From Acidobacteriota bacterium (lineage in GTDB: Bacteria; Acidobacteriota; Thermoanaerobaculia; Multivoradales; JBCCEF01), in contig JBCCHV010000039.1 of assembly GCA_039028635.1 (NCBI GenBank), positions 1-63,508 on the forward strand: a DNA stretch of 63,508 nucleotides, read 5' to 3'. A model generated the notes under the pieces. It was not told where the DNA came from, ran no database searches, and was given only the letters and a program-made list of their open reading frames with translations. A program made the position numbers and the translations under genes. Shown piece after piece: positions 1 to 63,508 of the stretch. Numbering within the stretch: position 1 is the first letter of the stretch; every line of letters begins with the position of its first letter.

Positions 1-1522
1 CGCCGAAGCAGTAGAAGCCCTGCGGATCGATGCCCGTGTTGTTGGCCAGGCAGGCGTTCCAGAAGGGGCTGAAGATGTCGAAGGTGCGCGTCCGGTCGAT
101 CACCATGCCGGTGCTGTCCAGAAGCTCCATCTCGACGCCCGGAATGCCGGCGTCGCCGGCATCCTGCGAACCGCTGCCGTCGGCGTCCGAGAACACCGTG
201 TCACCAACCAGGTAGACCGTCTGGTTCGGGCACGCCGGCGACACGCCATCACCGGCGGCGCGGGTCGAGCAGGTGTCGGCGAACCAGAAGTTCAGGTTCG
301 ACATGTCGAGACCGGTGACGTTGACCGTCCAAATGCCCCCAGGCAGCTCCGCCGTCGCGGCGGTGGCATCCGCCAGCGTGGTGTTGCCGGCATCGGGGTT
401 GTCCTGGCTGACGATGCGGAACTGCTCCCACTCGCGGTTGCCGGAGGGATTGTCGTTGCGGTAAACCACGCCCACGGGATCCACCACCTCGTAGCGCACG
501 CAGCCCACCCGGTCGGCCGAGCCCGGCTCGCCGCGACGGAAGAGGTCCAGACGGCTGTCGTCCGGCGGCGCGCCCAGGGTGCTGGCCCCCTCATCGACGG
601 CGCTCAGCGTGTCGAAGGGGAAGTCCGGGTAGCCCGGCAAGGTGTCCGGATCGTCGAGATCACCGCAGGCATCGAGGGTGGCCCCGGAAGGCACCGCCAC
701 GAGCTGCGTCGGGTCGGTGCCGTGATCGAAGTCACCATCGAAGATCCGCAGCTCGGTCGAGCCCTCGGCCACCGAGAAGAAGAAGGTGAAGGTGCCGTCG
801 TAGCTGGTCGGCGCATCGACGAACACGCGCGGATCGGAAAGGTCGCTGAAATCGACCGTCGGGTAGACGAAGGCGGCGTCGTTGACCACCTCGCGCAGCG
901 CCGCCACCAGGCCGAAGCTCGGCACCAGGAAGGTCATCGGGTTCGACGACGCGATCTTGACGTTGCTCTCCAAAATCTCGCCGGTGACGCAAGCGCCATC
1001 GAGCTGAATCACCAGGTTGTAGTGGAAGAAGCCGCTCGGGGACTGGGCGCTCGCCGACGTCTGGACGGTGGCGCCCCACCAGTCGTTGTCCGGCATCTGC
1101 GCTTCCGACGTCGTCCACAGGCCGTTCGGGTCGACCAACAGGTTGGGATCGTTGCCGGTCCAGCGGCCGATCAGGTTGGCGGCGGTGGTGCCGCCGGTCA
1201 GCAGCGGGTCGGCATAGAGCAAGAACTCGAGCTGGCGATCGCCAACGTCCCAGTGCTCCAAACCGTCGACATCCACGCCACCGGTCTCACCATCGAAGAA
1301 GCTCAAAGTGAACTCGCTCGACGTCGAAGGCACCGTCAATGCGATGCTGACGCCTTGCTCCAAGGTCTCGATGCCCGGGCAACCGAAGCCCAGGAATCGA
1401 CTGTCCGTCGGATCCGCCGACGGGAACGCCGCAAATGGTCCCGGACCGATCTGCGCCATCGCGCCCGTCGCGCACCAGGCGACGAGCAGCGCAAGCCCGA
1501 GAATACGAAGAGAATCCCTCAT
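1..1522 (-). CDS. Secreted protein with SdrD B-like repeat domain (3' end outside window)
   Basis: The frame stays open from an ATG at 1522 to the window edge, about 507 residues with no stop. A strong Shine-Dalgarno (AGGAGGAAGAAC) sits directly before the ATG. Residues 1-23 are a signal peptide (ILGLALLVAWCATGAMAQ). The body is acidic, rich in Asp, Thr and Gly, and low in Lys, as usual for secreted surface proteins. The last visible part, about residues 450-490, reads VGDTVFSDADGSGSQDAGD then IPGVEMELLD, the hallmark of SdrD B-like (Cna-type) domains of adhesins. The C-terminus, where a sorting signal would be, is not visible. Function beyond a surface or adhesion role is inference. An exosortase lies 6 kb away, so it could be a sorting substrate. 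Confidence 0.85.
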   Translation of the reverse strand, partial: MRDSLRILGLALLVAWCATGAMAQIGPGPFAAFPSADPTDSRFLGFGCPGIETLEQGVSIALTVPSTSSEFTLSFFDGETGGVDVDGLEHWDVGDRQLEFLLYADPLLTGGTTAANLIGRWTGNDPNLLVDPNGLWTTSEAQMPDNDWWGATVQTSASAQSPSGFFHYNLVIQLDGACVTGEILESNVKIASSNPMTFLVPSFGLVAALREVVNDAAFVYPTVDFSDLSDPRVFVDAPTSYDGTFTFFFSVAEGSTELRIFDGDFDHGTDPTQLVAVPSGATLDACGDLDDPDTLPGYPDFPFDTLSAVDEGASTLGAPPDDSRLDLFRRGEPGSADRVGCVRYEVVDPVGVVYRNDNPSGNREWEQFRIVSQDNPDAGNTTLADATAATAELPGGIWTVNVTGLDMSNLNFWFADTCSTRAAGDGVSPACPNQTVYLVGDTVFSDADGSGSQDAGDAGIPGVEMELLDSTGMVIDRTRTFDIFSPFWNACLANNTGIDPQGFYCFG

Positions 1523-1554
1523 GTTCTTCCTCCTAGTCGATAGCGGCGCCAGCG

Positions 1555-1809
1555 TCAGGAGACGCCCCGACCCGCATTCCATGCAGCCCTTTTCAAGCCT
1601 TCCCCGTCCTCTTCTGCGGATTCGCTCGCGACCAACGGCCGGGTCAACAGCTCGGCCAGCCCCCCGGGATCGGACAGGTAGTGCTCCTCGCCCGTCCGGA
1701 GATTGCGCAGAAAGCCTCGCACCGGGGCGGATTCCCCCTCGATCTCACGAGGCTCGGCCCACAGGCGAACGAGAAACGATGCGGAACGGCTTGTAGTTTC
1801 GTCTTTCAC
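1555..1809 (-). CDS. Small conserved-type hypothetical protein, 84 aa
   Basis: GTG start preceded by AAAGGGAGCC, a good ribosome-binding site. It lies upstream of and co-oriented with the SdrD-like gene, 32 bases from its start. No signal peptide or membrane segment. The core FLVRLWAEPREIEG followed by VRGFLRNLRTGEEHYLSD resembles short proteins of unknown function that I recall as widespread in GC-rich bacteria (an Arg-x-Trp-x-Glu-Pro-Arg motif, then a short beta-rich stretch ending in a leucine-rich helix). No function can be assigned. The alternative ATG a few bases upstream is in another frame. Confidence 0.6.
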   Translation of the reverse strand: MKDETTSRSASFLVRLWAEPREIEGESAPVRGFLRNLRTGEEHYLSDPGGLAELLTRPLVASESAEEDGEGLKRAAWNAGRGVS

Positions 1810-1914
1810 GGCTCCCTTTCATCACGATCGGAGAGCAGAAATAGCAACCAAACGGCTCGCTGGACTGATGCCGTGGAGTGAGTCTCGGCAGCAAGCGTCA
1901 GGAAAACGTCAGGA

Positions 1915-1965
1915 AATTAATTCCAACAAACGTATGTTATGAATATCTCAAATTTAGATAACCGA
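1915..1965 (-). promoter_or_regulatory. AT-rich island, candidate promoter for the leftward genes
   Basis: In a very GC-rich region this 50-base stretch is AT-rich. On the minus strand TTATCT and TAACAT are spaced by 16 bases and could be -35/-10 elements for the 84-residue protein and the SdrD-like gene. The rest of the 1810-2043 gap shows nothing I recognise. Confidence 0.35.
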
Positions 1966-2043
1966 CCAAGCCCCGAAAGAGGGGCCCAAGACGAGACCGT
2001 CAGAGGGGAAAAGAGGCGCCGGAAGGGCGCTGGAGGGGCGCCG

Positions 2044-2796
2044 TCAGGTCGCCTGAAAGTAGGCGGCGACCAACTCGCTGGCCCGCTGAACATCGTCACC
2101 GGGTTCGATGATGCGTCCGAAGAGGGTGCGATAGGTGTGGCGTAGGGTCTCGAGATCGCGACCATCGAGGAGCTTGACGAGCTCTTCGAGGACCCGCTGC
2201 GAGGTGGCTCCGTAGACGCCCCGCGAAGCATCCCGCTCCAGCAACACGAGGGCGAAGAAGAGCGGCTCCGGCAAGCGATCCCGCGAGCCCTTCTCCGGCG
2301 CCTTCTCCGTCACCTCTTCGACCTCGACCTCGGTCGGAGCCTCGAGCTGCGGCGCCACCTCGCCTTCGACTTCACCACGGTAGAAGGGCAAGGAGCGGAA
2401 CTGCCGGGCGAAGCGCGAGAAGAGCACGAAGAGATCGTTCTCGTTCGAGAAGTTGCCCACCAGGCGGGCATCGCGTCCGATCTCGAGACTCTCCGTTTCC
2501 TGCAGCACGATGTTGGCGCGGGCCGAGTCTTCGAGTTGCAGCGAGCTCGCCCTCACCTTCCAGGCCGTCAGACTGCCCTGCACGAAGCAGGCGGCGGCGC
2601 ACTCCAAGCTCACAGCCTCGACCTCGACCCCGGGATCGATTCGGATCGAGCCGCCCACCGACTCGATCTTGCCGTAGGAACCGGAGTTCTGGATCACCAG
2701 GTTGCCGGGGGCACGGATCGAAAGCTGGCCGTGGCCATCGACTTCGATCTCGGTCCCTTTCGGGATGATCATGGTCGGCGGAGTCGGTTCGGGCAT
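2044..2796 (-). CDS. Bactofilin-like beta-helical protein
   Basis: 250 residues with no signal peptide or membrane segment. Residues 8-115 are a run of short strands with Gly/Asp turns and alternating hydrophobics (for example LSIRAPGNLVIQNSGSYGKI and SIRIDPGVEVEAVSLECAAA), the pattern of a beta-helix such as bactofilin. The C-terminal half (from about 140) is charged, then helical (EPLFFALVLLERDASRGVYG). The gene lies 23 bases downstream of an M23 peptidase gene, and bactofilin next to LytM/M23 peptidase is a recurring arrangement linked to cell-shape control. The bactofilin call is by pattern and context; the C-terminal region is not part of ordinary bactofilins, which are shorter. Confidence 0.5.
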   Translation of the reverse strand: MPEPTPPTMIIPKGTEIEVDGHGQLSIRAPGNLVIQNSGSYGKIESVGGSIRIDPGVEVEAVSLECAAACFVQGSLTAWKVRASSLQLEDSARANIVLQETESLEIGRDARLVGNFSNENDLFVLFSRFARQFRSLPFYRGEVEGEVAPQLEAPTEVEVEEVTEKAPEKGSRDRLPEPLFFALVLLERDASRGVYGATSQRVLEELVKLLDGRDLETLRHTYRTLFGRIIEPGDDVQRASELVAAYFQAT

Positions 2797-2819
2797 GGCT
2801 CAGCTCGTTTCGGGTAGGG

Positions 2820-3903
2820 TCAGCGACCGATCAGGCGCGGCAGTGGCTCGAAGTCATCGAGAGACGGCGTGGCGCGCGCCCGCACCAGGGTCTGCTCTTC
2901 GTCGCTCCAGCGATAGTCCAGAATGTAGATCCGCGGATCCACCGGCACGAAGCCCTTGCCTTCGGTGCGCCGACGCACCTCGTAGTGAAGGTGGGGACTG
3001 GTGCTCCACCCGGTATCGCCGACGGTGCCGATGACGTCGCCTTGGCGAACCCGCTGGCCGCGGCGAACGGTGACCTCATCGCAGTGGCCGAAGAGGGTGA
3101 TGAAGCGATCCCCGTGACGCAGCACGACCAGATTGCCATAGCGCCACCAGCCGACGCTCTGACGCCGCGGATAGCGGCCGGCAAAGGCCACCACGCCCTC
3201 CGCCGGGGCATGGATCTCCATGCCGATGGGGGCCGCCAGGTCGATTCCGGCGTGAAAGTCGAGGGCCTTGGTGAAGGGGCTGCGGCGGTTGCCGAAGGGA
3301 CTGGTGAGCAGGAAGTTGGCACCGCGCAGGGGAATCACCGACGGCGTCACCCCGAGCGCGCTCCTGGTGGGCGCTCTCGAGCTCCTGGATCTCGGTCAGG
3401 AAAGTATCGAGAACCTGCAGCTGCTCGTCGAGACCGGACTGCAGCGTGCGGCCTTGCTCGATGACATTGGCGAAGGTGGACTTCGGCACCGGTGCCGGCG
3501 ACGGGGTCGCCGGGAAGCCGCCCTGGCCGATCGACTCGTCGTTGGTCAAACCGTAGGCGAGGGAGATCTTGTCGACCTTGAGGCGCAGCGACTCACCGCG
3601 TGCTTCGAGCTCCCCCAGGCGGTCGATCATGGCCTGGAGACGCTCCCCCTGACGCACCCTTTCGGCTTCGAGGACCGGCATTTCGCGCAGGCCGAGGAGA
3701 CCTCGGATCACGTCCGGAGAAACGCGGATCGCAAAGGCGAAGACGGTGAGCAGGAGAAGCACTGCCACCACTCCCGCGGCCACCTGCCCGCGGGTCAGGA
3801 AGAAATAGCGCACCCTGCGACGGATGTCCGCCGGGTGGAACTGAAATTCGAAGGCCGAGGGGGCAGGGTCTCGGCGGCGCAGTTTGAGCTTCCAGTGTTT
3901 CAC
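2820..3903 (-). CDS. M23 family metallopeptidase, split by a +1 frameshift
   Basis: Two overlapping frames make one family-typical protein. The upstream frame, from a GTG at 3903, has a cytoplasmic tail, a membrane segment at about residues 40-62 (VAAGVVAVLLLLTVFAFAI) and a coiled coil to about residue 185. The downstream frame (2820 to about 3356) holds the LytM/M23 domain with FHAGIDLAAP (HxxxD) and HLHYEV (HxH) zinc motifs. The frames meet near 3345-3358 in GC-rich sequence; dropping one base restores one protein of about 360 residues. Alternatives are a real mutation, a sequencing error, or re-initiation at the GTG at 3350. The GTG start overlaps the TGA of the upstream phosphatase gene, so translation is probably coupled. 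Expected role: periplasmic peptidoglycan endopeptidase or amidase activator. Confidence 0.85.
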
Positions 3904-4808
3904 GACGAGGGCTTCACGTTGAGACTCGGGGGAAGGGTCCGTGCGGTCGGATCGAGCCGCTCCAGGGCCGCTTCGTCGGCGATGCTGCCGACGACGGCCA
4001 ACAGGTCCGGCTGAGCCGCCGCTCCTCCAGCCACGATATTACCGGTTTCGAGGTAAGAAGGCCCACCATCGAGGTCACTCACCCGGCCGCCGGCCTCCTC
4101 GACCATCAGCACGCCGGCCGCCAGATCCCACGGCGCAAGGCGAAATTCGAAGAAGCCGTCGAACACGCCCGCCGCCGTGTAGGCGAGGTCGAGGGCGGCG
4201 GCGCCGCAGCGCCGGATCGCCTTGGCCCGCAGGAAGACCTCCCGGAACACGTCGAGATAGAGGTCGAGCGCCCGCCGCGCCTTGAAGGGGTAGCCGGTCG
4301 CCAGGAAAGCGCCGTCGAGGGAAGGGCGCTGCGACACCCGCATCGGCCGGCCGTTCCATTCGGCTCCACCGCCCCGCAGCGCGGTGAAGGTCTCGCGCCG
4401 CAAGGGATCGAGAATGACCCCGGCCTCGAGCCTGTCGCCGCGGCGGCAGGCCACCGATACGGCACACATCGGCAAGCCGTGGAGAAAGTTGGTGGTTCCG
4501 TCCAGCGGATCGATGATCCACTCCGGGGCACTCTGCCGCGACCCTCCTTCCCCGGCGACGGCACCACCTTCCTCGGCGAGGATGCGGTGGTCCGGGTGAC
4601 GGCGATGGATCTCCGCAACGATCGCCGCCTCGGCGCCGGTGTCGGCTTCGCTGACGAAGTCGTGAGCCGCCTTCTCGGCCACCCGCAGGTCGGCGGCGCG
4701 GAAATGGCGACGCACGACATCGGCACCGGCTTCGGCGGCGCGCAGAGCGGTGGCGAGGAGTTCGGTCGTCATGATCGTCGGCAGGCTGGCAGTTGGTCGC
4801 GACGCCAT
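3900..4808 (-). CDS. Inositol monophosphatase family protein
   Basis: 302 residues from the ATG at 4808; an ATG at 4772 would give 290 and begins closer to the usual family N-terminus. Mg-dependent phosphatase motifs are present: ILAEEGG, WIIDPLDGTTNFLHG (metal-binding DPLDGT) and near the C-terminus APWDLAAG. The family hydrolyses inositol-1-phosphate or related sugar and nucleotide phosphates (SuhB, CysQ, HisN types); the substrate cannot be fixed from sequence. The 3' end overlaps the M23 gene by four bases (GTGA) and the gene follows pyrC by about 85 bases, so it is probably read from the pyr promoter. Confidence 0.9.
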   Translation of the reverse strand: MASRPTASLPTIMTTELLATALRAAEAGADVVRRHFRAADLRVAEKAAHDFVSEADTGAEAAIVAEIHRRHPDHRILAEEGGAVAGEGGSRQSAPEWIIDPLDGTTNFLHGLPMCAVSVACRRGDRLEAGVILDPLRRETFTALRGGGAEWNGRPMRVSQRPSLDGAFLATGYPFKARRALDLYLDVFREVFLRAKAIRRCGAAALDLAYTAAGVFDGFFEFRLAPWDLAAGVLMVEEAGGRVSDLDGGPSYLETGNIVAGGAAAQPDLLAVVGSIADEAALERLDPTARTLPPSLNVKPSS

Positions 4809-4893
4809 CGCCTGAAGAAACGGCTGACGGCGCCGAGCCGTGAATCGACTGCGCCGCCTTCAACCGAAGGCCGGGGCGGTGAATTCCCCGCCG

Positions 4894-6170
4894 TCAGTCG
4901 ATGGTGACGCGGCGACCGCCGACGAAGGTGGTCACCGGAGCGCCACGCAGCTTCCAACCGTCGAAAGGCGTATTGTGGGACTTGGCTCGCAGCGCGTCCG
5001 CCTGGACGGTCACCGGACGGTCGGGATGGAAGACGGTGATGTCCGCCGGCTGACCGACCGCCAAGGAGCCACCGGGAATGCCGAGCACCCGGGCGGGCGC
5101 CGTCGACAGCAGCTCGATCAAGCGCGACAGGGTCACGACTCCGGGCCGCACCAAACGGTCCAGGCACAGGCTGAGGGTGGTTTCGAGACCAACGATGCCG
5201 AAGGGTGCCGCACTGAACTCGACGTCCTTCTCGTCGCGATGGTGCGGCGCGTGGTCGCTCGCGATGCAGTCGACGGTGCCGTCCACCAACCCGGCCACCA
5301 GAGCCTCGCGATCTTGCTCGGCGCGCAGCGGCGGCTTCATCTTGGTGGCGGTCGACATCTCGCTGTCGGCCACCGCCCGGTCGGTGAGCAGCAGATGGTG
5401 CGGCGAGACCTCGCAGGTCACCCGCAGGCCGGCGGCGCGCGCTCGGCGCACCATCGCCAAGCTGCGGGCGGTCGAGAGATGGGCGACGTGATAGCGACCG
5501 GCGGTGTCCTCGAGGAGGAGGAGGTCACGCGCCACCACCACGTCCTCGGAGGCTCCCGGAATGCCTGGTAGGCCGAGGCGCGTCGCCCACTCGCCTTCGT
5601 GCATCACGCCGGAGCCGGTGAGATCGAGATCCTCGGCATGCTGAATCACCGGCACGTCGAAGTGGCGGGTGTAGAGCAGGGCCCGGCGCATCAGCTCGGC
5701 ATTCTTCACCGGCAGACCGTCGTCCGAGACGGCGACGACGCCGGCATCGACCATCTCGCCGATCTCGGCCAGCTCCTCCCCTTTCATTCCCTTGCTGACC
5801 GCACCGATCGGATAGACCCGGGCATAGCCGGCCCGGCGGGCCTCTTCGAGAATGTGCTCGGTCACCGTCCGAGAATCGTTGACCGGCCGGGTGTTGGCCA
5901 TGCAGGCCACCGCCGTAAAGCCGCCGGCGGCGGCCGCCCGGGTACCGGTGGCCACCGTCTCCTTGTACTCCTCACCGGGCTCCCGCAGGTGGACGTGAAT
6001 GTCGATCAGGCCCGGAGAGACCACCATGCCATCGGCCTCGAAGATCTCGGCCCCATCGCCGTCGAGGGCGTCGTCGATGCGCGCCACCGCGCCGTCCTCG
6101 ATCAACAGGTCGTAGAAGCCATCGAGATCCTGGCTGGGATCCACCAGCCGCCCGCCACGTACCAGAGTCT

Positions 6171-6174
<4 letters not shown>
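4894..6174 (-). CDS. pyrC: Dihydroorotase
   Basis: 426 residues, the length of class I dihydroorotases. It interconverts carbamoyl-aspartate and dihydroorotate, step three of pyrimidine synthesis. Metal ligands are seen at residues 60-64 (HVHLR), in the central SPHHLLL and at the catalytic Asp motif [15 protein letters not shown] lies mid-protein. The ATG at 6174 overlaps the TGA of pyrB by four bases, giving a coupled pyrB-pyrC pair. In many bacteria this class pairs physically with aspartate carbamoyltransferase, but an active or inactive state cannot be separated from sequence alone; all visible ligands are intact. Confidence 0.95.
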
Positions 6175-7108
<934 letters not shown>

Positions 7109-7109
<1 letters not shown>

Positions 7110-7666
7110 CAGGAGGCGGTCCGCTCGAGGAGACGCACTCGCTCAGAGCCATCGGTCTTCTGAAAGCTGACCTCGATGACCTCGAGCTCGGCCGTCTGCA
7201 CCGCCTCGCCCACCACGTCTCCCTGGATCGGCAGCTCGCGATGGCCGCGGTCGATCAAGACCGCCAGCTGAACCGACTTCGGTCGCCCGTAGTCGGCCAG
7301 ATGGTTGAGGGCGGCGCGCACCGTTCGCCCGGTATAGAGGACGTCGTCGCACAGCACCACCGTCTGCCCCTCGAGATCGACCGGGAAGTGGGTTCCCTTG
7401 ACCACCGGCTGAGGGGCGATGGTCGAAAGGTCGTCACGATAGAGGGTGATGTCGAGGGTGCCGAGAGCCACCGAGGCGCCCTCCATGGCCTCGATCTCGC
7501 GCGCCAAAGCCTCCGCCAGCGGCACACCGCGGGTGCGGATGCCGACCAGCAACAGACCCTTCACACCGCCGTTACGCTCCACGATCTCGCCGGCCATGCG
7601 GCGGATGATGCGACGCATCTGCTCCGCGTCGAGGATGGTGCCCTTCTCGATCAGTGTTTCACTCAA
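7109..7666 (-). CDS. pyrR: Bifunctional pyr operon regulator / uracil phosphoribosyltransferase
   Basis: I place the start at the TTG at 7666 (185 residues, SETLIEKG...), since GGAGG lies eight bases upstream; an upstream GTG extends the frame by 14 unlikely residues. The PRPP-binding loop [18 protein letters not shown] is complete, as is the helical N-terminus of PyrR proteins. PyrR binds pyr mRNA in a UMP-dependent way to attenuate transcription and can make UMP from uracil. It is the first gene of pyrR-pyrB-pyrC. I did not find a convincing attenuator in the roughly 160-base divergent gap before exosortase H. Confidence 0.93.
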
Positions 7667-7752
7667 AACCGGTGCCCTCCGAATCGCCCGAAATGGTACG
7701 CGCGCCACGGAGGAGTGTCAATCGAGCTCCGAGCGCCGCGAAGGCGGCCGAG

Positions 7753-7782
7753 GTGACGACCTTTTCATCGGCCTGCTATATT
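7753..7782 (+). promoter_or_regulatory. Candidate extended -10 promoter of the exosortase operon
   Basis: GTGACG (7753-7758) and TATATT (7777-7782) are separated by 18 bases, and TGC directly before the -10 gives an extended -10 (TGCTATATT). The predicted start is about 35 bases before the exosortase ATG. Confidence 0.45.
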
Positions 7783-7824
7783 CGACCCGGCGGGCGAAAG
7801 AGCCCGTCGGAACCCCGAAAATTC

Positions 7825-8364
7825 ATGGCAAAAAAAGACTCGAAAACCGCTGAGACTCCTCCCAGCCGACGGCGAGAAATCCTCTTCCTGGTGGTCTTCG
7901 TCGCCCTCCTCGGGCTGAGCTTCACGGCCGTTTCCCTGCCGGCCGTCAACGACCACGTGATCGAGCCCTTCACGGCCGGCGTCGCCAAAGCCAGCGGCAT
8001 CGCCCTCAACCTGCTCGGCCAGGGCATCACGATGCGCGGCACGATCATCGAGAACCCGCGTTTCGCGGTCAACATCCGCAATGGCTGCAACGGCGTCGAG
8101 ACTATGCTGATCTTCGTCTCGGCGGTGCTCGCCTTCCCCGCGCCCTGGAAAGCCCGGCTAACGGGCATCTTTCTCGGCGTGCTGGCGATTCAGTTCATCA
8201 ACCTGGTGCGAGTGGTGGCGCTGTTCTTCACCGGCGTCTACTTCCGCAGCTTCTTCGACGCCTCCCACACGGTGGTCTGGCAAACCGTGGTGATCCTGTT
8301 CGGCGTCCTGCTGTGGATTTTCTGGGCCAGCAAGTTCGCGGCCCCGCGGAAAGCGGCGAGCTGA
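7825..8364 (+). CDS. xrtH: Exosortase H (membrane transpeptidase-like sorting enzyme)
   Basis: 179 residues from the ATG at 7825. About five membrane segments follow a basic N-terminus. The exosortase triad is intact: Cys88 in RNGCNGVE, Arg129 in INLVRVVALF, His148 in DASHTVVW. The short length, lack of a long C-terminal domain, and the dedicated partner gene immediately downstream fit the XrtH subtype, which sorts proteins with an IPTLxxWG-type C-terminal signal. None of the complete secreted proteins in this window ends with such a signal; the SdrD-like protein at the left edge is cut off before its C-terminus. The chain is divergent from pyrR. Confidence 0.9.
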   Translation: MAKKDSKTAETPPSRRREILFLVVFVALLGLSFTAVSLPAVNDHVIEPFTAGVAKASGIALNLLGQGITMRGTIIENPRFAVNIRNGCNGVETMLIFVSAVLAFPAPWKARLTGIFLGVLAIQFINLVRVVALFFTGVYFRSFFDASHTVVWQTVVILFGVLLWIFWASKFAAPRKAAS

Positions 8365-8945
8365 GCACTTCCGGCCTGGCGCTCCGCCCCTTCCTGCTCC
8401 GGCTCCTCGCCTGGGCGGTGCCGGTGATCGTCGTTTGGATGCTGATCACCCCGTTCTACAACCGCTTCTTGAAGGTCAGCGCCGAGAACCTGCTGAATCT
8501 CTCCGAGAGCCCGGACGTCACGGAGCTCTACTTTCATCCCGAGAAGGAGTATCGCGACCGCGGTTACGTGGTGGTCCACCGCAGCGACTTTCCGCCATCC
8601 CGGCGTCAGGTCTACTCGTTCCGCGCCACCGACCTGCACTTTCATCTCCTGCTCCTCGGCAGCCTCTTCCTGGCGGTGCCCGCGATCCCCTGGCGGGAAC
8701 GCCTCGAGAAGCTCGGCTGGGCCCTCCTGCTATCGGTCTTCTTCCACATCCTGCTGGCCTTCTTCTGGGTCAAGTTCGGCTACGCCACCCAGCTCGGTAG
8801 CTGGAGCCTGGAGAACTACGGTGCCTTCGCCCGCAACTTCTACGGCCTCGGCAAGCACCTGCTGGACTTGCCCTTCAAGCTCGCTTTCCCCTTCGTGCTG
8901 TGGGTGGTGTTCTACTTCCCGCTCCTGATCCCGCGCCAGAGCTGA
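8313..8945 (+). CDS. Exosortase H-associated membrane protein
   Basis: About 200 residues with membrane helices near residues 25-45, 110-130, 138-158 and at the C-terminus. A periplasmic loop of about 60 residues between helices 1 and 2 contains TELYFHPEKEYRDRGYVVVH. I recognise it as the protein regularly found next to XrtH. The annotated GTG at 8313 overlaps xrtH by 52 bases and has no clear ribosome-binding site; the true start may lie a little downstream. It ends FYFPLLIPRQS. Confidence 0.8.
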   Translation: MDFLGQQVRGPAESGELSTSGLALRPFLLRLLAWAVPVIVVWMLITPFYNRFLKVSAENLLNLSESPDVTELYFHPEKEYRDRGYVVVHRSDFPPSRRQVYSFRATDLHFHLLLLGSLFLAVPAIPWRERLEKLGWALLLSVFFHILLAFFWVKFGYATQLGSWSLENYGAFARNFYGLGKHLLDLPFKLAFPFVLWVVFYFPLLIPRQS

Positions 8946-9041
8946 TCTCCCGGCAGGCCATCCAGAAGCGAAAGGGCCTCCAGCCGGCGGGCCGCCAGCG
9001 GTACCAGATCTAGTAGCCGCCCTGAAATTGCACCCCACAGG

Positions 9042-9071
9042 TTGTGGTGCGGGCGGATCTCTTGCTATTCT
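9042..9071 (+). promoter_or_regulatory. Candidate promoter of smc
   Basis: TTGTGG (9042-9047), 18 bases, TATTCT (9066-9071) with an extended TGC before the -10. An imperfect dyad (CCAC/GTGG around AGGTT) overlaps the -35. The TGCTAnnnT pattern also occurs before xrtH. Confidence 0.4.
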
Positions 9072-9106
9072 CCCGGCTCGAACGACGTCCACCCTTCGGG
9101 AGCTCC

Positions 9107-12100
9107 ATGCTGAAGCTAGATCGCCTCGAAATCTCGGGCTTCAAGTCCTTTGTCGACCCGGTGACGATTCAGTTCGCCGGCGGCATCACGTCCATCGTGG
9201 GACCCAACGGCTGCGGCAAGTCCAACCTCTCCGATGCCGTCACCTGGGTGCTCGGCGAGCAAAGCGCCAAAAGCCTGCGCGGCGGCAAGATGGAGGACGT
9301 CATCTTCGCCGGATCGCAGCGCCGCAAGCCGCTCGGCATGGCGGAGGTCAACCTCACGCTGCAGGCCGACCCGGGGCTTTCCCAGACCGAGGACGGTCGG
9401 CTGCAGATCGGCCGGCGGGTCTTCCGCACCGGCGAGAGCCGCTACACCCTCAACGGCAAGGTGGTCCGCCTCAAGGAGATCAAGGATCTCCTGATGGACA
9501 CCGGCCTGGGCATTCGCGCCTACTCGGTGATCGAGCAGGGCAAGATCGGCATGATCTTGTCGGGCAAGCCCCAGGAACGTCGCAAGCTGCTCGAGGAAGC
9601 CGCCGGCATCACCCGCTACAAGGCGCGCCGGCGCATCGCCGAGATCAAGCTCGAGGAATCGAAGGCCAACCTGCTGCGCCTCGACGACATCCTCTCCGAG
9701 GTCGAGCGCTCGCTGCGCTCCCTCAAACGCCAGGCGGGCGCCGCGCGGCGCTACCGGGAACGGGAAAAGGAACACCGGGAGCTGCTCGAGAAGGTCCTGC
9801 TGGCGCGCTGGAGTCACCTCTCGGATCGCCTGCGGGAGGTCGACGGCCGGATCGCCGAAGCCCAGACCCAGGAAGCCGAGTCGACGTCGTCCCTGAGTCG
9901 CGAGGAAGCCACTTTGGTGGCCGGCCGCGAAACCCTCGACACCCTTGCCAGCCAGCTCGCTGAGCGCCATCAGCGGCAGGCGGACCTGGCCGCCACCATC
10001 GAGGGACGGCAGCAGTTTCTCAACGCCAACCGCCAACGGCTGAACGAGATCGGTGAGCGGGCCGCCCAGAGCCGTGCCCTCGCCGACCGGCGGCAAGGCG
10101 ACATCGAGGAGCAGCGCAAGAACCTCGGCGGCCACCAAGAACGGCGCCAAGAGCACGTGACCGACCTCGATCGCGCAGCGGACGAGGTCGATCGCGACGA
10201 GGCCAAGATCTCGGCCGCCGACACCGCACTGCAGCGTGCCGCCGAACGCGTCGAGGGCTTGCGCCGCGACATGGCCGAAGCGGTGCGCGGCATTCAGGAG
10301 CTGCGCCGTGAGCGCCACCAGGCGGACATTCAGCTCGAAAAGGGCAACTTCCAGCGCCACCGACTGGCGCGCGAGCAGGAGGCACAGGGGGCGGAGCTCG
10401 AGCTCGCCCGCGAAGCCTGGGAGCTGAGCCGCGAGCAGGTCACCCATCTCGAGCGCGAGGTCGGCGACCGGCAGGCCAAGGGCGGTGAGCTGAGCAGCGC
10501 TCTCGAGGCCGTCCAGGGACGCGAGGCGGAGGCCAGCCAGCACCTGCAGCGAGTCGAAGAAGGCCTGCGCGAGGCCCGTCAGCGGCAGCGCTTGCTGGTC
10601 GAGCTGTCACGCGCCCATGCCGAGCGCCGCGGCCGGGTCGAAGCCGCCTTGGCGGCGGCCGGCATCGCCGAGCCGACCTTCCTGGCGGATCGCGTCGAGG
10701 TTCTCGATGGCTGGGAGCGCAGCCTGGACTTCTACCTCGCCGACCTCACCGATGCGGTGGTGCTGGGGAGCGCCGATTCCGCCGACCTGGTGGCGCAGCT
10801 CGCCGCCGGCGAGGTCAAGACGACGCTGGTCCATCCTCTCGCAGACCTCGGCGAGGCGAGCCCGACGGTAGACGATCCGGCAGCGGTCATCGCGCTGCAG
10901 CAGGCCCTGGCTCTGCCGGCGGACCTCGCCGCCTCGCTCCCCCCCGCCTATCTGGTCGAGACCGCCGACGACGCCGCCCGCCTGGCCCGGCAGTACCCCG
11001 GGATCGACTTCATCGCCCGCGACGGCGTCTGGGCGAGCGGCGGCCTGGTCTACGTCGAGAGCCGTCAGGCGGCTCCCGGCGTCCTCGAGCGCGAGCGCGA
11101 GCTCGCCGACCTCGAGCAAGCGGTGCCGCGCCAGGAAGCGGCCCTCGCCGCCGCCCGCCAGGCCCTCGAGGCACTGGTCGAGCAACGCACCACCCTGGCC
11201 CGCGACTCGAACCGCTTGCGCGAAGAGCTCGCCCAGCTACGCCAGGAGCTGGCGGTGGCGGAGACCCGCCGCGAGAACGCCGAGACCCGTCATCGTCGCC
11301 TCGCCGAGGCCGGCGAGAGCCTGGCCGTGGAAAAGGCGGCGGTCGAGGCCGAGGTGGAGCGTTTGATCGCCGCCCAGGGCGAGATCGACGGTCGCCTGGG
11401 CGGCGCTGAAGAGCGCCAGTCCAGCAGCCAGCAGCAGCTCGAGAGCCTGGAAGCGGAGCGCGAGGCCGCCAAGGCCGAGCGCGAGGGCCTGCGCGAAGCG
11501 AGCGCCGGACGCCGCGGCCGCCTCGACCTGTTGCGCGAACGCCTAGCGGCCCACGATCGCGAGATCGAGCGCCTGCAGCGCGAGATCACGGAGGGCGAGG
11601 GGCAGGTCACCCAGTGGCAGGACGAAGCGCGGCGCCTGGACGGCTCCCGCGGCGACCTCGGCGAGCAGATCAAGGCCGCCGAAGGCGAGCTGCAGAGCGC
11701 CCTCGAGCGCCGCGAGGCCAGCCAGCAGGCGGTGATCGAAGCCCAGACCCGGCTCGACGATCAGCGCGCCCTCCTCAAGGAGCTCGAAGGCAAAATCGCC
11801 GAGCTGCGCCAGCATCGCGAGCAGATGGTGCAGCAGCTCGGCGAGTTGCGCATTCGACGGGCCGGCCTGGGCCAGGAGGCGGAACACCTCACCGCCGCCT
11901 TCCGCGAGAGCTTCGATGCCGAGCTCCCGGCCAACGCCGGCGAGCCGCCCACCAATCTGCCCGAGATGGAGAGCGACCTGGCGCGACTCAAGGCCACCCT
12001 CGAGCGCTTGGGCCCGGTCAATCTGCTCGCCGTCGAGGAGTTCGCCGAGAAGGAAGAGCGGCACCAGTTCCTCACCACTCAGCGGACCGATGTGATCGAG

Positions 12101-12634
12101 TCCGTCGAGCGCCTGCGAGCCACCATCCACGAGATCGACCAAGCTTCGACGGAGCGCTTCACGGCCACCTTCGCCGAAGTCAACGCCAGCTTCTCGCGCA
12201 TCTTCACCCACCTCTTCCGCGGCGGCGAGGCGGAGATGCGCCTGCTCGACGAAGAGGACGTTCTCGAGAGCGGCATCGAGATCATCGCCCGGCCGCCGGG
12301 CAAGCGCACTCAGAACATCATGCTGATGTCCGGCGGCGAGAAGGCCTTGACCGCCATCGCCCTGCTCTTCGCCCTCTTCCAGACCAAGCCTTCGCCCTTC
12401 TGCATCCTGGACGAGGTCGACGCCCCCCTCGACGACGTCAACACCCTGCGCTTTGTCGAGCTGGTGCGGGAGATGGCCGGGGAGACCCAGTTCATCGTCA
12501 TCACCCACAACAAGCTGACGATGGAAGCAGCCTCGACCCTCTACGGCGTCACGATGGAGGAGAAGGGGGTTTCGAAGCTGGTCGCCGTCGAGCTCGAGGA
12601 CGTGCAGCCGGAAGAGCAGGCGGCCACCGCCTGA
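9107..12634 (+). CDS. smc: Chromosome segregation protein SMC
   Basis: 1,175 residues from the ATG at 9107 (MLKLDRLEISGFKSF is the family N-terminus). Head domain: Walker A at residues 32-39 (GPNGCGKS). Long coiled coils follow on either side of a hinge at about residues 525-660 (FLADRVEVLDGWE to FIARDGVWASGGLVYV). The C-terminal head has the ABC signature MSGGEKALTAIALLFA and Walker B FCILDEVDAPLDD. With ScpA and ScpB (not in the window) it compacts and segregates the chromosome. The coiled coils are unusually rich in Glu, Arg, Gln and Ala because of high GC. Confidence 0.97.
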   Translation: MLKLDRLEISGFKSFVDPVTIQFAGGITSIVGPNGCGKSNLSDAVTWVLGEQSAKSLRGGKMEDVIFAGSQRRKPLGMAEVNLTLQADPGLSQTEDGRLQIGRRVFRTGESRYTLNGKVVRLKEIKDLLMDTGLGIRAYSVIEQGKIGMILSGKPQERRKLLEEAAGITRYKARRRIAEIKLEESKANLLRLDDILSEVERSLRSLKRQAGAARRYREREKEHRELLEKVLLARWSHLSDRLREVDGRIAEAQTQEAESTSSLSREEATLVAGRETLDTLASQLAERHQRQADLAATIEGRQQFLNANRQRLNEIGERAAQSRALADRRQGDIEEQRKNLGGHQERRQEHVTDLDRAADEVDRDEAKISAADTALQRAAERVEGLRRDMAEAVRGIQELRRERHQADIQLEKGNFQRHRLAREQEAQGAELELAREAWELSREQVTHLEREVGDRQAKGGELSSALEAVQGREAEASQHLQRVEEGLREARQRQRLLVELSRAHAERRGRVEAALAAAGIAEPTFLADRVEVLDGWERSLDFYLADLTDAVVLGSADSADLVAQLAAGEVKTTLVHPLADLGEASPTVDDPAAVIALQQALALPADLAASLPPAYLVETADDAARLARQYPGIDFIARDGVWASGGLVYVESRQAAPGVLERERELADLEQAVPRQEAALAAARQALEALVEQRTTLARDSNRLREELAQLRQELAVAETRRENAETRHRRLAEAGESLAVEKAAVEAEVERLIAAQGEIDGRLGGAEERQSSSQQQLESLEAEREAAKAEREGLREASAGRRGRLDLLRERLAAHDREIERLQREITEGEGQVTQWQDEARRLDGSRGDLGEQIKAAEGELQSALERREASQQAVIEAQTRLDDQRALLKELEGKIAELRQHREQMVQQLGELRIRRAGLGQEAEHLTAAFRESFDAELPANAGEPPTNLPEMESDLARLKATLERLGPVNLLAVEEFAEKEERHQFLTTQRTDVIESVERLRATIHEIDQASTERFTATFAEVNASFSRIFTHLFRGGEAEMRLLDEEDVLESGIEIIARPPGKRTQNIMLMSGGEKALTAIALLFALFQTKPSPFCILDEVDAPLDDVNTLRFVELVREMAGETQFIVITHNKLTMEAASTLYGVTMEEKGVSKLVAVELEDVQPEEQAATA

Positions 12635-12712
12635 CCGGCCCTCCGCCTCGACAGCAGGCCCCGTTCGACAACCCGAAGGCCCTCGTCGCGCCCTCGGTGA
12701 GATGATTCCGCA

Positions 12713-13444
12713 GTGACCGACCTGGCGCAGTTCTCCCCCGCCCCGGCCATGACTCCGCCCGCGGCCGACGAGATCCACCTCTGGCGGGTTCCCCTCGACC
12801 CACCGGCGGAGAAAGTGGCTGCCTGCCGTGATCTCCTCTCGCAGGATGAGCGGCAGCGCGCCGATCGCTTCCACTTCGATCGTCACCGGCGACGCTTCAC
12901 CGTCGGTCGCGGCGTCCTGCGACGCCTCCTCGGCCAATACCTGGACCGCGCCCCGCGAGATATACGCTTTTCCTATGGTCCGAAAGACAAACCCGCCGCC
13001 GAAGATTCCGGCACCTTGAGCTTCAATCTCAGCAACTCCCACGAGCTGGCTCTGATCGCCGTCCTCCAGGGTCCCGAGGTGGGTGTCGACCTGGAACGGC
13101 TGCGACCGATGCCGGACGCCGAAGACCTCGCCGAGCGCTTCTTCTCGCGCAGCGAACGGGTCGCTTTGCGGGCCGTCGCCGCCGGCAGCTCCAAGGACCG
13201 CGCCTTCTTCCGCTGTTGGACCCGCAAGGAGGCCTACGTCAAGGCCACCGGCGACGGCCTGTCGCTCCCCCTCGACCGCTTCGACGTCTCGCTGGACGAA
13301 CCGCGCTTCCTGGCCCTCGACGGCGACCCGGAGATCGCCCGCGGCTGGTCCCTCTTCCATCTCGAGCCCGGCGAAGGCTACCTCGGCGCCCTCGCCGTCC
13401 CGGGGCGCCGCTGGCGCCTGCGGGGCTGGCAATGGGCGGGCTGA
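12713..13444 (+). CDS. 4'-phosphopantetheinyl transferase, Sfp type
   Basis: 243 residues from a GTG, 78 bases after smc. Sfp/AcpT signatures are present: VGVDLERLRP (Mg-binding Asp and Glu) and FFRCWTRKEAYVKATGDGL, and the N-terminal RFHFDRHRRRFTVGRG. It transfers phosphopantetheine from CoA to carrier domains. Sfp-type enzymes usually serve NRPS, PKS or aryl-polyene carrier proteins; an MbtH protein and hot-dog dehydratases elsewhere in the window would fit such clients, but no carrier protein is visible here. Confidence 0.92.
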   Translation: MTDLAQFSPAPAMTPPAADEIHLWRVPLDPPAEKVAACRDLLSQDERQRADRFHFDRHRRRFTVGRGVLRRLLGQYLDRAPRDIRFSYGPKDKPAAEDSGTLSFNLSNSHELALIAVLQGPEVGVDLERLRPMPDAEDLAERFFSRSERVALRAVAAGSSKDRAFFRCWTRKEAYVKATGDGLSLPLDRFDVSLDEPRFLALDGDPEIARGWSLFHLEPGEGYLGALAVPGRRWRLRGWQWAG

Positions 13445-13461
13445 GCGCGATAATATATTCC

Positions 13462-13490
13462 TTGACATCTATTTTTAAGATCAATGGAAT
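13462..13490 (+). promoter_or_regulatory. Sigma70-like promoter of the small HTH gene
   Basis: TTGACA (13462-13467), 17 bases, TGGAAT (13485-13490) in a locally AT-rich stretch. AAGGAG lies before the ATG at 13521. Confidence 0.5.
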
Positions 13491-13520
13491 TTTCATGCGA
13501 TTCGACAAAGGAGCGGTCAG

Positions 13521-13982
13521 ATGAAGCTCGGAGACGTGCTCAAGAAAGAGCGGGAAAAGAAGTCCATCGAGGCCGATGTCATGGCCCGCCATCTCGACCT
13601 TGCGCCGGGTGAGTACCAGGCCCTCGAGGGCGGCACGACCGAGGCCGAGGCAGCGGGCCCTCTCCTCGCCCAGCTCGCCATCCAGCTCGATGCTCCGACC
13701 TCCCGCCTGATCGCTGCCAGCGGCCGGGCCGCAGATGCCCGCAACGGTCAGCTCGGGGAGCTGGTGACAGCGCAGCGCAAGGTGCGTCAAAAGACCCCCG
13801 AAGCCCTCGCCGAAGCTCTCGGCATCTCCCTCGCCGACTACCAGGCGATCGAGGCCGGCAAGTCCAATCTCGAGCTCTGGGGGCCCCGCTTCTTGCGCTT
13901 CGCGGAGGTCATCGAGCAGCCGGTTTTCAACATCTTCTATCCCTGCGGACTGCCCTTCCAAGAGCTCGACGATTATCCATAG
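13521..13982 (+). CDS. Tandem XRE-like helix-turn-helix protein, 153 aa
   Basis: Two halves look alike. Residues 1-60 (LGDVLKKEREKKSIEADVMA to EYQALEGG) and 75-130 (LGELVTAQRKVRQKTPEALA to DYQAIEAGKSNLE) each read as a Cro/CI-type five-helix unit. It ends with a short non-HTH tail (PVFNIFYPCGLPFQELDD). Own promoter and a good ribosome-binding site. It is a probable DNA-binding regulator; the target is unknown. The stop codon TAG is the first part of the repeat array that follows. Confidence 0.6.
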   Translation: MKLGDVLKKEREKKSIEADVMARHLDLAPGEYQALEGGTTEAEAAGPLLAQLAIQLDAPTSRLIAASGRAADARNGQLGELVTAQRKVRQKTPEALAEALGISLADYQAIEAGKSNLELWGPRFLRFAEVIEQPVFNIFYPCGLPFQELDDYP

Positions 13983-14560
13983 GGGGCTAGGCGCCCCCCT
14001 CGGCCGCACGCACAGGTCGTGCGGCCTCACCCCCCTCCCCGGCGCCAAGGGCGCCGCCTCGCCCTGATCGGGCTCGGACGCGCGGTGCTGACTAGCACCT
14101 CGCTGCGTGCTGCAACCGATTGATTGTTGGCGTGCGCTGATCAGGACACACGCACAGGTCCTGCGGCCTCACCCCATCCCCGGCGCCAAGGGCGCCGCCT
14201 CGCCCTGATAGGGCTCGGAAGCGCGGCAACCGGTTGATTGTTGAGATGCGCTGCAGGACACACGCACAGGTTCTGCGGACTCACCCCATGCGCCAAGGGC
14301 GCCGCCGCGCCCGGAAGCAATTTTCAACAACCTGCTGGGCGCCCCCTCGGGTCTGCGCGGCCCGCCAGCACGCACATGTTGTGCGCCTCGCGGCCGGCCA
14401 GGCACCCCCATCCTCGGCGCCAAGGGCGCCGCCTCGCCCTGATCGGGCTCGGAAGCGCGGTGCTGGATAGCACCTCGCGGCGCGCGGCAACCGGTTGATT
14501 GTTGAGATGCGCTGCAGGACACACGCACAGGTTCTGCGGACTCACCCCATCCTCGACGCC
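13981..14560 (+). repeat. Array of related intergenic hairpin repeats (about four degenerate units)
   Basis: Starting in the stop codon of the HTH gene, GGGGGC-TAGGC-GCCCCC is followed by a 9-bp stem with loop CACAGGT (14002-14026), then GGCGCC-AAG-GGCGCC, then GCCC-TGATC-GGGC and GGTGCT-GACT-AGCACC. The block beginning CACGCACAGGT recurs at about 14150, 14261 and 14522, and a variant CACGCACATGT at 14369. CAACCGGTTGATTGTTGAG recurs at 14226 and 14487. AATTTTCAACAACCTGCTGGG at 14319 matches the right end of the element at 58.5 kb. No protein fits. Units differ in length, so this is not a CRISPR; it looks like a nest of small mobile or structured-RNA repeats. Confidence 0.75.
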
Positions 14561-14568
14561 AAACGGAC

Positions 14569-14606
14569 AAGGCCGGCGCACCGGGTTGTTCCCGGCGGCC
14601 GGCCTT
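14569..14606 (-). terminator. Strong hairpin downstream of the 111-residue gene
   Basis: AAGGCCGGC (14569-14577) pairs with GCCGGCCTT (14598-14606), and inside it CCGGG pairs with CCCGG around TTGTT. It lies 21 bases after the minus-strand stop at 14628. There is no long T run, so it may work as a processing or Rho-assisted end. Confidence 0.55.
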
Positions 14607-14627
14607 TGATGCAGATGGAGGCGGACC

Positions 14628-14963
14628 TCAGGCGCTCGCCGAGTCGGCCTCCGCTGGCTTGATCTCGATCGGCTCGTAGACCGGGATCTCGAACTGCAGC
14701 TTGTCGTGGCAGAAGTCTTTCCACTCGTCGGTGATGTCATCGAAGATGATGTGCTCGTCGATGAAGATGCCGTCGGTGACGGTGTAGTTCTCCTGCAGGT
14801 AGAGGATGTCCTCGTCGTCGAGGCTGTCGCGCTCGACCTCGACCTCCTGGCCATCGACCACCTTCTTTTCGCGCATCAGCTGGTCGGTCTTCTCGCTCCA
14901 CGACGCGAAGGCGCGCAAGTCTTTGGCGAGATAGGCCTTGCAGTACTTTCCCATTTCAGCCAT
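14628..14963 (-). CDS. Hypothetical protein, 111 aa, last gene of the MbtH operon
   Basis: ATG at 14963 with GAGGAG before it. Acidic, soluble, no signal peptide. The core has KYCKAYLAKDLRAFASW, then a charged helix, then DEDILYLQENYTVTDGIFID and a C-terminal PVYEPIEIKPAEADSASA. I do not recognise the family. It follows the S51-like peptidase gene by 47 bases and an MbtH gene, so it probably belongs to the same natural-product or peptide-related operon. Confidence 0.75.
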   Translation of the reverse strand: MAEMGKYCKAYLAKDLRAFASWSEKTDQLMREKKVVDGQEVEVERDSLDDEDILYLQENYTVTDGIFIDEHIIFDDITDEWKDFCHDKLQFEIPVYEPIEIKPAEADSASA

Positions 14964-15010
14964 CTGGTTCTCCTCAGCCGACCCAGCCGGGCTTCCGAAC
15001 CGGGTCGTTC

Positions 15011-15703
15011 CTATCGGTTTGCCTCGAGGCCCATCGCCACCGGCGACGGGACCCACCATTCGAAGTCTTCGCCCAGCAGGCGGCCGACCTTGGGACCGCC
15101 GTTCAGAACTCGGCCGCCGGCGCCGAATTGCACCTGTGCTCCGCCGGGGACCGCCAACCCGGGCCGGCCCAGAGAATCCGCCGCCACCTGACGGCGAAGG
15201 CCTTGCCAGTCCTCCCCTTCGGCGTGGACGGCCACCCAGAAGGGGGCCCACCGGAGGCCGCGACGGACCTCATCACCGTCCTCGAAGCCCAGGCCCATCT
15301 GGACCGCTCCAGCGGAAATACCGATCAGCGTCGCGCCGGCGCGATAGCGCTCTTCGAGCAGCGGTAGCAGCATTGCCGCCTCGAAGCCGCGCCAACCAAC
15401 GGCGGGATCGCCTCCCGCCAGCACGATGATCTCGGCTCGGGCAAGGGCCCGAAGATGTCGCTCCTCGGGATACCGCGGGATCGCCTCTCGGCGCTCGACT
15501 CCGACCCCCGCCATGGCCGCCTCGAAAATCTCCCGGGCCGCCGGATCGTGACCATTCGACGCCCCCAGGTACACCGCCTGCACCGCTTCGGTGGCCTGCT
15601 GGCGCAGGCGCTCGAGGAGCGGCGAAGGCGGTTGTCCGGAGGTCGCGAAGAGGCCCCGGCTATCGGCCAACAGCCAGGCCGATGGCGCCGCGATACGACT
15701 CAG
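15011..15703 (-). CDS. Peptidase S51 / cyanophycinase-like protein
   Basis: About 230 residues. The fold signature [13 protein letters not shown] is followed by [12 protein letters not shown], which holds the nucleophilic Ser elbow of S51 peptidases (dipeptidase E, cyanophycinase) and type 1 glutamine-amidotransferase-like folds. It contains [12 protein letters not shown] near residue 50. The start is uncertain: the CTG at 15703 overlapping the mbtH TGA (CTGA) gives [19 protein letters not shown]; an upstream ATG lies deep inside mbtH. Likely cytoplasmic hydrolase of Asp-linked or isoaspartyl peptides. Pairing with MbtH is unusual. Confidence 0.8.
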
Positions 15704-15930
15704 CCGGCGCTCTCTTGCTGGGCTTCTTCCATCTTCTTGCGCAGGCTCAGCGGACGCATGTCGGTCCAGACCTCTTCGATGTAGTCGAGGCACTCCTGCT
15801 TGGTACCTTCCTTACCGACCGCCTTCCAGCCCAGAGGCATGTCGCGATCGACCGGCCAAATGGAGTACTGCTCCTCATGATTGACCACCACGGTGTAGGT
15901 CGTATTGTCGTCTGTCTCGTCCCAAGTCAC
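15700..15930 (-). CDS. MbtH family protein
   Basis: 76 residues from a GTG at 15930 ([20 protein letters not shown]), with GGGAG eight bases upstream; a TTG at 15972 gives a longer form. Family residues are intact: [19 protein letters not shown] and a C-terminal [18 protein letters not shown] (two conserved Trp and the SxWP-like motif). MbtH proteins bind and activate NRPS adenylation domains. No adenylation domain is in the window, so it must act on an enzyme coded elsewhere, or be used differently here. Confidence 0.93.
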
Positions 15931-15993
15931 GTCGAGATCTCCCGATTGAGTTCCGCTGTTTTGATGTCGCAAGCCTTCAAGGAAGGCCTGCTA

Positions 15994-16021
15994 AACATAG
16001 AATATCATCTATACAGTGCAA
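15994..16021 (-). promoter_or_regulatory. Candidate promoter of the MbtH operon
   Basis: On the minus strand TTGCAC (16021-16016), 16 bases, TATGTT (15999-15994), within an AT-rich patch. It is about 60 bases before the GTG of mbtH. From 16022 to 16290 I see no convincing gene; a minus frame of 88 codons (16009-16275) overlaps this promoter. Confidence 0.4.
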
Positions 16022-16290
16022 ACCTCTGCCAAAGCGGGACAAATCGACAGCGCGAGTTTGGTCTTCACCGCGACGTTCTCCTTCCCCACCTGGCACTGAA
16101 CACTCGCAGCCTTCACCACGGCAGCGAAGGCTCTTCCCGCTCGCCTCAGAACGATGACGAGCCCTTCCTCGAAGCGCGAGGCGCGCCGATGATCGGCCGG
16201 CGAGGCGGGGCAGTCGCGAGCCACCGACGAACTCAATGGCCCGCCCGCAGCGGGGTCGAACGGCGGCCTCGGCAACCCTCGAGGTGCGGC

Positions 16291-18249
16291 TCAGCCGCCC
16301 TCGGCGGCCAAGCCGCGAGACAACAGCTCGACGACCAGGCTGTTGAAGCGCACCGGGTTGGTCAGCTCGGATCCCTCCGCCAGGGTCGCATAGCCGAGCA
16401 GCAGCTCCGCATAGTCGCCAACGGCGCCGTCTTCGGCATCGGCCTGGTGGCGATCCAGCAGGCTTCGGACGATGTCGTGCTCGGGGTTGAGCTCGAGGAT
16501 CCGGCGCTGCTTGGCGCCTCCTCCCTTGCCCTTCTGCAGCAGCTTCTCGAGCTGCGGGCTGTAGTCGTGCTCGGCCCCGACCAGGCAAGCCGGCGAGGTC
16601 GTCAGGCGCCCCGAGAGGCGCACCTGCTTGACCGTCTCGTCGAGGGACTTCTGGAGGGCCTCGAGGAGCGGCGAGAAGCTCTCCTCGAGCTCCTCCATCT
16701 CCTTCTTCTTGGCTTCCTTGTCCTCTTCCGCAGTCAAGTCCACGGTGCCCTTGCCGACCGACTTCAAGGCCTTGCCTTCGTACTCGTGGAGCGACTGCAC
16801 CATCAGCTCATCGACCGGATCGACCAGATAGAGAACCTCGATCTCCTTGTCGCGGAAGGCCTCGAGATGGGGTGACGCGGCAACCGCCTCGCGCGACTCG
16901 CCGGTGAGGTAGTAGATCTCGTTCTGGTCCTCACCCATGCGGCCCACGTAGTCGGCCAAGGAGGTCAGCTCCTCGCCGTGGGAGCTCTCGAAGAGCAGGA
17001 GCTCGATGACGCGGTCGCGGTAGTCCTGCTCCTCGCCCACCCCTTCCTTGAGGGCGCGGCCGAACTCGCCCCAGAATTCGAGGTAACGCTCCCCCTCGTC
17101 CTGTTTCATCTTGCGCAGCGTGTCGAGGACTTTGCGCACCAGCCCCTTGCGGATAGCCGCCATCTGGCGGTTCTGCTGCAGCAGCTCGCGGGAGACGTTG
17201 AGGGGCAGATCGGAAGCCTCCACCACGCCCTTGAGAAAGCGCAGGTAGCGCGGCAGAAGGTCCTCGCAGTGCTCCATGATCAGGACCCGGCGGACGTAGA
17301 GCTGCAACCCCGCCTTGAAGGCCATGTAGTAGAGGTCGTAGGGCGCCGAGCCCGGGATGAACAGCAGGGCCTGGTACTCGAAACGCCCTTCCGCCTTCAG
17401 CCAGATGGGCTGCATGGGGTCGTTCCAGTCGTGCGAGATGTGGCGGTAGAACTCCTTCAGCTCGTCGCCCTCGACCTCTGACTCGGAGCGCGTCCAAATC
17501 GGCTTCATCGAGTTGAGGGTGAGGTCTTCGACCACCGATTCGGTGTCACCGCCTTCGACCGGATTGCCCTCGTCGTCGAGCTTCGGCTTCTCGCGCTCGA
17601 CCTTCAGACGAACCGGGTAGGTGACGAAGTCGGAGTAGCGCTTGACCACCTGGCGCAGCGGCCATTCCTGGGTGAAGTCATCGATGCCGTCCTCGCCATC
17701 GGCGGCCTTGAGGTGGAGGGTGATGGAGGTGCCGTGGCTGTCACGGCTGGCCTCGGCGAGGTCGTAGCGACCATCCCCCGAGGACTCCCAGCGCGTCGCC
17801 CCACTCTCCCCCGCCCGACGGGTGACCAGCACGACCCGGTCGGCCACCATGAAGGAGGAGTAGAAGCCGACACCGAACTGCCCGATGAGCTCGGCGAGCT
17901 GAGCTTCCGACTCGCCCGCCCGCACCTTCTCCATCAGCTCACGAGTCCCGGACTTGGCGATGGTGCCGATGTTGGCGATCACCTCGTCGCGATTCATCCC
18001 GATGCCGTTGTCGTGAATGGTCAGGGTGCGGGCGTCGGCATCCGGCTCGAGGCGGATCTCCAGCTCGTCGTCGCCGATCAGCTCGGGGCGGGTCAGGGCC
18101 TCGAAGCGCAATCGGTCGAGGGCGTCGGAGGCGTTGGACACCAACTCGCGGAGGAAGATCTCCTTGTTGGTGTACAGGGAGTGGATCATCAAGTTGAGAA
18201 GCTGCTGCGTCTCGGCTTGAAACTCGAAGGTCTGGGCTTGCTCGCTCAC
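16291..18249 (-). CDS. htpG: Molecular chaperone HtpG (Hsp90)
   Basis: 652 residues from the GTG at 18249 (SEQAQTFEFQAETQQLLN), preceded by CAGGAG; an upstream ATG adds 21 atypical residues. GHKL ATPase motifs are intact: ELVSNASDALDRLRF, DNGIGMN and GQFGVGFYSSFMVAD. Middle domain with LPLNVSRELLQQN, then the C-terminal dimerisation domain. Cytosolic ATP-dependent chaperone. No CIRCE element is visible upstream. Confidence 0.97.
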   Translation of the reverse strand: MSEQAQTFEFQAETQQLLNLMIHSLYTNKEIFLRELVSNASDALDRLRFEALTRPELIGDDELEIRLEPDADARTLTIHDNGIGMNRDEVIANIGTIAKSGTRELMEKVRAGESEAQLAELIGQFGVGFYSSFMVADRVVLVTRRAGESGATRWESSGDGRYDLAEASRDSHGTSITLHLKAADGEDGIDDFTQEWPLRQVVKRYSDFVTYPVRLKVEREKPKLDDEGNPVEGGDTESVVEDLTLNSMKPIWTRSESEVEGDELKEFYRHISHDWNDPMQPIWLKAEGRFEYQALLFIPGSAPYDLYYMAFKAGLQLYVRRVLIMEHCEDLLPRYLRFLKGVVEASDLPLNVSRELLQQNRQMAAIRKGLVRKVLDTLRKMKQDEGERYLEFWGEFGRALKEGVGEEQDYRDRVIELLLFESSHGEELTSLADYVGRMGEDQNEIYYLTGESREAVAASPHLEAFRDKEIEVLYLVDPVDELMVQSLHEYEGKALKSVGKGTVDLTAEEDKEAKKKEMEELEESFSPLLEALQKSLDETVKQVRLSGRLTTSPACLVGAEHDYSPQLEKLLQKGKGGGAKQRRILELNPEHDIVRSLLDRHQADAEDGAVGDYAELLLGYATLAEGSELTNPVRFNSLVVELLSRGLAAEGG

Positions 18250-18658
18250 GCCATTCTCCTGGGCGCCTCGAGGAGGCGACCGATGGACTTCTTCGGGGTT
18301 CCGGACGGGCACCCGGGGCGCCAGCCGGTCCTCACCGTGGTTTGTCGGGATTTCCGTTCAGATCCTCACCTGAAAACTTCGAACTCGATCTATTTTAACC
18401 GATTCTCTCGCCGGCTCCGAGAAGCGCATCGATCAGGCCATCGCCACCGCTCAATTCTTCTATTCCTATGAGCACAGAATTACCGCCTTTCTGTCCCCGT
18501 CCCTCAGCTGAAACGCATATACATGTTTGCGGTCCAACAACTCGAATCGCGGTTGCCTCCTCCCTCCCTCGAGTGACCTGAACGGTCGCCTGCAGGTCGT
18601 CGCTTCGATTCACTCACAGTGCGTTGCTCTTGGTCTTTCATGCCGAAGGAGACGATGA
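18250..18658. other. 409-base divergent intergenic region
   Basis: It lies between htpG and the rightward protease genes and contains an AT-rich patch at about 18380-18405 that may hold the htpG promoter. I see no gene, RNA or repeat in it. Confidence 0.4.
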
Positions 18659-19246
18659 ATGTTTGCTTTGAAGTTTCGTCCGCTACTCGTGTTCCTGAGC
18701 CTCTCCGCCGCCTGGGGAGCCGCACCTGCCGGGGCGGCCTTGGTTCAAAAGCTCAACCTCGATGAGATGTGCTCCAGTGCCGATCGGGTCTTTCGCGGTA
18801 CCGTCGTCGAAGCCCACCGTGGCAGCGCCGCCGTGGGCGGCGGCGAGATTCCGACGGTGACCTATCGCCTGCACGTCTCCGAGACCTTCAAGGGCTCCTT
18901 CGAGGCCGAGAACGGTCAGCTCTTCGCCGAGATCCGGATGGTGACCTCGGCCGCTACCAGCAACTCCCGGCGTCACTCCTTGCTCGACTTCCTGCCCCGT
19001 CTCGAGGTCGGCAGCGAGTACCTCCTGCTCACCACCCGTCCCAGCGCCTCCGGCCTCTCCACCACCGTCGGCCTCGGCCAGGGTTGCTTCTCGGTGACCG
19101 GTCCCGCCACCGGCGCCACCGCCCTCAACGAGGTCGGCAACGCCGGCCTCTTCGACCGCATGACCTCGCCTCCGGCCGGCTGGAGCGGCGGCCCGGTGTC
19201 CTACGACGAGCTGCGCCAGCGCATTCAGGGAGCGGTCTCGCCATGA
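18659..19246 (+). CDS. Secreted protein of unknown function, upstream of matrixin-type protease
   Basis: 195 residues, ATG after GAAGGAGACG. Signal peptide to about residue 27 (LLVFLSLSAAWGAAPAGAA). The rest has two cysteines (MCSSADRVFRGTVVEA and GLGQGCFSVTG) and a beta-rich middle, with YRLHVSETFKGSF typical of short extracellular beta domains. It overlaps the protease gene by four bases (ATGA), so the two are co-translated; an inhibitor, prodomain-like or carrier role is possible but unproven. Confidence 0.8.
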   Translation: MFALKFRPLLVFLSLSAAWGAAPAGAALVQKLNLDEMCSSADRVFRGTVVEAHRGSAAVGGGEIPTVTYRLHVSETFKGSFEAENGQLFAEIRMVTSAATSNSRRHSLLDFLPRLEVGSEYLLLTTRPSASGLSTTVGLGQGCFSVTGPATGATALNEVGNAGLFDRMTSPPAGWSGGPVSYDELRQRIQGAVSP

Positions 19247-21876
19247 GCCGTTCCAGCCGCGGCCTGACGATCCTCGCTCTCGGCACCCTTCTCGCCCTGC
19301 CGGCCTTCGCCGGCGGTCCGCTGGTCAACTGTCGTCCCGGCGAACCCCACCGCTGGCCCGACGGCGGCCGGGCCATTCCCTTCGACCTCGACCTCGGGCC
19401 CCTCGCCGGCCTGAGCAACGACGACGCCACCGACCTCTTTCTCACCGCCCAGCAGCGCTGGACCGATCTGCCCTCGGCGACCACCACCTTCGCCGCCCCC
19501 GGTCGCATGCCGGTCGACATCACCGTCGACAACTTCGCCCAGTTCTTGAACACGGCGGCGCCGGACGGCCTCAACCCGATCGCCTTCGACGACACCGGCG
19601 AAATCTTCGTCGAGCTGTTCGGAGAAAATTCTGGCATGTTCGGCTTCGCCGGGGCCGAGTGGCTGGATCCGCTGCGCTGCGAGATCGAAGAGGCCGCCTT
19701 GTTCCTCAACGGGCCGGCGCTGACCGACGCCACCGTCGCCCTCGACATCATGGTCCACGAGCTCGGGCACTTCCAGAACCTCGCCCACAGCAATGTCAAC
19801 GGCCAGCTCGTCTTCGGCGACACCAGCGGGCCGTTCCCCGACGACACTTTTCCGGTTCCTCCCCTCGGTGGCACCATCGAGACCATGTACCCGCTCTACT
19901 TCGGCCCCGTCGCCGGCACCTCGACACCCCACCGGGACGACATTGCGGCCCTCTCGACGCTCTATCCAGCGCCCGACTTCAGCGCCACCACGGGCACCAT
20001 TGGTGGCACCATCTTGGGCCCCAACGGCACCACCCCGCTGACCGGCGTCAACGTCATCGCCCGCAACCTGGCAGATCCCTTCCTCGATGCCGTGTCGGCC
20101 ATCTCGAGCGCCACCACCGACGACTTCGCCCCGGCGGACCCCTTCGTCGGCAGCTACACCCTCGCCGGTCTCACCGCCGGGGCCGATTACGCGGTGTTCA
20201 CGGACGGCCTGATCGCCGGCACCTTCAGCACGCCGCCGTTCAATCCCCTGCCCGGCCCGGAGGAGTTCTACAACGGCAGCGACGAGTCGACCGATGGCGA
20301 CCTCGACGCGCCCCTCGATCGAGTCGCCCTGACGCCCCTCGCCGGTCAACCCATCAGCGGCATCGACATCGCCTTCAATGCCGGCCCCGAGGGCCCGGTG
20401 ACGCTGTCCAACGACCAGGCACTGCAGATCTTCTTGCCCTTTACGGTGCCTTTCTGCGGCCGGCGATACGACAGCTTGTGGATCAATGCCAATGGCTCGC
20501 TGACCTTCGAGGCCGGCGATACGGACCGTTCGCCGACCCCGCGCGAGCTGCTCTCCGGCCCGCCGAGGATCGCGCCCCTATGGAGTGATCTCGATCCCTC
20601 GGCCGGCGGCGAGATCGCCTTCGAGGTCGATCCCTACGGCCTCGCCGTGCGCTTCTCGCAGGTGCCCCGGTCCGACGCCGAAGAAGACGGCGGCGGCAAC
20701 AGCTTCGAGGTCTTCGTGGACCGCTTTTTCGGCTTCGTGCGCATCGACTACGGCGACCTCGACGTCACCGGCGGCATCGCCGGCCTGTCCTGCGGCGGCG
20801 ACCAGACCTCCGGCTTCGAGCGCGAGACAGACCTGCGGCGCCACGGCGGCCTCAACCTCAATCACCTGCGCCAGGAGGCCGCCGACTTCGAGAGCTTCGA
20901 GGCCGGCGACAACGACCTTGCCGGCAGCCGGTTGAAGTTCCTGCCGCGCTTCCTGCGCCCGCGGGACGCCTTCGAGCCGAACGATCGCTTCGACCGGGCG
21001 GTTTGGATCGCGCCGCCCTTTTCCACCGACCAGCACCTGTCCGAGATTTCCCCGGCCGGCGACGACGTCGACTTTTTCCGCTTCAGGGCTCGCGCCGGTG
21101 AGACCGTCGCCATCGAAGTGGTGCGCAGCAATGTCGACACCCTGATCGGGGTTTTCGACGGCATCAGCGGTGAACTCCTGATGAGCGACGAAGACGGCGG
21201 CAACGGCGACCTGTCGCGTCTGTTGTTCTCCCTCGACAGCGACCGCGAGCTGGTGCTCGCCGTCACCTGCGCCGACGACATCGATTTCTCCGGCGATGGC
21301 CGCGAGGGCGGGCGCTACACCCTCCTCGTCAACAGCTATCGCGGCGAGCTCGTCGCCGCCGGCGACGACACCTCGGCAGAGGTCGAGCTGGCGACCTTCG
21401 AGTTTCCCTTCGCCGGTCGCCTCTGGGATCGCGTGTTCGTCAACTCGAACGGCAACCTGACCTTCGGCGAAGGTAGCTCGCGGCGCTCCGAGGCGGTCGA
21501 CCAGCTACTCGCGGGACCACCCCGCATCGCGGTGCTCTGGGACGACCTCGATGCCAGCCGCGGCATGGTCCTCGCTGAGCGCAACAACCGCTCCCTGGCG
21601 ATTCACTTCCTCAGCGTGCCGGAGTTCGGATCGCGCAATCCCAACTACTTCACGGTCCGCCTGAAGCGCAGCGGCCGCATCGACATGACCTGGGACGCCA
21701 CCGCCCGACGGGATGCCCTGGTCGGGGTTTCGCCCGGTGAGGGCGCCAGCGATCCCGGCGCGACCGATCTTTCGCGGCGCTTCGTCCACCGCGGCGAGAC
21801 CGTCTACGAGGTCTTCCCCTTGAGCGGCGGTGAGGACTTCGACCTCTTCTACCGCACCCGGCGCTTCAAGCCCTGA
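19243..21876 (+). CDS. Secreted matrixin-like zinc metalloprotease with PPC and repeated beta domains
   Basis: 877 residues from the ATG at 19243. Signal peptide to about residue 24. The catalytic domain (to about 245) has HELGHFQNLAH, the metzincin HExxHxxGxxH with Asn for Gly, and IETMYPLYFG as Met-turn candidate. A carboxypeptidase-regulatory-like beta domain follows (TIGGTILGPNGTTPLTGVNV). Then a nidogen-like or similar globular domain (LWINANGSLTFE), a bacterial pre-peptidase C-terminal domain (VDFFRFRARAGETVAIEVV) and a second copy of the globular domain (VFVNSNGNLTFGEGSSRR). Probably an extracellular protein-degrading enzyme. Confidence 0.9.
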   Translation: MSRSSRGLTILALGTLLALPAFAGGPLVNCRPGEPHRWPDGGRAIPFDLDLGPLAGLSNDDATDLFLTAQQRWTDLPSATTTFAAPGRMPVDITVDNFAQFLNTAAPDGLNPIAFDDTGEIFVELFGENSGMFGFAGAEWLDPLRCEIEEAALFLNGPALTDATVALDIMVHELGHFQNLAHSNVNGQLVFGDTSGPFPDDTFPVPPLGGTIETMYPLYFGPVAGTSTPHRDDIAALSTLYPAPDFSATTGTIGGTILGPNGTTPLTGVNVIARNLADPFLDAVSAISSATTDDFAPADPFVGSYTLAGLTAGADYAVFTDGLIAGTFSTPPFNPLPGPEEFYNGSDESTDGDLDAPLDRVALTPLAGQPISGIDIAFNAGPEGPVTLSNDQALQIFLPFTVPFCGRRYDSLWINANGSLTFEAGDTDRSPTPRELLSGPPRIAPLWSDLDPSAGGEIAFEVDPYGLAVRFSQVPRSDAEEDGGGNSFEVFVDRFFGFVRIDYGDLDVTGGIAGLSCGGDQTSGFERETDLRRHGGLNLNHLRQEAADFESFEAGDNDLAGSRLKFLPRFLRPRDAFEPNDRFDRAVWIAPPFSTDQHLSEISPAGDDVDFFRFRARAGETVAIEVVRSNVDTLIGVFDGISGELLMSDEDGGNGDLSRLLFSLDSDRELVLAVTCADDIDFSGDGREGGRYTLLVNSYRGELVAAGDDTSAEVELATFEFPFAGRLWDRVFVNSNGNLTFGEGSSRRSEAVDQLLAGPPRIAVLWDDLDASRGMVLAERNNRSLAIHFLSVPEFGSRNPNYFTVRLKRSGRIDMTWDATARRDALVGVSPGEGASDPGATDLSRRFVHRGETVYEVFPLSGGEDFDLFYRTRRFKP

Positions 21877-21950
21877 AGCGCCGGCGATCGCTCCCCGGGG
21901 TGGCGATGCCCGCCCCGGGAGGGCCGCCCCCGCGAGGTAACATCGGTGCC

Positions 21951-23369
21951 ATGCGCGTCACCAGCCTCTTTCTCGGCCTCGCCCTCGCCGTGCCCGCCCT
22001 GGCGGACTTCGACCAGCACTTCACGGAGCGCACCCTGCGCTTCGACTATCACCACGCGGGCACCGCCGGCGAGGAGCACATCGCCCTCGATACCCTGCGC
22101 CTCGAAGGCCCCTGGCCGGGGAGTCGCACTCGCTTGATCGACGACACCAACCTCGGCAAGTACCTGTTCGAGGTGGTCGACCCGACCACCCACCGGGTCC
22201 TCTATTCGCGCGGCTTCGCCAGCATCTACGGGGAATGGGAGACCACCGCCGAAGCGCGCAGCCATTGGCGCACCTTCCACGAGAGCCAGCGCTTTCCGGA
22301 GCCTCGCCGGCCCGCCCAGCTAGTGCTCAAAAAGCGCGCCGCCGACGGCGCCTTTCGCGAGATCTTCAGTCGCCGCATCGATCCCGCCGGCCGCTTCGTC
22401 GACCGCTCGCCCCTGGCCCCCGCCGGCAAGCCCTGGGTGGTGTTCGAAAACGGACCCGCCGCCACCAAGGTGGACCTGCTGATCCTCGGCGACGGTTACC
22501 AGGCGGGCGAGCTCGAGAAATTCCGTCGCGACGTCGAGCGTCTCACCGCCTACCTGTTCGAAACCGAGCCCTTCTCCCACCACCGCAGCGACTTCAACGT
22601 TCGCGCCATCGACGTCGCGTCCCATGACTCGGGCATCGCCGATCCCCGTGAGCCCGGCCACCAGGGCTGGCGCAATACTCCTCTCGGCCTGTCCTACAAC
22701 GCCTTCGACTCCGAGCGCTATGTGCTCACCTACGCCAACCGCGAGCTGCGCGAGATCGCCGCCCTGGCGCCCTATGACGCCCTCATCTTGCTCGCCAACA
22801 ACCGCAAGTACGGCGGCGGCGGAATCTACAACCTGTGGACCACGGCGGCCGCCGGCAGCAATCAGGCGCCCTACCTGGTGGTGCACGAGTTCGGCCACTC
22901 CTTCGCCGGCCTGGGGGACGAGTACTACACCTCGCAGGTGTCCTACGAAGACTCGATCAGCGGCTCCGCCGAGCCCTGGGAGCCCAACATCACCGCGCTG
23001 CTCGATCCGGACGACCTGAAGTGGAAGGATCTCGCCACGCCGGACGTTCCGTTGCCGACGCCCTGGAATCAGGAGCGCTATGACGAGGCCTCCCTCGAGT
23101 ACCAGGCCAAACGTCAGGCGCTGCGCGCCGCCGGCGCCGGCGAGGAGCAGATGGAAGCGCTCTTCGCCGAGGTCAAGGCGGTCACCGCGCCGCTGTTGCA
23201 GAGTGAATCCCACTACGGGGCCGTCGGCGCCTTCGAGGGTGCCGGCTACCAGGCGAAGGGCCTCTACCGACCGGCCGCCGACTGCATCATGTTCACGCGC
23301 AACCCGCGCGGCTTCTGCCCGGTGTGCTCGAGCGCCATCGAAAAGGTGATCGCCCTCTACGCCGAGTAG
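21951..23369 (+). CDS. Peptidase M64 (IgA-peptidase family) secreted metalloprotease
   Basis: 472 residues from the ATG at 21951; signal peptide to about residue 16 (FLGLALAVPALA). An N-terminal M64 domain (ERTLRFDYHHAGTAGEEHIA) precedes the catalytic domain with VDLLILGDGYQAGE and the zinc site VVHEFGHSFAGLGDEYY. The C-terminal ADCIMFTRN with FCPVCSSAIE is the usual M64 ending. Length is typical. It lies 74 bases after the matrixin-like gene. Confidence 0.92.
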   Translation: MRVTSLFLGLALAVPALADFDQHFTERTLRFDYHHAGTAGEEHIALDTLRLEGPWPGSRTRLIDDTNLGKYLFEVVDPTTHRVLYSRGFASIYGEWETTAEARSHWRTFHESQRFPEPRRPAQLVLKKRAADGAFREIFSRRIDPAGRFVDRSPLAPAGKPWVVFENGPAATKVDLLILGDGYQAGELEKFRRDVERLTAYLFETEPFSHHRSDFNVRAIDVASHDSGIADPREPGHQGWRNTPLGLSYNAFDSERYVLTYANRELREIAALAPYDALILLANNRKYGGGGIYNLWTTAAAGSNQAPYLVVHEFGHSFAGLGDEYYTSQVSYEDSISGSAEPWEPNITALLDPDDLKWKDLATPDVPLPTPWNQERYDEASLEYQAKRQALRAAGAGEEQMEALFAEVKAVTAPLLQSESHYGAVGAFEGAGYQAKGLYRPAADCIMFTRNPRGFCPVCSSAIEKVIALYAE

Positions 23370-23396
23370 CGGATCGGGTCAGTTCCAGGGAGCGCG

Positions 23397-23429
23397 GTTA
23401 CCGCCTTACTCACGCCGCCCTGCGGTAAC
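23397..23429 (+). promoter_or_regulatory. Inverted repeat directly before the VRR-NUC start codon
   Basis: GTTACCGC (23397-23404) and GCGGTAAC (23422-23429) are perfect complements separated by 17 bases; the second arm touches the ATG at 23430. It could be an operator, a translation-controlling hairpin, or it may contain a -10-like TAACAT. Confidence 0.4.
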
Positions 23430-25175
23430 ATGGCGGCAATGGAACCTGCTCCCCAGCGCCCTCTCCCGGAGGGCTACTACGTCGCCAACTTCATCACCCT
23501 GCTCGACCAAGTCGAGCAGCGCTATGGCGACCTGCTGACCGCCGAGGAACACTCCCTACGCGAGCGCTTCCTCGGCCTGTCCGAGGGCGCCCAGCGGCTC
23601 TATGTGCGGTTGGCCTCGCGCCGCGGACCGGTGTTCCGGCGCGATCGGCTGGCCTATCCGGAAATCCCTCGCCTCGACGCCGCCCTCGAAGACCTCGAGG
23701 CGGCACACCTCGGCGACCGCGGCGACCCGGATGACTTCGCCCCTCGGATCGGTCTCCTCCTCAAGGCCGAGCTCACCGACCTCGCCCGCCAGCTCCTGCC
23801 GCACCAGCGCGTCTCCGGCGAAAGCAAGGCCGATCTGCGCCAGCGCCTGCTGGACGAGGCATCGCCCGCATCCCTGAGTCTGGTCCTCGGCGACTTCGAA
23901 GTGGTTCGACCCCTCGATCTCGAGCTGGTCGACCTCTACCAGCTCCTGTTCTTCGGCAATTTCGGTCAAAACCTCACCGAGTTCGTTCTGCGCGATCTCG
24001 GCGTGGTGACCTTCGAAAGCTACTCTCTGGATCCGGACCTGCGCCGATTTCCGGATCGCGTCGCTCTCGACGACACCCTCGAGCTGCACACTATCCGGCA
24101 ACATCTCGCGGAGCTCCTGGAGGCCGGCGATGTCGACGCCGTCGAGGCCGTCGGGCGCTCGGTGCTGGCTCGCTGCGACCCATGGCATCAACTCTGTCAA
24201 CGCCCCCTCGACAGTCTCCTGCTGGCCGCTGGGCGAGCTCTCGAACGGGCCTCCCGATGCCATGCCGCCCTCGCCCTCTTCGAGCCGGTGAAGCGCCCGC
24301 CGGGCCGCGAACGGCGAGCCCGTCTGCACCACCGCTTGGGTCGAGACGACGAGGCCCTCGCCCTCTGCACCGCCATGACCGCCGAGCCGCGGGACGAGAC
24401 CGAAATCGCTTTCGCCGACCGCTTCGCGCACCTGGTGCTGCGGCGCCAGGGGAAGGCGGAGCCCCGGCCACGGCCGCGCCGGTGCAGCCAGGATCTCGCC
24501 CTGCCCTGCGGCGAACCGGACGACGGAGCCATCGAGGAGCGCGTTCTGGCGCACTTTGCGAACCACGGACGCCAGGGATTCTTCGCCGAGAATTGGCTCT
24601 GGCGCAGCCTCTACGGACTGGCCTTCTGGGACATCGTCTTCGCCCCCGTCGCCGGCGCCTTCGAGCACCCCTTCCAGTACGGCCCTCTCGACCTGACGAG
24701 GCCGGACTTCCGGCCCCCACGAGAAGGCTTGATCGAGGCCCGCCTGGACCATCTTCGTCATCACCGAGAAATCGGCAGCCTGAGCCGCGAGCTGCTCGCC
24801 ACCTATGAGCGCAAGCGCGGCTTGGCCAACCGGCTGGTGCCCTGGAACGAGGAGCTGAAGTCGGCCCTCGAGCTCGCCCTCGGGCGCCTCCACGGCCCCC
24901 AGCTCGCCGCCGTCTGCGACCGACTCAGCGGCGGCCTGCGGCGCTACGGCCGCGGACTTCCGGACCTCTTCGTGACCGCCGCCGATCCTGACGACCTCGG
25001 CTTCACCCTCTACGAGGTCAAAGGCCCCGGCGACACGCTGCGTCCGGAACAGGGCCGGTGGATCGATTTCCTCAACCGGAACCGACTGCCGACAAAGCTC
25101 TTACGGGTCACCTGGAGGAGCGATGCCGCATGCTACGATCGAGTCGATGGCGAATCCCCTTCGCCACCGCCTTGA
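23430..25175 (+). CDS. VRR-NUC domain protein, FAN1-like nuclease
   Basis: 581 residues. N-terminus YYVANFITLLDQVEQRYGDL and a winged-helix-like GAQRLYVRLASRRGPVFRR match bacterial FAN1 homologues. The C-terminal VRR-NUC nuclease core shows GLPDLFV, then the catalytic E-x-K (YEVKGPGDTLRPEQGRWIDF). Middle region is helical (TPR-like). The family cleaves 5' flaps and acts in interstrand-crosslink repair in eukaryotes; the bacterial role is less clear. ATGs at 23430 and 23439 are both possible starts. Confidence 0.9.
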   Translation: MAAMEPAPQRPLPEGYYVANFITLLDQVEQRYGDLLTAEEHSLRERFLGLSEGAQRLYVRLASRRGPVFRRDRLAYPEIPRLDAALEDLEAAHLGDRGDPDDFAPRIGLLLKAELTDLARQLLPHQRVSGESKADLRQRLLDEASPASLSLVLGDFEVVRPLDLELVDLYQLLFFGNFGQNLTEFVLRDLGVVTFESYSLDPDLRRFPDRVALDDTLELHTIRQHLAELLEAGDVDAVEAVGRSVLARCDPWHQLCQRPLDSLLLAAGRALERASRCHAALALFEPVKRPPGRERRARLHHRLGRDDEALALCTAMTAEPRDETEIAFADRFAHLVLRRQGKAEPRPRPRRCSQDLALPCGEPDDGAIEERVLAHFANHGRQGFFAENWLWRSLYGLAFWDIVFAPVAGAFEHPFQYGPLDLTRPDFRPPREGLIEARLDHLRHHREIGSLSRELLATYERKRGLANRLVPWNEELKSALELALGRLHGPQLAAVCDRLSGGLRRYGRGLPDLFVTAADPDDLGFTLYEVKGPGDTLRPEQGRWIDFLNRNRLPTKLLRVTWRSDAACYDRVDGESPSPPP

Positions 25176-25179
25176 GGCC

Positions 25180-26493
25180 ATGACCGAGTCCCCCGCACGC
25201 CAGCGCATCGCCAGCCCCGATCTCCTGTGGCTGCAGGACTCGCCCCACAACCTGATGAACATCGTGGGGATCCACACCCTCGATCGCATCGACGCCCCGA
25301 CCCTCCGCGAGCTGTGGACCGAGCGCGTGCTCGGTCTCGACCAGGGCCGGCGCTACCCACGCTTCACCCAACGAGTGGTCGAAGACCGCGGGCGCTCCTA
25401 CTGGCAGCGAGACGACGCCTTCGCCGTCGAGCGGCACATTTTCGAGGTTCCGGAGGAGGGTCCCTGGAGCGATCAGCGCCTGAAATCGTTCCTCGGCCAC
25501 CTCGCCGCCGATCCCCTGCCCCGAGACCGCCCTCTCTGGCAGCTAGTGATCATTCCCGAGCTCGACAACGGCCGCAGCGCCGTCATCACCCGCATCCACC
25601 ACTGCATGGGCGATGGTATGGCGCTGATCCCGATCTTGTTCTCGCTTCAGGATCCCCTCGAGCCGGCGGCGCCGAAGCGCCGCGACGACCCCACCGGCAA
25701 GGTGGCGAAGCCGCGGGCGAGCAAGGCGACCCTCGCCCTCAAGGCCCCTCTCCTGGGCCCGCTGGTGATGCTACGCAAGATGATCGCGCGCGCCGACCGC
25801 AGCATTCTCCACGGCCCTCAGCCGAGCGGCGAGAAGCGCGTCGCCTGGTCCGAGCCGATCCCCTTGACCGCCATCAAGGAGCTCAAGAATGCCTACGGCG
25901 CCACCGTCAATGACGTCCTGATGGCGGCCATCGCCGGCGCCTTCCGGCGCTATGTCGAAACTGCCTCGGGCGAGCCCGTCGCCAGCCTGCGGGCCTCGGT
26001 ACCGGTCAACATTCGCGCCGCCGGAACGACACCCAAAATGGAGAATCGCTTCGCCACCGTGCTGCTTGAGCTTCCCGCCGGAATCGCCCACGGCGGTGAG
26101 CGCGTCGCCGAGGTCAAGCGCCGGATGGACGCCCTCAAGCGCTCCGTCGAGCCGCTGGTGATGTTCGGAGCGGTGAGTGTCGTCCTCAAGACCCTGCCGA
26201 AGGCCGCCAGCCGAGCCGTGGCCGACTTCTTCGCCAACAAGTGCACCTGCGTGTTGACCAACGTTCCCGGGCCCCAGGAACCCGTGGCGATGGCCGATCG
26301 GCGAATTCACGAAATGATGTTCTGGGTCCCGCAGCGCGCCAAGATCGGCATCGGCGTGTCGATCCTGAGCTTCGCCGGCGCCGTCCGCCTGGGGGTGATC
26401 AGCGATGTCGAGCTGCTCCCCGAGCCCCACGCCCTGGTGGACGCTTTCGGGGCCGAGTTGGCGGACCTCGAGGCCGGCCGGCCGAGCCCCTGA
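25180..26493 (+). CDS. Wax ester synthase / diacylglycerol acyltransferase family (WS/DGAT)
   Basis: 437 residues from the ATG at 25180; an ATG at 25147 overlapping the previous gene is also possible. The active-site motif HHCMGDGMAL (HHxxxDG) is intact, preceded by PRDRPLWQLVIIPEL. The C-terminal SVPVNIR-like segment (RASVPVNIRAAGTTPKMENR) and TNVPGPQEPV are diagnostic. It esterifies acyl-CoA to fatty alcohol or diacylglycerol, making storage lipids. Confidence 0.93.
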   Translation: MTESPARQRIASPDLLWLQDSPHNLMNIVGIHTLDRIDAPTLRELWTERVLGLDQGRRYPRFTQRVVEDRGRSYWQRDDAFAVERHIFEVPEEGPWSDQRLKSFLGHLAADPLPRDRPLWQLVIIPELDNGRSAVITRIHHCMGDGMALIPILFSLQDPLEPAAPKRRDDPTGKVAKPRASKATLALKAPLLGPLVMLRKMIARADRSILHGPQPSGEKRVAWSEPIPLTAIKELKNAYGATVNDVLMAAIAGAFRRYVETASGEPVASLRASVPVNIRAAGTTPKMENRFATVLLELPAGIAHGGERVAEVKRRMDALKRSVEPLVMFGAVSVVLKTLPKAASRAVADFFANKCTCVLTNVPGPQEPVAMADRRIHEMMFWVPQRAKIGIGVSILSFAGAVRLGVISDVELLPEPHALVDAFGAELADLEAGRPSP

Positions 26494-26598
26494 CCGGGCC
26501 GCTCCAAGTCGCAAATCCCACCGTCGCCCCGGACCGTAGAGAGAGCGACGGCGGGAGCCACCTCCGCCGCTCTTCGAAAACCCTCGGGAGGAAAGACC

Positions 26599-27609
26599 TT
26601 GAAGACGCGTTCCTGGATCGTCCTCGTCGCTATCGTCAGCCTGCTCGGCGGCTCCGCCTTGGCGGCGGCCGACCGCAAGCTGCCGGAGCCTCACCCGGAC
26701 CTGCCGAAGGAGTTCAAACAGCTCCTACCGCGCGGCGGCATCCCCTCCGTCGACAACCCTCAGTTCGTCAACGCCGCAGAGGCCGAGATCGCCGACGATG
26801 CCTGGGTACTGGGCGTCGCCCTCGACGGCGAGGCGCGGGCTTACAGCCTCAACCTGCTGAATCGCCACGAGATCGTCAACGACCGGATCGGAGAGCGGCT
26901 GTTCGCCGCCGTGTGGTGACCGCTCGCCAACACGGCCGTCGTGTACGGCCGCAGCTACCAGGGCAAAGAGCTCAACTTCGAGCCCTCCGGAGGTCTTCTC
27001 CACGCCTCCCTGGTGATGCAGGACAAGGAGACCAGCTCCTACTGGGCGATCATGACCGGCGACTCCCTCGCCGGCCCATTCCAGGGCACCGCCCTCGACG
27101 AGCTGCCGCTCGGTGAGAAGGCGACCTGGGCAGACTGGAAGGCGCGCTACCCGCACACCACCGTGCTGTCGGTGGAGGGCGAAGAGCACGTTCAAAACAA
27201 TCCCTACGACAACTACTTCGCCTCCGAGAAGGGCTTCCGCGGCAGCACCGCTGAGGACGACCGGCTACCGACCAAGGAGCCGATCTTCGCCTTCTTCCAT
27301 GACGACAAGCCGCGCGCCATCGTGCTCGCCGGCGTCGCCGGCGGCGCCATCGTCCGACTGGGCGAGCGCGACCTCTTCCTGCATCGCCCGGCCGGCGCTC
27401 CGCTCTTCCGCTCCACCGCCGCCCACCTCGGCGACCGCGGCAGCTTCAGCCAACGCGACGGCGCCTGGCACCACGGCGATCAAGCCTTCGACCCGGCGAG
27501 CGGCAGGTTCTCGGGCGAGGTCGAACGCCTCGAAGGATTCGACACCTTCTGGTTCAACTTCTCGGAGACCCATCCGAAAGTGAAGATCCTGCGGCCGGAA
27601 AAGGGCTGA
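26599..27609 (+). CDS. DUF3179 selenoprotein (in-frame TGA read as selenocysteine)
   Basis: TTG start after GGGAGGAAAGACC; signal peptide to about residue 24. The frame runs 26599-27609 with one TGA at 26917, codon 107. The DUF3179 homology is continuous across it: GEARAYSLNLLNRHEIVND before and NTAVVYGRSYQGKELNFE with DKETSSYW after. Family members I know have TYCPLC here; this protein has AVW-(TGA)-PLA, so TGA replaces the first Cys. A hairpin 14 bases after the TGA fits a bacterial SECIS. The downstream half keeps full coding character for 230 codons with no other lesion, which argues against a pseudogene. Function of DUF3179 is unknown; an exported redox role is likely. Confidence 0.85.
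26917..26951 (+). promoter_or_regulatory. Bacterial SECIS-like element (TGA plus hairpin)
   Basis: TGA at 26917-26919. The stem CGGCCGT (26933-26939) pairs perfectly with ACGGCCG (26945-26951), leaving loop CGTGT (26940-26944). The loop begins 21 bases after the TGA and has G at its second position, matching the known bacterial SECIS rules (short apical loop 16-37 bases after UGA with a G among its first two bases). Confidence 0.75.
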
Positions 27610-27877
27610 TCGGCAACGCCCGGGCTTCCGTGAGGGGCCCGGGCGAGAAAGCCGGTTCCTACGCCCAGGGCTTCCGCGCCCCGGTGACCTTCGACGAAGA
27701 TCTCCACATCGAGCTCGCCGGTGGCGAAGCCCCCGAGGCCTCCCGCCGAGGGGAACCCATCCGCCCGGCGATAGGCGGAGACCTTCCGACCGTCGATGCG
27801 ACAGATCTCGAAGTCGCACCTGGAGGCGAGCAGGGGATTCTAGGGGCGCAACCGGCTAGCGGGTGACCTGCCTCGGC
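27610..27877. other. 268-base gap between convergent genes
   Basis: Both strands are open and coding-like here: a plus frame at 27630-27866, and a minus frame reading CDFEICRIDGRKVSAYRRAD that is preceded by a stop and lacks a good start. I cannot decide between a short real gene, a gene remnant, and chance. Confidence 0.4.
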
Positions 27878-28903
27878 TCAGTAGCCGATCCGGAGATCGG
27901 AGCTGGTGAGGCTTTCGAGAAAGGCGACCAGGGCGGCCTGCTCGTCTTCGCTGAGGTCGAGGGGCTCGATGCGCTCGTCCTGGAAGCGGTTCTCGATTCC
28001 ACCTTCGACGTAGAAGTCGACCACCGCTTCGAGGGTATCGAAGCGGCCATCGTGCATGTACGGTCCGGTGATCTCGACGTTGCGCAGGCTCGGGGTCTTG
28101 AAGCGGCCGCGGTCCTCCGGCATCAGGGTGACGTAGAAGCGACCGAGGTCGATCTTCTCGTAGTCGAAGCCGATGCCGGTGTTGTGGTACTCGAAGTCGG
28201 TGAAGAAGGGCTGCTGCCGATCGAAGCTGTGGCAGCTCACGCAGCCGGCCTTGTTCTGGAACAGGTCCCAACCGGCGAGGGCCTCGGCCGAAAGGGCTCC
28301 GCGATCATTCGCGAAGTAGTAGCGGTCGAAGGGCGAGTCGCCGGCGATCAACGTGCGTTCGTAGGTCGCAATGGCCTGGGAGATGCGCTCGAAGGTCACC
28401 TCCGAATCGCCAAAGGCCTGGTCGAAGAGCACCGCGTAGGCCGGGTTTGCCGCCACATCCTCGACCGCTTCGGCCGGGTCGTCGCGGCGCATCTCCTTGG
28501 GATGGATCACCGGGTACTCGACCTGCGCCTCGAGGGACGGCTCCTCTCCGATCCAGAGCAGCTCCGGCTGGTAAGCGACGTTGAGCAGGGACGGCGCATT
28601 GCGCACTCCGAGGACCCCTCCCACCCCCAGCGGCAAGGGCTCGCCGTCGCAGAAGGCCTTGTCCGGCAGATGGCAGCTGGCGCAGCTCAGAGAGCCATCG
28701 GCGCTCAAGGCCGGATCGAAGAACAGTTGCTTGCCGAGGGTGATCTTTTCCGCCGTCATCGGATTGCCGTCCGGTACCGGGACCGGAGGGAACCCGAGAG
28801 GTAACTCGACCCGGTAGCCGATCGGCGCGACCTGCACGGTGGCACAGGCCACCAGGAAGGCCAGCGCCAGGCAGAGGAGCAGAGGGGCTTTCGGCAAGCG
28901 CAT
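27878..28903 (-). CDS. MauG / dihaem cytochrome c peroxidase family lipoprotein
   Basis: 341 residues from the ATG at 28903 (a start at 28930 adds nine). Lipobox AFLVAC puts it on a membrane facing the periplasm. Two haem sites: CASCH and CVSCH, and the family landmarks LGKQLFFDPALSADGSLSC, SLLNVAY and FKTPSLRNVEITGPYMHDG. Members reduce hydrogen peroxide or modify partner proteins. It lies directly downstream of another lipoprotein gene on the same strand, probably co-transcribed. Confidence 0.93.
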   Translation of the reverse strand: MRLPKAPLLLCLALAFLVACATVQVAPIGYRVELPLGFPPVPVPDGNPMTAEKITLGKQLFFDPALSADGSLSCASCHLPDKAFCDGEPLPLGVGGVLGVRNAPSLLNVAYQPELLWIGEEPSLEAQVEYPVIHPKEMRRDDPAEAVEDVAANPAYAVLFDQAFGDSEVTFERISQAIATYERTLIAGDSPFDRYYFANDRGALSAEALAGWDLFQNKAGCVSCHSFDRQQPFFTDFEYHNTGIGFDYEKIDLGRFYVTLMPEDRGRFKTPSLRNVEITGPYMHDGRFDTLEAVVDFYVEGGIENRFQDERIEPLDLSEDEQAALVAFLESLTSSDLRIGY

Positions 28904-28933
28904 GTTTCGGCGGGTATCAGCTCTCGGCAATGG

Positions 28934-29923
28934 TTAGCGGGTGCGAACCTCGGGAACGGCTTCGAGCTGCTCGAGGTCGAGCATGTTCTGCCAGGCCTCG
29001 GCCAAGGTCAGACCACCGGGACGCGGCGTGGCGTTGGAGATCTTGTAGTAGCGATCGACGAAGAACTCCTTGCAGTTGACGAAGGTGATGGTCGGTCGGC
29101 GGAGGCCGCTGACCACGTTGCCGTTCTCGTCAACCTCGCCGTCGGTCAAGACGACGTGCTTCCATAGATAGTCCTCCGTGTAGCCGCTCGACGGCGAGAT
29201 CCAGGGCTCGAGGATCACGAAGTAGTCCCCCTCGCGGAAGAAGGTCGCCTGCTCGTCGAAGCTGAAGCCGCCCGGCGGGAACTCGTGGCCGGTACCGCGA
29301 TAGTCGCCGGCCATGTCGATGCGCAGGCCCTTGAAGCCCTGGGAGCGATCGACACCATCCACCGGCGTGAGCTTGATGTCCCAATGGGCGGCCACGATCT
29401 CGGGCATGAAGAGCTCGCCACCGGGGATCTTGCCCTCTTCCACCGCTTCTTCGAAGTCTTCCGTGATCTCGACCCGCGGCTCGGCCTGGGAGATGTGGAT
29501 GCCGGTCATGTCGGACTTGTCGTCGGGTCCGAGGTTGACGTGGTCGATCATCATCGCCTCGCCGGTTCCGGTGCGGTCCTTCATGTCGAAGTGGAAGAAG
29601 GAGCGGGTCTCCATGGGAACGCCGTAAAAGGTCGCCCGCCGTACCCAGGTGCCGTGCAGCCGCTCGGAGAACTCGGCGATGTCGGCGTCGGAGCCGCGAG
29701 TCACCGCCAGGCCATCGTAGCGACAGGCCTTGAGGTCCGCCCGCGCCACCGATTTCTCCGACTTGGCGAACTGCGGCGAAGTGTTCTCCGAAGCCGTGTT
29801 GGCGTCCTCTTTGGCGGGAGCGAGCTCGGTTTTCGGGGTGGTACCGCTCTGGCTGGCACAGGCCAGGCACAGGCTCATGGCCAACAGTCCAATGGGCCGC
29901 TTCCACTCGATCGTCATGGGCAT
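28934..29923 (-). CDS. Lipoprotein of unknown function, 329 aa
   Basis: ATG at 29923 after TGAGGAGACG; the frame is open further upstream but without a credible start. Lipobox SLCLACAS. A Thr/Ser/Glu-rich linker (to about residue 45) precedes a domain with ADLKACRYDGLAVTRGSDAD, FHFDMKDRTGTGEAMMIDHV, GHEFPPGGFSF and FVNCKEFFVDRYY. I do not recognise the family. The pairing with a dihaem peroxidase suggests a substrate or partner, not shown by sequence. Confidence 0.8.
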   Translation of the reverse strand: MPMTIEWKRPIGLLAMSLCLACASQSGTTPKTELAPAKEDANTASENTSPQFAKSEKSVARADLKACRYDGLAVTRGSDADIAEFSERLHGTWVRRATFYGVPMETRSFFHFDMKDRTGTGEAMMIDHVNLGPDDKSDMTGIHISQAEPRVEITEDFEEAVEEGKIPGGELFMPEIVAAHWDIKLTPVDGVDRSQGFKGLRIDMAGDYRGTGHEFPPGGFSFDEQATFFREGDYFVILEPWISPSSGYTEDYLWKHVVLTDGEVDENGNVVSGLRRPTITFVNCKEFFVDRYYKISNATPRPGGLTLAEAWQNMLDLEQLEAVPEVRTR

Positions 29924-30222
29924 CGTCTCCTCAGCTACCGGCAGTTCCGATTGCGGCCTCGCGCCGCGATCCCCGAACCCGAAGCTCGATCCCGGTGTCC
30001 ACCGCCATCGCTGGCTGCGGCCACCGGGCCGGCGATCGCCGACTCCGGGCTGGATGCTCGCTTCTTCTTTTATCGGTGCCCTGGAAGGGCAGCTACTCCC
30101 AGATTGCGAACCCAGGAAAAGGGTCGCAGAAAGGGCGGTCAGGCAGGGGTTTCGAAGGACCGCTGGCGGCTGGGGCGACGGCGCTGGGGTCAAGACTCCT
30201 GAGCCGCGCGAGGAGCGCCGGG

Positions 30223-30435
30223 TCAGGCGGGCTCGTCTTCGCCGCGAATCAGCCGCACCCAGCGACCGCAGACGTCGGCGACGTCGGCGCTGGCGAAGGC
30301 CTGGAGGGAGAAATCCTGGATTTCAGGGCGCGCCACGCCGGCTCGGCGCAGGGCCTGTCGAGTGGCACCGATCAGCGCCAAGGGGTTCGAGCTACGGCTC
30401 GAAACCTCGATTTTCGGATAGCGCGGCTCAGCCAT
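30223..30435 (-). CDS. Small conserved-type protein, 70 aa
   Basis: ATG preceded by GGTGGGAG. Soluble. The core KIEVSSRSSNPLALIGATRQ followed by ALRRAGVARPEIQDFSLQAF resembles small proteins of unknown function that I recall from proteobacteria and others (RSRNPxAL, then RRAGV). It is separated from the lipoprotein gene by about 300 bases in which I see no gene. Confidence 0.6.
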   Translation of the reverse strand: MAEPRYPKIEVSSRSSNPLALIGATRQALRRAGVARPEIQDFSLQAFASADVADVCGRWVRLIRGEDEPA

Positions 30436-30621
30436 GACGTAGCTCCCACCTACCTAACGCTTGCAACACGCCATCCGTTTCACTCCCTCCCCCATCTTTC
30501 CCGAACCAGCACTCTTCCTTGCAATTCTGGTACCGCCAGTGGGGCCCGAAGTTCTCGTCAGACCAGCGGCCGAAGACTGCCGAGCTGACCGGCTTTTCGT
30601 GCCGATCAGGCGCCGCGATCG

Positions 30622-30666
30622 TCCCGTGGACGGGAAGACGACTGTCCGCCAAGGCGGACAGTCGTC
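30622..30666. repeat. Two adjacent perfect palindromic hairpins
   Basis: TCCCGT-GG-ACGGGA (30622-30635) is followed immediately by GACGACTGTCCGCC (30637-30650), AA, GGCGGACAGTCGTC (30653-30666), a perfect 14-bp stem. The 30436-30816 region otherwise shows only a doubtful 74-codon minus frame (30428-30652). Confidence 0.6.
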
Positions 30667-30790
30667 CGGACTCGAAACACTTTTTGGAACGCTCGCCCGC
30701 TCTTCTCGCGCTGCGGTGGCCGAGCTGCTCGGATGCCTAGCGCTGCCGGGGAACCACGACCTATGCCAGAAGCTGCTGTAAGGAGCTCGG

Positions 30791-30810
30791 ACCCCGCGGG
30801 GCCGCGGGGT
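30791..30810 (-). terminator. Hairpin just after the AstE-like gene
   Basis: ACCCCGCGG (30791-30799) pairs with CCGCGGGGT (30802-30810) around GG, six bases beyond the stop codon at 30817 on the minus strand. No T run. Confidence 0.45.
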
Positions 30811-30816
30811 GTCGGC

Positions 30817-31983
30817 TCAGGCGATCGGCGTGTCGTCGGCGCGGCGCGAAACCACCAGCTCGTCGCCGAGCAGGCCATGGCGCCGGAAACCCAACAGGTG
30901 GAAGATCTCGAGAGCGAACCAGCGCGCGATCCGCCGGTTGACGACGAAGGTCTCCTCGCGCTCCGGATGGCGGCGCACTCCCGGCAACCAGTGGAGAAAG
31001 CGCTCGAGGCGCAGCCGGCGCATACGACGAGAGATCTTCAGCCAGCCCGGGCTGATCGGCCGGATGATGAAGAACCCGTCCTCTCCTTGACTTTGGTAGA
31101 GCGGCATCAGGATGAGGCCCGTCTCCGGTGCTCTCACCGCCCCGCCGACATCGCTCCCCAGGTGCTGGGCCTCCGCCACCGGGTCGAAGCTGGCGAATCC
31201 GGGCTCCATCCGGAAACCGTCTTCGGGCACGATGGCGTGGCGGTAGCGCACCTCCGTGACATGGGGCAATCCGGCGGCGACCTTGGCCAGGAGCTGCCGC
31301 CCGGCAGCCACCTCAGAGCGGCTCCCGTGATCGATCAGCCCGGCCGCTTCGAGGGCCACCCAGACCGCCGCCTCGGCACCATCGATGGCCGCCGGGTCGT
31401 CATGCTGACCGCTTTCGAAGCCGGTGGTCACCATCCCCTGCCCCACCAAGTGATGCAGCAGGGGCCCGGCGAGCTCTTCCTCCAGGCCGAGAATCAAGGG
31501 CACCGGAAACTCGAGGGCAAAGGCGCGATTGGGCAGCGTGTCATCGAGCAGGGCGAAGGCCGAGCCCGGTCCTGAGGTGGTGTGGAGGTCGAGCACGTAG
31601 ACCGGGCCCCGGGCCGCCACCCGAGCCCGTTCGATCTCGTCCGCCAGGGCGAGCATTTCCTCGTCTTCGGCACCGACCGGCAGCTCACCGCCGCGCAAGC
31701 GACGCAGGCGGTCGTCCGTCCAGATGCGGTTGAGGTCGTCTTCGAGGAAACGCTTGCCGGCGGCGAGGGCCTTGCGGTTGCCGATCAAGCCCACCAGCTC
31801 TCCCCGCAAGACGGCGGCGCCTTCGAGGTCCGCGAACACCCGCTGCAGCCCCTCGACTCCCGCCGGCTCGTTGCCATGCAGTGCCGCGACGCAGATCAGG
31901 GTCGGACCGGGCTCCTGACCGCGACGGCGGCCGATCACTCGTTCAGCATAGGCAGGGGCTTGGGGTAGCGTCGCAACCGACAT
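30817..31983 (-). CDS. Succinylglutamate desuccinylase / aspartoacylase family protein
   Basis: 388 residues from the ATG at 31983 (SVATLPQAPAYAERVIG); an upstream start gives 412. Zinc-carboxypeptidase-like fold of the AstE/AspA family: ICVAALHGNEPAG (HxxE zinc site), GLIGNRKAL, RFLEDDLNRIW, and YVLDLHTTSG (third zinc His). A long C-terminal part (IRPISPGWLKISRRMRRLRL) is unusual and may be a regulatory or binding extension. Substrate unknown: N-acyl amino acids or related. Confidence 0.9.
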   Translation of the reverse strand: MSVATLPQAPAYAERVIGRRRGQEPGPTLICVAALHGNEPAGVEGLQRVFADLEGAAVLRGELVGLIGNRKALAAGKRFLEDDLNRIWTDDRLRRLRGGELPVGAEDEEMLALADEIERARVAARGPVYVLDLHTTSGPGSAFALLDDTLPNRAFALEFPVPLILGLEEELAGPLLHHLVGQGMVTTGFESGQHDDPAAIDGAEAAVWVALEAAGLIDHGSRSEVAAGRQLLAKVAAGLPHVTEVRYRHAIVPEDGFRMEPGFASFDPVAEAQHLGSDVGGAVRAPETGLILMPLYQSQGEDGFFIIRPISPGWLKISRRMRRLRLERFLHWLPGVRRHPEREETFVVNRRIARWFALEIFHLLGFRRHGLLGDELVVSRRADDTPIA

Positions 31984-32198
31984 CGAAAACTCGCTCTTTT
32001 TCCTGGCGCGGGGTCGGCTTCCGCGGCCCGCGGAGGAGCCGGCGACGGGACCCACATGGGATGCTCTAGCCTAGCGCTCTTTGCCCCTCCAGGCAACCGA
32101 TCCGTGACGTTTCCGCGGCGATCCCGCGACCGTCCTGCGTTGACTCTCCGCCGGGCCCTTCATATGCTCCGATACGCTCCTCGGAGGTTCTCGAACCC

Positions 32199-33500
32199 AT
32201 GCCCGCTGCTCCTTCTCCCCAGCACGACGTCATCGTCGCCGGCGGCGGTCCCAGCGGTGCGACGGCGGCCCTCTTGCTGGCTCGCCATGGCTTCCGGGTG
32301 CTGGTCGCAGAACGCAGTCGTTTTCCGCGATTTCGCCTCGGCGAATCGCTCCTGCCGGCCAACACGCCGTTGCTGCGCCGGCTCGGCGTGGCAGAGCGTC
32401 TCCGCCAGCTCCCCCACACCACCAAGCGAGGCGTCGAGTTCGGCCTCGGACATCTCTTCGATACGTCCGTGGTCGAGTTCCGGGATGCCTTCGGCCCTCA
32501 GGAATCGGCCTTCAATGTCGAGCGCGCAGCCTTCGACACCATGCTCCTCGACGCCGCCCGGGAGGCCGGCGCCGAGGTCGCCGAGGGCCTGCCCTTGCGG
32601 CGCATCCACCGACTGGCCGACGACGACGTCGAGGTTTGCCTCGGTGACCGCCGCTGCCGGGCGCGATATCTGCTCGATGCCACCGGTCAGGCCACGGTGG
32701 TCGGAAAGCACCTCGGCCTGCGCCGCGACCTCGCCGGCATGGAGCGCATCGCCTACTTCGCCCACGCCACCGGCGTCGAAGGCCTGGCCGGCGAGCGGGC
32801 CGGCTTTCCGTCGATCCTGATGATGCGCGACGCTTGGTTCTGGAGCATTCCCCTCGACGCCCAGCGCACCAGCTTGGGGGTGGTGATGGATCGCTCCGCG
32901 GCGCGGCGCTTGCCGGTGCCTCCGGAGCAGCGATTGCAATGGGCCTTGGCCCGCTGCCCGCTGCTCGCCCACCGGTGCCGCGACGCCGTGCTCCCGGAGC
33001 GCAACGGCGTGGCCGCTGACTTCACCTACCGCTGCGCCCCCGCCTGCGGTCCGGGCTACTTTCTGCTCGGCGACGCCGCCACCTTCGTCGATCCGATTTT
33101 CTCCACCGGTGTCTACCTCGGCATGGCGGGGGCCACCGCTGCCAGCGATGGCCTGACTGAGGCGCTCGCCGGACGCCGTTCGCCCGCCGCCATCCGGCGG
33201 CGCTACCGGCGCTTCGTGGACCGCAGCACGCGACCCTACCTGCGCCTGATCCAGCAGTTCTATGACCCGGCATTTCGCGATCTCCTGCTCGCCGGCGCCG
33301 GCCCGCTGCAACTTCATCGGGCGGTGCTGTCGCTGCTCGCCGGCCACGGAGTCCCTCGACCGGCTTGGCGCATCCGCTGGCGCATGGCGCTCTTCGGTCT
33401 CGCCGTCAAAGCGCAGCATCTCGTTCCCCTGGCTCCCCGCCAATCGGCCCAGTCCCTGCTCTCCGGGGCAGGCGAGTGGAATCGGCAGGCTGCTGCTTGA
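32199..33500 (+). CDS. FAD-dependent halogenase-like oxidoreductase
   Basis: 433 residues. FAD-binding GGGPSGATAA at about residue 14 and GDAATFVDPIFSTGV near residue 300. DAWFWSIPLD contains the W-x-W-x-I-P motif of flavin-dependent halogenases that separates them from monooxygenases. RLGESLLPANTPLLRRLG resembles the GES substrate loop. It is followed by two overlapping hot-dog dehydratase genes, so the likely target is a carrier-bound or aryl-polyene-type intermediate; a geranylgeranyl-reductase-like role is the alternative. Confidence 0.85.
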   Translation: MPAAPSPQHDVIVAGGGPSGATAALLLARHGFRVLVAERSRFPRFRLGESLLPANTPLLRRLGVAERLRQLPHTTKRGVEFGLGHLFDTSVVEFRDAFGPQESAFNVERAAFDTMLLDAAREAGAEVAEGLPLRRIHRLADDDVEVCLGDRRCRARYLLDATGQATVVGKHLGLRRDLAGMERIAYFAHATGVEGLAGERAGFPSILMMRDAWFWSIPLDAQRTSLGVVMDRSAARRLPVPPEQRLQWALARCPLLAHRCRDAVLPERNGVAADFTYRCAPACGPGYFLLGDAATFVDPIFSTGVYLGMAGATAASDGLTEALAGRRSPAAIRRRYRRFVDRSTRPYLRLIQQFYDPAFRDLLLAGAGPLQLHRAVLSLLAGHGVPRPAWRIRWRMALFGLAVKAQHLVPLAPRQSAQSLLSGAGEWNRQAAA

Positions 33501-33850
33501 GCGCCCGGTTCGACTTCGGCGAGGGGCGCCTCGAGGACACCACCTGGTATCTGCCGGTCGGCATCCCTGCCGACAGCCCCTTTTTCGAAGGCCACTTTCC
33601 GGAGTCCCCGGTGCTCCCGGCGGTGGCTCAGCTCGAGCTGCTCCGGCAGGCCTGGGATCGGCTCGGTCGCAGCGCTCATCTGGTGGCGATCGACAATCTT
33701 CGCCTGGCCTCTCCCCTTCTCCCCGGAGACCAGCTGAGCTTGGAGATCGCCCTTCCCGATGCCGCCTCCGGCCGCAGTAGCTTCCGCCTTCTGCGCCGGA
33801 CCGACGAGATCTCCCGGGGGATCCTGCGCTGGCAGAGCGGAGAGTCATGA
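33497..33850 (+). CDS. ApeI-like hot-dog 3-hydroxyacyl carrier dehydratase
   Basis: 117 residues from a TTG at 33497 that overlaps the previous TGA (TTGA). The hot-dog helix region PFFEGHFPESPVLPAVAQLE has the GHFP active-site His of FabZ/FabA-type dehydratases. It lacks FabZ's N-terminal LPHR block, as in ApeI-type members of aryl polyene clusters. Overlaps the next gene by four bases (ATGA). Confidence 0.85.
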   Translation: MSARFDFGEGRLEDTTWYLPVGIPADSPFFEGHFPESPVLPAVAQLELLRQAWDRLGRSAHLVAIDNLRLASPLLPGDQLSLEIALPDAASGRSSFRLLRRTDEISRGILRWQSGES

Positions 33851-34245
33851 ACCGGATCTCCCAGCGACTTCCCCACCGCGGTCCGGCTCTACTGGTGAAG
33901 GAGATCGTCCAGCGGGATGGCGATCGACTGGTCTGCGAGGGGGAGATCCCCCCCACCAGCGCCTTCGCCGACGGCGGCCGAGCCCCGGCCTTTCTCGCCC
34001 TCGAGCTGGCCGCCCAGAGCGCCGCCCTGGTCGAGTCTTCGACCGACGAGGAGCCACGCATCGGCTATCTGGTGCGCATCCGAAGGGCTCAGCTCGCGGC
34101 CCCGTCGGTCCCCACCGGCGTCCGCCTGAGAACCGAGATCCAGCCCCTCGGCGGCAGCGGTGGCCTCCGCATGTTCCGGGTCCGGGTTCTCCTCGACGGC
34201 GAGGAGATCGCCAGCGGCGACCTCACGACGGTCCTGACAGACTGA
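33847..34245 (+). CDS. ApeP/FabZ-like hot-dog dehydratase
   Basis: 132 residues. N-terminal RLPHRGPALLVKEIV and central LALELAAQSAAL (Glu of the FabZ ExxAQ motif) are visible, but GHFP is not. It is translationally coupled to the preceding ApeI-like gene, so the two may form a heteromeric dehydratase in which one chain gives the His and the other the Glu (inference). The halogenase plus two dehydratases looks like a fragment of an aryl-polyene or xanthomonadin-type pathway. Confidence 0.8.
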   Translation: MNRISQRLPHRGPALLVKEIVQRDGDRLVCEGEIPPTSAFADGGRAPAFLALELAAQSAALVESSTDEEPRIGYLVRIRRAQLAAPSVPTGVRLRTEIQPLGGSGGLRMFRVRVLLDGEEIASGDLTTVLTD

Positions 34246-34352
34246 GGGAGAGCCGGCGGCGAAGCGCCGTGGTAACGGTTTCGCGCCTGCGACGCACTCT
34301 GGAGTTGTGCCATGCTCAGCCGGCGATTCGAGACTTCCCGGATCCAGTCAAT

Positions 34353-35309
34353 ATGTCAGCCAGCGATTCCAAGCCTTCGCCAGCCGTTCGACGCAAGCTC
34401 GAAAACCGTCGCACCCGACTCGTCGCCCTCGCCCGCCAGGTGCGGGCCATCGATGTCAGCAAGTTCGAGTCGTCGTCCGATGACCGAGTCCAGGAAACCC
34501 TCGTTCCGGTCGTGCGAGACATCGCCAAGAAGGCCTCCCAGGTGTTCGCCACCGCCCCGGATCCCGACCACGAGATCGCCGACCTTTTCGACGTCGCGTC
34601 CCTCGAGGTCGAGGTCAACGTCGCCCGCCTCGAGCGCGTCCTCGAACGCAGCGACACCCTGCCGAAACAGCTCTACTTGAGCTGCTCGATCCTGCTTTCA
34701 TCGCTGTTGCGAGCCGCCGTCGCCCTCGAGAATCGTCTCGCCTTCACCCTGCAGCGAACGGCGGAGCTGTCGCTGCGCGAGGAGCTCGAGGTAGGGCTGG
34801 CCATCCGACGAGACTATCGACGCTTCGAGGGCTGGGTCTCGGCCTTCGTCGATCGCTCCGGCGAAGAGTTGCGCCGGGACCTCGATGCCGGCGCCACGGC
34901 CCTCGCCTGGCTGCGCAGCCGGCCATCCTTTGATCGCATGCGGTTCAGCGACCGGCGTGAGCTCTTCGAGCTCGAGCGACGCACCCGTGAATGGCTCGAT
35001 TCGGACGGCGCCAGCGAGCCCGGTCGGGGCTTGCGATCGGATATCGGGACCTACTCGAAGATGGTCCAGCTGATCAACGCTCGCACCGAGATCTTCGACC
35101 ACGATCGTCAACTCACCGCCGACCTGCTCGCGGCCCTCGACGATCTCGACGAGGACGCCTCCCTCGATGAGGAGCTGCTCGAGCGCACCCAGCGCCTGCT
35201 CGGCCGCTGCACCGAGCTCGATTGTCTGCTCGACCACTGGCCGGAAGCACCCGCCTCATCCTGGCGACGCATCCTGAACCGCCTCGCGACCACCCTCGGT
35301 CTGGAATAG
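34353..35309 (+). CDS. Hypothetical helical protein, 318 aa
   Basis: ATG at 34353; no strong ribosome-binding site, and an upstream start cannot be excluded. No signal peptide. Almost entirely helical, Arg/Glu/Leu-rich, for example KLENRRTRLVALARQVRAID, ARLERVLERSDTLPKQ, ELERRTREWLDSDG, DLLAALDDLDEDASLDEELL. It resembles a structural or scaffold protein. Unknown family. It precedes a roadblock-like gene and may share a function with it, but a 240-base gap separates them. Confidence 0.75.
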   Translation: MSASDSKPSPAVRRKLENRRTRLVALARQVRAIDVSKFESSSDDRVQETLVPVVRDIAKKASQVFATAPDPDHEIADLFDVASLEVEVNVARLERVLERSDTLPKQLYLSCSILLSSLLRAAVALENRLAFTLQRTAELSLREELEVGLAIRRDYRRFEGWVSAFVDRSGEELRRDLDAGATALAWLRSRPSFDRMRFSDRRELFELERRTREWLDSDGASEPGRGLRSDIGTYSKMVQLINARTEIFDHDRQLTADLLAALDDLDEDASLDEELLERTQRLLGRCTELDCLLDHWPEAPASSWRRILNRLATTLGLE

Positions 35310-35513
35310 GCGGCGAAGACCCCTCACGACGTGCCTTCCTCGGCAACCGTCCCGCTCTCGCCACCGGAGACACAACCCTAGGCGAGGGATCGGTCGGTCG
35401 ACCCCAGCAGCAGGAGAGCCAGGCGATCCACGGGAGGTTCAGGGCTGCCGAAATCAACGAATTCGTCACCGCGAAGGCCACTACCGGTTGGTGGCCTGGC
35501 AACTCATCCTTTA

Positions 35514-35542
35514 TTGCTTAATTTTATTAATTGAGATAGGAT
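35514..35542 (+). promoter_or_regulatory. Weak candidate promoter before the roadblock-like gene
   Basis: TTGCTT (35514-35519), 17 bases, TAGGAT (35537-35542), in an AT-rich island (35508-35548). It would leave almost no leader before the GTG at 35551. A dyad GGCCAC/GTGGCC lies just upstream (about 35478-35498). Confidence 0.3.
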
Positions 35543-35550
35543 TCGTTTCG

Positions 35551-35967
35551 GTGATCAGTTCTACGGAACCGATTTCGGTTCTTCAATCAGAGCTCGAGGC
35601 TCTGGTGAGCTCGCTACCCAACTGCCAGGCCGCCGGCCTCGTCGACCTGGATACGGGAGAGATTTTGGCGATGAGCCAGCAGAGCTCGATCGACCCGGAC
35701 ACGGCCGTCATGATCGGCGCCTCGATCCACGATCGCTTCAATCATTCCCGAATCGAGCAGCTGGAGTCCCTGCCCGAATCGTCGACCAGCCCGGTCGACG
35801 AGCTGGTCTACCTGTGCCAAGGCCTGAGCTTCGTGTTCCTCCGAGCGACTCCCCGCTCGGTGCTCTTCATCATCGGCTCCGAGGGCGCCAACTTCGGTCT
35901 TCTTTCCCTGCGCGGACACCAGACCGTGACCGCCCTCGGACTGCGAGCTGACGGAGGACAGTCATGA
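35551..35967 (+). CDS. Roadblock/LC7-like small protein, 138 aa
   Basis: I choose the GTG at 35551 (ISSTEPISVLQSELEAL); longer versions add a hydrophobic, AT-rich leader that is probably promoter DNA. The pattern LQSELEALVSSLPNCQAAGLVDLDTGEILA, split here as a helix then two strands, and the later SFVFLRATPRSVLFIIGSE match the alternating helix/strand order of roadblock proteins, which bind small GTPases or dimerise. No GTPase gene is adjacent. The stop overlaps the next ATG. Confidence 0.6.
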   Translation: MISSTEPISVLQSELEALVSSLPNCQAAGLVDLDTGEILAMSQQSSIDPDTAVMIGASIHDRFNHSRIEQLESLPESSTSPVDELVYLCQGLSFVFLRATPRSVLFIIGSEGANFGLLSLRGHQTVTALGLRADGGQS

Positions 35968-36854
35968 GGATTCTCGAGTTGCTGTTCCACTGGCTCACCG
36001 ACCTGGAATCACAGCTCGACCGCCGACCGGCGACGGTGAGGGTGGTCGCCGACTTCGCCGATCATCCCTTGGTGACCATGCTCTGGGAGGACCGTCGCCT
36101 CTGCCTGTGTCATGCCTCGGAAGGCCCGCGGCTCCATCGCGTGCTGGCCGACGAGGTGGGAGTCGATCCGGAGTGGGTCCTCGGCCAGCTGCGCACCGGC
36201 GGTCCCGCCTGGGTCGACCGACTGGTGACCTCCGGGCGCTGCGACGCAGCCGCCCTCCGGCGCGCCCTCGGACTTCATGTCGCCCTCACCTTGACTCAGT
36301 CCGCCCGCCTCGCTCTCGACCATACGATGGTCTCCCTGGAGGTCGAGCATCAGCCTCACAGCCGCCGAACCGCCGCCTTCTCCTTCACCGGACTCGAGGT
36401 CTTGACTCTGGCGGCTCGCAGTACCCTCGAAGGGGTCGTGGAAGCCGGGCAGCCGCCCACCGGTTTCATCGCTCCGCTGATCAGTCAGCGCCGATCCCTG
36501 TGCTTCCTCGAGCTGCCGCGAGGACGCCTGAAGGCTCTCCCGTTGGCGGTCACGGACTGCCCCGACATGACCCTCCAAGAGGCTCTCGGCGCCTATCGCG
36601 AAGCGCGCGCCGCCATCGCGCCGGCGCCCCTCGAATCGACCGGCCTCACCCCGGAAGCGGCGATGATGCGACGCGCCAACCGGCGCGGCCTGGTGGTGTT
36701 CTACAACCCGCCCTACCTCACCACCGTCGAAACGGCGCGGCCCTCCGAGGCGGTCACCCTCCTGTCCCTCTACCTCAGCAAGCGGCCGGCCCAAGCCGGC
36801 CAGCCCCGCCAGGGGCTGGCACCGGAGCTCTTGAAAACCGCCGTCGGCGGGTAG
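35964..36854 (+). CDS. Hypothetical protein, 296 aa, coupled to the roadblock-like gene
   Basis: ATGA overlap with the roadblock-like gene. Cytoplasmic. N-terminal half reads VRVVADFADHPLVTMLWEDR and RLHRVLADEVGVDPEWVLGQ, a compact alpha/beta region; the middle has FSFTGLEVLTLAARSTLEGV, and the C-terminus FYNPPYLTTVETARPSEAVT. I do not recognise the family. Coupling suggests a complex with the small protein. Confidence 0.75.
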   Translation: MRILELLFHWLTDLESQLDRRPATVRVVADFADHPLVTMLWEDRRLCLCHASEGPRLHRVLADEVGVDPEWVLGQLRTGGPAWVDRLVTSGRCDAAALRRALGLHVALTLTQSARLALDHTMVSLEVEHQPHSRRTAAFSFTGLEVLTLAARSTLEGVVEAGQPPTGFIAPLISQRRSLCFLELPRGRLKALPLAVTDCPDMTLQEALGAYREARAAIAPAPLESTGLTPEAAMMRRANRRGLVVFYNPPYLTTVETARPSEAVTLLSLYLSKRPAQAGQPRQGLAPELLKTAVGG

Positions 36855-37128
36855 GACACCCAGCCCGGACGCTTCGGGCGCCGCAGCGAAGGACCCCGCC
36901 GGCAAACCGGAAGGAGCCGGCGAAGGAGCTCGCAGGGAATCCCGGAGTAGCGGTGTATCCGCTTGCGTACCAGCAGGAAAGCGGGCTCCCGACCGCAGAG
37001 CCTCCCGGGACTCCCCTTGCGTCTCCCAACGGGATTTGCTAAGTTATTGCCAATAATTGCTTTAACTCTACCGGCCACGAGGTCCGAGACCTCGCGGCTG
37101 GCAGGGTGTCTTGGAAGGACTTTTTTTC
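36855..37128. other. Intergenic region before the cytochrome operon
   Basis: A GCCCG/CGGGC hairpin soon after the stop at 36854 may end the previous operon. An AT-rich stretch at 37034-37068 is the only promoter-like part; no clear -35/-10 pair is seen. Confidence 0.35.
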
Positions 37129-38958
37129 GTGAGCCGAACGCCATGGGCCTGGCTGTGTGCCGCCCTGATGTCGCTGTGGGTTTTGCTGCTCGTCAGCAGC
37201 TCGACGATCTCCGCACCACGCGTCGACAGCGGCCCCGACCAGCCTGCCCCCTCTCCCCCTCCCGAAACCGCTGACGACGCGACGCTGAGCGCCGACGCCG
37301 AGCACGCGGCGCTGTTCTTGGAGAACCGCTTTCCGGCGGCGACCACCTGCGCCACCTGCCATCCGGACCACTACCGTGAGTGGTCCGTCTCGCCCCACGC
37401 CTACGCTCAGATGAGCCCGGTGTTCAACGCCATGCACGGCACCATCCTGAAGCGCACCAACGGCACCAATGGCGACTTCTGCATCCGCTGTCACACCCCC
37501 GTCGGCATGAATCTCGGCGAGCCCGAGTTCATGAGCAATCTCGACCGCCATCCGACCTCCCGGGAAGGCGTCACCTGCGTGGTTTGCCACCGCCTCAACA
37601 ACGCCTACGGCAAGCTCTCCGGCCGCCTCGCGATCGTCGAAGGGGATCTCTTCGACCCGGTTTACGGACCGAGCGGCAATGACGAGCTGGCGCGGGTCAT
37701 CGAGAGCGACGAGTTCCGCGTCAACACCGAGCGCGGCCGCGCCGGCCGCGCCATCCACACCCGCTCCGAGAAGTTCTTCCAGATTTCCACCTCTGGCCTG
37801 TGCGCCACCTGTCACGACGTCAATCTGGTCAACGGCTTCCGCCTCGAGGAAGCCTTCAGCGAGTTCAAGACCTCACCAGCGGCCCAGGAAGGTACCTCCT
37901 GCCAGGACTGCCACATGAGCACCGAGCCGGGCGTCGACTCGGGGTACGCCGAAGGGCCCGCGGCGATCGTCGGCGGCCGACCCACGGTGGCGCGCAAGCG
38001 GACCGATCACATGTTCATCGGGCCCGACTACTCGGTCGTCCACCCGGGGATCTTCCCGCACAACCCCAAGGCCTCGGAGCTCGCCACCCTGCGCGAGTGG
38101 CTGACCTTCGACCACGAGGCCGGCTGGGGAACGGACGCCTTCGAAGAAGAGCTTCCGGAAGGGTACGAGTTCCCCGACCGCTGGCGCTCCGCCGACGACC
38201 GCTATGACGCCCGCGACATCGTGAACGAGAATCTGGTGCTGCTCGCCGAGGCCAATGAAGAACGACTCAAGCTGCTGCGGGCCGGCTACCAGCTCGGTGA
38301 GGTGGTGATCGATCGCGCCGACGACAAGGGCATCGTGTTTCGCGTCGAGGTCAAGAACGGCACCAACGGGCACGGCGTGCCGACCGGATTCGACGCCGAG
38401 CGGTTGGTGTTTCTGCACACCTCTGTGCGCGACCGCGATGGTCGCGTGATTTTCGAATCCGGCGACCTCGATCCCAACGGCGACGTCCGCGACAGCCACT
38501 CGCTTTACGTCCACAACGGCGAGCTACCCCTCGATCGCCAGCTCTTCAGCCTGCAGTCGAAGTTCATCACCCGGATGGTGCGCGGCGGCGAGCGCGAGCA
38601 GGTGCTGGCGGTCAACTACTCGCCGGATCCGCTGCCCTTCCTGCGCCCCTCGACTTCGTCCACGATTCTGACCGGCCGACCGCGAGGGGCTCGCAAGCAC
38701 AAGCAGAACATCGAGCCCTTGGGTAGCCGCTGGGCCGAGTACCGAGTGCCCGCCAAGGCCCTCGACGGACGAGGGCCCTACCGTCTCGAAGTCGAGATCA
38801 AGGCCGGCATGATCCCCGTCAACCTGATCCACGAGATCAAGGACGTCGGATTCGACTACGGCCTGAGCGCCCGCGAGGTCGCCGAGCGCGTGGTCGACGG
38901 TCATCTGGTGCTGTGGAAGCACGAAGCCGCGATCGAGCTCGACCGCTCCGGCGGGTAG
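37129..38958 (+). CDS. Pentahaem c-type cytochrome, exported
   Basis: GTG at 37129, GGAAGGA upstream; 609 residues. An N-terminal hydrophobic segment (LCAALMSLWVLLLVSSS) anchors or exports it. Five CxxCH sites: CATCH, CIRCH, CVVCH, CATCH and CQDCH, all in the first 270 residues (NrfB/c554-type spacing). A beta-rich C-terminal domain with GVPTGFDAERLVFLH and SRWAEYRVPAKALDGRGPYR follows, with no further haem. First gene of an eleven-gene run; five bases separate it from the outer-membrane barrel gene. Probably a periplasmic electron carrier. Confidence 0.9.
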   Translation: MSRTPWAWLCAALMSLWVLLLVSSSTISAPRVDSGPDQPAPSPPPETADDATLSADAEHAALFLENRFPAATTCATCHPDHYREWSVSPHAYAQMSPVFNAMHGTILKRTNGTNGDFCIRCHTPVGMNLGEPEFMSNLDRHPTSREGVTCVVCHRLNNAYGKLSGRLAIVEGDLFDPVYGPSGNDELARVIESDEFRVNTERGRAGRAIHTRSEKFFQISTSGLCATCHDVNLVNGFRLEEAFSEFKTSPAAQEGTSCQDCHMSTEPGVDSGYAEGPAAIVGGRPTVARKRTDHMFIGPDYSVVHPGIFPHNPKASELATLREWLTFDHEAGWGTDAFEEELPEGYEFPDRWRSADDRYDARDIVNENLVLLAEANEERLKLLRAGYQLGEVVIDRADDKGIVFRVEVKNGTNGHGVPTGFDAERLVFLHTSVRDRDGRVIFESGDLDPNGDVRDSHSLYVHNGELPLDRQLFSLQSKFITRMVRGGEREQVLAVNYSPDPLPFLRPSTSSTILTGRPRGARKHKQNIEPLGSRWAEYRVPAKALDGRGPYRLEVEIKAGMIPVNLIHEIKDVGFDYGLSAREVAERVVDGHLVLWKHEAAIELDRSGG

Positions 38959-38963
38959 GCGTC

Positions 38964-40700
38964 GTGGCGCCGCGGCGATTGCTCCTCTTCGGACTCCTCT
39001 CGGGAGTCCTCCTGTGTCTGCCGACGCCATCGTCCGCCACCGAGAGTCGAGCCACCGCGGTTTCGGGAGTCGCGGACACCGGCGTTCTCGAAGACCGGTC
39101 GCCGGATCCGCCCGGCCAAGACCTGCCGCCGACGGGCCAGGATAAAGACCCGCAAGACTCGCCGCAGAGCGCCACGGCGAAGGACGATTCCGCCCCGCAC
39201 CACTCCGATCACGACCCCGCGGCTGAGCACGGAGGATTGCCAGCAGCGCACTCCGGCGAGGCGCACGCGAGCCATGATCAGGGCGACGCCGGCCACGGCG
39301 AGGATGAAAGTCACGGCGCAGGCCACGGCAAGCATGGCGGGCACAGCAGCCGCCTGACCGAAGAACGGATTCCGCTGCTGGTCGAGAACGTCCCGCAACG
39401 GCCGAAGCCGATTCTCGAGCTCGGCGAGCCGTTTCTCGGCTCGGGCACCCTGAAGCCCGGATTCCACCTGCCCACGGGAGCCGTCTGGCAGCCTTCGCTG
39501 CTGGTCTTCGGCACCCTTCGCACGGCCGTGCAGAGCTTCGAGAACGAGGTCGGACGGGTGAGTGAGCTGACCACCCGTCTGGACCTTTTCGCCAATCTCC
39601 AGCTCTCCGGAACGGAGCGCTTGGTGGTCGGTTTCCGGCCCTTCGATCGCAACGGCCGCTTCACCAATTACACCTTCGAATCGACCGTTCCCGGCGTTGA
39701 CGACGGCGAGTTCACGGACGAGCTCAACGGCGAAATCACCAGCCTGTTCTTCGAGGGCGACTTCGGCGAGATCTTTCCCAACCTGTCCCGCAACGACTTC
39801 TCCCCCACGGACGTCGGTTTTTCGGTCGGGCGCCAGCCGATGCTGTTCCAGGAAGGGCTGCTGATCAACGACGCCATCGACGGCCTCGGCATCACCCGCA
39901 ACACCCTGCAGCCGAAGAAGTCCTCGAACTTCCGCGCCACCTTCTTCTGGGGCTGGAACGAGGTCGGTCGACCCGGGCCGGCCGGCAACCGGGAAGACGA
40001 CCAGGCTCATCTTCTCGCCCTCTTGACCTCCGCCGACCTGCGCCGCTCGACCATCGATGCCGATCTCGTCTGGGTGCTCTCGGACGAGCGTCAGACCAAC
40101 CTCGGGGGATCTCCTCTGCGCACCGGAGGCGACCTGCTCGCCGGCGGTTTGAGCTTCGTGCAGCGCATCGGGGAGCTCAACACCTCCTTCCGCGTGCTCG
40201 GCTCCCTGGCCAACGACGAGACCGCCAGCAGCAGCGACGGCTTCCTGCTCTTCTCGGAGATCTCTCGCACCCCGCACCGCACCCACGACCTCCTCTACGT
40301 CAACGGCTTCGTGGCCCTCGACCGCTACACCTCGGCGGCCCGTGGACCGGCCGCCGGCGGTCCCTTGGGACGCGCCGGCATCAACTTCGCGGCGGTCGGC
40401 CTCGGGCGTTACGGCGCCGCCTTGTCGAGCCAAGCGGAAGATGTCGTCGGTGGTGCGGTGGGCTACCAGCGGTTCTTCGATCACACCCGCAAACAGCTCA
40501 TCGTCGAGCTCGGGGCACGCCTCGGCACCTCGTCCGACATCGCCGACGCCGTCGCTGCGACCGCCCGCTACCAGGCCGCTCTCATGCGCCGCTTCGTGCT
40601 CCGGACGGAGGTCTTCGCCGGCCTGCGCCGCGATCCCGGTCCCGCCGGCGACGATGAGGAGCTCTTCGGCGGGCGCTTCGAGGTCATCCTGAAGTTTTGA
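38964..40700 (+). CDS. Outer-membrane beta-barrel protein with histidine-rich linker
   Basis: 578 residues from a GTG at 38964. Signal peptide (LLLFGLLSGVLLCLPTPSSA). Residues about 75-130 contain twelve His, mixed with Asp, Glu and Gly (HGAGHGKHGGHSS): a likely metal-binding linker. The remainder alternates polar and apolar strands with aromatic girdles and ends in Phe (FEVILKF), the OMP C-terminal signature. It sits between two multihaem cytochrome genes, overlapping the second by four bases (TTGA), the arrangement expected of porin-cytochrome conduits. It does not show obvious MtrB sequence features. Confidence 0.8.
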   Translation: MAPRRLLLFGLLSGVLLCLPTPSSATESRATAVSGVADTGVLEDRSPDPPGQDLPPTGQDKDPQDSPQSATAKDDSAPHHSDHDPAAEHGGLPAAHSGEAHASHDQGDAGHGEDESHGAGHGKHGGHSSRLTEERIPLLVENVPQRPKPILELGEPFLGSGTLKPGFHLPTGAVWQPSLLVFGTLRTAVQSFENEVGRVSELTTRLDLFANLQLSGTERLVVGFRPFDRNGRFTNYTFESTVPGVDDGEFTDELNGEITSLFFEGDFGEIFPNLSRNDFSPTDVGFSVGRQPMLFQEGLLINDAIDGLGITRNTLQPKKSSNFRATFFWGWNEVGRPGPAGNREDDQAHLLALLTSADLRRSTIDADLVWVLSDERQTNLGGSPLRTGGDLLAGGLSFVQRIGELNTSFRVLGSLANDETASSSDGFLLFSEISRTPHRTHDLLYVNGFVALDRYTSAARGPAAGGPLGRAGINFAAVGLGRYGAALSSQAEDVVGGAVGYQRFFDHTRKQLIVELGARLGTSSDIADAVAATARYQAALMRRFVLRTEVFAGLRRDPGPAGDDEELFGGRFEVILKF

Positions 40701-42784
40701 TCGCTCGGCCCACGATCTCTGCGCTGGCTCGGCGGGCTCGCGCCCTGGCTCCTCTCGGGGCGATCGCCCTCGGGTTGATCGCCGTCGCCTGGGCGACCGC
40801 CGCCCAGACCGGTGGCAACCCGGACCTGCGGGCCTTCACCCGCGAGCCACCGGAGAAGATCGTCACCGCCGAAGCCTGCGGCGAGTGCCATATCTCCGAG
40901 CTCGAGGTCTGGAAGCGCACTCCGCACGCCACCGGCTTCAAGACGCTGCACCGCACCGAGGCGGCGGAAGCGATCGCCGCCAAGATGGGCTTTCGGCTGA
41001 TGAAACGCGACAGCCTGTGCATCGAGTGCCACTACACGCCGGAGTTTCGCGGTGAGCAGCTGCGCGCCGTTTCGGGCGTGTCTTGCGAGTCCTGCCACGG
41101 AGCCGGGCGGGACTGGATCGATCTCCACAACGACTATGGCAAGGGCTTCGACCACACCACCGAAACGCCGCAGCATCGCGAGCAGCGCATCGCCGCCAGC
41201 CGCGCGGCGGGCATGCGCCGGCCCACGGACCTCTACGGAGTAGCGGCGAGTTGCATGGGTTGCCACACGGTGCCGGACGAACGCCTGGTGAATGTCGGAG
41301 GCCACACCACCGGCAGCCCTGGCTTCGAGCTCGTCGAGTGGTCCCAGGGGGAGATTCGGCACAACTTCCTGCAGTCCTTCCTGACCGGTGACGGCACCGA
41401 GAATCGTCAGCACGATGACCCCGAGAAACGTCCCATGTACGTGCTCGGTCGCCTGGTCGATCTGGAGTTCACGCTGCGCGCCGCCGCCGAGGCCACTGAA
41501 CCCGGAACCTACTCCCGCGCCGTCGGACGACGCGCCAAGACCGCCACCGTCGAGCTGCGCAAAATCGCTCAGCAGGCGGAGATCGCCGAGATCGCCGACG
41601 CCCTCGAGATCGTCCGCGGCGTTCGGGTGGTACCGGACAACCGCGACGCCCTGTTGGCAGCGGCCGATGCGCTCGCCACGGTGGCAAAGCGCTTCGCCGC
41701 CGCCGACCAGGTGGCCGCCCAATCGGCGAGCCTCGATCCCCTGGTGCAGGGCCTGCCGATCGCTCTGCCGGAGCCGGAGCCCGCAGCCGTTGCCGCGACG
41801 GCCGCCACCGCCGCCGCTCCCGACGGCACGGCGGAAGCCGGCGATGCCGCGGGGGCGACGCCGGCGACTCGGGTGGTGCGCGCCGGGCGACCGGCCGTGG
41901 GCGATGTCAAGCGACGCATTCGACCGGCGAGCCGTCACCAGACCCTCGGCCCCGGAGCCTGCAGCGGCTGTCATCAGGAAGCCAACGACTGGTGGGCTCG
42001 GGACGCCCATTTCAGCTCTGCCGAGCCCTTCTTCAGCCGCTCGCCGCAGGCGGTGAGGATCGCGACCCTCTACGGCGTCCCGCGCGAGCAGATGGTCACC
42101 GGCCGCCACCTCTGCATGAACTGCCACGGCACGGTGGTTTCCGGCAGCGAGGCCTTCGAGGTCTTCGACGGCGCGAGCTGCGAGAGCTGCCACGGCGCCG
42201 CCGCCGACTACCTGGAGATTCATCGCGAGGGTGACAAGGCGCAGGGCGTCAACCGGCCGGGCTACCGCAAGGCCCTGGCGGCCGGCATGGTGGAGCTCAA
42301 GAAGCTGCCGGTGCGGGCACAAACCTGCACTAGCTGCCACTACATCACGGACCGGCGCTTGATCTCCTCGGGCCATCCCTCGGGGCAGGACTTCGATTAC
42401 GTCGCCGGCATGGCCAAGGTGAAGCACTGGCCAACCGCCGATCCCGGCGCCGGCACCCTGCGCTCCGCCTTTGGAACGGTGGTGGCAGCCCGCGGGGCGG
42501 TGCCCGATGTTCCCCTCGGCGAGCTGCCGGAGACCGCCGAAGTGGCGGTGGCCGCCGCCAGCGCCGGCGCAACGCCCGGCCGGAGCTGGAACCGCGCCCG
42601 GCCGGCGAGCCGGACGGTGCGTGGCGGGCGCACGCCGGTCGCCAGCCTGCGCCGGCCCGGCGCTGCCCCGGTCGAGCTACCACCCTTCCCCGAAATCGAC
42701 GCCGCGACTCCGATCGAAGAGTCTCTCTTGCTTCTCAAGGAACGCCTCGAGCAGGTCTACGAGGCCGTGCGCGGCGAGCGCTGA
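40697..42784 (+). CDS. Octahaem c-type cytochrome, duplicated c554-like module
   Basis: 695 residues. TTG start overlapping the barrel gene's stop. N-terminal signal anchor (LGAIALGLIAVAWATAAQT). Eight CxxCH: CGECH, CIECH, CESCH, CMGCH in the first half; CSGCH, CMNCH, CESCH, CTSCH in the second. The halves match in order and spacing, including VSCESCHGA versus ASCESCHGA, so this is an internal duplication separated by a long helical Ala/Pro-rich linker. The C-terminal Ala/Pro/Arg tail (SWNRARPASRTVRGGRTPV) is unusual. Periplasmic electron wire. Confidence 0.92.
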   Translation: MIARPTISALARRARALAPLGAIALGLIAVAWATAAQTGGNPDLRAFTREPPEKIVTAEACGECHISELEVWKRTPHATGFKTLHRTEAAEAIAAKMGFRLMKRDSLCIECHYTPEFRGEQLRAVSGVSCESCHGAGRDWIDLHNDYGKGFDHTTETPQHREQRIAASRAAGMRRPTDLYGVAASCMGCHTVPDERLVNVGGHTTGSPGFELVEWSQGEIRHNFLQSFLTGDGTENRQHDDPEKRPMYVLGRLVDLEFTLRAAAEATEPGTYSRAVGRRAKTATVELRKIAQQAEIAEIADALEIVRGVRVVPDNRDALLAAADALATVAKRFAAADQVAAQSASLDPLVQGLPIALPEPEPAAVAATAATAAAPDGTAEAGDAAGATPATRVVRAGRPAVGDVKRRIRPASRHQTLGPGACSGCHQEANDWWARDAHFSSAEPFFSRSPQAVRIATLYGVPREQMVTGRHLCMNCHGTVVSGSEAFEVFDGASCESCHGAAADYLEIHREGDKAQGVNRPGYRKALAAGMVELKKLPVRAQTCTSCHYITDRRLISSGHPSGQDFDYVAGMAKVKHWPTADPGAGTLRSAFGTVVAARGAVPDVPLGELPETAEVAVAAASAGATPGRSWNRARPASRTVRGGRTPVASLRRPGAAPVELPPFPEIDAATPIEESLLLLKERLEQVYEAVRGER

Positions 42785-42826
42785 GCCCTTGTTTGCCCGC
42801 CAACCCTCACGGAGCTGCTCACCAGC

Positions 42827-44494
42827 ATGACCGAATTCGAGCCCCCACCCGACATGCCGCCTCAGGACCTCGGCAAGACGATGCTCAAGCGCATCGAGCA
42901 GTACCGGGACCGCTGGACCTCGAGCGGAGCCAGCAGCGGTCTGCTGGTGCTCTCGGACAAGCTCTCGCCGGCTCAGTTGCGCCAGTTCGAGATCTTCGCC
43001 GACTACGACGACGCCTTTCTCGAACGCATCAGCCCGGACGTCTCCGTCGCCTCCTGGCGCCAGGGCTCGGTGTTGTTCGAGGCCGGCACCTACATCGACC
43101 TCGCCTTCTTCGTCCTCGAGGGCCGGGTTCAGGTGGCGGTCGAAGAGCTCGCCGCCGGCGCCTCCCAATCGCTCCCGATCTTCGACCTCACCCGCACCGT
43201 GATCAGCGAGCAGCTGCCACCGCTGGCGATGGAGGGCACAATGGCCCGGCCCGCCGGCGAGCCCGAAGCCAAGAACGACGTCACCCGCGAGATCACCTTT
43301 CTCTCGGGCATGGACTTCGACTTGCCGACCGGGTCCGGTGCCCTGCTCGGCGCTGGCGAGCTGTTCGGCGAGATCGGCGCGATGAGCGGCTGGCCGCAAT
43401 CGGTGACGGCGCGCTGCGCCAGCGACTGCCGCCTGCTGCAAATTCGGGTTCCGGCGCTGCGCCTGATGAAGCGCAAGTCGCGCGCCTTGGCGGAACGCCT
43501 CGACCGCCTCTATCGCGAGCGCTCCCTGGCCAGCCAGCTCCAGACCACACCGCTGTTCCGGGACTGCAGCCGCAGCTTCCTGGACCAGTTGCGAGAAGCC
43601 GTCGAGCTGGTGTCCCTCGACCCCGGCGAAGGGCTGTTGCGCCAAGGGGATGCGGTCGACGCTCTCTACCTGGTGCGCTCCGGGTTTCTGCGCTTGAGTC
43701 AGCGCCTCGGCGAAGGCGACATCGTCGTCTCCTATCTTTCCAAGGGCATGACCCTGGGAGAGGTCGAGCTCCTCACCTTCGGACTCGAGAGCTGGGAAGT
43801 GTCGGCCTCGTCGGTGGAGTATGCCGAGCTCGTCAAGGTGCCGCGGGCGACCTTCGACGAGCTGGTGACCTCCTATCCGGGCCTCCGCGACCAGCTCTGG
43901 CAGAGCGCCACCGAACGCATCAAGGAAGCTGGCCGGGCGCGGCGCAACATCGGCCGCTCGTCCTTCACCGAAGCGGCCCTCGACAGTGGCCTGGTGCAAG
44001 GCAGCAGCATCCTGGTCATCGACCTCGAGTCCTGCACCCGCTGTGACGACTGCGTGCGGGCCTGCGCCGAGACCCACCAGGGTCGACCGCGATTCGTGCG
44101 CGAGGGCAACAAGCAGAAAAATCTGCTGATCGCCCGCTCTTGCTACCACTGCCGCGATCCGGTCTGCCTGATCGGCTGCCCGACGGGGGCCATCCATCGG
44201 GCCGGCGTCGGCGACGTGGTGGCGATCGAGGATCCGCTCTGCATCGGCTGCTCGACCTGCGCCCGCAACTGCCCCTACGACGCCATCGTGATGCACGAAA
44301 CCGGCGAGACCTGGCCCGAGGACATGGTTCCCACGGGACTGCGCGGTAGGCCGCGCGACGTCGCCAGCAAGTGCGACCTCTGCATCGAGACCGGCCATGA
44401 CCCGGCCTGCGTCAGCAACTGCCCCCAGGGTTGTGCCTTTCGCGTCGGCTCTCTCCAGGAGATCGAGGCGCTGCTGGTGGAGGACGACTCGTGA
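42827..44494 (+). CDS. Two cyclic-nucleotide-binding domains fused to a four-cluster ferredoxin
   Basis: 555 residues, cytoplasmic, no DNA-binding HTH. Domain 1 (about residues 60-215) is CRP-like with LFEAGTYIDLAFFVLEGRVQ and GELFGEIGAMSG; an insertion of about 60 residues splits its beta roll. Domain 2 (about 238-365) has LRQGDAVDALYLVRSGFLRL and MTLGEVELLTFG. The C-terminal 150 residues carry four Cys sets: CTRCDDCVRAC, CYHCRDPVCLIGCP, CIGCSTCARNCP, CDLCIETGHDPACVSNCP, the DmsB/NrfC pattern for four [4Fe-4S] clusters. The next gene encodes a membrane cytochrome; the pair resembles the electron-transfer half of a quinol oxidoreductase whose activity may be set by cAMP or cGMP. Confidence 0.9.
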   Translation: MTEFEPPPDMPPQDLGKTMLKRIEQYRDRWTSSGASSGLLVLSDKLSPAQLRQFEIFADYDDAFLERISPDVSVASWRQGSVLFEAGTYIDLAFFVLEGRVQVAVEELAAGASQSLPIFDLTRTVISEQLPPLAMEGTMARPAGEPEAKNDVTREITFLSGMDFDLPTGSGALLGAGELFGEIGAMSGWPQSVTARCASDCRLLQIRVPALRLMKRKSRALAERLDRLYRERSLASQLQTTPLFRDCSRSFLDQLREAVELVSLDPGEGLLRQGDAVDALYLVRSGFLRLSQRLGEGDIVVSYLSKGMTLGEVELLTFGLESWEVSASSVEYAELVKVPRATFDELVTSYPGLRDQLWQSATERIKEAGRARRNIGRSSFTEAALDSGLVQGSSILVIDLESCTRCDDCVRACAETHQGRPRFVREGNKQKNLLIARSCYHCRDPVCLIGCPTGAIHRAGVGDVVAIEDPLCIGCSTCARNCPYDAIVMHETGETWPEDMVPTGLRGRPRDVASKCDLCIETGHDPACVSNCPQGCAFRVGSLQEIEALLVEDDS

Positions 44495-45324
44495 CGCCGC
44501 GCCAAAGGCGCCAGGCGCTCGCCCGGCGCTGGCGTCGTGCCTTCGTGGTCGCCACCGCGATCTGCCTGGCGGCCTACGCCGTCAACGCCCTCTTCTTCGA
44601 GCTCAGCCCGGCCAACGTTTGGGGCTTGACCTACGGCATCGCGGCGGCGGTCTTGCTGGTCGCCACCGCCCTCTATTCGGCTCGCCGGCGCTTTCCGCGC
44701 TCGGTTTCCCGCTGGCGCCTCGGCAGCGCCCGCGCCTGGCTCTATGGCCACCTGTATGGCGGCACCCTCTTTCTCCTCTTGATGCTGATGCACAGCGGCT
44801 TTTCCGTCCCCGGTGGCGCCGTCACCTGGTGGCTCTGGGCGCTCAGTCTGTGGACCGTGGCCAGCGGCCTGGTCGGGCTGGCCCTGCAGCAGTGGATACC
44901 GCGAGTTCTGGGCTCAGGCCTCGAGGTCGAGGCTCTCTACGAGCGCATCCCCGATCTGGTGGCCGATCTCCGCGCCCGCGCCGATCACCTCGCCGCCGAG
45001 TGCGCCGAGCCGATCCAGGCCCTCTACGGGCAGCGCTTGGCTCCCGCCCTGGCCGGCCCGCAACCGCGGTTGCGCTACTACCTCGACATCACTGGCGGCC
45101 GGCGCGGCGCCTTGCGCGAGCTGGATCTTCTCCACCGTCTCTTGCCGCCGGACGAGCAAGACAAGCTCGCCGAGCTCACCGAGATGTACCGCACCAAGCT
45201 CCAGCTCGACGCTCAGTACACCCTGCAGAAGGGACTGCGCGGCTGGCTTTGGCTGCACGTACCGGTCTCCCTGGTGGTGTTGATCCTGCTGGTCATCCAC
45301 GTGATTGCGGTTTGGTACTACTGA
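44491..45324 (+). CDS. Membrane protein, probable dihaem b cytochrome (two H-x13-H pairs)
   Basis: 277 residues from a GTG overlapping the ferredoxin gene. About five membrane helices: roughly 17-35, 45-62, 86-105, 112-130, 255-275. His87 and His101 lie in one helix and His256 and His270 in another, each pair 14 positions apart, exactly the spacing for two stacked b haems between two helices as in bc1, ferric-reductase and similar proteins. A soluble loop of about 115 residues (141-254) separates the pairs. No NrfD-type sequence. Probably takes electrons from, or gives them to, the quinone pool. Confidence 0.75.
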   Translation: MTPRQRRQALARRWRRAFVVATAICLAAYAVNALFFELSPANVWGLTYGIAAAVLLVATALYSARRRFPRSVSRWRLGSARAWLYGHLYGGTLFLLLMLMHSGFSVPGGAVTWWLWALSLWTVASGLVGLALQQWIPRVLGSGLEVEALYERIPDLVADLRARADHLAAECAEPIQALYGQRLAPALAGPQPRLRYYLDITGGRRGALRELDLLHRLLPPDEQDKLAELTEMYRTKLQLDAQYTLQKGLRGWLWLHVPVSLVVLILLVIHVIAVWYY

Positions 45325-45340
45325 GGCGGACGGAGAGGCG

Positions 45341-46957
45341 ATGACGAGGAAGGGCCAGGGCAAGCGGAAGGGGACCTTCGGCGAGGCCGGTCTGCCGGTG
45401 GCACGCAGCTACGTCGTGCGACCGGCGACCCGGCGCCGCATGCTGTGGGTGGGAGCTGCCGGCGGGTTGCTGATCGCAGCCCTCGGCGCGGTCAGCTTCC
45501 TGCGCCCCGATGGCGGCCTGGTCTCGAAGGGACCTCTGTCTTCGCACCATGCCACTCTCGAGAGCAGCTGCTCCTCCTGTCACGGCGGCTTCGCCCCGGT
45601 GGCCAACGACGCCTGCTCGGCCTGCCACGAAAAACCCGACGACGACCTCGGCCTCTATACCTTCGCGGCCCACTACGTCTATCGCTCCGATGATTTTCAG
45701 CGCGTCGTTCCGTCGCCGGACGAAGAGACCTGCATCGCCTGCCACGGCGAGCACGGCGGTCGTGACGCCGCCATCGTGCGCGCCACCGACGCCCGCTGCC
45801 AAAGCTGTCACGAGTTCTCCCCCTTCCATCGGCGCCATCCCGAGTTCGCCTTTGCCCGCGGCTCCGACGGGGAAACCGCCGATGGCGGAGCAAGGGTCGA
45901 TCGCGCCCTCGCCTTCCCTCATATCCGACACGTCAACGAGCTGCTCGGCGGCGACGGCTTCGAGACCGCCGAGGCGACCTGCTTCGCCTGCCACGAGCCG
46001 CAAGCCGACGGCCGCAGCTTCCGGCCCCTCGACTTTGACCGCCACTGCGATGCCTGTCACCTCGCGAGCACCGACCGGACACCTCCCCTACCGGTAGTCC
46101 AGGCCGAAGATGGTGCCCCCGGCGTCGAAACCCTCGACGCCATTCGCCAGGCCGCACTTCCCGGTACCCGTTGGGCCGACTACCTCAACCCGGGTGAGTT
46201 TCGTCAGGTCGGTGACCGGGTGATCAAGAGTCCCCTCTACCACCGCGACCCCTGGGTGCTCCACAACCTCCGGCTCCTGCGCCAGCGGCTGATCGGCGAC
46301 GGCGGACTGGCCGACCTCCTCACCGCCTCTCCGGACGTCGCTCCGGAAGAGCTCCGCACCCTCTACGAGGAAGCCATCACCACCCTCGAGCAGCAGGCCC
46401 GCGACCTACGCTCGGTGCCGGACCATGCGGTCCAGCAAGACATCGAGAAGATCGATGCGATCCTCGACGACCTGCGTCGCCGCCTGGAGGACCCCCATGT
46501 GCCGCTCGACGAAACCGGTTTCCTCCTCGCCCTGGGACCGCCGGGCGATCGGGACGACGACGAGGTGGCTCGAATCCGAACCGTTGCCGATGCCCTGACC
46601 CAGCCCTGTCAGCAATGCCACACGGTGCGCGACGCCACCATCGTGCGGGTCGAGAACGACCTGCGGACGCTGCGGCGGGCGGAGTTCGACCATCGCGCCC
46701 ACACGCTGCAGCGTTCCTGCCTCGACTGCCACCGGGAGATTCCGATCGCCGAGTTCGCCGGTTCGAGCGCCGAGGTACCGGCAGAGCTCGACAACTCGCA
46801 GATCCACAATCTGCCGCGGGTCGCCTCCTGCGCCGAATGTCACAACCAGGAGCTGGCGGTCGAGGGCTGTGTCCAGTGCCATCTCTTCCACCCGGACACC
46901 AGCCGCCGAGCCGCCAGCTCGGAGGTCCATTTCCCGGAGACTCCCAATGCAGGCTAG
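45341..46957 (+). CDS. Decahaem c-type cytochrome, membrane-anchored
   Basis: 538 residues. ATG at 45341 after GGAGAGGCG. A basic cytoplasmic tail (about 40 residues) precedes a membrane anchor (RRMLWVGAAGGLLIAALGAV). Ten CxxCH: CSSCH, CSACH, CIACH, CQSCH, CFACH, CDACH in the first 250 residues, then a haem-free helical insert (about 250-400), then CQQCH, CLDCH, CAECH, CVQCH. HHATLESSCSSCHGGFAPVA resembles haem-carrying c7/c3-type modules. With the 5- and 8-haem proteins the operon has 23 c-haem sites. Anchor position suggests it receives electrons at the inner membrane. Confidence 0.9.
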   Translation: MTRKGQGKRKGTFGEAGLPVARSYVVRPATRRRMLWVGAAGGLLIAALGAVSFLRPDGGLVSKGPLSSHHATLESSCSSCHGGFAPVANDACSACHEKPDDDLGLYTFAAHYVYRSDDFQRVVPSPDEETCIACHGEHGGRDAAIVRATDARCQSCHEFSPFHRRHPEFAFARGSDGETADGGARVDRALAFPHIRHVNELLGGDGFETAEATCFACHEPQADGRSFRPLDFDRHCDACHLASTDRTPPLPVVQAEDGAPGVETLDAIRQAALPGTRWADYLNPGEFRQVGDRVIKSPLYHRDPWVLHNLRLLRQRLIGDGGLADLLTASPDVAPEELRTLYEEAITTLEQQARDLRSVPDHAVQQDIEKIDAILDDLRRRLEDPHVPLDETGFLLALGPPGDRDDDEVARIRTVADALTQPCQQCHTVRDATIVRVENDLRTLRRAEFDHRAHTLQRSCLDCHREIPIAEFAGSSAEVPAELDNSQIHNLPRVASCAECHNQELAVEGCVQCHLFHPDTSRRAASSEVHFPETPNAG

Positions 46958-47113
46958 TTTCCCGTGCGGCGCATTCTCGACCGACTCCCCAGGCCGTTGG
47001 CAGCGTCGCCACCCGGCAAAAAGCCTCGACAGGAGCTGCCTCGCGGCGCCTTGCCAAAAGCCCGATGGAGTCGGCCCGATCGACCACCCTCTCTGCGCGC
47101 GGGACACGACACC

Positions 47114-47941
47114 ATGACCGCTCGCACGGCTCGCTTGCTGCTGCGCGAAGGCGCCCGCGACGCCCATCGCTTCGATTTTACCGGCGAAGCCACGCTCGGG
47201 CGTGACCCGGCGAGCACCGTGACCCTCGAGAGTCACGAGGTCTCCGGCCGTCACGCCCGCATCCACTGGGACGAAGACCTCGGCCACTACCTGATCGACG
47301 ACCTCGACAGCCTCAACGGCACCGAGCTCGACGGCGAACCGGTACGCACCACCATGAAGCTCGACCGCCTCCACGTCATCACCCTCGGCGGCGCCATCGA
47401 GCTGATCTTCCAGGGACCGGACCTGTGTGCGCCGGCGCCACCGGCCGCCGACCACGACGCCACCACCAGTCATTCGGACACGCTCTTGGGAGTCCCCCCG
47501 ATGGCCTTGCCGGGCAGCCTGGGCGCAGCGCCCCCCTTCCGCTCCAGTAGCGACGACACGCGGGTCGATCAGGAAGCGGTCCAGGTTCTCCCAACCGCCT
47601 TCGGCAGCGCGCCGCCACCGGCCCAGTGGCGCCTCCAAGTGGCCGACCATGGCCCGGCCGAAGGCTTTCCGCTCCGTCCAGGGCGCAATCGCGTCGGGCG
47701 CATCCCGGAATCGGAAGTCCTCCTCGACGGCGCCAGCATCTCGCGCCTCCACGCCGTACTGACGGTTCATCGCGGGCGGCTGTCGGTGCGGGACGCCGGC
47801 AGCCGCAACCGCACCTGGCTCGGGGACAGAGCAATCCAAGGCGAAGTCGAGGTGCAACCGGGCACCGAGCTGCGCTTCGGCAACGTCACCGCGACGGTGA
47901 TTCGCCGGGCTCCGGCGACCGACTCGGGAGAGTCATCATGA
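47114..47941 (+). CDS. Double FHA-domain protein, 275 aa
   Basis: Cytoplasmic. FHA 1 at about residues 5-100: TLGRDPASTVTLESHEVSGRHA in parts GRDPAST, SGRHARIHW, DSLNGTELDG. FHA 2 at about 175-265: VGRIPESEVLLDGASISRLHA as GRIPES, ISRLHAVL, SRNRTWLGD. The Ser/Arg/His/Asn residues that grip phosphothreonine are present in both. A Pro/Ala/Ser/Thr linker joins them. A 156-base gap precedes it, in which I see nothing else. Its stop overlaps the start of the next gene, itself FHA-containing. Probably docks to Thr-phosphorylated partners made by the kinase three genes on. Confidence 0.9.
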   Translation: MTARTARLLLREGARDAHRFDFTGEATLGRDPASTVTLESHEVSGRHARIHWDEDLGHYLIDDLDSLNGTELDGEPVRTTMKLDRLHVITLGGAIELIFQGPDLCAPAPPAADHDATTSHSDTLLGVPPMALPGSLGAAPPFRSSSDDTRVDQEAVQVLPTAFGSAPPPAQWRLQVADHGPAEGFPLRPGRNRVGRIPESEVLLDGASISRLHAVLTVHRGRLSVRDAGSRNRTWLGDRAIQGEVEVQPGTELRFGNVTATVIRRAPATDSGESS

Positions 47942-50142
47942 GCACCCGATCCGAAACCCTCGATCTGCTGGTCGTCGGCGGTGGCCCAGGGGGTACGGCG
48001 GCGGCATTCCGCGCCGCCGAGCACGGCCTGCGAGTCCTGGTGATCGACTACGACGATCTGATGAAGCGGATCCGCGACTACTCCAAGGCCAAGCTCATTC
48101 TTCCCGGCTTTGGTGGCGGCGACACGATGGCTTTCCCGAAGGGCGGCGAGCTGATCTCAGCGCTGGCCTTCGACCCCATCGACAAAGACGAGATGTGCCA
48201 GCGCTGGAAGCAGCTCTATCGCGAGCACGGCGTCGCCAGCCGCACCGGCATCGAGCTCACCGACCTCGAAGCGGCGGCCGATGGCGCGTGGGTAGCCCGC
48301 ACCTGGGATCACGGCCAGCGCTGCGATGGCGAGATTCGCGCCCGTCAGGTCGTGCTCGCCATCGGACGCGGCGTGCCGCGCCGCTTCGACATTCCGGGCG
48401 ACACCGACGGCATCTGCTTTCGGCTCGATGCCGCCGAGCGTTATCTCGGCGAGGTCGCCTGCGTCATCGGCGGCGGCACCTCGGCGGCCGAGGCGGTGAT
48501 CGCCCTCTCCAACGCCAAGGCCGCCGACGGCGATCCCTCGGCGGTTTACTGGTCTTACCGCGGGGATCGCATGCCGCGGGTGTCGAAAGCCCTCGCCGAA
48601 CAGTTCTTCTCGGCCTATGTCGGCAACGGCAATATCCGCTACTTCCCGAAGAGCGAGCCCGCCGGAGTGGTGGTCGCCGGCGACCGCGAGGAGTACCTGG
48701 CGATCCGTACCGACCGCCGGGTGATCTCGGGCCGTCCTCATGAGACCACCCACCTGGAGTTTCCCAAGGATCGGGTGATCGCCTGCATCGGCGAGGACAT
48801 CCCCGAGACGCTGCTCTCCAATCTCGGCTCTCCACTGGTCTGCGGCGGCCCGAGGGGACGCAAGCGGATGGTGGTCAATCGCTTCCTGGAAACCTGCCAG
48901 CCGGGCATCTTCGTGGTCGGCGACCTGCTCAGCCAGGCCTACTTCGAGACCGACGACTTCGCCGGCGATCCGGCGGCCTTTCGCGAGGTCAAGCACCGCG
49001 GCAACATCAAGTCGGCGCTGCGCGATGGCGTGCTGGTGGCGGACGTCATCGAGGCTCGCCGGAGCGGTCGGGACGCCAGCGCGGTGGTGGTCGAGGACGC
49101 CCCGGAGGCGGATCGTTCGGCCGCCATCGCCGTCGCCACGACCCCGGACGGACCACCGCAGGACAGCTTCGAAGCCGACCGCGCCGTCAACGAGCACGCC
49201 GTCCTAGTGCGCCTCCTGCCGGGCGGTCTCGAGGGCGAGGAGTTCGCCCTCGGCCGCGCCGGCGTGACCACCATCGGACGCAGCGGCTGCGACGCCAGCT
49301 TCCCCAACGACACCGCCCTGTCGGCGCAACACGCTTCCATCGCCTACGGCGAGGGCGGCTTCACGCTGCGCGACGACGGCGGCGCCACCGGCCTCTTCCT
49401 GGAGCTGCCGGCAGCGGACAAACGCCAGCTCCGGGTCGGCGACCTGCTGCGCTGTGGTCAGCAGTTTCTGCGCCTCGACAGCCTCGGTGACCAACCTTCC
49501 TTCAGCCATTTCGATGGCCGCGGCCACCAGCTCGGGCACCATGCGCTCGACGCCGGCACCACCGTGGTCGGTCGCCGCGCACCGGACATCACCCTCGATC
49601 CCGAAGACCGCACCCTGTCGCGACGACATCTGGCACTGGTGGTGGAAAACGGCACCGTCCTGGCCAAAGACCTGAAGAGCGCCAACGGCTCCTTCCTGCG
49701 AGTCCGGGATGCCCTGCCGCTGCGCCACGGCGACCGCTTCCGCGCCGGTCACCAGCGCTTTATGATCAGCCTGCAGGAGGACGGCGTCCTCGCCACCGGT
49801 GGCGAAGAAACGACGGCGCCGCCGCCCAGCCCACCACCGGCGGCCGGCGGCGAGGGCCCGCAGGTGACCTTTCAAGGCCTCGGCGTGACCGTTGCCGTCA
49901 CCCCTCACCAAACCCTCTGCGACGCCGCCGAGGCAGCGGGCCTGCCGATCACCGCCGAGTGCCATGCCGGGATTTGTGGCAGCGATCCGCTACGCATCGT
50001 CACCGGCCATGAGAACCTGGCGTCGGAGCCGGACGATCAAGAGATCGAAACGCTCGAGGAAATCTGTGAGCTTCAACCCGGCGAATGCCGGCTGGCGTGC
50101 AAGCTGCGGATCACCGGACCGGTGACCGTCGAAATCCTATGA
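47938..50142 (+). CDS. Flavin reductase - double FHA - ferredoxin fusion
   Basis: 734 residues from the ATG at 47938. Residues 1-390: a two-dinucleotide pyridine nucleotide-disulfide-type oxidoreductase with VVGGGPGGTAAAF (FAD), VIGGGTSAAEAV (NAD(P)H, about 178) and GIFVVGDLLSQAYFE. It lacks a CxxC disulfide. Residues about 420-515 and 530-620 are FHA domains (IGRSGCDASF, SAQHASIAY; VVGRRAPDITL, LSRRHLALVV, SANGSFLR). Residues 640-734 form a plant-type ferredoxin whose third ligand is missing: Cys675-x4-Cys680, then Asp683; further Cys at 661, 710, 717 and 721. NAD(P)H-dependent electron input steered by phospho-dependent docking is the likely role. Confidence 0.88.
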   Translation: MSTRSETLDLLVVGGGPGGTAAAFRAAEHGLRVLVIDYDDLMKRIRDYSKAKLILPGFGGGDTMAFPKGGELISALAFDPIDKDEMCQRWKQLYREHGVASRTGIELTDLEAAADGAWVARTWDHGQRCDGEIRARQVVLAIGRGVPRRFDIPGDTDGICFRLDAAERYLGEVACVIGGGTSAAEAVIALSNAKAADGDPSAVYWSYRGDRMPRVSKALAEQFFSAYVGNGNIRYFPKSEPAGVVVAGDREEYLAIRTDRRVISGRPHETTHLEFPKDRVIACIGEDIPETLLSNLGSPLVCGGPRGRKRMVVNRFLETCQPGIFVVGDLLSQAYFETDDFAGDPAAFREVKHRGNIKSALRDGVLVADVIEARRSGRDASAVVVEDAPEADRSAAIAVATTPDGPPQDSFEADRAVNEHAVLVRLLPGGLEGEEFALGRAGVTTIGRSGCDASFPNDTALSAQHASIAYGEGGFTLRDDGGATGLFLELPAADKRQLRVGDLLRCGQQFLRLDSLGDQPSFSHFDGRGHQLGHHALDAGTTVVGRRAPDITLDPEDRTLSRRHLALVVENGTVLAKDLKSANGSFLRVRDALPLRHGDRFRAGHQRFMISLQEDGVLATGGEETTAPPPSPPPAAGGEGPQVTFQGLGVTVAVTPHQTLCDAAEAAGLPITAECHAGICGSDPLRIVTGHENLASEPDDQEIETLEEICELQPGECRLACKLRITGPVTVEIL

Positions 50143-50183
50143 CCGTCTTGGCGCCCTGACCCGAGGCGATAGCGGAGAGCGAG

Positions 50184-51644
50184 ATGTCCGATTCTCAACC
50201 CACCCTTCTGGTCGTCGACGACGAAGAGATGAATCGCGACCTGCTGTCGCGTCGACTTCAGCGCAAGGGCTACGACGTCGCCATCGCGAAGGGCGGCCAG
50301 GAAGCCCTCGACGCCGTCGCCGCCGGCGGCATCGATCTCATTCTCCTCGACATCATGATGCCCGGCATCGATGGCCTCCAGGTGTTGCGGACCCTGCGCG
50401 GCCGCTACGCCCAGAACGAGCTGCCGATCATCATGGCCACCGCCAAGGGGGAGAGCGAAGACGTCGTCCAGGCCCTCGAGCTGGGAGCCAACGACTACGT
50501 CGTCAAGCCGCTCGATTTTCCGGTCGTTCTAGCGCGGGTCCAGGCTCAGCTCCGCTCCAAGGTGAGCGCCGCCCAGGGCGACGCCAAGAGCACCGAGCCG
50601 AGCGCCGCCGAAATCAAGCCCGGCGTGGTGATGGCCGGCAAGTATCGCCTCGACAAGCTCCTCGGCTCGGGCACCTTCGGGAGCGTTTTTCGCGCCCGCC
50701 ACCTCGACCTCGAGACCGACGTCGCCCTCAAGGTCTTGCGGACCGGCCTGGCCTCCGATGGCGAATCGCTGGCCCGCTTCCGCCTCGAGGGCGCCGCCGC
50801 CTGCCGTCTACGCCATCCCCATGCGGTAGCAGTACACGACTTCGCGGTCACCGAGGCCGGCGTGCCCTATCTGGTGATGGAGCTGCTCGAAGGCCGCTCC
50901 CTCGACCAAGAGCTCGCCGGTGGCCGCGTCCTGACGCCGTCCCGCAGCGCCGAGCTCCTACAGCCCATCTGCGAAGCCCTCGCCGAGGCCCACCGCGCCG
51001 GCATGGTGCACCGCGACATCAAGCCGGCGAACATCTTCCTGGCCGAGAGCCATGGCCGCGAGGTGGTCAAGGTGCTCGACTTCGGAATCGCCAAGCTGAT
51101 GGGCGAGACCGTCACCTCGCAGCAGCTGACCCAAGACGGCATGCTCCTCGGAACCCCCAGCTACATGTCACCGGAGCGCCTCGAAAACCGCGACTACGAT
51201 GGTCGCTCGGACGTCTACGCTGTCGGCGTGATGCTCTTCCAGATGCTCACCGGCCGGCTACCCTTCATCGCCAAGCGCGGCGACCTGATGGCGCTGGTGG
51301 TGCTGCACGTCAAGGGCGAAGCGCCGGCCCTGCGGGAGCTGCGACCGGAGCTGTCGCCCGAGCTCGAGGGGCTGGTGGCCCGCACCCTGGCCAAGGCCCC
51401 GTCGGAGCGGCCGGACGCCGCCGGCCTCGCCCGCGAGCTCGCCGACCTGGCGGCCCACGAAGACGCCGCCGAGGAACCTTCGCCTCCTCCGGCCCTGGCT
51501 CCCGGCGAGGAACAGAACACCGAAGAGCTGATCGCCAGCCTGGCTCCCACGCTGGCGGTGGACGACCCCACCGCCGGCCAGCCACGGCGCGGCGTCGGCG
51601 GCTGGTTTCGGCGCCTTTTCCGTGGCAACGGATCGGACCATTGA
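50184..51644 (+). CDS. Response-regulator receiver fused to Ser/Thr protein kinase
   Basis: 486 residues. Receiver 1-125 with Asp56 (LILLDIMMPGIDG) and Lys108 (YVVKPLD). Protein kinase about 150-415: LLGSGTFGSVFRAR (P-loop), VALKVLR, MVHRDIKPANIF, VLDFGIAKLMGE, GTPSYMSPE, SDVYAVGVMLFQMLTGRLPF. The C-terminal tail is acidic and Pro-rich, ending in basic residues. No membrane helix. It can translate phosphorelay input into Ser/Thr phosphorylation, supplying FHA targets for the neighbouring proteins. Confidence 0.93.
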   Translation: MSDSQPTLLVVDDEEMNRDLLSRRLQRKGYDVAIAKGGQEALDAVAAGGIDLILLDIMMPGIDGLQVLRTLRGRYAQNELPIIMATAKGESEDVVQALELGANDYVVKPLDFPVVLARVQAQLRSKVSAAQGDAKSTEPSAAEIKPGVVMAGKYRLDKLLGSGTFGSVFRARHLDLETDVALKVLRTGLASDGESLARFRLEGAAACRLRHPHAVAVHDFAVTEAGVPYLVMELLEGRSLDQELAGGRVLTPSRSAELLQPICEALAEAHRAGMVHRDIKPANIFLAESHGREVVKVLDFGIAKLMGETVTSQQLTQDGMLLGTPSYMSPERLENRDYDGRSDVYAVGVMLFQMLTGRLPFIAKRGDLMALVVLHVKGEAPALRELRPELSPELEGLVARTLAKAPSERPDAAGLARELADLAAHEDAAEEPSPPPALAPGEEQNTEELIASLAPTLAVDDPTAGQPRRGVGGWFRRLFRGNGSDH

Positions 51645-51705
51645 GCCGCCGATCTCACCGGTCTCGCCGCACGGCGAGCCGGTCTAACCGCGAGGCCCCC
51701 ATGCC

Positions 51706-54150
51706 ATGACCATCCGAGAAAAGCTCAGCCTGTCCCTCTTGGTGATCCTGGCCCTTTTCGCGGTCAACATCGCCATCTACTTCTGGGGCAATGCCAAGCG
51801 CGACCAGAGCATCCTGGAGTTGCGCGCCTCGGCGACGCGCCAGCTACGGCTGGTGGACGTCGGCCAGAAGCTCGACGAACGGCGCCAGGAGGTCGCGGTC
51901 TTCAGCAGCTTGATGATCGACGCCGACGACGCTCTGCTGGCACCGCAGCAGGCGGCCGAGGTGCAGGAGCGCATCGCCGAAGCCCGCCGGGAGGTCGAGG
52001 AGCTGGGCCGTCTGATGCGCCCCGACCAGCAAGACGGCTTCGGTGCCTTCGCCGTCGTCTTCCACCAGCTCCAGGAAAGCTGGTCGCTGTTCTACGAGCG
52101 CGCCAGCCAGCCACCGGTCGCAGCGGCCGGCGAGGCGGCCGAGCCTTCGGCGGCGCCGACCGACGCCGAGCCCAACACCGAGGGTGAAACCGCCGAGGCG
52201 ACCACCCCGGACGAGGACCAGGATCTGCCGGAAACCCTCGTCCAGGCAGGTCTCTACGATCAGGTGACAGACCGCCTCGAAGCTCTGATCCTGGACGAGA
52301 AGGAGCGCGAGGATCAGGCCACCGTCAACTTCTTCGAGGTCAACCGGCTCACCCGGCGCACCACCCTGTTGTTCTTCGGCCTCTCCGCCCTGATGGCCCT
52401 CGGAGTCGCCTTCTTCTCCGGTGGCAAGCTGGTCCGTCGTCTCAAAAAGCTGCAGAGCGGCGCCGGGGAGATTGGCCGGGGCAACCTCAGTCATCGCATC
52501 CAGGTGCGTTCGCGCGACGAGCTGGCTCAGCTCGCCGGCAGCTTCAACGAGATGGCCGCCAACCTCACTGCCGCCCGCTCCACGGTCGAGGAAGCGCGCG
52601 CCGCCGCCGAGCGCGCCAACCGCGCCAAGAGCCGCTTTCTAGCCAACATGAGCCACGAGCTGCGCACCCCGATGAACGCCATCATCGGTTACAGCGAGAT
52701 GCTTCTCGAGGACGCCGAGGATCTCGGCCAGGAAGAGACCATTCCGGACCTCCAGCGCATCGTCGCGGCGAGCAAGCACCTGCTCGCCCTGATCAACGAC
52801 ATTCTCGACCTGTCGAAGATCGAAGCCGGCAAGATGACCCTCCACCTCGAGGATTTCGCCATCGGTGCCCTGCTGGATGACGTCGTCGCCACCGTTCAGC
52901 CGCTGATCGAAAAGAACTCCAACCATCTCGAAGTCCGGTTGGCGCCCGAGCTCGGCACCATGCGGGCGGATCAGATCAAGGTGCGACAGATCCTGTTCAA
53001 TCTCCTCAGCAATGCCAGCAAGTTCACCGAGAGCGGCACCGTCACCCTGGCCGCCAAGGAGCATCCCGTCGGCGGCGGGCCGGGCGTTCGCTTCGAGGTG
53101 CGCGATACCGGCATCGGCATGAACCAAGAGCAGGTGACGCGGGTCTTCGAAGCCTTCACCCAGGCCGACTCGTCGACTACCCGCGAGTACGGAGGGACCG
53201 GCCTCGGCCTGACCATCAGCAAACGCTTTTGTCACCTGATGGGCGGCGAGATCGCGGTCGACAGCCAACCCGGCCAGGGCACCGCCTTCGTGGTCGACCT
53301 GCCCTTGACGGTCGAAGCCGCCGACGGCGCCCCGGTCACACAGGAGGCGAAACCGACGAAAGCGGTGGCGGCGGACGACGAGGTCGCGACCGGCAGCAAC
53401 GGTCGCGGCCCGGTGCTGGTGATCGACGACGATCCCGCCACCCTCGACCTGGTGCGGCGCTTCCTGGCGCGAGAGGGCTTCGAAGTGATCACCGCCGCCG
53501 ACGGCGCCAATGGCCTCGAGCTCGCCCGCAGCCATCGGCCGGCGGCCATCACCCTCGATGTGCTGATGCCCGAGATGGACGGCTGGACCGTGCTCTCGGA
53601 GCTCAAGGGGGACGATCGCACCGCCGACATTCCAGTGATCATGCTGTCGATGATGGACAACCGCGAGCTCGGTCTGACCCTCGGCGCGGCCGACTACATG
53701 ACCAAGCCCGTCGATCGCGATCGCTTGATCTCCCTGCTGCGGAACTTCTCCCAGAACGGCAGCGAAGGCCGGGTACTGATCGTCGAGGACGACGCCGAGA
53801 CGCGCAGTTTGATGCGCCGTATGCTCGATTCCATCGGCTGGACCGTCGACGAGGCGGCCAATGGCCGGGTCGGCCTCGAGCGGGTCGCCGAAGCGGCGCC
53901 GGATCTCATCCTGCTCGACCTGATGATGCCCGAAATGGACGGCTTCGACTTCCTCGAAGCGATTCGCAATCGCGAGGAGCGCATTCCGGTCGTGGTGGTG
54001 ACCGCCAAGGATCTCACCGAGGAAGATCGCCTGCGCCTGAACGGTTACGTCGAAAAGGTCGTACATAAGGGGGGCACGCCCAGCGAGACCTTCTTCGAGG
54101 AGCTCGGCGAGCTGGTTCGAGCTTGCGTCCGACCGGCCGACCAAGACTGA
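51706..54150 (+). CDS. Hybrid sensor histidine kinase with two receivers
   Basis: 814 residues. Membrane helices at about 9-27 and 217-240 enclose a periplasmic helical sensor with a long Ala/Pro/Glu-rich insert (AAGEAAEPSAAPTDAEPN). HAMP about 240-295, HisKA with His317 (MSHELRTPMNAII), HATPase_c to about 545 (RQILFNLLSNASKF, RDTGIGMN, YGGTGLGL). Receiver 1: Asp618 (TLDVLMPEMDGW). Receiver 2: Asp738 (LLDLMMPEMDGF). Receiver 2 has HKGG (VVHKGGTPSE), where a KP is usual. It is the probable top of the phosphorelay for the receiver-kinase and the next small receiver. Confidence 0.94.
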   Translation: MTIREKLSLSLLVILALFAVNIAIYFWGNAKRDQSILELRASATRQLRLVDVGQKLDERRQEVAVFSSLMIDADDALLAPQQAAEVQERIAEARREVEELGRLMRPDQQDGFGAFAVVFHQLQESWSLFYERASQPPVAAAGEAAEPSAAPTDAEPNTEGETAEATTPDEDQDLPETLVQAGLYDQVTDRLEALILDEKEREDQATVNFFEVNRLTRRTTLLFFGLSALMALGVAFFSGGKLVRRLKKLQSGAGEIGRGNLSHRIQVRSRDELAQLAGSFNEMAANLTAARSTVEEARAAAERANRAKSRFLANMSHELRTPMNAIIGYSEMLLEDAEDLGQEETIPDLQRIVAASKHLLALINDILDLSKIEAGKMTLHLEDFAIGALLDDVVATVQPLIEKNSNHLEVRLAPELGTMRADQIKVRQILFNLLSNASKFTESGTVTLAAKEHPVGGGPGVRFEVRDTGIGMNQEQVTRVFEAFTQADSSTTREYGGTGLGLTISKRFCHLMGGEIAVDSQPGQGTAFVVDLPLTVEAADGAPVTQEAKPTKAVAADDEVATGSNGRGPVLVIDDDPATLDLVRRFLAREGFEVITAADGANGLELARSHRPAAITLDVLMPEMDGWTVLSELKGDDRTADIPVIMLSMMDNRELGLTLGAADYMTKPVDRDRLISLLRNFSQNGSEGRVLIVEDDAETRSLMRRMLDSIGWTVDEAANGRVGLERVAEAAPDLILLDLMMPEMDGFDFLEAIRNREERIPVVVVTAKDLTEEDRLRLNGYVEKVVHKGGTPSETFFEELGELVRACVRPADQD

Positions 54151-54193
54151 CCCCACCGCCGCTCAACGCCCGGTGTTGGAGACCGACACGAAG

Positions 54194-54571
54194 ATGCCCA
54201 AGATCCTGCTCGTCGAAGACAACGAGATGAACCGCGACATGCTGACCCGGCGATTGAAGCGCCGCGGCTACGAGGTCGCCGTGGCCGTCGATGGTCAGCA
54301 GGCCCTCGACGAAGTGCGAGCGCTGGTTCCCGATCTGATTCTGATGGACATGAGCCTGCCGGTGGTCGACGGCTGGGAAGCAACCCGACGCCTGAAGGCG
54401 GCGCCCGAGACCCGTGAGATTCCGGTGATCGCTCTCACCGCCCACGCCATGGCCGAAGACCGAGAGAAAGCTCTGCAGGCCGGCTGCGATGAGTACGACA
54501 CCAAGCCCGTCGAGCTGAAGCGCCTGTTGGGCAAGATCGCCACCCTCCTCGAGAGCCGCGGCCTCCCCTGA
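54194..54571 (+). CDS. Single-domain response regulator
   Basis: 125 residues from the ATG at 54194 (PKILLVEDNEMNRDML); a GTG at 54173 adds seven residues. CheY-type receiver with Asp52 (LILMDMSLPVVDGW), Thr in IALTAHAM and Lys in EYDTKPVEL. No output domain. Last gene of the eleven-gene run, 43 bases after the hybrid kinase, so likely a phosphorelay shuttle. Confidence 0.92.
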   Translation: MPKILLVEDNEMNRDMLTRRLKRRGYEVAVAVDGQQALDEVRALVPDLILMDMSLPVVDGWEATRRLKAAPETREIPVIALTAHAMAEDREKALQAGCDEYDTKPVELKRLLGKIATLLESRGLP

Positions 54572-54613
54572 GGCTGGCGCCGGCCCGACAAGCCGCCACC
54601 ACGCCGGCAACTC

Positions 54614-55285
54614 CTAGCTGCCGACCAGAGTCTCCTTGACCTTGCGCAGCGCCTCTTCCTTCTTTTTCAGCTCTTCCTCGATGCTCGCCAAGCGGGAGCG
54701 CAGCTTGCGAACTTCGGCCTGGAGGGCCTTGACCTCGGCCTCGGCGGCACTGCTCTCGGCCGAACCGGCCTCTTCCTGAGCCGCCAGGGCGGCGGCACAC
54801 TCGTGCGCCTCGGCAGCCCGTGCTTCGATCTGCTGGCGCAGCTCGGCCGCTTCCTGGCGGGCCGTTTGACGGGCTTCCTCTCCCTGACGCAGGGCGCCCC
54901 TCACCGCCGCGACCTCGGCGCGCCGGTCGAACTTGGGGAAGGAATCCTCGAGCTCGGCGAGGGCCTGGTCCGCCCGCTGAGAATCGCTCGCCGCGGCCTC
55001 GTCGCCCTGGGCCTGCAGAAGCGACGAGATCGCCAGCGAGAAAAGGGCATCGGCGCGCCGTGGATCGCCCTTCGGCAGGGCCTGCGCAAGTTGCTGAAAG
55101 CTGGCCATGGCGGTCGCGAGATCGCCCTGCTCGAGAGCCGCGGCCCCGTCCCGCTGCAAGCGGCGCGCTTCGCGCTTGCTCAAGCTCTCATCGGCGCCCT
55201 GAGCCCAGGCGCCGGCGACGGGCAGAAGCAGGAGCCCAGCGACCATCCAGATCGAGAGATACCTCAGGCTTGACGACTTCGACAC
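54614..55285 (-). CDS. Exported coiled-coil protein with TPR-like region
   Basis: 223 residues from a GTG after AAGGAGAATCGCC. Signal peptide to about residue 28 (VAGLLLLPVAGAWA). Residues 35-110 carry TPR-like helices (LQRDGAAALEQGDLATAMAS, FQQLAQALPKGDPRRADALF). From 115 to the end a continuous coiled coil (EAEVKALQAEVRKLRSRLAS, IEEELKKKEEALRKVKETL). Convergent with the receiver gene. Function unknown; scaffold or envelope role is possible. Confidence 0.8.
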   Translation of the reverse strand: MSKSSSLRYLSIWMVAGLLLLPVAGAWAQGADESLSKREARRLQRDGAAALEQGDLATAMASFQQLAQALPKGDPRRADALFSLAISSLLQAQGDEAAASDSQRADQALAELEDSFPKFDRRAEVAAVRGALRQGEEARQTARQEAAELRQQIEARAAEAHECAAALAAQEEAGSAESSAAEAEVKALQAEVRKLRSRLASIEEELKKKEEALRKVKETLVGS

Positions 55286-55397
55286 GGCGATTCTCCTTCC
55301 CCAGGAAATGATCCAGCAACGAAATGCATTTCGTCACCGGAAGTCCCCCGGGACGACCCGCCAACTCTACCAGGGGAGCGTCGCCCAGGTGGCGATG

Positions 55398-56342
55398 TCA
55401 GCCCTTGATTACCCGCGCTCCTGCGGTGGCTCGAACCACCAGTGGAGCTCCGCCCCCCTGGATCTCGCCACGCAGCATCGGCTTGCCCGGGCCGTCCTCC
55501 GCCGGCTCCCCCGCACGGGTCACCGGATAAGCGCTGCGGACCTTGCCATGGGGCGACTCGAGGTCGAGGTCGAGCCCGAGTCCCGGCGGCACCTGCACCG
55601 TGACCGCACCGTCGAGGGTGGTCAAGCGCAGCTCCTCGAGGTCACCGGCGGCCAGCCGAGCTTCGATGTCGCCGCGCTTGGTCTTCGCCACCACCGGCCC
55701 GGTGACATCGTCGATCTGGATGGTGCCGCTGCCGGTCGACGCCTCGACCTCGCCGTGATGGCCGTTCAGGTGCAAGGCGCCGGCGAGCGACTTGAGCTGG
55801 ACATCGCCGCGGGTTCCTCCGACATAGGCGGTGCCGCTCTGGGTCTGGATATCGATGTCGCCGATACAGCGGTCCACGGACAGCGAGCCGTTCTCGGCAC
55901 GAGCGAAGATCGAGCCCCGCACGCTGCGGAAGCTGAGCACCCCGAGGTTGGTGATGGCGCGCACGTCACCCTCGATCTCCTGCACCGTGATCGAGCCTCC
56001 CTCGGTCTCGATGTCGAGGTCGTAGCGGGTCGGCAGGCGCAACACATAGCGCACCTGCAATCGGTTCGACTCCATGCCGTAGAGGCCACGCTTGCCGCTG
56101 TAGTCGGAGGTCAGCAGAACGCCCTCCGGCGTCGGCGCCAGCTCGAAGGACAGCTCCTCGGCATCGCCGTCCTCGCGGTAGACCGTCAGCTCGACGGACT
56201 CTTGACTGCCACCCCGGACGACCACCGAGCCGAGATCGGAGCGCACCGTCAGCTTTCCGGCCGGCGACACCTGCAAGGTCTTGCGGACCGGCTCCGCGGA
56301 CAGCCCGCCCGAAAACAGGGCCAGCACGGCGATCCACCCCAT
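55398..56342 (-). CDS. DUF4097-type beta-repeat protein, exported
   Basis: 314 residues from the ATG at 56342; signal peptide to about residue 16 (WIAVLALFSGGLSAE). The chain is a long run of short strands: LTVRSDLGSVVVRGG, ITVQEIEGDVRAITNLG, GSIFARAENGSLSVDRCIGD, IDIQTQSGTAYVGGTRGD, QLKSLAGALHLNGHHG, TIQIDDVTGPVVAKTKRGD. It is typical of DUF4097/DUF2807 beta-helical repeats of unknown function, often found with anti-sigma or sensory envelope genes. Its own promoter is likely in the AT-rich stretch upstream. Confidence 0.88.
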   Translation of the reverse strand: MGWIAVLALFSGGLSAEPVRKTLQVSPAGKLTVRSDLGSVVVRGGSQESVELTVYREDGDAEELSFELAPTPEGVLLTSDYSGKRGLYGMESNRLQVRYVLRLPTRYDLDIETEGGSITVQEIEGDVRAITNLGVLSFRSVRGSIFARAENGSLSVDRCIGDIDIQTQSGTAYVGGTRGDVQLKSLAGALHLNGHHGEVEASTGSGTIQIDDVTGPVVAKTKRGDIEARLAAGDLEELRLTTLDGAVTVQVPPGLGLDLDLESPHGKVRSAYPVTRAGEPAEDGPGKPMLRGEIQGGGAPLVVRATAGARVIKG

Positions 56343-56379
56343 CACTGTTCGATTCCTCACGTCTCGATTCCTCACGACG

Positions 56380-56412
56380 ATAAAATTAATGAGTGCACAC
56401 TCTTCTATTTTA
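56380..56412 (-). promoter_or_regulatory. Possible operator/promoter of the DUF4097 gene
   Basis: GAGTG-CA-CACTC (56391-56402) is a short dyad flanked by an AT-rich stretch (TAAAATTAAT at 56381-56390) in otherwise GC-rich DNA, about 50 bases upstream of the gene's ATG. Confidence 0.35.
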
Positions 56413-56606
56413 CGACCCAACAGCCTCCCCAGGCTCTACGCGATCCCCTGCAAGGGCAGATTTCCCGGCCCTCGGGTCCCCACGAACCCGCTCCGGACCT
56501 CACCTGCACCGCTAGCTAGGTGCGGCGTCCCGGGACGATCGGGACGCCCGAATCGTGAGCAATCCCGGACAAATACGGCGCCGACGAAGGTGCTAGCCTG
56601 CTATTC

Positions 56607-58337
56607 ATGAGCATTCCGACGCCCCTCCGTGCTCCGCTGCTCACGCTCACTTTCTTGTTGGCCGCGATCCCCGCGGCGGCCGCCACAGGCCATCTCGCAC
56701 CAGCCGACTATGACTCCTCGTCGAGTCGCTTCGGCGGCGTGCTGTGCACTGTGGCGACCTGCGGCACGGGCTCCGCCGTCCTACCGGCAGGCGTCGATGT
56801 ATTCGCCTGGTTCGGCGGCGTCAAGGGCGTCGACCAGAGCACCCTGGAACGTCTGATCATGGTTCCCGATGCCGCCGGTGTCGAGCTCCAGATGCGCATT
56901 TCTCACCCGGTGATGAGCGGCAATGGACGCGATTACCTGAGCCTCGAGATCGACGGTCGCGAGGTCTTCCACCTCGCTGAGGGCAGCGCCGGCTACAGCG
57001 GCTTCCGGGACGTTCGCATCGACCTCACGCCTTTTGCCGACGGCCGGGAGCACCGCTTCTTGTTGCGCTCCGAGGTCTTCGGTCCCAAGGTCTCGAGCTT
57101 CTTCGTCACCGCTCTGGAGGTCGTCAAGGTGGCCAATCTCGGCGCCCTGATTTTCCGCGACGGCTTCGAGTCCGGCGACGTCCTCGCCTGGTCGAGCTCG
57201 GTCTCGGATCCCGAGTGCGAGGGCGACCGGGACAACGATCGCCTGCTCGATTGCTTCGAGACCAACGATGGCCTGTTCCAGGGGCCGACCCGCACCGGCA
57301 GCGATCCCGACGTCGCCGACACCGACGGCGATGGCATCGACGACGGTGACGAAGTCCTCGGGACGCTGGCCGGCCTCGACCTACCGGCGATGGGTACCAA
57401 TCCGGTGCGCAAGAGCCTGCTGGTGGAGTTCGACTGGTTCGACGACAACCTCGATCCCGGCATCTGCGGCGCCCACTCCCATCGTCCATCGGTGCCGATC
57501 ATCGACAAGCTTGCCGCCGCCTACGCCGACGGCGAGGCCACCAACCCGGACGGCAGCACCGGCGTCGACCTGATCGCCGATTTCGGCCAGGGAGGCGTCT
57601 TCACCGGCGGCAACCTGATCAACGACGCCGATGGCGTTCTGGTTGGCAACTCGAACGGTGCCGAGTTCCAGAACCACAAGGCGATCCACTTCGCGGCCAA
57701 CCGCGAGGGCTACTTCCACTACGGGATCCTGCCCCACCGCTTCAACACCAACAGCAGCTCTTCCGGCAACGGAGAGATCGGCGGCGACGACTTCATCGTC
57801 TCGATGTACTGCTTCGGCACCCTGCGCAACGTCTCGCACACGATGATGCACGAGATCGGCCACAACCTGGGCCTGCGTCACGGCGGCGACACCAACTGCA
57901 ACCACAAGCCGAATTACAACTCGGTGATGAACTATCGCTTCCAGTTCGATGGCGTCGACGACATCTGCACGCCGATCGGCAACCTGGTGCTCAACCTCTC
58001 CCTCGGGGACCGCATCACCCTCGACGAGAACGACCTCAACGAGAGCCTTGGCACCTGCGGCAACAACTGGTGGGACTGGGACGGCGACAACACCGAGGAG
58101 CCGTCGGTGACCGTCGACATCAACGATGACGACTCCAACCAGGTGACCAACTGCGGCGGTATCCTCACCGTGCTATCGGACTTCGATGACTGGGGCAACC
58201 TGGACTTCGCGGCGGTGGACGATGGCGACGGCGCCGCACCCCTGGGCACCGAGATCATCGACTGCGACAACCCGGTGCCGACGGGCGAGACGACCGACAA
58301 CCTGCTCGAGCGGCGGCCGATCTCCGCCAGTCGCTAG
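56607..58337 (+). CDS. Secreted metzincin-type zinc metalloprotease
   Basis: 576 residues; signal peptide to about residue 25 (LTLTFLLAAIPAAAA). A jelly-roll-like N-terminal domain (to about 185), then IFRDGFESGDVLAWSS, and Ca-binding DxDxDG repeats (ADTDGDGIDDGDE). The catalytic domain has HEIGHNLGLRH, a full HExxHxxGxxH, and Met-turn SVMNYRF. The C-terminal Asp/Asn-rich segment (SVTVDINDDDSNQVTNCGG) probably binds Ca. It ends in ISASR, immediately followed by a terminal inverted repeat, so the natural C-terminus may have been altered by the insertion. Confidence 0.88.
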   Translation: MSIPTPLRAPLLTLTFLLAAIPAAAATGHLAPADYDSSSSRFGGVLCTVATCGTGSAVLPAGVDVFAWFGGVKGVDQSTLERLIMVPDAAGVELQMRISHPVMSGNGRDYLSLEIDGREVFHLAEGSAGYSGFRDVRIDLTPFADGREHRFLLRSEVFGPKVSSFFVTALEVVKVANLGALIFRDGFESGDVLAWSSSVSDPECEGDRDNDRLLDCFETNDGLFQGPTRTGSDPDVADTDGDGIDDGDEVLGTLAGLDLPAMGTNPVRKSLLVEFDWFDDNLDPGICGAHSHRPSVPIIDKLAAAYADGEATNPDGSTGVDLIADFGQGGVFTGGNLINDADGVLVGNSNGAEFQNHKAIHFAANREGYFHYGILPHRFNTNSSSSGNGEIGGDDFIVSMYCFGTLRNVSHTMMHEIGHNLGLRHGGDTNCNHKPNYNSVMNYRFQFDGVDDICTPIGNLVLNLSLGDRITLDENDLNESLGTCGNNWWDWDGDNTEEPSVTVDINDDDSNQVTNCGGILTVLSDFDDWGNLDFAAVDDGDGAAPLGTEIIDCDNPVPTGETTDNLLERRPISASR

Positions 58338-58545
58338 CAGGCTGCTGAAAAAGCCGCGTGGCGGCTTATTCAGCGCCTGCTGTCTATTTCAGGGGGGCTA
58401 AAAGGCGCCCCCCTCAGGCGCGCGCGCATGTCGCGCGCCTTCACCCCCGTCCTCGGCGCCCTCGGCGCTGCCTCGCCCGCTGGACTCGGGGTCCCACGCG
58501 GGCCGGAAGTCCTCGAACCTGAAATTTTTCAGCAACCTGCTAGCG
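58332..58545. mobile_element. MITE-like element with about 20-bp terminal inverted repeats
   Basis: CTAGCAGGCTGCTGAAAAA at 58334-58352 and its complement TTTTTCAGCAACCTGCTAG at 58525-58543 match at 18 of 19 positions. Inside: a hairpin AAGCCGC-GTG-GCGGCTT, a GGGGGGC/GCCCCCC hairpin (from 58392), an 8-bp stem with loop CGCATGT (58418-58440) and a GGCGCC stretch, the same series as the repeat array at 14 kb. No ORF of note. The left end coincides with the TAG stop of the protease gene. Confidence 0.7.
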
Positions 58546-58591
58546 GCTTTTCCGAGAGGGGCTACACGCCTCTGCCTGCGCGTACTGGGCC

Positions 58592-58617
58592 GGCCCAAGA
58601 AGCGCGGTTCTTGGGCC
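58592..58617 (-). terminator. Hairpin after the acyltransferase gene
   Basis: GGCCCAAGAA (58592-58601) and TTCTTGGGCC (58608-58617) are perfect complements around GCGCGG, 29 bases beyond the minus-strand stop at 58647. Confidence 0.5.
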
Positions 58618-58646
58618 TCCTCTCCCGTGGCGCTGGCCGCCGGCCT

Positions 58647-59618
58647 TCAGCCGATATCGGGCCACAGATCCCGCAGGCAGAACCACTGGTGTGGATACTG
58701 CCCGATGACCTCCTCCATCGCCGCTGCCGCTCTGGCCACGGCGGCCTCGAGATCGGCCTGACGATCTTTGGAGCGAGGGACCTCGATCGGATCCCCGGTG
58801 ATCACCTGGTAGTGGCGCCGCCCGAGACGCAACACGAACACCGGTAGAACCGGAGCGCCAGCGCTGCGGGCGAGGGCCATCGGTCCCGCTGGAAAGAGAT
58901 AGGGGCGCCCGAAGAGGTTTCCCTCGACGATCTTGCCTCCGACGCGGGGACGATCTCCTTGCAAGGCAACGATCTCGCCGCGGCGGAGCGCCTCGAGCAG
59001 CGTGATCCCGAGTCGAGGGTCCGCTCCCGAGGCGAAATGGGTGTGGTAACCGGCGCCCATCCGCTCCCGAATCATGCCCGCCATGTAGGCCTGCGCCTTG
59101 GGATCCATCTCCTCCTCGCGGACCACGTGGACCGCCAGGCCGTCTCGATCCGTCGGCACCGCCGAGCCCACTTCCCAGCTGCCGATGTGGGCGGTCAGGA
59201 AAATCCAGCCATCGGGCTGCGCCAGGACCTGGTCCCAGCCCTCGGGCCGTAGCTGATCGACCTCGAAGCTCGCCCCTTCGAGGCGCTCGTAGCGCTCGGT
59301 CATGCACCAGGCGAACTGCCGCAGGGTGCTCACGATGCGCCGCTGCCGCTGCCAGAAGCCGCAGGGCCCGAGGGCCACCTCCAGGTTGTTGCCGATCGCC
59401 GCCGGGATGCGCCACAGGAGGGCCCAGGCGACCCACGCCGCGACCTGAATCACCGGGCCTTTTGCCCAGTCCGGCACGCGCCGCGCACCGAAAGCGTGGA
59501 GCTTGAACCAGAACACGCCGGTGACCTTGAGGGGCCCGAGCAGACGGCCCAGGAAGCCGAGCTCGGGAGCGTGGGGAGGAGCTCCCGGACGAGGACTACG
59601 GGGGTCAACGGGGGACAC
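58647..59618 (-). CDS. LpxL/HtrB-like lysophospholipid acyltransferase
   Basis: 323 residues; one hydrophobic segment at about 57-75 (VIQVAAWVAWALLW). The HxxxxE-type active site is LTAHIGSWEVG. IVEGNLFGRPYLFPAGPMAL is typical of the LpxL family. The C-terminal YPHQWFCLRDLW is the usual HQW ending. It lies nine bases after the MMPL exporter gene on the same strand. In aryl polyene clusters an LpxL-like acyltransferase and an MMPL exporter co-occur; here they are 25 kb from the hot-dog dehydratases. It could equally be a lipid A-like acyltransferase. Confidence 0.88.
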   Translation of the reverse strand: MSPVDPRSPRPGAPPHAPELGFLGRLLGPLKVTGVFWFKLHAFGARRVPDWAKGPVIQVAAWVAWALLWRIPAAIGNNLEVALGPCGFWQRQRRIVSTLRQFAWCMTERYERLEGASFEVDQLRPEGWDQVLAQPDGWIFLTAHIGSWEVGSAVPTDRDGLAVHVVREEEMDPKAQAYMAGMIRERMGAGYHTHFASGADPRLGITLLEALRRGEIVALQGDRPRVGGKIVEGNLFGRPYLFPAGPMALARSAGAPVLPVFVLRLGRRHYQVITGDPIEVPRSKDRQADLEAAVARAAAAMEEVIGQYPHQWFCLRDLWPDIG

Positions 59619-59627
59619 CGGCGGATT

Positions 59628-62024
59628 CTACTCGCGCCGCTCGCAGGCCGGCAGCAGAACCAGCGTCGCCAGCAGGCAGAGGAGCGTGCCGATCGCCACC
59701 AGCAAGCCGCCGTTGCGCAGCGCGGGCACCCGCGACAGCGCGAGGCTGCCGAATCCCAGGGCGGTGGTGAAGGTGGTGAGGCACATCGCCCGGCCGGCCA
59801 CCGAAACCGCATCACCGAGGCTGCCGTACCGCCGCCGGCCGTGCACCGCGTGTAGGCCGTCGTCGATGCCGATACCGAGCAGCAGGGGCGCCACCAGCAG
59901 CGAAAAGGGATCGATGACGAGACCGAAGGCGGCCCCCAGGCCGAGGGTCCAGAGGACGCCACAGCCCACCGGCACCAGCGCCAGCAGAGTCGATCGCGGG
60001 CGGCCTCGGAAGGACAGCAGCACGCAGAGGACGACCACCGCCAGAGACCAACCCCCGAGGGTGCGGAGATCGTCCGCCAGTAACTGCTTGATCTCACTTC
60101 CGAGGCGCGGAATCGAGGCCACCGCAATGGCGGGATCGATCGCCTCGAGGCGATCGAGGACTTCGCCGGGCGGCCCTTCGGGCCAGGCCCCCAAGGGCAT
60201 GGCGAAGGAGATCGCCAGCCGCGTGGCGTCGCCCTCAGAGCGAATCTGGCGCTGCAGTGTCGGCGGCAGGGCCGCCGGCTCCAATGCTGGCGGACCGGTC
60301 CCCGCGGCGAGCTCGTCGAGCACCGCCAGAGGGCGATCGAAGGCCGCCTCGGCCAGCCCCTGGGAAAGTAACGCCGAGCGCAGCTCCCGGGCCGCCGCCG
60401 CCGCCGGTTCCCCGGCGAGCTGGTCGCGCCGGCCAGGGACTTCGGCAAGGCCACGGGCCGGCGAGGTGACCTCGGCTCCCCAGGAAATCAGCTCCTCCTC
60501 GACGGCGCCGGCGAGGGCGAGGGCGGCGGGGAAATCGGCCGCCGTCACGATCGCCGTCGAGCGATCCAGACCAAGGGCGAATCCCGCGATGAGAGCCTGC
60601 TCGGCGGCCAGCGCCGGATGGTCGGCCGGTCGCAAGGCCCGCAGGTCGCCGCTGAAGCGGAGATTTCCGATCATCGCCAGCGACGCCAGGGACGCCAGGA
60701 TCGCCAGCGCCACCACCGAGCGGCGATAGCGCTGCCCCAGGGTCACCGCCAGCACCGAGAGTCCCCCCAAGGCCCGCCAGAGGGCTCCCTCGGGACCAAG
60801 GGCACGGGAGCCCGCAGTCAACACCAAAAAGCTCCCGCCGACCGCCATCGATGCCGCGAGGATGGCAGCGATGCCGGCCATCACCAGGAAGCCGAGCTCC
60901 TGGACCGGCGGGAAGTGGCCCTGCGCCAGGGCGGCGAAGGCGCCCACGGTGGTGAGCGCCGAAGTGAGAATGGCGGCCCCCGTCTCGCGCCAGGCGGTGA
61001 GCATGGCGCTGCCCGGGTCGAGGCCGCCGAGCCGAAGGTGGCGATAGCGCGAGGTGACATGAATGCCGTAGTCGACCCCCAGGCCGAGCAGAATGGCTGC
61101 GAAGGAGACCGAGAGGGCGCTCAAGGGAGCTCCCCGCAGCACCGCCCAGCCGGCAGTCCAGAGGACCCCGACGGCGACCGACAGGAGCACCGCCACGGGT
61201 GCCGAGGGGCCACGAAAGTAGAGCAGCAGAAGCAACGCTACGCCGACTCCCGAAGCCCCCAGGGTGCGCCCGAGGTTGCGCCGGAAGAGGGCTTCGTCCT
61301 GGGCGGCATAGAGGGGCCCGCCAACCGCCTGCAGGGCGACCTCGACGCCCAGACCTCGCTCCGTCGCCGACCGTGCCGTTTCGAGGGCCGCCAGCAGGGC
61401 GCGCCCGACGGCCCCTTCATCCGGACCTCCGGCGGGCGTGACGATGACCAGCGCGGCGCCGCCGTCTCGGGACAAGAAGCCACCGGTCACCGGATCGACC
61501 AGGTGTGGTCCGGAAGGCAGCAGAGCGGTGGCGAAGCCGAGCGGATCGGCGACCGCCAGAGTCGCCGCGAAGGACCCCGCCGGCGAACGCAATCGACGAC
61601 GCAGCTCGGCGATTCTCGGCGCGATGGATGCGGGGTCGAGCCGTTCGGCGACCACCTCCCGAGGCGCCGTCAACGGTGCCCGGGGCAGGATTTCCCGGCG
61701 CAAGAGGTCCAGGTCTTCGGCGCTCAGGGCCCCTTGGGCGAGGTCGACCGCGGCGGTCGCCTCGAGCTCGTCCGCCAGCACGACCGCCGCCTCGACCAGC
61801 AGCTCTTCGTCGGCTCCGTCGACGGTGACGATGACGAAGACCTGCTCGAGGCCACCGAACTCGGCGAGAAAGGTGCGGTAGTCATCGGCCGCCGATCGAC
61901 CTTCCGGCAGCAGATCGACGATTCCAGTGGCGATGTCGAGGCGCGACAGTGAGAGGGCCGCCAGCCAGGAAACCAGCAGCGCCGCCAGCAGGGCGAAGAT
62001 CCAGGGAGTGCGCCCCGCGGCCAT
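59628..62024 (-). CDS. MMPL/RND family transporter
   Basis: 798 residues from the ATG at 62024 (AAGRTPWIFALLAALLVSWL); upstream starts are less likely. About twelve membrane helices in two halves, each with a large periplasmic loop: residues about 40-210 and 420-600. FAAILLGLGVDYGIHVTSRY and PLLLGIGIDDGLHAVHGRRR are the paired GxxxDYG/GxxDD signatures of MMPL/HAE3-type exporters, with the proton-relay Asp. Likely exports a lipid-like product, perhaps that of the coupled acyltransferase. Confidence 0.9.
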   Translation of the reverse strand: MAAGRTPWIFALLAALLVSWLAALSLSRLDIATGIVDLLPEGRSAADDYRTFLAEFGGLEQVFVIVTVDGADEELLVEAAVVLADELEATAAVDLAQGALSAEDLDLLRREILPRAPLTAPREVVAERLDPASIAPRIAELRRRLRSPAGSFAATLAVADPLGFATALLPSGPHLVDPVTGGFLSRDGGAALVIVTPAGGPDEGAVGRALLAALETARSATERGLGVEVALQAVGGPLYAAQDEALFRRNLGRTLGASGVGVALLLLLYFRGPSAPVAVLLSVAVGVLWTAGWAVLRGAPLSALSVSFAAILLGLGVDYGIHVTSRYRHLRLGGLDPGSAMLTAWRETGAAILTSALTTVGAFAALAQGHFPPVQELGFLVMAGIAAILAASMAVGGSFLVLTAGSRALGPEGALWRALGGLSVLAVTLGQRYRRSVVALAILASLASLAMIGNLRFSGDLRALRPADHPALAAEQALIAGFALGLDRSTAIVTAADFPAALALAGAVEEELISWGAEVTSPARGLAEVPGRRDQLAGEPAAAAARELRSALLSQGLAEAAFDRPLAVLDELAAGTGPPALEPAALPPTLQRQIRSEGDATRLAISFAMPLGAWPEGPPGEVLDRLEAIDPAIAVASIPRLGSEIKQLLADDLRTLGGWSLAVVVLCVLLSFRGRPRSTLLALVPVGCGVLWTLGLGAAFGLVIDPFSLLVAPLLLGIGIDDGLHAVHGRRRYGSLGDAVSVAGRAMCLTTFTTALGFGSLALSRVPALRNGGLLVAIGTLLCLLATLVLLPACERRE

Positions 62025-62121
62025 GGAAGAAACTCTAGCAGGCTTGCTCTCCCCTTTCGGCGTCGACTGTGGAAGACTTCCGATGTCTATCGTCGCCCAT
62101 CGGGGACGCCGTGAGGAAACC

Positions 62122-63402
62122 ATGACAAAGCCCAAGGTCGTGATCATCGGAGGCGGCTTCGGCGGCCTGCAGTGTGCGAAGAAACTCGATGGCCGCGAGG
62201 TCGACGTGCTGCTGGTGGACCGCAACAACTACCACCTGTTCACGCCCCTCCTCTACCAGGTGGCGAGCTCCCTGCTCAATCCCTCGGACATCGCCTATCC
62301 GCTGCGCAAGATGTTCCGTGGCTCTCCCAACGTTCGCTTCCGGCGCTCTCAGGTGAGTGACATCGACCTCGACCGGCAGCGGGTGACCACCACCGGCGGC
62401 GACCAGCTGCCCTACGACTACCTGGTGCTCGCCGCCGGCAGCGAGTCGAACTTCTTCGGCAATCGCGAGATCGCCCGTCAGTCCATCGGGCTGAAAGATC
62501 TCGACGAGGCTCTGCAACTGCGGAATCACATCCTCACCTGCCTCGACAAGGCCAGCCGCTCGCGCGATGCCGACGACATCCAGCGCTGGCTGACCTTCGT
62601 CATCGTGGGCGGCGGTCCAACCGGCGTCGAGTACGCCGGCGCCCTGGCGGAGCTCTTCCGCCTGATCCTGCGAGCCGAGTACCCGGAGCTCGCAGACTAT
62701 CGGCCACGCATCGTCCTGGTGGAGGCCGCGGAGCGCCTGCTGCCACCGTTCGCCCCCCGCCTCGGTGCCTATGCCGAGAAGGTCCTGCGCCGGCTCGAGG
62801 TCGAAGTGCGCACCGGCGTGCGGGTCGAGGATGCGGACGACAACAGCGTCACCCTTTCGACCGGCGAATCCATCGCCTCGCGCACCCTGGTGTGGGCGGC
62901 TGGCGTTCGCCCCACCGACCTGGCCGAGGAGGTGGCGGCGGAGCGCAGCCGCAGCCGACGCCTGTCGGTCGACGCCTTCCTGCGCCTCGACGGGCGCGAC
63001 GACGTCTTCGCCATCGGTGACCTCGCCTCGGTGTTGGAAGACGGCCAGGAGCTCCCGATGCTGAGCCCACCGGCCATGCAGGCCGGTCGCTACGTCGCCC
63101 GGCGGCTGCTCGCTCAGATTCGCAATCGCCCCCTGCCGAAGCCTTTCAGGTATCACGACAAGGGCACGATGGCGGTGATCGGACGCAACGCCGCCGTCGC
63201 CCAGACCGGGCGCCTCAGGCTCACCGGCTTCATCGGCTGGCTGGCCTGGCTCGGGCTCCATCTCTACTACTTGGTGGGATTCCGCAACCGGCTAGCGGTA
63301 GTGCTCTCCTGGGGCTTCAATTACGTACGCTCGGACCGACCGGTGCGCATCATCACCCGCGCCAAGGCCGACCCCTTCGCGGAGGCCGACGCTCAGAGTT
63401 AG
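62122..63402 (+). CDS. ndh: Type II NADH dehydrogenase (NDH-2)
   Basis: 426 residues from the ATG at 62122, preceded by TGAGGAAACC. FAD motif VIIGGGFGGLQCAKKL, quinone-site region NNYHLFTPLLYQVASSLL, NADH motif VIVGGGPTGVEYAGALAEL, then DVFAIGDLASV and the C-terminal membrane-associated WLAWLGLHLYYLVGFRNRL. It passes electrons from NADH to quinone without pumping protons. The stop TAG is followed directly by CAGGGGGGCTAAAGGCC, shared with the repeats at 14 and 58 kb. Confidence 0.95.
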   Translation: MTKPKVVIIGGGFGGLQCAKKLDGREVDVLLVDRNNYHLFTPLLYQVASSLLNPSDIAYPLRKMFRGSPNVRFRRSQVSDIDLDRQRVTTTGGDQLPYDYLVLAAGSESNFFGNREIARQSIGLKDLDEALQLRNHILTCLDKASRSRDADDIQRWLTFVIVGGGPTGVEYAGALAELFRLILRAEYPELADYRPRIVLVEAAERLLPPFAPRLGAYAEKVLRRLEVEVRTGVRVEDADDNSVTLSTGESIASRTLVWAAGVRPTDLAEEVAAERSRSRRLSVDAFLRLDGRDDVFAIGDLASVLEDGQELPMLSPPAMQAGRYVARRLLAQIRNRPLPKPFRYHDKGTMAVIGRNAAVAQTGRLRLTGFIGWLAWLGLHLYYLVGFRNRLAVVLSWGFNYVRSDRPVRIITRAKADPFAEADAQS

Positions 63403-63508
63403 CAGGGGGGCTAAAGGCCACTGCTGTCCCACAAACTGGGAGGGTAGAGGCAAGAAGGCCTGGTTTCTGAGTCCGTTGTTACAATGAAGGTGCGACCCAA
63501 ACCATTGA
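63403..63508. repeat. Partial copy of the stop-adjacent hairpin repeat
   Basis: GGGGGGCTAAAGG directly after the ndh stop matches GGGGGGCTAAAAGG of the 58 kb element and GGGGGCTAGG after the HTH gene at 13.98 kb. AGCAG and CTGCT flank it as a weak stem. The remaining 75 bases to the window end show no gene. Confidence 0.45.

Follow-up and report, generated by a model that had tools for sequence, protein, structure and literature searches.

Does the in-frame TGA of a DUF3179 gene in this acidobacterial DNA encode selenocysteine (Sec), and if so, what kind of protein carries the residue? Here, we consider the gene within the window, by which we mean the whole 63,508-nucleotide stretch analyzed, and alongside its relatives in the phylum.

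A reading frame interrupted by TGA

The frame at 26599-27609 of the forward strand contains a single internal stop, the TGA at codon 107, with 106 codons before it and 229 after. When this TGA is read through, the product matches Pfam DUF3179 (PF11376) over residues 46-327 (E 3.2e-57; 194.6 bits against a gathering cut-off of 27) and covers profile positions 2-291 of 292. The GC contents of the three codon positions are alike on the two sides of the TGA (0.72/0.43/0.89 5' and 0.66/0.47/0.89 3'), and base-shuffled versions of the part downstream were stop-free in 9 of 2000 trials. The original prediction of one TGA (26917-26919) in an otherwise open DUF3179 frame, with coding bias on both sides, is thus borne out, as is its claim that Ala replaces the second Cys of the family, the motif at the TGA being W-U-P-L-A. 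Its further claim of export is supported by a likely N-terminal signal peptide, judged by eye, and the gene product is likely exported. The features of the locus are as follows.

26586..26592, + strand: Shine-Dalgarno-like GGGAGGA, 6 nt 5' of the TTG start, read from the sequence
26599..27609, + strand: predicted DUF3179 selenoprotein gene, with TTG start, 336 residues including Sec107, and terminal stop TGA
26599..26667, + strand: likely signal peptide, approximately residues 1-23, with cleavage near ALAAA (by eye; the model has a helix at 2-24)
26794..27198, + strand: repeat R1, residues 66-200, the putative Sec-bearing Rieske-like domain (hhalign of R1 against R2; VIA-align)
26917..26919, + strand: in-frame TGA, predicted selenocysteine codon 107 (sequence; homolog column)
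26933..26951, + strand: candidate bacterial SECIS hairpin, stem 26933-26939 / 26945-26951, loop 26940-26944 (CGUGU) (covariation, register scan, and energy)
27262..27600, + strand: repeat R2, residues 222-334, a second copy with neither Sec nor Cys (hhalign; separate model)
27607..27609, + strand: TGA as the ordinary stop of the same DUF3179 gene (sequence)

A genome search found DUF3179 relatives in 132 of 396 genomes of the phylum. We parsed 146 loci, drawn from among the matches listed plus three loci from a separate search for relatives; matches of genus g3 in G109, G118, G223, G270, G310, and G342 (two) lie outside this set. At the column of codon 107, the loci split into 59 with TGA, 73 with Cys, and 14 with another residue (Ser, Asn, Gly, His, Asp, or Gln), so that Cys or TGA occupies the column in 132 of the 146. 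The prediction that Sec stands in for the first Cys of the family is borne out by this distribution together with the hairpin described below. With the TGA recurring in 59 loci, we rejected a sequencing slip as not credible. TGA forms occur in at least 41 of the 396 genomes.

In an unrooted tree of 142 of the 146 loci, the window protein and its nearest relatives cluster with full support in a group of 12 rows, each carrying TGA and U-P-L-A. The group draws on several families of the phylum and on one contig (L051) labeled Candidatus Krumholzibacteriota. This metagenome-assembled genome, so assigned by its label, nests within the clade of the window's phylum, which would mean either transfer or a mislabeled contig.

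The second motif residue varies among the 59 TGA loci (A in 24, C in 19, T in 9, and others in 7), and Cys107 is joined by Cys110 in 70 of the 73 Cys-type proteins surveyed. Cys110 is missing from 40 of 59 Sec loci vs 3 of 73 Cys loci (Fisher 8e-16, kinship ignored). The idea that Sec freed the family from Cys110 was not upheld once relatedness was counted: there are 5 independent pairs on supported branches, and on average Cys110 changes in the same direction in 0.7 of them. The proteins whose key column holds something other than Cys or Sec (L080, L097, L109, L119, L122, L134, L136, L143, L145, L147, L149, L152, L153, and L162) keep the second Cys in 8 of 14 cases, and their activity is possibly changed or lost.

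The candidate SECIS hairpin and the decoding machinery

Downstream of the TGA lies the hairpin CGGCCGT-CGTGT-ACGGCCG (26933-26951), which has 7 perfect pairs and a 5-nt loop with G as its second base. The stem begins at the 14th base past the TGA, and the spacing from TGA to loop is 20 nt. The predicted perfect 7-bp stem and 5-base loop starting 14 bases past the TGA are therefore present as described. A bacterial SECIS model with a loop of 3-9 nt, a stem of 4-16 bp, G in the first two loop bases, a spacing of 16-37 nt, and a minimum free energy of at most -7.5 is given in a figure legend (PMC13188914, Fig. 2A legend). The window hairpin lies within these published constraints as that legend states them, at 5 nt, 7 bp, G second, 20 nt, and -12.4 kcal/mol.

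Taken alone, the hairpin is unremarkable for this GC-rich DNA and proves little. The 22-nt hairpin at -12.4 kcal/mol has a z of -2.41, but over the 45 nt starting at the TGA the z is only -0.35, on which ground we rejected any significance drawn from the single sequence. The minimum-energy fold of 91 nt favors pairings other than the SECIS hairpin, and an Rfam scan of the window returned no match at the gathering score. A register-free scan for SECIS-like hairpins (-7.5 kcal/mol or better, with G within the first two loop bases) separates the forms weakly, with hits in 35 of 59 TGA loci vs 26 of 87 others.

It is the comparative evidence, and not the single fold, that makes the hairpin more than chance. 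In the register of the window, with the stem starting 16 nt from the T of TGA (+16), at least 6 of 7 pairs form in 43 of the 46 W-U loci and all 7 in 36; the weakest three (L050, L063, and L089) have 5 pairs each. At least 6 pairs also form in 3 of the 4 remaining TGA loci outside the LCHTG clade introduced below. Cys-type DUF3179 proteins (CPLC or CTLC) share the domain and the column with the window protein but are without the hairpin in this register: 6 pairs are reached in none of the 73 Cys loci (63 outside the LCHTG clade and 10 inside) and in none of the 14 other-residue loci. We aligned the hairpins of 50 of the 59 TGA loci (49 distinct; alignment A2), omitting the 9 that use the other hairpin register. 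In A2, 95.6% of cells are paired, and 7 of 7 pairs and 37 cells are altered on both sides. None of 500 shuffles matched four of the five measures, the covariation score among them, and the fifth, further pair types, was matched in 11 of 500. Sliding the register by moving the partner 1-3 columns lowers pairing to 25-43%. On the strength of this covariation across TGA loci, we regard the hairpin as a candidate bacterial SECIS element.

The other register belongs to a clade with the motif Y-U-[T/S/V]-L-C-H-T-G (L141, L142, L144, L148, L151, L155, L158, L159, and L160), in which the stem lies 5 nt nearer to the TGA and forms at least 6 pairs in 9 of 9 Sec members. The Cys relatives within this LCHTG clade keep a weaker version in the same nearer register, with at least 6 pairs in 7 of 10 and one perfect stem, indicating that coding constraint contributes there. 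All 9 Sec forms of the clade, but none of its 10 Cys forms, come from genomes positive for selB (Fisher p 1e-5, kinship ignored). This split by selB serves as a natural control, with the caveat that the rows share ancestry. The two registers suggest two origins of the SECIS element, the tree being unrooted.

The source genome (6.28 Mb in 117 contigs, with the window as contig C39) encodes the complete machinery that a Sec assignment calls for. The selA and selB genes are adjacent on C21 (535.4 and 367.5 bits), selC, a tRNA-Sec with anticodon TCA, is on C2 (73.3 bits), and selD is on C42 (279.3 bits), all above their cut-offs. A second above-cut-off tRNA-Sec match is a tRNA-Ser(TGA) by ARAGORN and was not counted. 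Across the survey, with E 1e-72 standing in for the curated selB cut-off, a selB match at this level or better was found in 36 of 41 genomes with a TGA form vs 218 of the remaining 355 (254 of 396 overall; Fisher p 5e-4, kinship ignored). The five TGA genomes with no full-strength match (G081, G350, G357, G290, and G317) are drafts, 63-93% complete. The genomes of three further relatives all pass the curated selB cut-off.

Taken together, these results indicate that the TGA at codon 107 almost certainly encodes selenocysteine. SelB would read UGA codon 107 as Sec, directed by the hairpin 14-32 nt downstream, and the terminal UGA of the same gene would act as a stop. A real stop at codon 107, leaving a pseudogene or two separate open reading frames, is highly improbable. 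Under translation table 11 the first frame does end at codon 106, and a 222-codon frame can begin at GTG 26941, but a real stop is contradicted by TGA at the exact column in 59 of 146 loci, by the covarying one-register hairpin confined to TGA forms, and by the even codon-position bias across the TGA. Decoding as Trp or by general read-through through a change of code is more improbable still, to the point of being negligible, since nothing beyond the open frame speaks for it, while the same gene ends in TGA, as do 22 of the 40 TGA loci for which the retrieved DNA includes the gene end. Other loci mostly align Cys with the TGA, none of the 146 has Trp there, and the source genome holds the full Sec machinery with tRNA-Sec(TCA). 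As judged from these gene ends, TGA is also a stop in this lineage, with no reassignment of the code.

A duplicated fold with a possible Rieske likeness

From 139 eligible sequences we took the 48 best and aligned 42 of them (A1); some rows run a few codons past a terminal TGA, since every TGA was translated as Sec. An AlphaFold2 model built from these 42 sequences has a pLDDT of 92.9 and a pTM of 0.87. In hhalign, R1 (66-200) matches R2 (222-334) with a probability of 99.4 and an E of 1.2e-21. The score of 120 is far above the maximum of 20 among 100 decoys, and we conclude from this profile comparison that DUF3179 is an internal (tandem) duplication.

Foldseek comparison of both models with solved structures gave no match below E 0.001. 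In the VIA comparison, the top 14 rows are all Rieske-type, spanning residues 75-185 (one row to 235) at Z 7.2-5.0 and rmsd 2.6-4.1. Among them are 3c0d, dicamba monooxygenase, and arsenite oxidase, which we take to be Rieske-type. The best VIA-align match of R1 is a Rieske ferredoxin over residues 76-177, at a Z of 7.2, a level that a common structural arrangement can also produce. R2 modeled alone (pLDDT 94.6) places Rieske proteins first at Z 4.2 and 4.0, with CheW (3.8) and others close behind.

Sequence profiles were less uniform. Against a Rieske profile built from 30 Rieske domains of the relatives' genomes, R2 gave a probability of 50 and a score of 28, with a decoy maximum of 17 and 0 of 100 decoys as high. 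R1 gave nothing against Rieske profiles, 70 of 100 decoys scoring as high. A search of NCBIfam found no family up to E 1, and a search of PDB sequences with the family profile found no match up to E 10. The Rieske ligand motif C-x-H ... C-x-x-H occurs in 0 of 146 aligned parts.

The window protein may share its topology with Rieske ferredoxins and NirD-like proteins over residues 75-185 (Z 7.2-5.0), with the NirD-type 3c0d among the best matches; NirD itself is not known to carry the cluster. It differs from Rieske ferredoxins in having no [2Fe-2S] ligand motif, in its tandem duplication, and in carrying Sec in a turn and not at a cluster ligand, as placed by eye. We considered Sec107 as a replacement of the first Rieske cluster Cys and dropped the idea, as the colinear match places the residue in a beta turn that precedes the cluster loops. 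In that VIA match, residue 76 falls on the start and residue 177 near the end of 2qpz, which is the basis for the placement by eye; the beta turn is presumably the right position, given a by-eye alignment to the ferredoxin sequence. DUF3179 appears to be a tandem Rieske-like beta-sandwich that does not have the Rieske iron-sulfur ligands. Rieske kinship is moderately supported, and a Rieske origin of the family is a tentative proposal that we rate at somewhat less than an even chance.

The proposed chemistry of Sec107 and its place among known selenoproteins

Apart from position 107, the window protein contains no Cys. Across the 14 UPLA loci covered, the window's among them, any further Cys falls either 76 or more residues ahead of Sec or in positions from the terminal stop onward. 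The window protein thus cannot form an intramolecular selenenylsulfide. Should Sec107 be a redox nucleophile, its cycle has to be closed by a thiol or redoxin from outside. In the mechanism that we propose, Sec107, at a strand end in the first copy (R1) and the only thiol/selenol residue of the protein, would serve as nucleophile in the catalysis of a redox reaction in the periplasm, and its selenenic or mixed selenenylsulfide state would be resolved by an outside thiol or redoxin. We put redox catalysis by Sec107 at about an even chance.

Alternatively, Sec107 could be a metal or cofactor ligand of Rieske-like heritage and not a redox catalyst, a reading that we consider unlikely. The Sec half does resemble Rieske domains in fold, and E91 and D142 (both invariant in the 42 rows of A1) and H90 (nearly invariant) could serve as ligands. 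Against this stand the absence of C-x-H..C-x-x-H from all 146 aligned parts and the Ser, Asn, Gly, His, Asp, or Gln found in 14 of 146 homologs, although three of these (His, Asp, and Asn) are themselves able to bind metal. According to one review, moreover, most selenoprotein families are considered to be redox proteins (PMC9312934). Less likely again is a noncatalytic sensor of selenium or thiols whose Sec bonds to another molecule; in its favor, the chain offers no Cys partner and the gene has no conserved neighbors, and nothing speaks directly against it, but it is less parsimonious than an enzyme given the CxxC and UxxC forms of the family.

The genes around the UPLA loci offer little guidance on partners. 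Across 11 relatives and the window (crude ORF calls, BLASTP 1e-10), no family besides DUF3179 is common to more than 3 of 12 loci; the neighborhood is not conserved, and hence no substrate or partner is indicated for the window protein. In the window, a WS/DGAT acyltransferase gene precedes the selenoprotein gene, and a MauG-type diheme peroxidase gene follows on the opposite strand. The latter, a MauG-type diheme cytochrome c peroxidase at 27878-28930 (-), is convergent with the selenoprotein gene and did not emerge as a shared neighbor. Farther upstream are genes for an M64-family peptidase (21900-23369, +) and a FAN1-HTH/VRR-NUC protein (23430-25175, +).

The source genome has a second Sec-DUF3179 gene (G000:C17; L163 8755-9480, -), which is single-domain with the motif U-P-S-E. 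This gene shares with the window gene the family, the genome, the TGA, and the hairpin register, its hairpin being a perfect 7-bp one. Unlike the window protein, its product consists of R1 only, has U-P-S-E and a distal CxxC pair at +87/+90, and adjoins a redoxin; it is lipoprotein-like by eye. An FG-GAP/UnbV_ASPIC gene lies before it and the redoxin gene after it (open frame L163 8136-8855). A CxxC redoxin follows the single-domain UPSE paralog in 3 of 3 genomes examined (G000, G001, and G153), and that of G000 is an AhpC/TSA-Redoxin protein by Pfam. The hint of a redoxin partner thus comes, by analogy, from the UPSE paralogs and not from the UPLA genes.

DUF3179 is not a new selenoprotein family. 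Two reviews list DUF3179 (PF11376) as a Sec family with the motif UxxC/T, both crediting the work of Zhang and Gladyshev 2007 on the Olavius algarvensis delta-1 symbiont (PMC9312934, PMC13188914). With DUF3179 already listed there, the central novelty claim of the original prediction, a new selenoprotein family, falls. The listed proteins share with the window protein the Pfam family and a Sec at the first position of a CxxC-like motif; the window protein differs in having UxxA in place of UxxC/T, no other Cys, and an acidobacterial host. UxxA is not found in the DUF3179 rows of either review, and "UxxA" and "Rieske" are absent from the main text of the 2026 review (PMC13188914). The literature searches on DUF3179 likewise turned up no statement on UxxA, duplication, or Rieske similarity. 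Taking the listed motif UxxC/T as descriptive, the UxxA window protein marks a variant. On comparative sequence evidence, the gene in the window truly encodes a selenoprotein, one that belongs to a known Sec family but has a version with UxxA and no Cys that is missing from those lists.

Overall, the best reading, which we hold to be probable, is an exported DUF3179 selenoprotein with a Rieske-like tandem duplication, in which Sec107 would act as a redox nucleophile needing an outside reductant. A bolder joint reading is possible but doubtful: DUF3179 would be an unrecognized branch of the Rieske proteins, duplicated and cluster-less, that swapped iron-sulfur chemistry for a thiol or selenol in a neighboring turn, with a SECIS element that arose independently in two registers. 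The UPLA proteins would then be its extreme form, exported enzymes whose sole reactive residue is one Sec and which work with an outside redoxin.

These findings bear on how the family is annotated and studied. Standard annotation cuts the Sec forms of this exported family at the TGA, and Sec-DUF3179 is frequent in one phylum. The series CxxC, UxxC, UxxT, UxxA, and Cys/Sec-free offers a natural set for asking what effect Sec has on a redox site. The duplicated, possibly Rieske-derived fold is a new structural hypothesis for DUF3179, and for this family of unknown function it supplies a structural framework that lends itself to testing.
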